From contig CAIOCZ010000032.1 of NCBI GenBank assembly GCA_903856805.1, forward strand, positions 1 to 34,381: DNA of 34,381 bases, written 5' to 3'. A program made the position numbers and the translations under genes. Shown piece by piece: positions 1-34,381 of the stretch. A model generated the notes under the pieces. That model saw only the letters and a list, made by a program, of their open reading frames with translations. It made no database searches and was not told the origin of the DNA. Numbering within the stretch: the first letter of the stretch is position 1; each line of letters begins with the position of its first letter. The stretch comes from an uncultured cyanobacterium (GTDB lineage Bacteria > Cyanobacteriota > Cyanobacteriia > PCC-6307 > Cyanobiaceae).

Positions 1-125
<125 letters not shown>

Positions 126-139
126 GATCAAACCCTTTT

Positions 140-152
140 GGTTATTTTAACC
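140..152 (-). other. Small inverted repeat just upstream of mature 16S
   Basis: GGTTA-AAA-TAACC on the minus strand is a perfect 5-bp stem with a 3-nt loop, about 15-25 bases before the expected mature 16S 5' end. Pre-16S sequences here normally pair with the 3' flank of 16S for RNase III processing. That partner lies outside the window, so pairing cannot be tested. Confidence 0.35.
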
Positions 153-504
153 TCAGTCTGATTTGCCTTGTCCCAAACATTTGCAGACCTTGCTTTCGCT
201 TTAGCCATACTTCGCTCAGTCTTGGCCCCCTTCCGCTCTCGCTTTGGGTTCGCAGAGTGCGTTAAGCTTCTCTCAGCTTTTTCATGCTCGCTTTCGCTAC
301 CATTTCAAAACTTTTAATTAGCCTTACGTCTTTCCAGGATCTCAGATCCGGTCGCAATAACTCCTCTCATCTGCTTTCTTCCGTGCACCTGCCGTGAGAG
401 CAGCTACGCGGTCGCAAACAATTGGGTTATCGCTTGTTTCTTTTGACGGGACCTCACACCTTCACTGCTATCTTCGCTAGTTACTTGACCCTAAACTTTT
501 AGCC

Positions 505-525
505 GATTCTCTTTTTCAGAGAATC
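505..525 (-). other. Perfect 8-bp hairpin in the pre-16S leader
   Basis: GATTCTCT-GAAAA-AGAGAATC on the minus strand forms an 8-bp perfect stem with a 5-nt loop. No T tract follows, so it is not an intrinsic terminator. It lies in the AT-rich pre-16S leader and may be a structural or processing element. Confidence 0.55.
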
Positions 526-830
526 TTGCTTCAAGCCTAAATTCAAGTTCCTAACGCAGTGAAAGCGTCAGTTCCTAAACTTTTTTGGTTGTCCAGGTTC
601 CACCGACTCACCCCTCTCGCGGGGAGCTCCTCGGCTCGTCGCCTCGCGGCGCCTTCTGCAACTTACACCACAGCAGGCTCTCGCCACCCTGGTTGCAAGT
701 CAGACCTTGGTCGGTCGCTCTCGCGTCCTTCCCTGGTCCTCTGCGACACTAACGCATCGCCTCTTTGCTCCCCTCAGCGCTCCTTGCTCTCCTTCTCGGA
801 TCGCTCGTTGCCCCTCTGGGACCATCACTA

Positions 831-844
831 CGCAGTTTCCTGCG
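831..844 (-). other. Leader hairpin with GAAA tetraloop near the predicted 5' end of pre-rRNA
   Basis: On the transcribed minus strand CGCAG-GAAA-CTGCG forms a perfect 5-bp stem closed by a GNRA-type GAAA loop. It would begin within a few nucleotides of the transcript start predicted from the -10 element at 854-859. It could protect the 5' end or act early in transcript folding; function is inferred. Confidence 0.5.
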
Positions 845-853
845 CAGTCCAAA

Positions 854-862
854 ATCATAGCA
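854..862 (-). promoter_or_regulatory. Candidate extended -10 promoter for the rRNA operon
   Basis: On the minus strand the sequence TGCTATGAT gives an extended -10 element (TG-n-TATGAT). No good -35 hexamer lies 16-18 bases upstream, so recognition would depend on the extended -10. The start of transcription would fall near 847. The position just downstream of the phosphatase stop and about 720 bases before 16S fits a primary rrn promoter. Other weaker -10-like matches exist in the AT-rich leader, so this is inference. Confidence 0.4.
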
Positions 863-913
863 CTCCCCGATGGACGCCACGACCCAGTTCAGTTCCGAGG
901 GAGCCTGATCTGG

Positions 914-1708
914 CTAGTCCCTCAGGGCGCAAGCCCAGGGCATGAAATCCTGAAGGGTCTCAGGGCGATCAGCCACAAGCACGGGGAAATCCGTCTGGCT
1001 TAAGTCCGTTCCTGCGGCGATGCCCTCAGGGGCCTGGTTCAACCATGTGAGGGGGCACTGCAGTTCGGTCAGAACCAACCACGCCGCCGCCAGATCCCAA
1101 ATTTTGGGGGTGGCCTCCAAGGCCGCCACGGTCTGCCCCATGGCCACGCTCACCAGATTCAGGCTGGCCACGCCCAGCAGGCGGATCTTGCCGGGAAAAC
1201 GGCGATGCGGCAGTTTCTGCAGAACGCGAATGGAGCGACTACACAGAGACGCACACCCAGCCGGATTGGTTTGCATGGACGGAGGATGCAGCGGCTTGCC
1301 ATTACGCCAGGCACCGCGTCCCCGCACGGCCACAATCCTCTGGCGCAGGGGCGGAACATCCAGAACAGCCAAGACCGGTACACCCTGATCAAAGCGGGCC
1401 ATAGAAATGGCCCAGTACGGAATCCCAGCGGCAAAATTGGTCGTGCCATCCAGTGGATCCACCACCCAATAGGCCGATGTGGCCGGGAGCAGCTGGCGGC
1501 CCTCCTCGCTCAGGACCCCCTCCTTCGGATACAACTCAGCCAGTCCCTCCACCAGCGTGGTGTCACTCCAACGGTCACAGCTGGTGATTAAGGACCCATC
1601 GGCCTTGAGGGAGGAGGCCATGTGGCCGAAATCTTCCCTCTGCCGTTGGGCGACCCGATCCAGCAGGGAGGAAAGACCAGGGTTGAGATCGGGGGCGACG
1701 GGCATCAT
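914..1708 (-). CDS. Inositol monophosphatase family protein
   Basis: A 264-residue member of the Mg-dependent inositol monophosphatase/FIG superfamily, which hydrolyses sugar or polyol phosphates in the cytoplasm. The first signature is clear at residues 81-91 (WVVDPLDGTTN, metal ligands D84 and D87), preceded by the acidic SEEG site at 67-70. The second signature is the shorter WDLAA at 204-208. Length is normal for the family. The start ATG (followed by a second ATG) overlaps the stop of the upstream transporter gene as ATGA, so translation is probably coupled. It is the last protein gene before the rRNA promoter. The true substrate (inositol phosphate, histidinol phosphate, 3'-phosphoadenosine phosphate) cannot be told from sequence alone; suhB and hisN-like annotations are both possible. 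Confidence 0.9.
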   Translation of the reverse strand: MMPVAPDLNPGLSSLLDRVAQRQREDFGHMASSLKADGSLITSCDRWSDTTLVEGLAELYPKEGVLSEEGRQLLPATSAYWVVDPLDGTTNFAAGIPYWAISMARFDQGVPVLAVLDVPPLRQRIVAVRGRGAWRNGKPLHPPSMQTNPAGCASLCSRSIRVLQKLPHRRFPGKIRLLGVASLNLVSVAMGQTVAALEATPKIWDLAAAWLVLTELQCPLTWLNQAPEGIAAGTDLSQTDFPVLVADRPETLQDFMPWACALRD

Positions 1709-3114
1709 CCAAGCTCCAGGGCCAACGCCCGTTCCAGGCTGCGCTCCGTATCCTCCTTAAACTGGCGCACGTTGAGCCTGGCCAGCAGGAGCAGCGCTGA
1801 CGCCGCGACCAAAATTTCAATGGACAAGACCAGGGCATAGGGCGGATAGGCGCCGCCGAAGGGCAGCAGCCGACCCAAATCCAGCAGACCGCCGCCAATC
1901 ACCTTGCCTAGGGCCCTGGCAAGGGCCTGGGCCAGGCCCCACACCCCGACAAAAGTTCCGGCAGCCTCGGGCAAGGTGAGATCGAGCATCAGGCAGAGGG
2001 CGCTATTGGTGGCGATCCCTGTGGCGAGTCCAAAGAAGAGCATCACGATTTTGAGCACCACCGGTTGAGCCGTGAGTCCAGAGAGCAACAACAACAGCAA
2101 GGTGAGGACAATCAAGCGACAACCGAGGCGGGCCGTGGGCAATTTGCCAAGCCAGGGGACAATCCAGAGACCAGCGACGAGCAAGCCCACGAGGCTTCCA
2201 CCACCCCAAAAAGCGTTCAGCTGACTTCGGGCGGCGATTGTCATGCCGAAGACCTGACCGCCGTATCCCTCAAGGATCGGGTCCTGAAGAAACAGTCCGA
2301 GGGTGAACAAAACCAGAAATGAAAAAAAGATCAGCACCTGACCACTGGAGGTGATCAGCCTCCAGGCCTGCCCAAGGGTGACCGCATCCTCGCGGGCCTG
2401 ACCGGCCTGGCCCATGCTGGATCTGACCAGGGCCGGCTCGATCCCCCAGGTGGCCAACACGGTGAGGCTGAACACCGCAAGCGCGACCAACGTCATGAAC
2501 TTGAACAGGGCCGGCTCCAGCAAAACCGGATCGTCAATGCCATCAAGCTGTCGCAAACTGATACTTATTGCGATTGCCCCAATGACGATGCCGACGGTGA
2601 GCATGCACCAGATGATGCCGATAGCCCTTGGCCGTCCCGCCTCGGAGGTCCGATCAATCACTAGGGCGAGATAGGGCGTGGTAGCCATGGCGATCGCCAG
2701 GCCATAGAGGGCGAACAGGCCGCAAAGGGCCGCGATCGCTAACGCAAGGGCGGGTTGGACCCCTGTGGTCCAAAGCCTATGCACCTGAAAAATCAATGGG
2801 ACTGACAGCACCGCCAGCCCGCAAAACAGGGCCGTCCCGATCAATACATAAGGAACCCGTCGTCGGCCAGCCAGGGGATGGGCATCGGACACTTGACCAA
2901 ACAACACCCTGGCGGGAGCAACAAACTGCTCGAAGGCCAGGGATCCACCCACCAGCAACCCCGGCAGCGCCAGCTCGTCGAGCATCACGCCATTGAACAT
3001 GCCGGCGAAAACCACGGCCAAGCAGCCCAGACAGGACTGGAACAGACCCAGTCGAACAATTGTGAGCAGCGACAGGGTTGGAGCTGGCGTTGATTTGGAA
3101 ACTAGCGTTGACAA
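1705..3114 (-). CDS. BCH/PucC-family MFS transporter
   Basis: A 469-residue polytopic membrane protein with about 12 hydrophobic segments. The N-terminal part (VRLGLFQSCLGCLAVVFAG, then GVMLDELALP) and the SDAHPLAGRRRVPYVLIG loop after the second or third helix are characteristic of the PucC family. In purple bacteria PucC and LhaA help assemble light-harvesting complexes; in cyanobacteria relatives may deliver or sequester chlorophyll, but this is not proved. The best start is a TTG 5 bases after the TolC gene stop; no ATG lies before the first helix. The stop overlaps the phosphatase start. Position inside a uppP-DUF512-TolC block suggests co-transcription. Family membership is confident; transport substrate is unknown. 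Confidence 0.88.
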   Translation of the reverse strand: MSTLVSKSTPAPTLSLLTIVRLGLFQSCLGCLAVVFAGMFNGVMLDELALPGLLVGGSLAFEQFVAPARVLFGQVSDAHPLAGRRRVPYVLIGTALFCGLAVLSVPLIFQVHRLWTTGVQPALALAIAALCGLFALYGLAIAMATTPYLALVIDRTSEAGRPRAIGIIWCMLTVGIVIGAIAISISLRQLDGIDDPVLLEPALFKFMTLVALAVFSLTVLATWGIEPALVRSSMGQAGQAREDAVTLGQAWRLITSSGQVLIFFSFLVLFTLGLFLQDPILEGYGGQVFGMTIAARSQLNAFWGGGSLVGLLVAGLWIVPWLGKLPTARLGCRLIVLTLLLLLLSGLTAQPVVLKIVMLFFGLATGIATNSALCLMLDLTLPEAAGTFVGVWGLAQALARALGKVIGGGLLDLGRLLPFGGAYPPYALVLSIEILVAASALLLLARLNVRQFKEDTERSLERALALELG

Positions 3115-3119
3115 GGTGC

Positions 3120-4964
3120 TTACTGGGCCGAGGCCGGAACCGATGGAATTCCGAAGGAAAGTTCGGCCCGACAGGCCGGGATCAGGGGCTGGGGTTCGAC
3201 CGGCACATCACTCACCCCCTTGATGAACGGCTTGATGGCCGGCAACTGCGGATGTTTACAGAGGGCAATCTGATCGAGACCGGTGCGGCGGCGCAGTCGA
3301 GCCAAGCTCTTGTTGTAATTGGAGATGGCAAGAGACCAGCGCACTTCAGCCTGGGTCACATCACGCTGGGTATCAACAACCTCCCTCTGGGTGCTCACAC
3401 CGGCCTGAAAGCGCAGACGAGCCAGTCTTAGGGACTCTCGGGATGTGACGACCTCACGAGACGTAGTGGTGATATTGCGATTATTTCGCTCCAATTCGTA
3501 GAAGCTTTCTTCCACCTGCTGACGAATGGAATCGCGTTGGGACGCAAAGCGATAGGTGCTGGCCTCTGCCGCCTGCTTCTGACGACGATACTGGGCTTGG
3601 GACTGGCCACCGTCATAGAGGCGCCAGGACACATTCATCCCCAAGGCATTATCAATACTCCAACCGTAATTACTGACATCACCTCGACCATTGACAGCAC
3701 TCTGAAATCCTCGCGAACGACCCATACCCATGTTATTGACGATATTAACAAAAGGCTGCACATCTGCCAATTGAGCATTGGCGTCACTGTTGGCAATCGA
3801 GATGTCGAGAATGATGTTGTCAAGTTCCTCTCGAAACGCAAAGGCTGCCACGATGCTTTCCTGAAGTGATGGCAACCAGGTGCCCACCACCCTGGCGGGA
3901 TCCTTGGCCGTCGGAGTGATGGACTGGGGCAGGGACAACAACGACGCCAGATTGCGACGGGCAATCGCCTGATCCGCCAGAGCATTGGTCAGCACCTGTT
4001 GATCGCGAGCCAGCTGGGTGTCGGCCTCCAGCACTTCAAGCTTCGTGGCCACACCTGCCTGGAAGCGAGCACGGGCGTCGCGCAAGCTGACCAAGGAGGC
4101 CCGCACCGACTCCTGACCAATACGTACCTGCTCGTCGGCGGCCTGAAGATCGAAATAAATTTCAGCCGCCTCGGTGCGTCGATCACGCAACAGGATCAAA
4201 TATCGATTTTTGGCCTGCTCGTAGCGGTCCCTTGAGGCGGCAATCTTAGGGTTACGGCTGGGATTGATCATCGGCCAAACCAGCTGCAGAGCCGTATCCA
4301 TCTGCCAGATATTTGTGGACAGATAGGGACTGCTTCCTGTGAGTGTATTAAGTGGATTGACTGAGTTGAAACCCTGACCAAAAGTATAGGTGGGGAAAGC
4401 GTTGGCGCTGAGTTGAAGGGTGGGGTACCACAGAGCAATCTGGGCCCTCAGTTCCGATTGGGCTTGATCCACCTCCAGGGCCGCGGTCTTGAGGCTGGGA
4501 TTGTTGACCTCCACCAGGGTTTCCACTTCCGTCAACCCGAGCGGGCGGAGCTGCTGAATCCGCACTTGGCTTGGCTTGTTGGGAAGTGCCAAGGGATTGG
4601 GAGCCCATAGATCGTTCAGCCCGACCGGCAGCGTGGTGGCCGCCGGAGCAATCACGTTGGGGTTGGACTTCGGACGTGTGCCCTTGAGCTGGGTGGCCAG
4701 GGGCAGCACCCCAGCGGAGGGCGTGGTTGATGGAGCGACGGCCTTGGACTTGGGGCCCCTAGCGGGGCCCGGGGCCGACCCCGGAGTGATGCCATCAGCC
4801 GCCGGCGCAGCTGATGGCACGGACTGTTGGGGAGTTGGAATCGGCTCCGGGGCCTTAACGGGCTGCAGCGCCTGGGCGATTCCCTGGGACAGCACCGGGG
4901 CTGTCGCCCAGGGCAGTGCTGGCAGCACCATCACAGCGGCAAGCAGAAGACGGTGTCGCCTCAC
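3120..4964 (-). CDS. TolC-family outer membrane efflux protein
   Basis: A 614-residue outer-membrane factor that should form the trimeric exit duct of tripartite efflux or type I secretion systems. Residues 1-28 are a signal peptide (basic MRRHR, hydrophobic core, cleavage near VLSQG). Residues 30-120 are a Pro/Ala/Ser-rich low-complexity stretch, unusual in length compared with E. coli TolC. Two outer-membrane efflux repeats follow from about residue 144, starting LTEVETLVEVNNPSLK and with long coiled-coil-like helices (for example RARFQAGVATKLEVLEADTQLARDQ and its second-repeat echo RLRFQAGVSTQREVVDTQRDVTQAE). The start is a GTG 27 bases after the DUF512 gene. No inner-membrane pump or adaptor is adjacent, so its partner must be encoded elsewhere. 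Confidence 0.92.
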   Translation of the reverse strand: MRRHRLLLAAVMVLPALPWATAPVLSQGIAQALQPVKAPEPIPTPQQSVPSAAPAADGITPGSAPGPARGPKSKAVAPSTTPSAGVLPLATQLKGTRPKSNPNVIAPAATTLPVGLNDLWAPNPLALPNKPSQVRIQQLRPLGLTEVETLVEVNNPSLKTAALEVDQAQSELRAQIALWYPTLQLSANAFPTYTFGQGFNSVNPLNTLTGSSPYLSTNIWQMDTALQLVWPMINPSRNPKIAASRDRYEQAKNRYLILLRDRRTEAAEIYFDLQAADEQVRIGQESVRASLVSLRDARARFQAGVATKLEVLEADTQLARDQQVLTNALADQAIARRNLASLLSLPQSITPTAKDPARVVGTWLPSLQESIVAAFAFREELDNIILDISIANSDANAQLADVQPFVNIVNNMGMGRSRGFQSAVNGRGDVSNYGWSIDNALGMNVSWRLYDGGQSQAQYRRQKQAAEASTYRFASQRDSIRQQVEESFYELERNNRNITTTSREVVTSRESLRLARLRFQAGVSTQREVVDTQRDVTQAEVRWSLAISNYNKSLARLRRRTGLDQIALCKHPQLPAIKPFIKGVSDVPVEPQPLIPACRAELSFGIPSVPASAQ

Positions 4965-4991
4965 GTCTGAACCATTCCGATCCGTGAGAGC

Positions 4992-6389
4992 TTAGGGAGT
5001 GCCCTCGGCGATCCCTAAGCAGACAGCCACCAGATCGTCCGCACCCCCAATCACACGAATCGGCACCGGCAGCTGTTGGCGCACCTCATCGAGGGTGATG
5101 TCATCCAGAAAGATTTCCTCGCCCTGCCGCAGCATCACCCGTGGCAGAAGCACCATCTCCCCCTGATCCCGACCGACCAAGCCCTCCAACAGGTCGGAGC
5201 CCGTGAGCAGACCTGTGACCACCTGAGGTTGCCCCCAGTAAGGGCTGGCAAGGCCATGGAGGATCAGCTCCAGCCCCCGCACCTGATTGAGCCGCTCCAC
5301 CACCGGCCGCAACGCCTCCGCCACCAATTGGCCCACCACCCAGCTGTAGCGTCGGGGCTGATCGATGGCCTCGGGAAGGCTGCAGGTGGCCCGATCCAAG
5401 TCCTCCAGGAACGCCCGGATGCTGCCGACGCCGTTCTCCTGTTGAGGCAGATCTTCGTAGGTGGCACGGGGCGGCAGAGGCAGACCTGCCAGCAAGTACC
5501 ACTCGTCTGACAACCAGGCGAGTCGACTGCCGAAGCGCTCCTGAAAAGCCAGTTGCAACGGCTCCACCAAGCCGATCACAGCGCCGGCAGCGGCGGGATC
5601 AACGGGAACCAGCGTGTCCTCCGGTGGCCGGAACCGGGTCAGCCCCACCGGGACCACGGCGACGGAGAGCACCACCGGCCAGGACCCTTCGGCGTAACGG
5701 GCCAGATCCAACAGGGTGCGCTGTAGGGCAGGACCATCGTTCAAGCCCGGGCAGACCACCACCTGGGCATGGATCTGAAGCCGTCGCTCGGCAAACCAGT
5801 CCAACTGATCAAGCAACAGGGCAGCCCTTGGATTCACCAGCAGGCGACTCCGCAGCTCGGGGTCGGTGGCATGGACGGACACAAACAGGGGGGACAGGCG
5901 CTGGTCCTCGATCCTCCGCCAGTCAGCCGTGGTCAGATTGGTGAGGGTGAGATAGGAGCCATAGAGGAAGCTGAGGCGGTAATCGTCATCCTTGACGTAA
6001 AGACTGCGACGGTGCCCAGGGGGCTGCTGATCGATGAAACAAAAGTGGCAGTGGTTATTGCACTGGCGCAATCCATCGAACAGGGCCTCGCTGAAGCCGA
6101 GTCCCAGGCAGTCATCGGCATCCTTTTCCAGCTCCACCACGTGGCGGCATCCCTCAGGATCCTCCACTTCAAGAATCAGATCTTCCTCTCCCTGCAACAC
6201 CTGAAAGTCGATCAGATCACGGGGCCGAATGCCATTGATGCTGAGCAGACGATCGCCCGGCTGAAAGCCAAGTTCCTCGGCGATGGAACCGGGATCCACG
6301 CTGACGACCAGGGCAGGTTCGGGCAACCTCGCCTCGGAAGACTGGTCGGCCTCCGCCAGGACGATGCCCGCCGATGGTTCCTTCCACAT
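4992..6389 (-). CDS. PDZ-radical SAM-like DUF512 protein (TIGR03279 type)
   Basis: A 465-residue protein of the DUF512 group found in most cyanobacteria. The N-terminal 30-75 region resembles a PDZ domain (DPGSIAEELGFQPGDRLLSING). Cysteines C110, C114 and C117 (CNNHCHFC) are a CX3CX2C radical-SAM cluster motif followed by FIDQQPPGHRRSLYVKDDDYR, a block highly typical of this family. The C-terminal half is the DUF512 domain. A 4Fe-4S enzyme using S-adenosylmethionine is expected; the substrate is not known. The ATG lies 10 bases downstream of uppP and the stop 27 bases upstream of the TolC gene, supporting one transcription unit. Confidence 0.92.
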   Translation of the reverse strand: MWKEPSAGIVLAEADQSSEARLPEPALVVSVDPGSIAEELGFQPGDRLLSINGIRPRDLIDFQVLQGEEDLILEVEDPEGCRHVVELEKDADDCLGLGFSEALFDGLRQCNNHCHFCFIDQQPPGHRRSLYVKDDDYRLSFLYGSYLTLTNLTTADWRRIEDQRLSPLFVSVHATDPELRSRLLVNPRAALLLDQLDWFAERRLQIHAQVVVCPGLNDGPALQRTLLDLARYAEGSWPVVLSVAVVPVGLTRFRPPEDTLVPVDPAAAGAVIGLVEPLQLAFQERFGSRLAWLSDEWYLLAGLPLPPRATYEDLPQQENGVGSIRAFLEDLDRATCSLPEAIDQPRRYSWVVGQLVAEALRPVVERLNQVRGLELILHGLASPYWGQPQVVTGLLTGSDLLEGLVGRDQGEMVLLPRVMLRQGEEIFLDDITLDEVRQQLPVPIRVIGGADDLVAVCLGIAEGTP

Positions 6390-6399
6390 GGCAGTCGCC

Positions 6400-7278
6400 T
6401 CAGGAATGGGGCAGCGGGGCGTCGAGGCCGCGGAACCAGATCAGGATCGCCAACCCGAACAGGAGCCGGTAGCCCACAAAAACCCAGGTGCTGTTGTGTT
6501 GCAAAAAGCGCAACAGCCAGGCGATGGCCAACCAGGACACGATCGCCGCTACCACCACCCCCAACAGGGTGGGGATCCAACCGCCGTTGCTGGGGGCAGA
6601 CACCGCATCCTTCAACTCGACGATCCCCGCCAGGGTGATGGCAGGAATGCCCAGCAGAAAGGAAAAGCGAGCCGCCGCAGGCCGTTGCCAACCATCAAAC
6701 AGGGAGGCGGTGAGGGTGCTGCCTGATCGGGACACCCCGGGCACGATGGCGAGGAGCTGGGCAACCCCCACCAGCACCCCGTCGCGGGGGAGCACATCCT
6801 CAAGAACCCGACGACGACGGCCCACCACCTCGGCCAACCCCAGCAGCAGGGCCATCAGGATCGACACCACTGCAATCGAAGTGAGACTCCGCAACGGCGA
6901 ATTGTCGTAATCGGGGATGAATTTCTTGACGGCCAGGCCGCCCAACAGAATCGGGACCGTGCCGAGGGCGATCGCCACTCCCAGACGGGCCGAGGGGTCA
7001 CGCCACTGGCCATGGCGGAAGGCCCGACCAATGCCGGCGATCACGGCCATGAGATCGCGGCGGAAAAAGGCCACCACCGCCACGATGCTGCCCAGTTGGA
7101 TCACGGCGGTGAGGGCAATGCCGGGATCCCCCCAGCCCAGAAGCACCGGAACCACCTTGAGGTGGGCCGTGCTGCTGATCGGTAGAAACTCGGTGAGCCC
7201 CTGCACGATGCCCAGGACGATTGCATGCCAACAGGCCTCGCCCAGGCTCAGGGAGCCCGTGGTTGCAAGGAAGGGCAT
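6400..7278 (-). CDS. uppP: Undecaprenyl-diphosphatase
   Basis: A 292-residue integral membrane enzyme (BacA/UppP) that recycles undecaprenyl diphosphate to the monophosphate carrier lipid used for peptidoglycan and other cell-surface glycans. Two catalytic motifs are present: QGLTEFLPISSTAHL at 26-40 (E30, H39) and PGVSRSGST at 180-188. About eight hydrophobic segments span the protein. The open frame continues 35 codons upstream, but the homologous start is the ATG at 7278 (MPFLATTGS), which leaves a 122-base intergenic space for the divergent DUF3120 gene. It is the first gene of the minus-strand block that runs to the rRNA operon. Confidence 0.95.
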   Translation of the reverse strand: MPFLATTGSLSLGEACWHAIVLGIVQGLTEFLPISSTAHLKVVPVLLGWGDPGIALTAVIQLGSIVAVVAFFRRDLMAVIAGIGRAFRHGQWRDPSARLGVAIALGTVPILLGGLAVKKFIPDYDNSPLRSLTSIAVVSILMALLLGLAEVVGRRRRVLEDVLPRDGVLVGVAQLLAIVPGVSRSGSTLTASLFDGWQRPAAARFSFLLGIPAITLAGIVELKDAVSAPSNGGWIPTLLGVVVAAIVSWLAIAWLLRFLQHNSTWVFVGYRLLFGLAILIWFRGLDAPLPHS

Positions 7279-7400
7279 GCAGCACACCGGAACGTTCTTC
7301 AACCCTATGGCGGCAGGGCCCGAAGCGCCAGATGGAGACACCACGCGAAGCGCCGTACCGATCAGCCCCCTAAGGTTGGCCAACTTTCTTCACATCGACG

Positions 7401-8108
7401 TTGATCGGGGTTCCCACCACCCTGGCTCCGGCTGGCCTTCGAACCGGGTCCAGCGCCGCCAGCTTGACGCTCCCTCTGGCGGCCGCCGCGCTGGTAACCC
7501 TTCCGGTATTTGTCCAGGCGCCCTGGGTCCATGCCAATCCCTTCAGTGCAGCCTGCTTCACCGCCATCCTGCTGACCATCGCGCTGCTACTCGAGCGGCA
7601 CGGGCACGGGGTGTGGAGGGATCTTGGCGTACTGATGGTGGGCTTCAGCGGTAGCTGGCTGGGGGGCAGCCTGTTCTGGGGCTGGTTTCGGGCCCATCCG
7701 CTCTGCCATCTGCCCCTGGAGGCCTTTGCCCTGCCCCTGGCCCTCGCCGGGCTGGGGGGCCGTTGGCGGCTGGCCGGCGCCTTCTACCTTGCCTCCCTGT
7801 TCGGGACGGCAGCCACGGATGCGGTGATGGCCGCCACCGGAGTGATGCAACTCTGGCCCCAGGTTCTGCAAGCTCCCCTGGCCGAAGCCCCGGCCCTGCT
7901 CCAGCAGGCGGCCGAAGCAACCCTGCAGCCCCTCCCTTTGCTCACGATCCTGCTCAGCGCCAGCCTGCTACTGGTCCTCGCCCATCGGCTCTGGCAGCGC
8001 GGCGAAGTCTGGCGCGTGAGCGCGGCGGCCCTTGCCACCACCGTGGTGGTTGATGGGGTGTTCCTAGCGGCGGCCCTCGCCACGCCCCTCCTAAGCGGAG
8101 TGATCTGA
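7401..8108 (+). CDS. DUF3120 integral membrane protein
   Basis: A 235-residue protein with about six hydrophobic segments, matching the cyanobacterial DUF3120 family: early LVTLPVFVQAPWV, then the middle GGSLFWGWFRAHPLCHLPLEAFALPLA and GRWRLAGAFYLASLFGTAATD. It is located in a membrane, probably cytoplasmic or thylakoid; no biochemical role is known. The most upstream reasonable start is TTG at 7401; no ATG or GTG occurs in frame before the first membrane segment, so the N terminus is uncertain. It is divergent from uppP and followed after 190 bases by psbU. Confidence 0.82.
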   Translation: MIGVPTTLAPAGLRTGSSAASLTLPLAAAALVTLPVFVQAPWVHANPFSAACFTAILLTIALLLERHGHGVWRDLGVLMVGFSGSWLGGSLFWGWFRAHPLCHLPLEAFALPLALAGLGGRWRLAGAFYLASLFGTAATDAVMAATGVMQLWPQVLQAPLAEAPALLQQAAEATLQPLPLLTILLSASLLLVLAHRLWQRGEVWRVSAAALATTVVVDGVFLAAALATPLLSGVI

Positions 8109-8298
8109 TGGGATCCGAAGCCGCGGTTCTGAAGATCTGCAAAAGCCTGTGTTGCTTTGAGCTGGTTGTGTAGGGGCTTCTGTAACGTCAACCATGGCAG
8201 TGAAGTGCTGCCCACGCCTGCCGTTGCCGACCCTTCCGTCTGTCCAGCGGCTGCGTGCACTTTCCTGTCCCTGTCCTGATCTCCCACGGAGTCCCGAG

Positions 8299-8676
8299 AT
8301 GAAGCGGCTGCTTGCCTGGCTGATGAGCGGTGTGGTCCTGGCTGGGCTGCTGGTCACCCTGCTGCTGCCTGATGCAGCCTTCGCCGACGATCTACGTAAT
8401 GAAGCCGACGACAAGATCGCGGCCCGAGCCGGCAAGGTCGATCTCAACAACTCTTCGGTGCGGCGCTTTCAGCAGTACCCAGGCATGTACCCCACCCTGG
8501 CCGGCAAGATCGTGCTGGGGGGGCCTTACCAAAGTGTTGATGACGTCCTGAGCCTGGATCTGAGTGAGCGCCAAAAAGAACTGTTTCAGAAATACAAGGA
8601 CAACTTCACGGTCACCCCTCCCGCCATCGCCCTGAACGAAGGCTTCGATCGCATCAACGACGGGCAGTACCGCTGA
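8299..8676 (+). CDS. psbU: Photosystem II 12 kDa extrinsic protein PsbU
   Basis: A 125-residue lumenal subunit of the oxygen-evolving complex, which stabilises the manganese cluster with PsbO and PsbV. Residues 1-29 form a signal peptide ending AFA before DDLRNEADDK, which begins the mature protein. The mature part contains the helix-hairpin-helix-like fold signature KVDLNNSSVRRFQQYPGMYP followed by GPYQSVDDVL. The start is the ATG at 8299 with GGAG 9-12 bases upstream; the open frame extends 35 codons further 5' but that part lacks a signal peptide. A strong terminator follows, indicating a monocistronic transcript. PsbU is generally absent from Prochlorococcus, so its presence supports a Synechococcus/Cyanobium source. 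Confidence 0.97.
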   Translation: MKRLLAWLMSGVVLAGLLVTLLLPDAAFADDLRNEADDKIAARAGKVDLNNSSVRRFQQYPGMYPTLAGKIVLGGPYQSVDDVLSLDLSERQKELFQKYKDNFTVTPPAIALNEGFDRINDGQYR

Positions 8677-8738
8677 GCTGGATCCCGATCCTGGTCGCAT
8701 CGGATCCTCCCGAAATCCCGGCCGATCCAGAATTCCTT

Positions 8739-8767
8739 GCCGCCGACGCTGTCGGCGGCTTTTTTTT
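8739..8767 (+). terminator. Intrinsic terminator after psbU
   Basis: GCCGCCGAC-GCT-GTCGGCGGC makes a perfect 9-bp GC-rich stem with a 3-nt loop, directly followed by eight T residues (8760-8767). It lies 62 bases after the psbU stop and insulates nadB from psbU transcription. Confidence 0.95.
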
Positions 8768-8809
8768 GGCAACCCCATCCCATAGGCTCGCCGTCAGCAA
8801 GGCAAGGCG

Positions 8810-10546
8810 ATGGCAACGGCAGACGACCCCGTGAACGCTTCATCGGGACCGCAGCCGCAGCCATCCAGGGAATCTGCCCCAACCCTTTCCAGCCAATGGG
8901 ATGTGGTGGTGGTCGGCAGTGGTGCCGCTGGCCTGATGGCCTGCCTGGAATTGCCCCCGGAGTTGCGGGTGCTGCTGCTCAGTAAGCACGCCAGTCCCCC
9001 TTCTGCCAGCCGCTGGGCCCAGGGGGGGATTGCCGCCGTCACCCGACCGGACGACAGCCTGGCCAGCCACATCACCGATACGCTCCGTGCTGGTGCCGGG
9101 CTCTGCGATCCCGAGGCGGTGGCCCTGCTCGTAACCCAGGCCCCCGATTGCGTCAGCCGGCTGCTAGAGCTGGGCATGGCCTTCGATCGCAACGGCGATG
9201 GCCTGAGCACCACCCTGGAGGCCGCCCACAGCCACCGTAGGGTCCTGCACGCCCAGGACCGCACCGGAGGCGCCTTGGTGGATGCCCTGGAGCGGGAAGT
9301 CCTACGCCGGCCAGGACTGGAACACCACAAGGGCGTTCCCGCCCTGCAGCTCTGGATCGAGGCCGGTCGCTGCGTCGGCCTCCAGGTTCTGCATGGCCAC
9401 CATCTGCGCTGGCTCCGGGCCGGGGCGGTGGTGCTGGCCAGCGGCGGGGGCGGCCATCTGTTCTCCCACACCACCAACCCAAGCCAGGCCAGCGGAGATG
9501 GCGTGGCCATGGCCTGGCGGGCCGGGGCGATCGTCCGGGATCTGGAATTCGTCCAGTTCCATCCCACGGCCCTGATGTTGCCGGGCGCGCCCCACTTCCT
9601 GATCAGTGAGGCCGTCCGGGGGGAAGGGGCGCGGCTGTGCGACCAACAAGGGCGCAGCCCCGTGGCCCAACTGGCGGGCGGTGATCTGGCGCCCCGGGAT
9701 CAGGTCAGCCGCGCCCTGGCCCGCAGCATGCAGGAGCAGGGGGTGGACCATCTATGGCTGGATCTGCGTCCGGTGGGCCGTGAAAAACTCGAACGCCAAT
9801 TCCCCACAATCCTGTCGCGCTGTCGTTCCCTGGGTCTGACCCCCACGGACGCGCCCGTGCCGGTGGCACCCGCCGCCCATTACTGGATGGGCGGCGTGAG
9901 CACCGACCTGAATGCGGCCACCAGCCTGCCCGGCCTCTACGCCGTGGGGGAAGTGGCCTGCACCGGTGTCCATGGCGCCAACCGACTGGCCAGCAACTCC
10001 CTGATGGAATGCCTGGTGTTCGCTCGCCAGCTTCGCCAGATTCAGCTGCAACCTCTGCCGCCCAGCCGGCCTGCGGAATCCTGTGAGCAGCTGACGCTGA
10101 CCGGACCCGCGCCCGATGCTCTGGAGGGAGCGATCCAGGAGCTGCGCCAACTCTGCTGGCAGGTGGCGGGGGTGGAGCGCCACGGTTCGGACCTAGGCCG
10201 GGGCCTGGCCCGGGTTCGCCAACAGCGCGCCGAACTGGACACCCAACCCCTGTTGCGCCGCACGCGCGATCTGCGGCCCGGTGACCAACTGGAGCTCAGC
10301 GCCGATGCAGTCGCCGGGCTGTTACTGCTCCAGGAGTTCGCCCAACGGCTGCTGCTGGCCGAACTCCTGATGGAAGCGGCTCAATTTCGAGAGGAAAGCC
10401 GTGGCGGCCACTATCGAACCGATACCCCTGCCCCCCAGCCGTTCTGGCGATGTCACACCCTTCAGCAACTTGGTCGGAATGTCCAGACGACGGCGGTGGG
10501 TCTCGTGGACGACGAAGCGGTAGGACTCAGAGCCCTGAACCCTTGA
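8810..10546 (+). CDS. nadB: L-aspartate oxidase
   Basis: A 578-residue FAD enzyme that oxidises L-aspartate to iminoaspartate, the first step of de novo NAD biosynthesis with quinolinate synthase NadA. The dinucleotide-binding motif VVVVGSGAAGLMA sits at 32-44. SASRWAQGGIAA at 65-76, QFHPTALMLPGAPHFLISEA and the MGGVSTDLNAATSLPGLYAVGEVACTGVHGANRLASNSL block are hallmarks of the succinate dehydrogenase/fumarate reductase flavoprotein group in its NadB form. Length and C-terminal helical region are normal. The ATG start lies 43 bases after the psbU terminator. The 3' end overlaps the convergent VKOR gene by 20 bases. Confidence 0.95.
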   Translation: MATADDPVNASSGPQPQPSRESAPTLSSQWDVVVVGSGAAGLMACLELPPELRVLLLSKHASPPSASRWAQGGIAAVTRPDDSLASHITDTLRAGAGLCDPEAVALLVTQAPDCVSRLLELGMAFDRNGDGLSTTLEAAHSHRRVLHAQDRTGGALVDALEREVLRRPGLEHHKGVPALQLWIEAGRCVGLQVLHGHHLRWLRAGAVVLASGGGGHLFSHTTNPSQASGDGVAMAWRAGAIVRDLEFVQFHPTALMLPGAPHFLISEAVRGEGARLCDQQGRSPVAQLAGGDLAPRDQVSRALARSMQEQGVDHLWLDLRPVGREKLERQFPTILSRCRSLGLTPTDAPVPVAPAAHYWMGGVSTDLNAATSLPGLYAVGEVACTGVHGANRLASNSLMECLVFARQLRQIQLQPLPPSRPAESCEQLTLTGPAPDALEGAIQELRQLCWQVAGVERHGSDLGRGLARVRQQRAELDTQPLLRRTRDLRPGDQLELSADAVAGLLLLQEFAQRLLLAELLMEAAQFREESRGGHYRTDTPAPQPFWRCHTLQQLGRNVQTTAVGLVDDEAVGLRALNP

Positions 10547-11450
10547 ATCCACTCATCTCGGCCAGCTTGGCCAACGGCTTGACCCCAGACTCCAATTTTC
10601 CGTTGATTTCCCAGGTGGGGAATCCCTGCAGCTTCTTGGAATCACAAAGGGCCTTCTGATTGTTGTGGCCATCGGGGGCACACTCAATAACCTTCAATTC
10701 GGCCGTGGCCTGTCGTCCGAACAATTCCTTCTGTTCATGGCAATGGGGACACCAATAGGCGGTGTACATGGCCGCTCCAGACGACGTCAGATGCCTCGCG
10801 AGGGCCAGGGCCGCCGGGCTGCTGACACTGGTAACAGGCGCGGGCATGCCTGGGGCGGTGGCCGTTGCCGGTCGGTCAACGGCTGTGATCCAACCGATGC
10901 CGATCACGATCACCGCAAGGGAGGTGAGCACCCCGCGGAAGATCACCTTGCCGCGATCCTCCCAATCTCCCCCAACCAGCGACAGCACCAGCAGGGCGAC
11001 CGTGATGCAAGCCGAAAGAATGCAGAAGGCGCAGACGGCATGGATGCGAAACGCCATCAGCCCAAGCAACTGCATGCTGAAGGTGGCCATCCCGGTGCTG
11101 ACCAAAAACAGCCCCCAGCGGCTTGCCGTGGCCAGAGAACTGCGGCTCTCGCCCCGCACCAGCAGCGGCAGCACTGCCAACAGCACCACTGCGGCGTAGG
11201 CCAAACAGCCATACAGCGACAGGGGCTGACCGAACACGGTGGCCCAAGGGCTGTTCAGCACCTTGTCGCAGGCCTCGGCGCCCCCGGGGCACGCCAGGGG
11301 CGCCAGCAGGCCCCAGCGCTTGAGGGTGATCGCCCCGGTGTCGATGGCCCCAATGCTGGCAAGTACCGCCATCGCCACCCGCGCCCAGCGGTGGCCTGGG
11401 TCGTTACGGCGCCGGTTGTTCAGCCGACTGGCCAGACGGGTGGAGGTCAC
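10527..11450 (-). CDS. VKOR-thioredoxin fusion protein (LTO1 type)
   Basis: A 307-residue membrane protein that should form disulfides in the lumen or periplasm, reoxidised by quinone. The N-terminal vitamin K epoxide reductase domain has about four to five helices, the loop cysteines C54 and C61 and the active-site pair C140-x-x-C143 (CAFC). A linker is followed by a thioredoxin-like domain with C234-P-H-C237 ([14 protein letters not shown]) and a further cysteine pair C257/C269, as in plant LTO1 and cyanobacterial homologues. The GTG start lies 92 bases from the divergent rimO start. It is convergent with nadB and overlaps it by 20 bases. Confidence 0.94.
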
Positions 11451-11542
11451 GGGGCAGAAGGGAACGCAACAAGATTGTGGCAGTCACCGTCGATGCTGTC
11501 GCCATAGGGTGGGGGCTTGGCACCGCCCCCGGCCCCGTTCTG

Positions 11543-12961
11543 ATGGGATCAGCCCCTAGCTCAGCCCAGCCCGCTCCCGAGCAAGGCAGTCGTCCGACCG
11601 TGGCCTTTGCCCACCTGGGTTGCGAGAAAAACCGGGTGGATACGGAACACATGCTGGGCCTACTGGCCCAGGCCGGCTATGGCGTTAGTGCCGACGAAAC
11701 GGAAGCCAGGGTGGTGGTGGTGAACACCTGCAGCTTCATCCAGGACGCCCGCGAGGAATCGGTGCGCACCCTGGTGGAGTTGGCGGAGCAAGGCAAGGAA
11801 CTGATCATCGCCGGCTGTCTGGCGCAGCATTTCCAGCAGGAGCTGCTGGAGTCGCTGCCGGAGGCCAAGGCCATCGTGGGCACCGGCGACTACCAGCACA
11901 TCGTGGAGGTGCTGGAGCGGGTGGAGGCAGGGGAACGGGTCAACCGGGTGAGCGCCACCCCCAGCTTCGTAGGGGATGAGCACCTGCCTCGCTACCGCAC
12001 CACCGGGGAGGCTGTGGCCTACTTGAAGGTGGCCGAGGGCTGCGATTACCGCTGTGCGTTCTGCATCATTCCCAGGCTGCGGGGCGACCAACGCTCCCGC
12101 CCGATCGCCTCGATCGTGGCCGAAGCAGAACAGCTGGCCGCCCAGGGGGTCCAGGAACTGATCCTGATCAGCCAGATCACCACCAACTACGGCCTCGACC
12201 TCGGGGGCCAACCACTCCTTGCGGAACTGTTGCGGGCCCTGGGATCCGTGGAAATTCCTTGGATTCGGGTGCACTACGCCTATCCCACTGGTCTCACCCC
12301 CGAGGTGTTGGCGGCCTACCGGGAGGTCCCGAATGTGCTGCCCTATCTGGATCTGCCGCTCCAACACAGCCATCCAGAGGTGCTGCGCGCCATGAATCGC
12401 CCCTGGCAGGCTGACGTCACCGGCGGCCTGCTACGACGCATCCGGGACCAGCTTCCCGAGGCGGTGTTGCGCACCACCTTCATCGTGGGCTACCCCGGAG
12501 AAACGGACGAGCACTTCCAGCACCTGCTGGATTTCGTGACCGCCCAGCAGTTCGACCACGTTGGAGTGTTCACGTTCTCGCCGGAGGACGGCACCCCAGC
12601 GGCCAGCCTGCCCCATGCGGTTCCAAGCGACGTGGCCCAGGAACGCAAAAATCAACTCATGGCCCTCCAGCAACCGATCGCCGCGGCCCGCAACAGCCAA
12701 TGGGTCGGAAAGATCGTGGATGTGCTGATTGAACAGGAGCATCCCGGCACCGGCGAGATGATCGGGCGCTGCGCCCGCTTTGCCCCGGAGGTGGATGGGG
12801 AAGTGCGGGTGCGACCCGGAGCCGGTGGCCTGAGCGCGGCCCCCGGCACCATGGTTCCAGTGCGCATCACCGCCGCCGACACCTACGACCTGTTGGGTGA
12901 GGTGGTGGGAGCTAGCGCCATGGTGGCCGAGCTGCGCCAGCCCCAGCAAGGGGACCGTTGA
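11543..12961 (+). CDS. rimO: Ribosomal protein S12 (aspartate) methylthiotransferase
   Basis: A 472-residue radical-SAM enzyme that adds a methylthio group to a conserved aspartate of ribosomal protein S12. The N-terminal UPF0004 domain has C27 ([12 protein letters not shown]), C63 (NTCSF) and C92 (AGCLAQ) for the auxiliary cluster. The radical SAM motif is C167-x3-C171-x2-C174 ([10 protein letters not shown]). A TRAM domain closes the protein (about 405-470). The ATG at 11543 is preferred; an in-frame GTG 22 codons earlier adds residues without family resemblance. The stop overlaps the MFS start as TTGA, suggesting coupling. Confidence 0.96.
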
Positions 12962-14208
12962 TCGGATCGGGTCTGTATCAGACCCTGCTGCGCCATCAAC
13001 GCACCACGTTCCTGCTGGCCTCCGGCCTCAGCACGGCGGGCAGTTTTGCCGGGCTCACCGCCAAGGGCTGGATCCTGATGCACGGCACCGGCAACCCCCT
13101 GCTCTTGGCCCTCCACTTCGGCGCCCTGTCGTTACCGAGCCTGCTGGTGAGTGGACCGGCGGGCGTTCTCACCGACCGGGTGGGGTGTGAACAGGTGCTG
13201 ATCCGTGCCCAGTGGGGCCTGTTTGCCAGCGCCGCCCTGGGGGCCTTGGCCATTCCCCTCCTTCATGGTCAGGGCCAGGTCGTCATGCTGCTGCTCAGCA
13301 CCCTGCTGGTGGGGGTGGCCGGCACCTACGAACTCACGGCCCGCAACAAATACACGGCCTTGCTCGTGGACTCCCCGGAGCAGCTTGGGCCCTACCTGGC
13401 CAGCTTCTCCGTGGTGTTCAACGTGGGCAAGCTAGTGGGACCGCCCCTGGGGGGCTGGCTACTGGCCTTAACCGGCCCAGTGATGGCCCTAGCCCTGGAC
13501 GCACTCTCCTATCTGATCCCCATCGCCACAGTGATCTGGCTACTTCGGCCCCACCCCGCCGCCGATGCTCCCAGTTCCCTGGCCCATGGCACCACCCTGG
13601 TGGCCGCCTGGCACGACTGCGGCCCCACCCTGCGCCACGTGCTGCGCTTCACGGCCCTGGCCTGCATGCTCATCTTTTTCCACCCCGGCCTGGCGCCCTT
13701 CATTGCCGCCGAGGTGATCGGCCCTTCGCCCCAGGCCCTCGGCACGTTCACCAGCGTGCTGGCGGCCGGAAGCATTACCGGCGGAGTGATACTGCAACGC
13801 AACAGCCTTTGGCTCAGCCAACGGCCGGCTCTCCTGCTAGGGGTTTGTACCGTGATGACGGGACTGGCCCAGCTGGGCATGGCCGTCGCCCAGAGGGGGC
13901 TTCACGGCATGGCCAGGGAGGTGGTGTGCCTGGCCATGACGTTCATGATCGGAGCCGGTACCGCCTGCTTGCTGGCCGGAGCCAATCTGATCGGCCAGGT
14001 GGGCGCTCCGATGCGACTGCGGGGTCGGATGGCGGGCCTCGGGCAAATCGCCTTCCTGGGGGGCGGCGGCCTCAGCGGCCTGATCGCCTCCTTCCTGACG
14101 CTGCGGGTGGGCCTGCAGGGGACCTTTGCCCTGATGGGGACCACCGGCCTGGTGCTGGGCGCGACCGAACTCCTGCGCCGCGGCCGACTCCGGCTCAGAT
14201 CAGCTTGA
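12958..14208 (+). CDS. Major facilitator superfamily transporter (MFS_3/EntS-like)
   Basis: A 416-residue inner-membrane protein with about 12 hydrophobic segments. [11 protein letters not shown] at 66-76 is the conserved MFS loop 2-3 motif. [40 protein letters not shown] in the first half resembles the EntS-like group that often exports siderophores or drugs. The start is TTG inside the rimO stop (TTGA) with AAGGGG about 5-9 bases upstream, as no suitable ATG exists. The substrate cannot be deduced. Its 3' end overlaps the petL-like gene on the other strand by 14 bases. Confidence 0.85.
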
Positions 14209-14287
14209 CGCCCCGCAGCACCACCGTGGCGACAAAGGCGGCGGTGAGACCACCACCCACGAGTGCGAAGTAGATCGCCACGCCCAT
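14195..14287 (-). CDS. petL: Small single-helix membrane protein, probable cytochrome b6f subunit PetL
   Basis: A 30-residue peptide beginning MGVAIYFALVGG and ending LRGVKLI, with one hydrophobic helix (residues 3-24) and a short basic C terminus. Length, a conserved aromatic pair near residue 6 and the K-L-I ending fit PetL, a peripheral single-helix subunit of the cytochrome b6f complex in the thylakoid membrane. The ATG is at 14287 and the TGA overlaps the MFS gene end by 14 bases. A possible extended -10 lies 25 bases upstream. Being so short it is easily missed. That it is a real gene is likely; the PetL assignment is moderately sure, with another one-helix photosynthetic protein as the alternative. 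Confidence 0.65.
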   Translation of the reverse strand: MGVAIYFALVGGGLTAAFVATVVLRGVKLI

Positions 14288-14311
14288 GGATCCAGTGCAA
14301 GGAGTGGGGCC

Positions 14312-14320
14312 ATTACAGCA
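14312..14320 (-). promoter_or_regulatory. Candidate extended -10 for the petL-like gene
   Basis: On the minus strand TGCTGTAAT (TG-n-TGTAAT) lies so that transcription would begin near 14305, leaving an 18-base leader before the ATG at 14287. No convincing -35 is seen. It is a short match and uncertain. Confidence 0.3.
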
Positions 14321-14478
14321 GAACAGGGCCCGGAACGGACCAAGGTTCTCGGAAACCGCTTACGCTGACTCAACTTCCCCGATTCGTTCCAGCGGAGCAC
14401 CCAGCACAGACAAGCCAGGGCGCTCTGCCTCCATTGCCCGCGCCAGCGCCATCAGCCTTCCGCCCCACTCCCCCACGC

Positions 14479-16089
14479 ATGCGCACTCTCTTCATCTATC
14501 CCGAGTTTCCCAAGACCTTCTGGAGCTACGAGAAGATCCTGGAACTGGTGAATCGGAAGGTGCTGCTGCCGCCGCTCGGCCTGGTGACCGTGGCGGCCCT
14601 GCTGCCCCAGGACTGGGCCATGAAACTGGTGGACCGCAACGTTCGGGAAGTGACGGAAGCGGAATGGGACTGGGCCGAGCTGGTGGTGATTTCCGGCATG
14701 ATCGTGCAGCGGGCCGACATGGCCGCCCAGATTGCCAAGGCCAAGGCCCGGGGACTGCCGGTGGCCGTCGGTGGTCCCTTTGCCAGCTCCACCCCCGATG
14801 CACCGGAACTGGATCTGGTGGATTTCAAGATTCTCGATGAGGGCGAAATCACCCTGCCGATGTTTATCGAAGCCATTCAACGGGGTGAGCCCAGCGGTCG
14901 CTTCAGTGCCAACGGCGAGAAACCCGATGTGACCTCCACTCCGGTGCCCCGTTTCGACTTACTGGAGCTCGACGCCTACGACTCGATGAGCGTGCAGTTC
15001 TCACGCGGCTGCCCATTTCAGTGTGAGTTCTGCGACATCATCGTTCTGTATGGCCGTAAGCCGCGGACCAAGTCACCGGAGCAGCTGGTGGCCGAACTCC
15101 AGCGCCTCCATGACCTGGGTTGGCGCCGTGCCATTTTCCTGGTGGACGACAACTTCATCGGCAACAAACGCAATGCCAAATTGCTCTTGCCGGCGATCAA
15201 GCAGTGGCAGATCGAACACGGCTACCCCTTCACCTTCACCACGGAAGCGTCTGTGGATCTGGCCTCCGATGAGGAGATGATGCGGATGATGGCCGAAGCC
15301 CGCTTTGAGGCCGTCTTCCTAGGCATCGAAACCCCCGATGAGGCCAGCCTGTCGGTAGCCGGCAAGCACCAAAACACCCGCAGCTCCCTGGAGGAGTCGG
15401 TGGACCGAATCACCTCCTACGGCATCCGGGTGATGGCCGGCTTCATCATCGGCTTTGACGGCGAGCAGAGCGGCGCCGGAGATCGGATTGTGCGCTTCGT
15501 GAGCCGCACCGGCATCCCCGCCGCCATGATGGGCATGTTGCAGGCCTTGCCCAACACCGGCCTCTGGCACCGCCTCGAGAAAGAAGGTCGCTTGATCGAG
15601 GACAAGGCCGATGCCAAGGGCGTGAACCAGACCAACCTGCTTAATTTCGTGCCCACAAGACCAATCCGCGACATCGCCAACGAGTACGTGGATGCCTTCT
15701 GCAATCTCTATGAGCCGAACGCCTACATCGATCGAGTCACCCATTACTACCTGAAGATGGGCAAACCCCGTTGGCGCGCCTTCGTCCAACCCGAAGCCTC
15801 CGACAAATCATCCCTGCCCAGCTGGACCGATCTCCGTGCCCTGGCAATTGTGATCTGGCGTCAGGGCTTCACGCGCGACACCCGCTGGCGCTTCTGGAGC
15901 TCCCTGGCCACCGTCGCCCGCCGCAACCCAGACTGTCTGGAACAGTTCCTTGTGGTGTTGGCCCATAACGAACATTTCCAGGAATATCGCGGTGTGGTGA
16001 CCCGTGAAATCGAAGACCAGCTGGCCTCCCTACCTCCAGATCCGCCCACGGCATCGCTGGAGCCCAGCCGGGAGCTTCAACCCGCCTGA
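14479..16089 (+). CDS. B12-binding radical SAM protein (DUF4070 type)
   Basis: A 536-residue enzyme with an N-terminal cobalamin-binding-like domain (about 1-150; VNRKVLLPPLGLVTVAALLPQDWAMKLVDRNV, then VVISGMIVQRADM and GGPFASSTPD) and a radical SAM core with C178-x3-C182-x2-C185 (RGCPFQCEFC). The PRTK element after the cluster and the C-terminal part fit the DUF4070 subgroup, which includes methyltransferases and other tailoring enzymes. The classical DxHxxG cobalamin motif is not visible, so B12 may be bound base-on or not at all. The ATG at 14479 begins the homologous region; 72 upstream codons look non-coding. Substrate unknown; hopanoid methylase HpnP is a relative but the N terminus differs. 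Confidence 0.88.
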   Translation: MRTLFIYPEFPKTFWSYEKILELVNRKVLLPPLGLVTVAALLPQDWAMKLVDRNVREVTEAEWDWAELVVISGMIVQRADMAAQIAKAKARGLPVAVGGPFASSTPDAPELDLVDFKILDEGEITLPMFIEAIQRGEPSGRFSANGEKPDVTSTPVPRFDLLELDAYDSMSVQFSRGCPFQCEFCDIIVLYGRKPRTKSPEQLVAELQRLHDLGWRRAIFLVDDNFIGNKRNAKLLLPAIKQWQIEHGYPFTFTTEASVDLASDEEMMRMMAEARFEAVFLGIETPDEASLSVAGKHQNTRSSLEESVDRITSYGIRVMAGFIIGFDGEQSGAGDRIVRFVSRTGIPAAMMGMLQALPNTGLWHRLEKEGRLIEDKADAKGVNQTNLLNFVPTRPIRDIANEYVDAFCNLYEPNAYIDRVTHYYLKMGKPRWRAFVQPEASDKSSLPSWTDLRALAIVIWRQGFTRDTRWRFWSSLATVARRNPDCLEQFLVVLAHNEHFQEYRGVVTREIEDQLASLPPDPPTASLEPSRELQPA

Positions 16090-16111
16090 AGCCTCCGGCC
16101 TACGGCCGGCC

Positions 16112-16528
16112 TCAGTCCTGCACATAGGGCCGGCCTTCAGCCAGACAGTCTTCGGCCTTCTGCAACTCGCGGCCTAGGTAGAGGGCATGATCCAGCCGAC
16201 CAATCGGCAGCGGGCCCTCTCCCTCCGTCAGGGCAATGCCCAGCTCCTTGGCTGTTCGCCCGCGATAGACCGCCACGGGCCTGCGGGGACGACTGGCGGA
16301 GCAACTGATCACCTCACCGGTGTCGGGATCGGTAGCCAGGCCACGGTCGTCAATGCCGTTGGGGTAATGCTCCGCCACCAGTTGGCCGGCAGCCGCATCC
16401 ACCTTGAGCAAGAAATAGCCCTGGGGATCCAGGGCGATAAAACGTTGGGAAAGGTGGGCATCGAGAACCTCCCGTCCCACGGGCTGAGGGAGAGACTCGT
16501 CGGGCTGCGTTTGGGAAAAACTAGGCAT
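16112..16528 (-). CDS. DUF4346 domain protein
   Basis: A 138-residue soluble protein matching cyanobacterial DUF4346: FIALDPQGYFLLKVDAAAGQLVAEHYPN, then TGEVISCSASRP and GRTAKELGIALTEG. The C-terminal HALYLGRELQKAEDCLAEG is the usual ending helix. No enzymatic motif is evident and the function is unknown. The ATG at 16528 is chosen because the family-like region starts shortly after it; upstream codons belong to the overlapping DUF482 gene in another frame. It overlaps the upstream gene by 8 bases and is probably translated with it. Confidence 0.85.
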   Translation of the reverse strand: MPSFSQTQPDESLPQPVGREVLDAHLSQRFIALDPQGYFLLKVDAAAGQLVAEHYPNGIDDRGLATDPDTGEVISCSASRPRRPVAVYRGRTAKELGIALTEGEGPLPIGRLDHALYLGRELQKAEDCLAEGRPYVQD

Positions 16529-17723
16529 GGGGAGGATCGTAGGCAGCGGTGAACGGCAGCTCGTCATTGATTGCCGTGATCTCCGCCAGCACCTGACGGT
16601 TCGCCCCTGGCAACCACTGGCCCAGGATCGCCGCGAAGCGCGGATCACTCCAGCGATGCAGGCTGGCCCGCGGCTCCGCCACAAAGCCCCGGCGGCGCTT
16701 GTGGCTACCGCCGGCACCAGGGTCGAACCGAGTCAGGCCCTGGGCAATCGCCCAGGCGATCGGAGCGTAGTAACACACCTCGAAATGCAGGTTTTCGAGG
16801 TCGATGTCACTCCCCCAGTACCGCCCCCAAAGGGCCTCGCCATTGTGCACACACAGGGACATCGCCAGGGGGGACTGAGGATCACCACGGTGGGCACTGA
16901 ACAGCACAAGGTGCTCGCGCAATTCAACAGCGGCGGCCCGGAAGAACTCCTCGCTGAGATACTTACTACCCCAGGCGCCCCAGCGGCTGCAATGTTGGGC
17001 GTAGAAATGATGCATTTGCTCCAGCAGCCCCGAGGGAATTGCCTCACCCGCCAGGGGGGTCACCGTGATTCCGGCCTCGGCCACGGAGCGCCGTTCCCGA
17101 CGAATGTTCCGCCGTTGATTGGCATTGAAACTGGCGAGATAGGCCTCGAAATCGCCAAACCCCGGATTGCGCCACTGGCTCTGATGGTTCAGCCAGACCG
17201 CACAGCCAGCCGCCTCAGCCAGGGAGCGCCAGTGGGGATCAACGTAGAGAAAGTTACAACTGAGGATGCTGTTCTGGCGGCAGAAGTCGTCGATCAGCTC
17301 CAGCATCAGCACCGTCAGACGGGCGGCGTCCTCCCCGGCGGCAAACAGGAAGCGATAGCCCTCCACCGGACTCACCGGGCTCATCCCCACCAGTTTCGGG
17401 TAGTACCGCAGGCCCAGCTGATCCGCCAGCTGAGCAAAAGCCTGATCGAAAACAAACTCGCCGTAGCTGTGCCCCTTGAGATAAAGGGGGGCCACCGCCA
17501 CCAATTGCTCGCCCCGCCACAGGCCCAGATGGCAGGGCTGCCAGCCTTGACGCGGCACGATGCTGCCGCTGACTTCGAGCTGATGCAGCCAATTCCAGCC
17601 ATAGAAGGGGGACGCAACCATCCCCTCCCTTGCTAACTGGCCAGGCTCCGTCAGCAGGGCTTGCCACTGATCGTTGGGCAGCTCCGCGGTCGCCTGATGC
17701 CAGCGGGCTTGAAGCTCGGCCAT
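16521..17723 (-). CDS. DUF482/FemAB-like GNAT-fold acyltransferase
   Basis: A 400-residue cytoplasmic protein of the DUF482 family, related to the FemAB/GNAT transferases acting in peptidoglycan or lipid-linked metabolism. Visible blocks are SPFYGWNWLHQLEVSGSIV near residue 40, LYLKGHSYGEFVFDQAF near 80-97, SFNANQRRNIRRERR about 190-205, and FDPGAGGSHKRRRGFV near 335. The Arg-rich RRNIRRERR motif and GSHKRRRG are conserved in the family. The reaction is not established. The gene has a normal ATG, is divergent from the secreted protein gene at 17799, and overlaps the DUF4346 gene. Confidence 0.88.
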   Translation of the reverse strand: MAELQARWHQATAELPNDQWQALLTEPGQLAREGMVASPFYGWNWLHQLEVSGSIVPRQGWQPCHLGLWRGEQLVAVAPLYLKGHSYGEFVFDQAFAQLADQLGLRYYPKLVGMSPVSPVEGYRFLFAAGEDAARLTVLMLELIDDFCRQNSILSCNFLYVDPHWRSLAEAAGCAVWLNHQSQWRNPGFGDFEAYLASFNANQRRNIRRERRSVAEAGITVTPLAGEAIPSGLLEQMHHFYAQHCSRWGAWGSKYLSEEFFRAAAVELREHLVLFSAHRGDPQSPLAMSLCVHNGEALWGRYWGSDIDLENLHFEVCYYAPIAWAIAQGLTRFDPGAGGSHKRRRGFVAEPRASLHRWSDPRFAAILGQWLPGANRQVLAEITAINDELPFTAAYDPPHA

Positions 17724-17798
17724 GGCTGGAGACGACAGAACGGGCGTTGAGGGGCAAAACTAACCAGGCCACGCCTCGCCTGAGCGCCCCCATCCTCG

Positions 17799-18254
17799 AT
17801 GGCCCAGTTGCCGCGGATCCTCCTGCTCTGTCTCACCTTCGGCGGGATCAGCGCCGGCTTCTGGCCCCTGGTACGGCCGGCACCGGCCGCAGCGGGGCTG
17901 CTCGAGCCGGTGTTGTTACTGATGCGCCCCCAGCTGGAAAACCGCCTGGCACGACTGTGCGTCGATACCGCCTCCGGAGGGCGCCCCGAACTGGAGGCCA
18001 GTCTGCAGGACCCCTGTCGCAAGCTGGCGGTTCCCACCAGCAAGTGCCTGATCGAAGAAACGGACCGCAGCGGCCGCGGACTTGACGTGGTGACCGAGCT
18101 GGTAAGCGGCCGCTTCGGGGACGCCAGTGAAGGGGTGGTGAAACGCTGTCTGGCGAAAATGTTCGGCCTGCCGGCCGACAGCCTCAAGTCCGTGCCGCTC
18201 CGGGAGCTTGGCCAACGCTTCGGCACCTGGGGGTTGCCGGCCGAGCGGCCTTAA
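17799..18254 (+). CDS. Small secreted four-cysteine protein of unknown function
   Basis: A 151-residue protein with an N-terminal signal peptide (MAQLPRILLLCLTFGGISAGF, cleavage probably near PAPAAAG). The mature part contains four cysteines in short contexts RLCVD, DPCRK, SKCLIE and KRCLAKMFGLP, which could form two disulfides in the lumen or periplasm. No named family was recognised; it is likely a picocyanobacterial conserved hypothetical. Its TAA and the TAA of the convergent RibD-like gene share the palindrome TTAA at 18251-18254. The VKOR-thioredoxin protein of this window would be a plausible oxidant, but that is speculation. Confidence 0.75.
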   Translation: MAQLPRILLLCLTFGGISAGFWPLVRPAPAAAGLLEPVLLLMRPQLENRLARLCVDTASGGRPELEASLQDPCRKLAVPTSKCLIEETDRSGRGLDVVTELVSGRFGDASEGVVKRCLAKMFGLPADSLKSVPLRELGQRFGTWGLPAERP

Positions 18255-18910
18255 CGCCGCCGCCGGCCGTAACGCACCAGCAGCTCCTCCCCCTCCAGGG
18301 CGCGATGCTCCAGCAGCTGCCAATCCCCCGGCAGGCCGCAGCCCCCCGCCGCCGTGACCGGCAACCAGGTGTGTGCCCCCCCCAGCAGCTGCGGGCAGAA
18401 GGTGAGCTGCAATTCATCCACGAGACCCTGGGCCAGCAGATCGGCCGCCAGCATGGCCCCGCCCAACACAGCCAACCGCTCCAGCCCCGCTGCCGCCAGG
18501 AGGGCTAGGGCCGCCGACCAGGTCGAAAGGGGAATCTGGCGCTCAAATCCCCCGGCCGCGGCCCTTGACCCGGGGGCGGGCAGCAACTCGGTTGAGGGTT
18601 GCAACAACCACCGCCGCACCGGTTGATGAAAAAAGGGCAGGACCTCCGGAAGCAGGCCGCTCCGACTCACCGCAATGGCCACGGGTTGGGGCTCCCGCCC
18701 AGCCCGACGACGGTGCGCCAGCAGGTCGTCCCCATGAATCAGACAGGTGCTGCCGTGGCGACGCAAGGTTTCGGCGCCAATCAGACAACCATCAGCCCAG
18801 GCCAAAGCCTCCTCCAGCACCCTGCGATCGCCCTGACCGCCCAGCTGCGCGGCACCACCGGCGGCGGGGGCCAGCCGACCATCCAGGCTGACCGCCAGCA
18901 CCAACCTCAA
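18251..18910 (-). CDS. RibD C-terminal/dihydrofolate-reductase-like pyrimidine reductase
   Basis: A protein of about 219 residues of the RibD_C fold, which in riboflavin synthesis reduces 5-amino-6-ribosylamino-pyrimidinone phosphate with NADPH. The N-terminal strand VLAVSLDGRLAP, the GDRRVLEEALAWADGCLIGAETLRRHGS segment and GLERLAVLGGAMLAADLLAQGLVDELQLTFCPQLLGG are diagnostic. No deaminase domain is fused. Good ATG starts are lacking: TTG at 18910 keeps the first strand, while GTG at 18901 has a GAGG upstream and is an alternative. It follows the PTPS-like gene by 25 bases, making a pterin/flavin-type pair. Stop shared with the convergent gene through TTAA. Confidence 0.82.
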   Translation of the reverse strand: MRLVLAVSLDGRLAPAAGGAAQLGGQGDRRVLEEALAWADGCLIGAETLRRHGSTCLIHGDDLLAHRRRAGREPQPVAIAVSRSGLLPEVLPFFHQPVRRWLLQPSTELLPAPGSRAAAGGFERQIPLSTWSAALALLAAAGLERLAVLGGAMLAADLLAQGLVDELQLTFCPQLLGGAHTWLPVTAAGGCGLPGDWQLLEHRALEGEELLVRYGRRRR

Positions 18911-18935
18911 CCTCAGATCGGCGACGGCACACCCA

Positions 18936-19889
18936 TCAGACCGCGACAAGCGTCTCAAGGGTCGCTGGCAGAACCCCAAGCAGAGGAGTTTCCGCAAACA
19001 CCTCGGCGGCATTGTTGGGGCTTTCCTGCAGCCGCACCTTGTGCAAGCGGGCGCCCGTGGCCGCAATCGGGCCCATCAGCAGATCAGCGATGTGCAAGGC
19101 GATGTTCTCGGCGGTGGGCACGCAGGCGGCGAAGTGGGCTACGTCCTTGTTGAGAAAGGTGTGGTCGAACGGTTCGACCACCAGATCATTCACCAACTGC
19201 TGCAAAACCGCCAGATCGCAGACCATGCCGGTCCTGGCGTCGATGGGGCCCCGCACCGTGACATCCAGGAGGTAGTTGTGACCATGACCATGGGGCCGGG
19301 CACACTTGCCGTAGATGGCCTCATTCTCAGCCTGGCTGAGTTCCGGCCGGGCCAGGCGATGGGCGGCGGCGAAGTGGGTACGGAGGGAGAGGAAGGCTTC
19401 CATGGGATTGCGGTTGGGATCGATCAGGACGTCGGCCCAGAGGTTGGGGGTTTCATAAAGCCGCAGACCCATCAGGGGCAGATGGGCGGCTAGGCGGTCT
19501 CGAATCGCCAGTAACAGCGCCTCGGTGGTGGGCAAGCGTCCGTGGGGAGTCGCCAGATCGAAGTCCGGCCAGGCCTCATTCAAAAATCGGAAATCGAGGG
19601 GCTCGATGACCTGCTCGCGGATAGCGTGCTTCACCTCAGACAGGTTGAGCACCATGCCATCGGCGTCCAACGCCCCCCCCATGGCCACAATCAACTCGTA
19701 GTTGTGGCCATGGCCAGGAGCCCGGCTGCAGGCGCCGAAGCGGGTCCGGTTCTGCTCAGCGCTCAGCTCCGGCAACCAATAGAGATGACTGGCACTGAAG
19801 CAAGCCCTTCGGGTGATCACACAGGGGCGGCCGCGGCCGTGGGGAGCAGCGGCAGAGGGGCGGGCGGCGACGGTTGTAGGAGCTGTCAT
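18936..19889 (-). CDS. Tandem 6-pyruvoyl-tetrahydropterin/6-carboxytetrahydropterin synthase-like protein
   Basis: A 317-residue protein with two PTPS/QueD domains in one chain (about 25-155 and 165-300). Each has zinc ligands: H35 with H60 and H62 in the first, H177 with H202 and H204 in the second. Each has the catalytic-type cysteine (C54 in FGACSRAPGHGH; C196 in YGKCARPHGHGH) and the pterin-binding Glu (E146 in ETPN; E289 in ESPN). The second domain keeps the Asp-His pair (FDHTFLN, D242-H243), but the first reads LDFRFLN with F100 in place of His. Members make queuosine precursors or pterins from dihydroneopterin triphosphate. The ATG at 19889 is preferred over an upstream frame without family likeness. 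It is probably co-transcribed with the RibD-like gene. Confidence 0.9.
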   Translation of the reverse strand: MTAPTTVAARPSAAAPHGRGRPCVITRRACFSASHLYWLPELSAEQNRTRFGACSRAPGHGHNYELIVAMGGALDADGMVLNLSEVKHAIREQVIEPLDFRFLNEAWPDFDLATPHGRLPTTEALLLAIRDRLAAHLPLMGLRLYETPNLWADVLIDPNRNPMEAFLSLRTHFAAAHRLARPELSQAENEAIYGKCARPHGHGHNYLLDVTVRGPIDARTGMVCDLAVLQQLVNDLVVEPFDHTFLNKDVAHFAACVPTAENIALHIADLLMGPIAATGARLHKVRLQESPNNAAEVFAETPLLGVLPATLETLVAV

Positions 19890-19994
19890 CGAACAGTCAT
19901 CGGGCAGGGGCGGGATCGAAGCCGGACATCTCCCATGCCCTGTGGACACCCATCCTAGAAACGGGGTTCCGCTTGCCGTCGAGGCCGTGCGCCC

Positions 19995-20645
19995 ATGGCT
20001 GATTCCACCCAGCTCCCTCCACCCTCCCACCGTGATCTGGCCCGGCGGCTGCAGGGGTTGAATCTCTATCTGGTGGGAATGATGGGGGCGGGCAAGAGCG
20101 CCACCGGGCGCCCTCTTGCCGAAGCGCTTGGCTATCGCTTTGTGGATGCCGACGCGGTGATCAGCGCGGCCGCCGGCCGCTCAATTCCGGAGATCTTCGC
20201 GACTGACGGCGAAGCGGGCTTCCGCCAGTTGGAAACGGCGGTGCTGAATCAACTGGCCCACTGGCATTCGCTGGTAGTCGCCACCGGGGGCGGGGCAGTG
20301 ACCCAACCGCAGAACTGGGGCCACCTGCACCAGGGCGTGGTGGTGTGGCTGGATGCGCCGGAGCCGGTGCTGCTGGCGCGGCTGCGGGCCGACAGCACCG
20401 CCCGCCCCCTGCTGGACAGCGGGGATCCCGAAGCCCGGCTACGGACCCTGCTCCGGGAGCGACGTCCCCTCTATGCCCAGGCGGATCTGCGCATCGACCA
20501 GGAGCTGCGGCCGGAGGGACCGCAGGCCGTGGCGGCGCAGGTGCTGGCCGAGCTGCCCACGATTCTCAAGGCCCGCGCCAGTGCTCCCACCCAGCCCGTG
20601 AGCCTGGTGGACGCCGATGGACGCCACCACCCCTCCCTCAACTGA
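19995..20645 (+). CDS. aroK: Shikimate kinase
   Basis: A 216-residue P-loop enzyme that phosphorylates shikimate at O3 in the aromatic amino acid pathway. The Walker A motif GMMGAGKSATG is at 28-38, the shikimate-binding aspartates in FVDADAVI at 49-56, FRQLE at 76-80 and the ATGGGAV loop at 96-102. RPLL with a following lid Arg (LLRERRPLYAQAD) completes the family pattern. It has an N-terminal extension of about 20 residues and a C-terminal tail of about 25, somewhat longer than E. coli AroK. It is divergent from the tandem PTPS gene and convergent with the CRR7-like gene. Confidence 0.96.
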   Translation: MADSTQLPPPSHRDLARRLQGLNLYLVGMMGAGKSATGRPLAEALGYRFVDADAVISAAAGRSIPEIFATDGEAGFRQLETAVLNQLAHWHSLVVATGGGAVTQPQNWGHLHQGVVVWLDAPEPVLLARLRADSTARPLLDSGDPEARLRTLLRERRPLYAQADLRIDQELRPEGPQAVAAQVLAELPTILKARASAPTQPVSLVDADGRHHPSLN

Positions 20646-20666
20646 GGCGTTTCCCGCCAGGCGCCC

Positions 20667-20927
20667 TCACTGGGGAGGCTCCAACCGCACGGCGAACCAC
20701 TGGATCTCCAAACCGGGCGTCAGCTCAAGGGCGCAGGCCGTGGCCAGCAACCGTTCGGCCCGCAACTCCGCGCTGGCCAGGGAGGCCAGATCAGCCGGTG
20801 GCTCCCCCAGACACTCCAGGTGGACCACCAGCCAGGCGAGGGTTTCGGCTGCGGTGAGGATCTGCTCGCAGCGTCCGGGCTCCAACACCACGTAGTGATC
20901 GAGCTCCCGAATCAGGGGATCGGACAT
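20667..20927 (-). CDS. crr7: CRR7-like (chlororespiratory reduction 7) NDH-1 factor
   Basis: An 86-residue soluble protein: MSDPLIRELDHYVVLEPGRCEQIL, then RAERLLATACALELTPGLEIQWFAVRLEPPQ. The YVVLEPG start and the QWFAVRLE end are typical of the CRR7 family, which in plants is needed for assembly of the chloroplast NDH complex and occurs throughout cyanobacteria. The open frame runs far upstream, but only this last part is family-like; the ATG at 20927 is the natural start. It is 44 bases downstream of the GST gene on the same strand. A role in cyanobacterial NDH-1 is inferred from plants. Confidence 0.85.
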   Translation of the reverse strand: MSDPLIRELDHYVVLEPGRCEQILTAAETLAWLVVHLECLGEPPADLASLASAELRAERLLATACALELTPGLEIQWFAVRLEPPQ

Positions 20928-20971
20928 GGAGACCGCACGGCTTCCCCCCATCCTGGCGATGGTGCGGGGCC

Positions 20972-21691
20972 TTAGCCCCGTCCAGCCTCGGCCAGGATCC
21001 GATCCCGCCAGCTGAACAACGGCGCGAGCCCGGGGTGGTCGGCGAGGCCAGCCACCCCACGCCCCGCCAGGGGAGCCCCGGCGGTGGCAGGAAACTGCAA
21101 CAGGGTCAGCTGGGCCGCCACGGCCAGGTCGGCCAGGGACAGCGCCCCCCCCTCCAGATAGGGCTGGGCCGCCACCAGGACGGCCAGTTGATCCAGAGTG
21201 CGGCGCAACTGACTGGCCTGGGCCGGACGGAACAGATCCCGCAGCGTTTCCGTGGCGGGGCTGAGCAGGCCGGACGGAAGAGCGCTGACCAGGGTCCGCA
21301 GGGGCGCCGGCGCCGCCTCCGGCAATAGCGCGGTGCGCAACACCGGATCGGCGGCCGCGGCCTGCAGCAGGGCCTGACGGCATCCGGCCGCCAGGGCGGA
21401 GTCGGCCCAATCCTCCAACAACAACACCCGGGCCCGGGACAGGGGGTCGGACGGCAGCAAGGGCGGCGTGGGATGGCGCTCCTCGAGATAGAGGGCAATG
21501 GCGGTGGAATCCGCCACCACGTCGCCGCCCTCCACCAACACCGGCACCTGCCGCTGGCCGGACAGCCGGAACAGCTCCAGCTGGCCCACCCCCGGCACCA
21601 CCTCCACCAGGGTCACCTCCAAGCCCTTGAAGGCCAGCATCAAGCGCACCTTCTCGCAAAAGGCGGAGTGTCTGAACTGATGCAGTTCCAT
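20972..21691 (-). CDS. Glutathione S-transferase family protein
   Basis: A 239-residue protein with an N-terminal thioredoxin-like domain and a C-terminal all-helical domain. Cys12 in HSAFCEKVRLML lies at the usual catalytic position. QVPVL (48-52, cis-Pro50) and DSTAI (61-65) form the glutathione-binding site, followed by ALYLEERHP. The Cys-type active site suggests thiol-transfer or dehydroascorbate/omega-like chemistry, rather than classic Ser/Tyr conjugation, but the substrate is unknown. The ATG is in divergent position to DUF751, with 101 bases between them. Confidence 0.9.
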   Translation of the reverse strand: MELHQFRHSAFCEKVRLMLAFKGLEVTLVEVVPGVGQLELFRLSGQRQVPVLVEGGDVVADSTAIALYLEERHPTPPLLPSDPLSRARVLLLEDWADSALAAGCRQALLQAAAADPVLRTALLPEAAPAPLRTLVSALPSGLLSPATETLRDLFRPAQASQLRRTLDQLAVLVAAQPYLEGGALSLADLAVAAQLTLLQFPATAGAPLAGRGVAGLADHPGLAPLFSWRDRILAEAGRG

Positions 21692-21792
21692 GGGCTCCAG
21701 GGGAGGGGCCTGGGACGGGCCCAGGGAGATCGGCAGGGTGGTCCTTCGGGCGGCAGAGTAGCCAGCGGCAATCGGCTTCGGCAGCAGAGGCG

Positions 21793-21999
21793 ATGAAGGA
21801 CTTTCTGGTGAATGTGACGCGCTATCCGCGTTATCTGATCGCCTTCGGCCTTGGCGTGCTGAACTCCGTGGTGGATCCCCTGCTGCAACGCCTCAGCAAT
21901 CCAGTGACGGCGGTGGCCCTAGTCGGTGCGTTGCTGAGCGGTCTGCTCAGCCTTGGGCTCGTGTTGCATGCGATGGTGACACCAGCACCGGTTGCGTAG
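21793..21999 (+). CDS. DUF751/Ycf33-like small membrane protein
   Basis: A 68-residue protein with the conserved start [18 protein letters not shown] and two hydrophobic helices (about 17-32 and 40-62), separated by a polar turn with [10 protein letters not shown]. This is the cyanobacterial DUF751 pattern, related to plastid Ycf33. It is membrane-bound with unknown function. It is the first gene of a tightly packed plus-strand unit; only two bases separate its TAG from the rbfA ATG. Confidence 0.85.
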
Positions 22000-22001
22000 C
22001 T

Positions 22002-22457
22002 ATGGCACAGGGCCGTCGGGTGGAGCGGGTGGCGGCCATGGTCCGCCGTGAGGTGAGCGAGCTACTGGTCAATGGCATCAAGGACGAACGGGTCCACCAC
22101 GGCATGGTCAGCGTGACGGACGTGGAGGTGGCCGGCGATCTGCAGCACTGCAAAATCTTCGTGAGCGTGCTCGGCACGGAAGACGATCGCCAGGTCGTCC
22201 TCGAGGGCCTAAAAGCCGCCTCCCCGTACGTCAAAGGGGAATTGAGCCGGCGGCTGCAGATGCGCCGTACCCCGGAAGTGATTTTCCTGCTCGACCGGGG
22301 CCTGGAGCGCGGCACCTCGGTGCTGGGTCTGCTCAACCGACTGGAACAGCATCGGCAGGAACGGGGCGAGGTGCCGCCAGGCAGCGACGAGGGTGCCGTG
22401 CCCCAAAGCGATGGAATTCACCATGCTGATCGCGATGGCGATGGCGATGGCCCCTGA
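22002..22457 (+). CDS. rbfA: Ribosome-binding factor A
   Basis: A 151-residue KH-fold protein that binds the immature 30S subunit and helps 16S 5'-end maturation. The family blocks are [50 protein letters not shown] and [36 protein letters not shown]. The C-terminal tail (residues 118-151) is acidic and polar and ends DRDGDGDGP, encoded by the GCGATG repeat that overlaps the nagZ start. The tail is probably disordered. Its stop is downstream of the preferred nagZ ATG. Confidence 0.95.
22432..22449 (+). repeat. Three exact GCGATG repeats over the rbfA end and nagZ start
   Basis: (GCGATG)3 is perfect and continues with GC. In the rbfA frame it encodes alternating Asp-Gly (DRDGDGDG) and in the nagZ frame it supplies three ATG codons at 22435, 22441 and 22447. 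Copy-number change by slippage would keep both frames intact because the unit is 6 bases. Confidence 0.9.
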
Positions 22458-24099
22458 CTCCGACCTGCGCCGCCAGGTGGCCCAGCTGTTGGTGGTCCGG
22501 GGCAGCGGCCACCTGACCGATCCCCAACGTCGGTATCCCCGCTGGGAACTGGATAACGCCACCCTGCAACGCCTGATGGCCGAGGGGGTGGGGGGGGTGA
22601 TCCTGCTGGGGGGCAGCGGTGCCGAACTGCGCCTGCGCTGCACCCAACTCCAAGCCTGGGCGGGCGAGGCTCCCCTATTGCTTTGTGCCGACGTGGAAGA
22701 GGGCGTGGGCCAGCGCTTTGGCGGAGCCAGCTGGCTCGTGCCCCCCTTGGCGCTCGGTCGCCTGCACCAGGACCAGCCAGCCCTGGCCCTGAGCCTGGCG
22801 GAGGCCTATGGACGCTGCACCGGCCGCGAAGCCCGCAGCCTGGGGCTGAACTGGGTGCTTGGGCCCGTCTGCGACGTCAACAACAATCCGGCCAATCCGG
22901 TGATCAATGTGCGCGCCTGGGCGGAGGAACCAACCAGCGCCGGCGCCCTGGCGGCCGCCTTCCTGACCGGGGCCCAGGCCGAAGGGGTGCTGTGCTGTGC
23001 CAAGCACTTCCCCGGGCACGGCGACACCAGCACCGATTCCCACCTGGAACTGCCGCTGTTGCCCCACAGCCGCCAACGGCTGGAATCGGTTGAATTGGTC
23101 CCGTTCCAGGCCGCCATCGCCGCGGACGTGGCTTCCGTGATGACGGCCCATCTGCTGCTGCCTGCCCTTGATCCCGACCGCCCCGCCACCCTCTCGGCCG
23201 CGGTGCTCAACGACCTGCTGCGGAGCGACCTGGGCTTTGGGGGTCTGGTGGTGACCGATGCCCTGGTGATGGAGGCCATCGCCGGGCACTACGGGGCTGG
23301 GGAGGCGGCGGTGCTGGCCCTGGAAGCTGGCGCCGATCTGGTCCTGATGCCGGCGGAGGCCGACGAGGCGATCACGGCGATCACGGCGGCGGTGCAACGG
23401 GGACGGATCAGCCCCGAACGGCTGTCGGCCAGCCTGGAGCGGCGGCGACGGGCCCTGGAACGCTGCCGTCAACACGGAACACCCCCCCCGGAGCCCACGA
23501 GTGCCGTGGCCCCCCTCGGCCCCCTAAGCAATGGTCCCGATGCCCACGCGCAACAGCTGGCCTCAGACTTGGTGCAGCACAGCCTCCGCGTTCAAGGGGG
23601 GACCGTGGCCTGGGGGGACAGCGGAGTGAATCTGATTCGGCTGGATTCCACCCTGGACTGCAGCTTTCTGCCGGCCACGGCGGCGGCCCTGGTGCTCCCC
23701 AGCGCCGCCGGCCTGCGCCCCTGCCTGATCGAGGCCCGCAGCCCTTCCCCCTGGAGTGACGATGGGGCAGCCCCCCTGGCCCTGGAACGACTGGGGCCAG
23801 GCCCCGTGCTGCTGCAACTCTTCGTGCGCGGCAATCCATTCCGCGGCAGCGCCGACGGCCAGGAGCCCTGGCCCGCGGTGATTCAGCAGCTGCAGGCGGC
23901 GGGCCGCCTGGCGGGCCTGGCGGTCTACGGCAGCCCCTACCTCTGGGAACACCTGCGGCCCCTGCTCGACGCGACCATCCCGGCGGCCTACAGCCCCGGC
24001 CAGATGCCCCTGGCCCAGGAGGTCCTCCTGGGCCGGCTCGGCCTCGGCAAGCCCCCATCCCGCCCAGCCCCCAGCACCGGCGGGGGCTTCACCGACTGA
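22447..24099 (+). CDS. nagZ: Glycoside hydrolase family 3 protein, beta-N-acetylglucosaminidase (NagZ-like)
   Basis: A protein of about 550 residues with a GH3 domain. [14 protein letters not shown] at 186-199 carries the D193-H198 dyad of NagZ enzymes that remove N-acetylglucosamine from muropeptides; the nucleophile is D271 in [12 protein letters not shown]-terminal domain of about 190 residues (from about 360) makes it longer than the roughly 340-residue E. coli NagZ. ATGs at 22435 or 22441, or earlier ones to 22393, are also possible; the one at 22447 gives the shortest N terminus before [11 protein letters not shown]. No signal peptide is clear. It overlaps rbfA and, by TGATG, the glycosyltransferase gene. 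Confidence 0.9.
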
Positions 24100-25295
24100 T
24101 GCTGAGCCTGTCGATGATCGTGCGCGACGAAGCCGAGCAGCTGGAGGAGTGCCTGGCCTCCGTGGCCGGATTCGTGGACGAGATGGTGGTGGTGGACACC
24201 GGCTCCACGGACGCCACCTGTGCCATCGCGGCCCGCTGTGGTGCCACGGTGCACCAACTGGCCTGGCCAGGGGACTTCGCTCCGGCCCGCAACCGGGCCC
24301 TGGAGCTGGTGCACGGCGACTGGGTGCTGGTGCTCGATGCCGATGAACGCCTCTGCACCGAAGCCCGCGATCCTTTGCGACGGCTGATGACGGATCCCGA
24401 TCTGCTGCTGATCAACCTGCTGCGCCGCGAGGAGGGGGCCAGCCAAGCGCCGTACTCCAACGTGAGCCGGCTGTTCCGACGCCATCCAGCCATTCGCTGG
24501 AGTCGGCCCTACCACTCGATGGTGGATGACAGCGTGGTCGCCCTGTTGCAGCGCGAACCCCACTGGCGGATCGGCCAGTACGGCGAAGCGGCCCTGATCC
24601 ACCACGGTTATCGGCCCGAGCTGCTGGCGGCCAGTACCAAGGCCCAGCGCCTACGAGAGGCCATGGAATCCGAGCTACATCAGCGCCCGGGCGCCCCCTA
24701 TGCCAGCGCCAAGTTGGCCGGCCTGGAGCTGGCGGAGGGCCGCCCCGATCGGGCGATCCCATTACTTCACACCGGCCTGAGCCACTGCCCCAGCGACGCC
24801 CACCCTGAGCGCTTCGAACTGCTGCTGCACCTGGCGATGGCGGAAGCCGAGGACCATCCCGATCGGGCTGTCGCCCATTACCGCGAGGCCCTGGCCCTGC
24901 CCTTGGAACGCCGCCTCAGCCTGGCGGCGGGCCTGAATCTGGCCGGGCTGCTGTTGCGGTTGCAGCGGCTCGACGAGGCCGCCACGGTGGCCGAACAGAC
25001 CTGCGCCTGGGCACCAGAGCTGGCCCTGGCCTGGTTCAACCTGGGCCTGATCCAGCGCCAGCGAGGGGCCCTGCCGGCCGCCATCACGGCCTATCGCCAA
25101 GCGGTCGCCCTGGATCCGCAACGGCCCGAAAGCCACCAAAATTTGGGGGCGGCCCTGTTGCTCGCTGGCGACATCGTTGGTGCTCGCCAGGGATTCCGCG
25201 AGGCGATTGATCTTTTGCAAGGCCAGAATCGAGCGGACGAGGCTCGCGCTCTCGCCCAGCGGGCCGGCGACCTGGTGAACCTCAGCCCCCCATGA
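24099..25295 (+). CDS. Glycosyltransferase family 2 with C-terminal TPR repeats
   Basis: A 398-residue protein. Residues 1-220 are a GT-A glycosyltransferase of the family 2 type: LSLSMIVRDEAEQLEECLASV, VVDTGSTDAT (32-40) and DADE with the DAD metal motif at 80-82. From about 195 to 390, repeats of tetratricopeptide type follow (for example AWFNLGLIQRQRGALPAAITAYRQAVALDP). This architecture is common in bacterial SunS-like or polysaccharide transferases. The acceptor is unknown. Start and the nagZ stop share TGATG; the stop overlaps hemD by ATGA. Confidence 0.9.
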   Translation: MLSLSMIVRDEAEQLEECLASVAGFVDEMVVVDTGSTDATCAIAARCGATVHQLAWPGDFAPARNRALELVHGDWVLVLDADERLCTEARDPLRRLMTDPDLLLINLLRREEGASQAPYSNVSRLFRRHPAIRWSRPYHSMVDDSVVALLQREPHWRIGQYGEAALIHHGYRPELLAASTKAQRLREAMESELHQRPGAPYASAKLAGLELAEGRPDRAIPLLHTGLSHCPSDAHPERFELLLHLAMAEAEDHPDRAVAHYREALALPLERRLSLAAGLNLAGLLLRLQRLDEAATVAEQTCAWAPELALAWFNLGLIQRQRGALPAAITAYRQAVALDPQRPESHQNLGAALLLAGDIVGARQGFREAIDLLQGQNRADEARALAQRAGDLVNLSPP

Positions 25296-26089
25296 CCCTG
25301 CCCCTCAGCGGCCACAGCATCGGCGTCACCCGGGCCGAGCAGCAACTCGGGGAGGCCCGACGCCTCTTTGAAGCGGCGGGAGCCGCGGTGGTGGATCTAC
25401 CGGCGCTGATGATCGGTCCCCCCGACAGCTGGAGCCCCTTGGACGAGGCCCTGGCTGAGTTGGACCAGTTCCACTGGCTGGTGCTCTCCAGCGCCAACGG
25501 GGTGGAGGCGGTGCAACGGCGGCTGACCGTTCAGGGAAGCAGCCTGGCGCACCGCCCGAGGAGCCTGAAGATCGCGGCCGTAGGACGCAAAACGGCCCAA
25601 CGGCTGGAGGATCTCGGCGCCCCGGCGGATTTTGTGCCACCCGCCTTCGTGGCCGACAGCCTGATTGAGCATTTCCCCGTCTCCGGCTGGGGACTGCGGC
25701 TGCTGCTGCCCAGGGTGCAGAGCGGTGGCCGCACCGTGCTGGCGGAGGCCTTCGCCGCCGCCGGCGCCCGGGTTGTGGAGGTGCCGGCCTACGAAACCCG
25801 CTGTCCCGCGAGCCTGCCAAGTGCCGCCCTGCTGGCTCTGGAGCAGGAACGGCTGGCGGCGATCACCTTCAGCAGTGGCAAAACCGTGAGCCACACCTGC
25901 ACCCTGCTGGAACGCTGCCTGGGGGCGACCTGGCGGGATCGCCTGGCAGGAATCCGCCTGGTGTCGATCGGCCCGCAGACCAGTGCCCGCTGCCTGGAGC
26001 TGCTGGGGCGGGTGGATGGGGAGGCGGATCCCCACGACCTCGACGGGCTGGTGGCAGCCTGCGTCCAGGCCCTCAGATCCGGGTCGTGA
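25292..26089 (+). CDS. hemD: Uroporphyrinogen-III synthase
   Basis: A 265-residue cytosolic enzyme that closes and inverts ring D of hydroxymethylbilane, the branch-point precursor for heme, chlorophyll, siroheme and phycobilins. The family is poorly conserved, but IGVTRAEQQLGEARRLFEAAGAAVVDLPAL at the start, FHWLVLSSANGVEAV around 60-74, AAVGRKTAQRLEDLG at 95-109 and AITFSSGKTVSH followed by SIGPQTSARCLELLG near the end are the expected elements. Start overlaps the GT2-TPR stop by ATGA. The 3' end overlaps the convergent lipoprotein gene by 17 bases. Confidence 0.93.
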   Translation: MTLPLSGHSIGVTRAEQQLGEARRLFEAAGAAVVDLPALMIGPPDSWSPLDEALAELDQFHWLVLSSANGVEAVQRRLTVQGSSLAHRPRSLKIAAVGRKTAQRLEDLGAPADFVPPAFVADSLIEHFPVSGWGLRLLLPRVQSGGRTVLAEAFAAAGARVVEVPAYETRCPASLPSAALLALEQERLAAITFSSGKTVSHTCTLLERCLGATWRDRLAGIRLVSIGPQTSARCLELLGRVDGEADPHDLDGLVAACVQALRSGS

Positions 26090-26693
26090 GCCACCGGCCG
26101 GCCCGACCCAGCACGAGCTGACCGCGGGCCACATCGATACTGGCCACGGTCCAGCCGGGCGGAAGGAGAGGAGGAGCCCCCGCCCCTGGGCAAAAGCCCC
26201 GTTGACCGACACAGAGGGGCCCAGCCTGGGTCCCTAACTCCACCAAGGCCTGGCTCTGGCCACCGCTCTGGATCATGCCGGTGAGGCGGAAGCCGGAGGG
26301 CAACTGCAGCGGCCCTGGGCGGACTCTCCGGGCCTGGGCAGCCGGCGGGGCGTTGACAGCGGCAGCTCCGGAGGAGTCCTTGCCGGTGCCGGACTGCGTG
26401 ACCGCCGCCTCCACCTCGGCCCTGACCGGGGCGGGACCCACCCCGCCGAACGGATCCCGTCGCCCTAGGGACAAGGCGTTGACGACCTGCTGGGGGGTGG
26501 GCAGGGGGTCCAAGCCGGCCCCCCCGATGGGCCTGGATGCCGACGGCGGCTGGTTCCGGGGGACTTGGGTCCGGGGCGAGGCCCCTGGAAGGGGCAATTG
26601 ACCCTGAGGCGGTGCCGCAACGCAGCCCACCAAAAGAGCCAGCGGCAGGCAGCGCACCCAGGGGGCCCTAACCAGCAGAAGGGGACTCGACAC
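26073..26693 (-). CDS. Probable lipoprotein with RDPF motif (PilP/GspC-like region)
   Basis: A protein of about 206 residues with a lipobox LLVGC after a hydrophobic segment, so it should be lipid-anchored. A proline-rich stretch follows, then LGRRDPFGG, a motif familiar from PilP and GspC-type secretion or pilus proteins, and a C-terminal compact region LPSGFRLTGMIQSGGQSQALVELG to GRWLTTRI that could be an HR-like beta domain. No named family is firmly recognised. Start codons are uncertain: GTG at 26693 (used here), GTG at 26657 and TTG at 26711 are alternatives. It is the last gene of the crtQ-SRPBCC unit and overlaps hemD by 17 bases. Confidence 0.72.
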   Translation of the reverse strand: MSSPLLLVRAPWVRCLPLALLVGCVAAPPQGQLPLPGASPRTQVPRNQPPSASRPIGGAGLDPLPTPQQVVNALSLGRRDPFGGVGPAPVRAEVEAAVTQSGTGKDSSGAAAVNAPPAAQARRVRPGPLQLPSGFRLTGMIQSGGQSQALVELGTQAGPLCVGQRGFCPGAGAPPLLPPGWTVASIDVARGQLVLGRAGRWLTTRI

Positions 26694-27111
26694 AGTCGCG
26701 GAAGCGGTCAAGGTTGGCCTGGAGTTCCTTGGTGACGATCGTGCCCATGATGGAGGGTTCCATCAACGGCGCAATCATTGCGGGCAGTTCATAGCTCACC
26801 GTGAGCTTGACCGCCGTGCGCTCCGCACCAAGCGGATAGAAGCGCACCGCCCCCTTCGTGGGGAGGCCCCCCACCGATTCCCAATGCAGTTGCTGGGCCT
26901 CGATCCGCTGGGTGATCCTGGCCTGCCAATGGAAGCGAAAGCCCTGGGCCACCAACGTCCAATTGGTGAGATCGGGGTCGTCGGTGGTGACCACCGACTC
27001 GATCCAGCGCATCCAGCGCGGCATGGCCTCCAGATCACTCCACACCTCCCAGACCCGCTCCACCGGAGCCTTGATCTCGGTGGTCACACTGTGTTCAAGC
27101 CAGCGTCCCAT
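26668..27111 (-). CDS. SRPBCC (polyketide cyclase/START-like) protein
   Basis: A 147-residue protein with the SRPBCC fold. It starts MGRWLEHSVTTEIKAPVERVWEVWSDLEAMPRWMRWIESV, with alternating strands LTNWTLVAQGFRFHWQARIT and TAVKLTVSYELPAM. The fold makes a hydrophobic cavity that may bind a lipid, carotenoid or other ligand. Its ATG lies 12 bases after the crtQ stop, and the two genes are linked in many cyanobacteria, suggesting a role in carotenoid or membrane lipid handling. No catalytic residue can be named. Confidence 0.85.
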   Translation of the reverse strand: MGRWLEHSVTTEIKAPVERVWEVWSDLEAMPRWMRWIESVVTTDDPDLTNWTLVAQGFRFHWQARITQRIEAQQLHWESVGGLPTKGAVRFYPLGAERTAVKLTVSYELPAMIAPLMEPSIMGTIVTKELQANLDRFRDCVESPSAG

Positions 27112-27123
27112 GGGGTGCTCCGT

Positions 27124-28599
27124 TCAGGCGGCTGCCGCGTTGGTGGCCAGGACCACGGGACGATTCAGGATCGCCGCCGCCGCCAGACGCCCACTCATCG
27201 TGGCGCCCTCCATCGAATCGATGTAATCCTGACGGGTATAGCTGCCCGCCAGAAAGAAATTAGCCACTGGCGTGCGTTGATCAGGGCGGAACGGTTCCAT
27301 GCCAGGGGCCTCGCGATAAAGAGATTGGGCGAGCTTGACCACATGGCTCCAGACCAGGGTGAGCGATGCGGCCGAGGGAAACAAGGCGCGCACCTGTCGG
27401 TCGGTGTGGGCAACGATCTCCTCGGTGGATTTCGGGATCCAGGGATCACCCGGGGTGAGCACGCATTGAAGCAGGGATCCCAGTCCAGGCTTGCGGTAGT
27501 CGGCCGGGCTGGCCAGGGCCAGATCGGCGAAGCAACTGAAATCCGCATCGGCCGTGTAGAGCAGGTTGTCGAGACCGCTGGCACGGTCCAGATCGGACCG
27601 CCGCGCCGCCGCCGCCGCGTCGGTCCCCAATTCGGTCACCCAGCCGTCGTAACGGAGCTGCACCGTGGCCACGGGCACAGCCTCCAGCCGATCAATCGCC
27701 GCAAACTGGGGCAGGGTGCGCCAGGCCGACGGCAGCAACCGCTGGATCCCCGGCACATCGCAGGCCGCCAGATAGGCGTCGGCCTGGATCGTGCGATCCC
27801 CCTCGGGGGTTCCCATCTGCAGCCCGGTGACCTGAATGCCCCCATCCGATTCGGTATAGAGCACCTCCCGCACGCGATGGCGAAGATGCAACCGACCGCC
27901 CCGGGCCTCGATGTAGTCCAGGATCGGACCGGTGAGCCAGCGATGGGGCGAGCCCTTGAGCAGGTTCAGCTTGGAGGCCTCCGTGCGGGCCGCGAACATC
28001 AGAAAAATCGTGAGCATGCAGCGGGCCGAGATGGCCTCGCAATCGAGAAAACCCAGGGCATAGGCGATCGGATTCCAAAGGCGACGGATGCTGCGCAAGC
28101 TGCCGCCATGGCCGAGGAACCACTCCTGAAAGCTCAGCCGATCCAGGTCTCGAATCACCCGCATCGCGCCCTCGTAATCCACCAGGCCGCGCACGATCGG
28201 ACTGGTGCCCAGGGCCAGGGCATTGCGCAGCTTGTCGATCCAATCGAGCTGGGGGGTGGTGAAAAAGGCCTTGAGGCCATTGAAGGGAGCGCCGATTGGA
28301 AAACGGAAATCCAGCTCCCGCACATCCCCCCCCGCATTCACGAACAGATGGGTGTGGTCCTTGGGCAGGAGGTTGTCGATGGCGCCGACGCGGCGCATCA
28401 GCGCAAACAGATTGGCGTAATTGAAGAAGAACACATGCAAGCCCATCTCGATGTGGTTGCCGTCGTCGTCTTCCCAACTGCCCACCTTGCCCCCCATGAA
28501 GGGCCGGGCCTCATAAAGATCCACCCCGTGACCGGCCTCCACCAGGTCGACGGCCGCCGTCAGACCCGCCAGACCCGCACCCACGATGGCGACCCGCAC
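27124..28599 (-). CDS. crtQ: Zeta-carotene desaturase (plant-type)
   Basis: A 491-residue FAD-dependent desaturase that converts 9,9'-di-cis-zeta-carotene to 7,9,9',7'-tetra-cis-lycopene with plastoquinone as acceptor. The start [19 protein letters not shown] has the Rossmann motif at 6-12, followed by [35 protein letters not shown], diagnostic of the PDS/ZDS family in its ZDS form. The C-terminal [23 protein letters not shown] is the second FAD-binding signature. GTG at 28599 (GTGCGG, with GGAG upstream) is chosen; another GTG is 3 bases upstream. It is divergent from the IscA-type gene. Confidence 0.95.
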
Positions 28600-28739
28600 C
28601 ACTGCTCTCCACAAGGCACCCGACTCTATGGAGGGGTGGGCACGGCGCCCAGGTGGGGGGAACCGGCGCACCGGGCAGGCGACCCGCCGCCATTGATTCT
28701 TAGAGTGGCTAAATCTTTAGAGGCCCTGCGGTTCCCGCC

Positions 28740-29132
28740 ATGAGCAGCACCACGGCACCGCCAACAACCCATACCGCCATCGACGGCAAGGGCATTTTGA
28801 TTACGGAACCGGCGATGCGCCAGCTGGCCACGGTGATGCACCAGCAGGGCAGCGACAAGCTGCTGCGGGTGGGAGTGCGCTCCGGTGGCTGCAGCGGCAT
28901 GAGCTACACCATGGACTTCATCGATACCGCCGAAATCCGTACGGACGATGAGATCTACAGCTATTCCCCCAGTGCTGGCCAGGAGTTTCGGGTGGTCTGC
29001 GATCCCAAAAGCCTGCTGTACATCTATGGGATGCAGCTCGATTTCTCCAGTGCCCTGATCGGTGGCGGCTTCAACTTCACCAACCCCAACGCCACCCAGA
29101 CCTGCGGCTGCGGCAGTTCGTTCGCGGTCTGA
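28740..29132 (+). CDS. HesB/IscA-type iron-sulfur cluster carrier
   Basis: A 130-residue A-type carrier. The three ligand cysteines are C51 (SGGCSGMSY) and C122/C124 (TCGCGSSF), the usual pattern of IscA/SufA/ErpA. It transfers iron-sulfur clusters to targets such as photosystem I or ferredoxin-dependent enzymes. C87 is extra. The ATG at 28740 is preceded by a 140-base divergent space containing TTAGAG repeats. A TPR gene follows after 47 bases. Confidence 0.93.
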   Translation: MSSTTAPPTTHTAIDGKGILITEPAMRQLATVMHQQGSDKLLRVGVRSGGCSGMSYTMDFIDTAEIRTDDEIYSYSPSAGQEFRVVCDPKSLLYIYGMQLDFSSALIGGGFNFTNPNATQTCGCGSSFAV

Positions 29133-29179
29133 CCCGGCGCCGTGGGAACCTGAACGGCTTCAACGCGCCCCCGGCTGCC

Positions 29180-29611
29180 ATGACGGCCCCCAGCTCCGAC
29201 AGCCCATCCAGCCTGTTTGAGCAGGCCATCAGCCGCTATCAGGAGGGAGCTCCCCCCGAAGCGGTGATCGAGGACTTTTTGGCGATCACCGAACAGACAC
29301 CTCGCCAATCGGCGGGATGGACCTGCCTGGCCTGGCTTCAATTGTTAATGGACCAACCCGAAGCGGCCCTGCACTCCGCCCGTACCGCGGTGCGGCTGAA
29401 CCCCCAGGATCCCCAGGCCAGGATCAACCTCAGCGTGGCGATGCTGGAAACCGGCGCCAAGGGGGTGCGCGAGCATATCGATGTGGTTAAGAGGGTGAAA
29501 CTGATGGCCCCGGAGCTGGCCGAGGAGCTCGATGGCGCGATTGCCGATGGCATGCAGCGCAAACCGGGCTGGCCGGCCTTGGCCAAGGTGCATGCCTGGC
29601 TGGAGGATTGA
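29180..29611 (+). CDS. Small tetratricopeptide repeat protein
   Basis: A 143-residue protein of helix pairs, including AGWTCLAWLQLLMDQPEAALHSARTAVRLNPQDPQARINLSVAML (about 45-90), a good TPR. It should act as a protein-interaction scaffold in the cytoplasm. No catalytic domain. Its TGA overlaps the TTG start of the LpxB-related gene (TTGA), so they are probably translated together, but the partner is not known. Confidence 0.87.
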   Translation: MTAPSSDSPSSLFEQAISRYQEGAPPEAVIEDFLAITEQTPRQSAGWTCLAWLQLLMDQPEAALHSARTAVRLNPQDPQARINLSVAMLETGAKGVREHIDVVKRVKLMAPELAEELDGAIADGMQRKPGWPALAKVHAWLED

Positions 29612-30846
29612 AGCCCGTTCTGCTACTCAGCAATGGCCACGGGGAGGATCTCAGTGGCGCCCTACTGGCCAAGGCCTTGCTGGATCGGGGGCAACCGGTT
29701 GAGGCTCTGCCCCTGGTTGGCCATGGTCAGGCCTATTACCAAGCCGGCATCACCGTGCTCGGCCAAACCCGCGAATACAGCACAGGTGGACTGGGATACA
29801 CCAGCCTGGCGGGCCGCCTGCAGGAACTGAGCCAAGGCCAGGTTGGCTATCTCTTGAGGAGGTTGACCCTGGTCCTGCGCCATCGACGGCGCTGGCAGCT
29901 GGTGGTGGTCGTGGGCGACTTGGTGCCGGTGCTGGCGGCCTGGCTGGCCCGCCAACCGGCCGTCGTCTACCTGGTGGCCTATTCCAGCCACTACGAAGGT
30001 CGGCTGCGGCTGCCCTGGCCCTGCGGTTGGCTGCTGCGCCGGCCCCTGTTCCAGGCCCGTTGGAGCCGAGATGCCCTCACCGCCACCGACCTCAGCCAAC
30101 AACAGGGATGCGACTGGGCGTTCCATGGCAATCCTTTTCTAGATCTGGTGATGGCATCCCCCGAACCCCTGCCGCGACCAGGACGCCAGGCTCTGGCGCT
30201 GCTGCCCGGCAGTCGCCTGCCGGAAGCCCTGGCCAATCTGGAGCTGATGTTGCGGCTGCTGCCCCTGCTGCCGGAGCCCCTGCACGATCCGCAACGGCTC
30301 ATGCTGCGGGCCGCCCTGGTGCGCAACCTCAACGCTGACCTGGTGGCAGGTCTGGCGACCCGGCTGGGCTGGTCCCTGGACAAGGCCGGCCAGGGCGAAG
30401 GATCGATGGTGCGCTGGCGGCGGGGAACCCTGCTGCTGGAGCTGCACTGGGGACGTTTCGCCGCGGTCCTGGCCGACGCCGACCTGGTTCTATCGATGAC
30501 CGGCACGGCGGCGGAGCAGGCGGTGGGACTGGGCAAGCCCGTCCTACAGATCCCCGGAGCAGGCCCCCAGTTCACCCCAGGCTTCGCCGAAGCCCAGCGG
30601 CGCCTGCTCGGGCCCGGGGTGGTGTGCGCGCCAGGGGGGAGCTCGAACCAGCGCAGCCTGGCCACCAGCGCGGCGCTGGCGGCCAGGCTGCTGGAACGCC
30701 AGGCGGATCCCATCGCCGGCCCGGCTTGGCGGCGTGAGCTGGCGGCGCTCGGTGCCCAACGGATCGGGACGGCCGGTGGCAGTGACCGCCTGGCAGCGGC
30801 GATCATGGAACTGCTCCCCACGCCCCCCCAGGCTCGTGATGCCTGA
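29608..30846 (+). CDS. Lipid-A-disaccharide synthase-related glycosyltransferase (TIGR03492 type)
   Basis: A 412-residue GT-B fold protein. The start SNGHGEDLSGALLAKAL (8-24) corresponds to the LpxB-like N-terminal loop. LVVVVGDLVPVLAAWLARQPAVVYLVAYSSHYEG is in the middle, and the C-terminal VLADADLVLSMTGTAAEQAVGLGKPVLQIPGAGPQFTPGFAEAQRRLLG is the nucleotide-sugar-binding part. The group is cyanobacterial and plastid-type; it is related to LpxB but not proven to make lipid A. The start is TTG inside the TPR stop. The end overlaps the two-helix gene by 8 bases. Confidence 0.9.
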   Translation: MKPVLLLSNGHGEDLSGALLAKALLDRGQPVEALPLVGHGQAYYQAGITVLGQTREYSTGGLGYTSLAGRLQELSQGQVGYLLRRLTLVLRHRRRWQLVVVVGDLVPVLAAWLARQPAVVYLVAYSSHYEGRLRLPWPCGWLLRRPLFQARWSRDALTATDLSQQQGCDWAFHGNPFLDLVMASPEPLPRPGRQALALLPGSRLPEALANLELMLRLLPLLPEPLHDPQRLMLRAALVRNLNADLVAGLATRLGWSLDKAGQGEGSMVRWRRGTLLLELHWGRFAAVLADADLVLSMTGTAAEQAVGLGKPVLQIPGAGPQFTPGFAEAQRRLLGPGVVCAPGGSSNQRSLATSAALAARLLERQADPIAGPAWRRELAALGAQRIGTAGGSDRLAAAIMELLPTPPQARDA

Positions 30847-31108
30847 CTCCCTCTCCACTCCGATCGCTCCCCTGCGGCGTCTCAAAGGGGCCTTGGACAC
30901 CGTGTTGGTGGCCAATGTGTTCCTGGTGATCGCTGGCGCGGTCTGGTTCGTGGTGGCGGTGCTGTTGCACAGCCGTCATGTGGAGCAGCCACTCCAGCTG
31001 TTTCAGTCCCTTTGGGAGCCCCTGTTCACCCCGGCCATCGGCCTGCTGATGGGGGCGGCCTTGGTCAGCGGGGTACTGGGTTGGTGGCAGCGGCGAGGGC
31101 AGCGCTGA
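30839..31108 (+). CDS. Small two-helix membrane protein of unknown function
   Basis: An 89-residue protein with two hydrophobic segments (about 20-43, VLVANVFLVIAGAVWFVVAVLL, and 62-82, FTPAIGLLMGAALVSGVLGWW) linked by a polar loop with HSRHVEQPLQLFQSLWEPL. The ATG at 30839 lies within the end of the LpxB-related gene, and upstream in-frame codons duplicate that gene in another frame. It looks like a conserved cyanobacterial hypothetical and is likely part of the same operon. The 3' end overlaps the convergent epimerase gene by 44 bases. Confidence 0.8.
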   Translation: MPDSLSTPIAPLRRLKGALDTVLVANVFLVIAGAVWFVVAVLLHSRHVEQPLQLFQSLWEPLFTPAIGLLMGAALVSGVLGWWQRRGQR

Positions 31109-32003
31109 GCTCCCCGAACTGAAAGGAGAAACCCTCGGCCAGCAGGCGCTCCGGCACCACCTGCTGGCCCTCCAGCACGACCCGGGCCCCATCACCCAAG
31201 AGGAGCTGCAGGATCGGAGCCGGCACCGGCAGCAGACTGGGGCGCCCCAGCGCTCGACCCAGGGCCTCCGCGAACTGCGCCATGCGGATCGGCTGGGGAG
31301 CTACGGCGTTGTAGGCGCCACGGAACGTGTTGTCCTCAAGGGCGATAGCGATCAACCGGCAGAGATCCTGGCGATGAATCCAGCTCATCCACTGGCGTCC
31401 GGAACCCACCGGACCGCCGAACCCCGCCCGGAACACCGGCAACATCTTGCCGAGGGCGCCCCCATCGGGACCCAACACGATGCCGATACGGAGGATCACC
31501 ACCCGACAAGGCGACGGAGCCTCAAGGGCCGCCGCCTCCCAGTCTTGGCACAGCTGGCCGAGAAGATCGGCACCCGCCGGGGTGGTTTCCCGGAAGCTGG
31601 CCTCTTCACTGGTGCCGTAGTAGCCCACCGCCGAACCGTTGACCAGCACCGCGGGGGGTTGGGATAGCTCGGCCATCGCCGCCACCAGCAAGCGGGTGGT
31701 GGTGATGCGACTCGCGCGCAACAACTGGAGGTGGGCCGGGGTCCAGCGCTGCTCGGCGATGGGCTCTCCGGCAAGGTTCACCACCCCTGCCGCCGTCGCT
31801 AGCGCCTCAAGTAACGCCGCCTGCTGCCAACTGGCAGGCTCCGCAGGGTTGAGCCGCACCCTGGTGAACCGATCGTCACCCGACAGGGACGCCAAGGGCA
31901 GGGCCTGACGACTCACCAAGGTGATCTGATGGCCGAGTTCGAGCAGGATCGGCACCAGTTCCCGGCCGACAAACCCGGAACAGCCCAAGAGCAACAGCCG
32001 CAT
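31065..32003 (-). CDS. TIGR01777-family NAD(P)-binding epimerase-like protein
   Basis: A 312-residue short-chain dehydrogenase/reductase fold protein. The Rossmann motif GCSGFVG is at 7-13. VNLAGEPIAEQRWTPAHLQLLRASRI, GSAVGYYGTSEEASFRE, VVILRIGIVLGPDGGALGKMLPVF and WMSWIHRQDLCRLI are the hallmark blocks of TIGR01777 proteins (sometimes mislabelled SulA or cell division inhibitor). The typical YxxxK catalytic motif is not conserved, as usual for this group. Function unknown. The start is 18 bases downstream of the antiporter stop. Confidence 0.93.
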   Translation of the reverse strand: MRLLLLGCSGFVGRELVPILLELGHQITLVSRQALPLASLSGDDRFTRVRLNPAEPASWQQAALLEALATAAGVVNLAGEPIAEQRWTPAHLQLLRASRITTTRLLVAAMAELSQPPAVLVNGSAVGYYGTSEEASFRETTPAGADLLGQLCQDWEAAALEAPSPCRVVILRIGIVLGPDGGALGKMLPVFRAGFGGPVGSGRQWMSWIHRQDLCRLIAIALEDNTFRGAYNAVAPQPIRMAQFAEALGRALGRPSLLPVPAPILQLLLGDGARVVLEGQQVVPERLLAEGFSFQFGELSAALAAATNPVPR

Positions 32004-32021
32004 CCCTTCCCTCGGGTCTAG

Positions 32022-33248
32022 TCAGTCCACTGAGGCTAGGCCGAGACGACGCGCGGCAGGAACCAGGGTCAGGCCCTGCAGCACCAGGCCCCACAGGACC
32101 ACCCCCAGGGCCAGGGCCGGCATCGGTTTCCCCCAGGCAACGCCACTGGCGGCCGCCTGAATCGCCAGGGCAATCGGCACCGCCCCCCGCAGGCCCGCCA
32201 GGGAGATGAACTTTTTTTCAGATGAGCGGAAGGCGCTGCCCATTAGCAGGATATGGACCACGAGCCAGCGGGCCAACTGCATCAAGATGAACAACATCAT
32301 TGTCCGGACGAAAAGGTCCAGCACCTGATCCAGCTGCACCACCAACCCCAGGCACAGGAACATCAACATCTCAGCCATCTTGGCAAAGCCAGCATGGGCC
32401 TCCTCCAACACGGTGCGATCACAATCGCCACTGTTGGCCAGCACCAGACCGGAGATATAGGCCGCCAGCAGGGCACTGCCGCCAAGCAACATGGTGCCGC
32501 CCATCAGCAGCATCAACAGCGCCAGGCTGACCACCGCCAACATGGAGGGGCTGGTGAGGGAACGGCGGGAGGAGAGGATTTGCTGCGCCAACCCGCCGCC
32601 AAGAACCCCCAGCAAGGCACCGACAAGAAACTGCCGCACCACATCGATCACCAGAGCGGAGGGTTGCGCACCCTGGCTACCGGTGGCCAGGGCCATGGCC
32701 AGGCCCGCCAGCAGCACGGCCACGGGATCGTTGAACGCCGATTCACACTCGATCAGGTCGAGCACCTTCTTGGGCAGCCGACCGGTGAGGGGACGCAGCA
32801 TGGCCAGTACAGCCGTGGCGTCGGTGCTGCAAAGCATGGCCCCCACGAACAGGGCCGTGACCATGTTGGGCTTGAGCGGAGTGAAGGGCAAACTCTCGAG
32901 CCCAAACACCGCCGCCATGATCACGACCGCCGTGAGCAGCGCGCCGAGGCTGGCGAGGCGAATGGCAGGTCGAAGCACAGCTTTGAGCTCATGCCAGTTC
33001 GTGGTAAGCCCCCCGAAGAACAGCACCAAACCGAGCGCCACTTGAGTGACCTGATCGGCCTGAGGCAGCGTCAGCAAAGTGACCCCATGCCCCCCTGTGA
33101 CCTCAAGATTGTTATCGGTGAGCAGACCCAGCAACAGCACGAGCAAGATGCCTGGGACCTGAAGGTTGGCGGAGAAGTCATCGAGCAGGACGGCCACCAG
33201 CAGCAGCGCACCGAAAACGGCGAGGAACAGAGCCAGGCTGGATTGCAC
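32022..33248 (-). CDS. Cation/proton antiporter of the CPA1 (NhaP-like) family
   Basis: A 408-residue membrane protein with about 12 helices. VALGLVLFFGGLTTNW, GAMLCSTDATAVLAMLRP and IECESAFNDPVAVLLAG are the core of CPA1 exchangers; the ND pair in FNDP is the ion-binding pair. SLAGLRGAVPIALAIQAA is the conserved late helix. It should exchange Na+ or K+ for H+ across the plasma or thylakoid membrane. No long cytosolic regulatory domain follows the helices. The start is GTG, 52 bases from the divergent ndhO start. Confidence 0.92.
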   Translation of the reverse strand: MQSSLALFLAVFGALLLVAVLLDDFSANLQVPGILLVLLLGLLTDNNLEVTGGHGVTLLTLPQADQVTQVALGLVLFFGGLTTNWHELKAVLRPAIRLASLGALLTAVVIMAAVFGLESLPFTPLKPNMVTALFVGAMLCSTDATAVLAMLRPLTGRLPKKVLDLIECESAFNDPVAVLLAGLAMALATGSQGAQPSALVIDVVRQFLVGALLGVLGGGLAQQILSSRRSLTSPSMLAVVSLALLMLLMGGTMLLGGSALLAAYISGLVLANSGDCDRTVLEEAHAGFAKMAEMLMFLCLGLVVQLDQVLDLFVRTMMLFILMQLARWLVVHILLMGSAFRSSEKKFISLAGLRGAVPIALAIQAAASGVAWGKPMPALALGVVLWGLVLQGLTLVPAARRLGLASVD

Positions 33249-33300
33249 CGGACGGGCAGCTTGGGGCGGCCTTAGCCTGCCTTACGTACGTTCTTCTGTC

Positions 33301-33567
33301 ATGGCCGATCCGTCTGTCGCCGCAGCCAGTACCGGCCCGACGGCGCTGCCTCCCCTCAAAAAGGGCGCCCTGGTGCGCCTGAGCCGAACGGCCTTTACGG
33401 GAAGCCTGGAGGCCGCCGCCAGTGATCCCGAGCCGCCGGCCTACGTGTTTGAAGGACCTGGAGAACTGCTCGCGGTGCGTGGGGCCTATGGCCAAATCCA
33501 CTGGAGCCGCCCCGTTCCGGACGTCTGGCTGCGGCTGGATCAGCTGGAGCCCTATCCAACCGCCTGA
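33301..33567 (+). CDS. ndhO: NAD(P)H-quinone oxidoreductase subunit O
   Basis: An 88-residue peripheral subunit of cyanobacterial NDH-1, which serves cyclic electron flow and respiration. The core LKKGALVRLSRTAFTGSLEAAASD and PPAYVFEGPGELLAVRGAYGQIHWSRPVPDVWLRLDQLEPY matches NdhO closely. The ATG at 33301 is used; the open frame extends 45 codons upstream into the antiporter gene without family likeness. It is monocistronic in appearance and convergent with the J-domain gene, 9 bases between stops. Confidence 0.95.
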   Translation: MADPSVAAASTGPTALPPLKKGALVRLSRTAFTGSLEAAASDPEPPAYVFEGPGELLAVRGAYGQIHWSRPVPDVWLRLDQLEPYPTA

Positions 33568-33576
33568 GCCCCAACG

Positions 33577-34236
33577 TCAGACCTCCAGCCGGCGACGCTC
33601 CTCATGCAGGCGGTTGCGCCGCCGTTGGGCCTCGCGCAGCATTTCCCGCCCATCACGCAGGTAACTGTCCACGTAACCCATCGTGTAACGCTCCAATTCC
33701 GCCAAGGCGTCCTGCACCTGGCCGAAGCAGTGGTAGAGGCTCAGTCCGACGCCTTGGGCCGTCGACGGGCAGGCCCTGGAGCGGAACAGGCTGTCCACCC
33801 GGTCCACCCGGGCCCGGCTCTGCTCCAGAAATTGGCAGAAGGCCTCCATCAAGCGATCGTCATAGGGATCGGCCGACAGCGCCTTCAGCGCCGCCGGGAA
33901 CGGGTTGATCACCTGACCGAGCAGGCGATCGATCGGTGCATAGACCTGCTGCAGCCAGCCGAGCAGCTCCTGATCACTGGCACCGCTGGTGGAGCGTCGG
34001 GGGGGGGCGCAGGTCGTCGAGCCCCCAGCCCCCCGTGCGCCGCCAGATTCGGCGTCATAACGGCGGCGGCGCTCCCCATCCCGGAGCACCTCCCAGGCGG
34101 CATTGAGCTCAAGGATGCGCTGCTGGTCCTCGCCACCGGCATCCGGATGGTGGCGCTTGACCAAAGCGCGATAGGCGGCCTTGATCTCCATCGGCGTGGC
34201 CTGGGACGACACCCCCAGGACGGCGTAATGGTCCAC
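33577..34236 (-). CDS. J-domain (DnaJ-like) protein
   Basis: A 219-residue co-chaperone-like protein. The J domain spans about 2-65 (DHYAVLGVSSQATPMEIKAAYRALVKRHHPDAGG) with the HPD motif at 30-32 needed to stimulate Hsp70. No Gly/Phe-rich or zinc-finger region follows; the C-terminal 130 residues are mostly helical, with an Arg-rich end REAQRRRNRLHEERRRLEV. The open frame runs upstream through the porin terminator, so GTG at 34236 (starting MDHYAVLGV) is the sensible start. Its specific Hsp70 partner or client is unknown. Confidence 0.9.
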   Translation of the reverse strand: MDHYAVLGVSSQATPMEIKAAYRALVKRHHPDAGGEDQQRILELNAAWEVLRDGERRRRYDAESGGARGAGGSTTCAPPRRSTSGASDQELLGWLQQVYAPIDRLLGQVINPFPAALKALSADPYDDRLMEAFCQFLEQSRARVDRVDSLFRSRACPSTAQGVGLSLYHCFGQVQDALAELERYTMGYVDSYLRDGREMLREAQRRRNRLHEERRRLEV

Positions 34237-34325
34237 GGCACATCCGAAGACCTGGGGGGAGCGAGCTGGGGCCAAGGCAGCGCACGGGCAGCCCCCATCA
34301 TGGCGCCTCCCCCCTGGGCAACGAC

Positions 34326-34350
34326 AAAAAAAGCCCCCCTGACGGGGGGC
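34326..34350 (-). terminator. Intrinsic terminator after the porin-like gene
   Basis: On the minus strand GCCCCCC-GTCA-GGGGGGC forms a perfect 7-bp stem with a 4-nt loop, followed by seven T residues. It lies 18 bases after the TGA of the gene entering from the right. It separates that gene from the J-domain gene. Confidence 0.93.
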
Positions 34351-34368
34351 CAAAGGGAGCGATGAAAC

Positions 34369-34381
34369 TCAGAACTTGAAC
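34369..34381 (-). CDS. C-terminal end of an upstream gene, probable outer-membrane porin (partial)
   Basis: Only the last codons are in the window: Phe-Lys-Phe-stop, with TGA at 34369-34371. Cyanobacterial porins of the SomA type commonly end with an aromatic Phe in FKF, and a strong terminator follows, as expected for a highly expressed gene. With three residues visible the identity is weak; other beta-barrel proteins are possible. Confidence 0.35.

Follow-up and report, generated by a model that had tools for sequence, protein, structure and literature searches.

The double PTPS gene and its neighbours

The window, by which we mean the whole 34,381-nucleotide stretch of contig C32 from an uncultured cyanobacterium, carries on its minus strand a gene for a 317-residue protein in which Pfam recognizes two PTPS domains (187.1 bits, cut-off 22.4). 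Nothing except PTPS was returned by the Pfam scan of this protein at E ≤ 0.001, so no uricase match. An alternative in-frame GTG upstream of the ATG would extend the product to 364 residues; on the plus strand of the same interval, reading is broken by stops. The features discussed here are as follows.

18936..19889, minus strand: double-domain gene of predicted PTPS-II type, 317 residues from the ATG (ORF and Pfam)
19425..19820, minus strand: N-half PTPS domain, residues 24-155 (position derived from the reading frame)
19590..19595, minus strand: codons of D99-F100, at the position of rat Asp88-His89 (alignment)
18993..19394, minus strand: C-half PTPS domain, residues 166-299 (alignment and residue check)
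19161..19166, minus strand: codons of D242-H243, the catalytic Asp-His of the C-half (alignment)
18251..18910, minus strand: RibD_C-like reductase ORF directly downstream of the PTPS gene (Pfam; predicted start)
C41:39331-39726, minus strand: second PTPS-family gene of the same genome (L002), reading CRFVHGYSRSF
C112:19545-20237 and 20442-20972: SDR gene directly before folE in the same genome, on contig C112 and not beside the double PTPS gene

The motif C-x5-HGH is present in both halves. The N-half keeps the zinc ligands His35, His60 and His62 together with Cys54, Glu123 and Glu146, and has Phe100, preceded by Asp99, in place of the catalytic His. The C-half site is complete, with His177, Cys196, His202, His204, Asp242, His243, Glu261 and Glu289, which we take to be His23, Cys42, His48, His50, Asp88, His89, Glu107 and Glu133 of the rat enzyme, in agreement with the spacing of the alignment. 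The original prediction had described three zinc histidines, the cysteine and the pterin-binding Glu in both halves, a Phe where the catalytic His is expected in the first, and an intact Asp-His pair in the second. A residue check confirmed the shared ligands, and D242-H243 fall on the Asp-His of rat PTPS (1b66) in a pairwise alignment. Across an alignment of 211 domains, F100 occupies the same column as the His of rat PTPS and of the C-half, and no other His shifts into the catalytic place of the N-half.

For the RibD_C-like ORF we predict a start at 18910, where the frame has its first TTG past the PTPS stop; the same frame runs on into the PTPS gene. Among loci with flank, this neighbour adjoins PTPS in 29/32 and 66/79 picocyanobacterial loci, in 0/30 other loci of the class and in 0/24 outside it; another 62 loci end too close to the gene to be judged, and in several cases one genome contributes overlapping loci. 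Its product could be a pterin reductase. As a general partner of PTPS the RibD_C-like gene is ruled out, having been seen beside PTPS in picocyanobacteria only. Adjoining it is an ORF of 151 residues (17799-18254, plus strand) with no Pfam or NCBIfam match.

The N-half site within the class and beyond it

Relatives at E ≤ 1e-10 were found in 177 of 386 sampled genomes of the phylum; by kinship, these comprise 174 of the 186 genomes of the class and three genomes outside it. The fetched loci contain 204 ORFs, which come to 190 distinct proteins once 14 with identical cores are set aside: 174 doubles, 12 triples and four single-domain proteins. The doubles are a picocyanobacteria-rich set that includes one from outside the class (L136) and one cut by a contig end (L120). 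A metagenome bin titled Bifidobacterium breve (L035) holds a PTPS 83% identical to ours; the label is probably wrong, or the bin contains picocyanobacterial contamination.

The catalytic His is absent from the N-half of all 174 distinct doubles, where Phe (143), Tyr (24), Asn (3), Gly (3) or Cys (1) takes its place, so that chance or sequencing error can be ruled out as the source of F100. The prediction had proposed comparing this residue across cyanobacteria, and the comparison supports it: Phe or Tyr stands in most N-halves and His in none, and the 70 picocyanobacterial rows have Phe in 69 and Tyr in one. The C-half pattern is complete in 174/174 doubles, its Cys and zinc His being invariant.

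Other parts of the N-half site are kept to differing degrees. Its Cys is missing from 28 of the 174 doubles (G 12, N 6, T 4, A 4, S 2). Cys54 is present in 70/70 picocyanobacterial rows; in 68 rows spread broadly over the class the zinc His are kept at 94-96%, Glu123 at 100%, Glu146 at 96% and the Cys at 60% (41/68). The N-half Cys is not fixed outside the picocyanobacteria. Within these 68 rows it has been lost from 8 of 38 with Phe at the F100 position, 12 of 23 with Tyr and 7 of 7 with another residue, a raw association on which we make no claim: Cys loss (27/68) and Phe change (30/68) correspond to 10 and 9 changes on the tree, and with just two usable independent pairs there is no power. 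Erosion goes furthest in family f9, where all six genomes (L122, L124, L127, L226, L227, L228) have an N-half without the three zinc ligands, the Cys, the His and the last Glu, fused to a C-half that is still complete. For the 409 of 630 picocyanobacterial pairs that pass a saturation filter, which are not independent of one another, median dN/dS is 0.19 in the N-half and 0.11 in the C-half; the N-half thus remains under purifying selection.

The 12 distinct proteins with three PTPS domains, of about 430 residues (432 in L123), all belong to family f7 (L121, L123, L125, L126, L128-L135). In all 12 the first domain carries Phe and lacks one or more zinc ligands, and the second and third are complete. 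In the six proteins read, the second domain has a shorter C-x3-HGH loop and ends like an N-half (LWADY-like). The second and third domains of four triples placed in a tree group together, as duplication of a C-half would give.

Outside the class, a match occurs in 17 of 18 genomes of one order, and an adjacent pair in two genomes of another class. We read the domains in 18 genomes, 16 of that order and the two of the other class, leaving out one genome of the order (G402) whose match ends at a contig edge. Thirteen of the 18 encode the two domains as adjacent genes and five as a fusion; in L229 the two genes overlap as ATGA. The upstream, or N-type, domain has Phe in 14/18 and His in 4/18; its Cys is gone in 11/18, and the zinc His and both Glu are present in 18/18. 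The downstream, or C-type, domain is complete in 18/18. Since four N-type domains have a His, its loss is not essential to the pair.

A tree of 91 domains, built on only 134 columns, with bootstrap not fully settled and one long row (L204) as root, unites the N-halves, the upstream genes and the first domains of the triples (98/97). The cyanobacterial C-halves and the second and third domains of the triples form another branch (99/93), and the downstream genes stand apart as a third group (94/89). Because the N-halves group with the upstream genes of distant members of the phylum, the adjacent gene pair looks older than the cyanobacterial fusion. A supported common group of downstream genes and cyanobacterial C-halves was not recovered in the 91-domain tree, and for that reason we claim a single old origin for the N-type alone; a separate origin of the C-half, or exchange between lineages, is possible. 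The four His-bearing N-type domains group together (97/89), and in that lineage the His may have been either kept or regained. For one half the prediction offered a structural role, a regulatory one or a different reaction; its suggestion that the protein is a pseudo-heteromer in one chain is strengthened by the 13 split pairs, by the grouping of N-halves with upstream genes and by a downstream gene that is always complete. Judged from these sequences, the inactive-looking N-half is real, class-wide in our sample, old and graded.

The pairs outside the class also bring a genomic context. In 14 of the 17 genomes of the one order, folE2 precedes the pair on the same strand at a distance of 33 to 246 nt; in the remaining three it is on another contig. 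A tblastn search of the 18 genomes shows an SDR gene following the pair in the same orientation, 23 to 132 nt away, in 10 of them, including both of the other class, and finds none beside the pair in the other eight; the search places one beside the pair in L231 and none beside the pair in L233. The order in L229 is folE2, Phe-type PTPS, His-type PTPS, SDR, and L231, of the other class, has a lyase gene upstream of the pair, not folE2. Cyclohydrolase, PTPS pair and reductase together make up, by gene content, a predicted tetrahydrobiopterin (BH4) operon, a gene set leading from GTP to BH4. The SDR on contig C112 of our own genome passes NCBI's PRK07454 model (345.9 bits, cut-off 234); that model is the best for two of three operon SDRs scanned and the second for the third, all below the cut-off. 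The C112 SDR and the operon SDRs of the sister lineages are candidates for a cyanobacterial sepiapterin reductase.

Structure models and the arrangement of the sites

AlphaFold2 models were made of the 317-residue protein (pLDDT 86.7, pTM 0.82) and of a Prochlorococcus relative (pLDDT 90.3, pTM 0.84). Structural comparison of the first model gives Z 18.2 between its C-half and human PTPS, and Z 15.8 between its N-half and a Pseudomonas PTPS homologue; for the second model, Z is 18.8 between either half and animal PTPS. The whole chain matches urate oxidase in both models (Z 13.0 over 239 residues at 4.2 Å in the first, Z 13.0 over 222 residues at 4.2 Å in the second) as well as GTP cyclohydrolase IB (Z 12.3 over 213 residues at 4.3 Å, and Z 11.8 in the second model). 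The models give moderate evidence for a urate-oxidase-like arrangement of the two halves, and no more than that because superposition on urate oxidase by Foldseek is poor (TM 0.29-0.35, rmsd 9 to 13 Å) and the two models have most alignment rows in common; the arrangement rests on the second aligner. The domain ends are 5 residues apart in 138 of the 183 double ORFs and 9 residues apart in the 317-residue protein. A hairpin would thus connect the closing strand of the N-half with the opening strand of the C-half, and since it would be too short to reach another ring, N and C should lie side by side in one barrel.

We think it probable that the protein is a bimodular PTPS-II for BH4, in which a catalytic C-half and a pseudo-catalytic N-half partner sit side by side in a T-fold barrel. 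It would convert dihydroneopterin triphosphate to 6-pyruvoyl-tetrahydropterin, for BH4 and BH4 glycosides. The C-half would supply the working sites, Cys196 being activated by the Asp-His of another C-half through an assumed C:C contact. The N-half, which we infer from its residues to be inactive, would act as a pseudo-catalytic partner that the complex requires in order to assemble; it may still bind zinc and pterin. In the oligomer, N and C domains would probably alternate within a T-fold barrel, unlike the trimer-based hexamer of animal PTPS.

The geometry of the catalytic residues bears on this model. In animal PTPS the Cys of one subunit works with the Asp-His of another. The title of a 1995 study by Burgisser describes the triad as intersubunit. 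If the Asp-His partner lay in the same ring, a strict N-C-N-C order would pair the Cys of the C-half with the Phe of the N-half, and a full triad could come only from the N-half Cys and the C-half His. The N-half Cys (in f9, the zinc ligands too) has been lost while the Cys and His of the C-half are invariant in our sample, and we therefore consider three ways out: the C-halves may meet across rings, the ring may not alternate strictly, or the C site may work without the His. We favour the first.

One could instead accept the strict ring and suppose a composite site, made of the zinc, Cys54 and Glu of the N-half and Asp242-His243 of the C-half, with Phe100 marking the switched-off site. We consider this unlikely. 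It agrees with the intersubunit triad of the animal enzyme, with the side-by-side placement of the halves in the models and with a Cys54 present in every picocyanobacterial row, but it would let the C-half Cys drift, when that Cys and the zinc His are invariant in 174 doubles, and it needs an N-half Cys that is gone from 27 of the 68 broad rows and from 11 of the 18 N-type domains outside the class, as well as zinc ligands that are gone from 6/6 f9 genomes.

A separate activity of the N-half, for instance aldolase- or isomerase-like chemistry on a pterin that relies on zinc and Glu and dispenses with the His, is improbable in our estimation. No consistent acid or base takes the place of the missing Cys, the 28 replacements being those listed above, and the f9 N-halves persist despite the loss of most of the site. 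On the other side, the zinc His and both Glu of the N-half are mostly conserved even where the Cys is absent, and the PTPS of Plasmodium is described as having changed its reaction through a Cys-to-Glu change (PMC2229834).

The name QueD, finally, comes from a model. TIGR03367, the NCBIfam equivalog for QueD, is passed by the double protein (109.1 against 89.25 bits, over two stretches); the two single-domain PTPS proteins of L229 score 58.2 and 59.2, below the cut-off. QueC is encoded in the same genome, on contig C34 and not beside the gene in the window; queC is a common, though not an obligatory, neighbour of queD. The genome's other PTPS-family protein, from contig C41, is an odd one, having Tyr in place of the usual third zinc His and scoring 45.1 bits against the same 89.25; its oddity favours QueD for the double protein, yet the existence of this second gene counts against it, and the C41 protein may itself be the organism's QueD. 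QueD typically has a short C-x3-HGH motif and serves a pathway different from that of BH4. Because both halves read C-x5-HGH, the best PDB relatives of the double protein are animal PTPS, and relatives of the pair sit by folE2 and SDR, we hold it very improbable that the protein is QueD (6-carboxy-tetrahydropterin synthase) for queuosine. From the "PTPS/QueD" of the original prediction the PTPS part stands; the QueD part probably does not, and the folE2 and SDR context of the relatives narrows the identity to PTPS-II. The model-based name is probably wrong for this protein.

The bimodular PTPS-II reading can be carried further, tentatively and with considerable doubt on our part. An ancient two-subunit BH4 enzyme, whose duplicated pseudo-subunit had given up catalysis and retained a zinc and pterin site, might have become a single chain in cyanobacteria, forming a urate-oxidase-like barrel in which live and dead domains alternate; the dead site might be a pterin sensor or holding site, and the lineages successive stages of its decay. 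Pterin glycosides are made at high levels by cyanobacteria, and their role is described as still not fully understood (PMC13259868, PMC3546692). The series of forms, running from two complete domains through loss of His, of Cys and of zinc, with a triple form as well, looks like a natural record of an enzyme half becoming a pseudoenzyme within a complex, and it offers a way to test how a heteromeric T-fold enzyme assembles.

Comparison with known T-fold enzymes

The zinc triad, C-x5-HGH motif, Asp-His and Glu of rat and human PTPS (1b66, 1gtq, 3i2b) are as in the C-half, at 102-104 bits; these animal enzymes have one domain per chain, whereas the double protein has two. According to PMC7546909, PTPS is built from six identical monomers. 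E. coli QueD (4ntk), a 119-residue chain, has the PTPS fold in common with the double PTPS (Z 14.7). Urate oxidase and GTP cyclohydrolase IB carry tandem T-folds in one chain, as modelled for the double PTPS; with only 5-11% identity between their rows and the double PTPS, the likeness is one of domain arrangement only.

Our protein has what would mark a PTPS-II: two PTPS domains in one chain and, in at least one of them, three zinc His, Cys, Asp-His and Glu, a set the C-half has in full and the N-half has without the His. The link to a GTP cyclohydrolase and a reductase is found in the relatives outside the class. The literature searched, outside which most subscription journals lie, yielded no account of the inactive half of the double PTPS, of its split-gene relatives or of the triples; the double enzyme itself is already known. 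In the work of Kong and colleagues from 2006 (FEBS Lett 580:4900), the active enzyme, PTPS-II, is reportedly bimodular; the title mentions single or dual domain structure. Synechococcus PCC 7942 is described as having two PTPS homologues, PTPS-I being dispensable for BH4 and PTPS-II active as a PTPS in vitro (PMC5041015, citing Kong 2006). We liken the double protein to this PTPS-II by description only, as likewise a PTPS of the BH4 pathway in a cyanobacterium.
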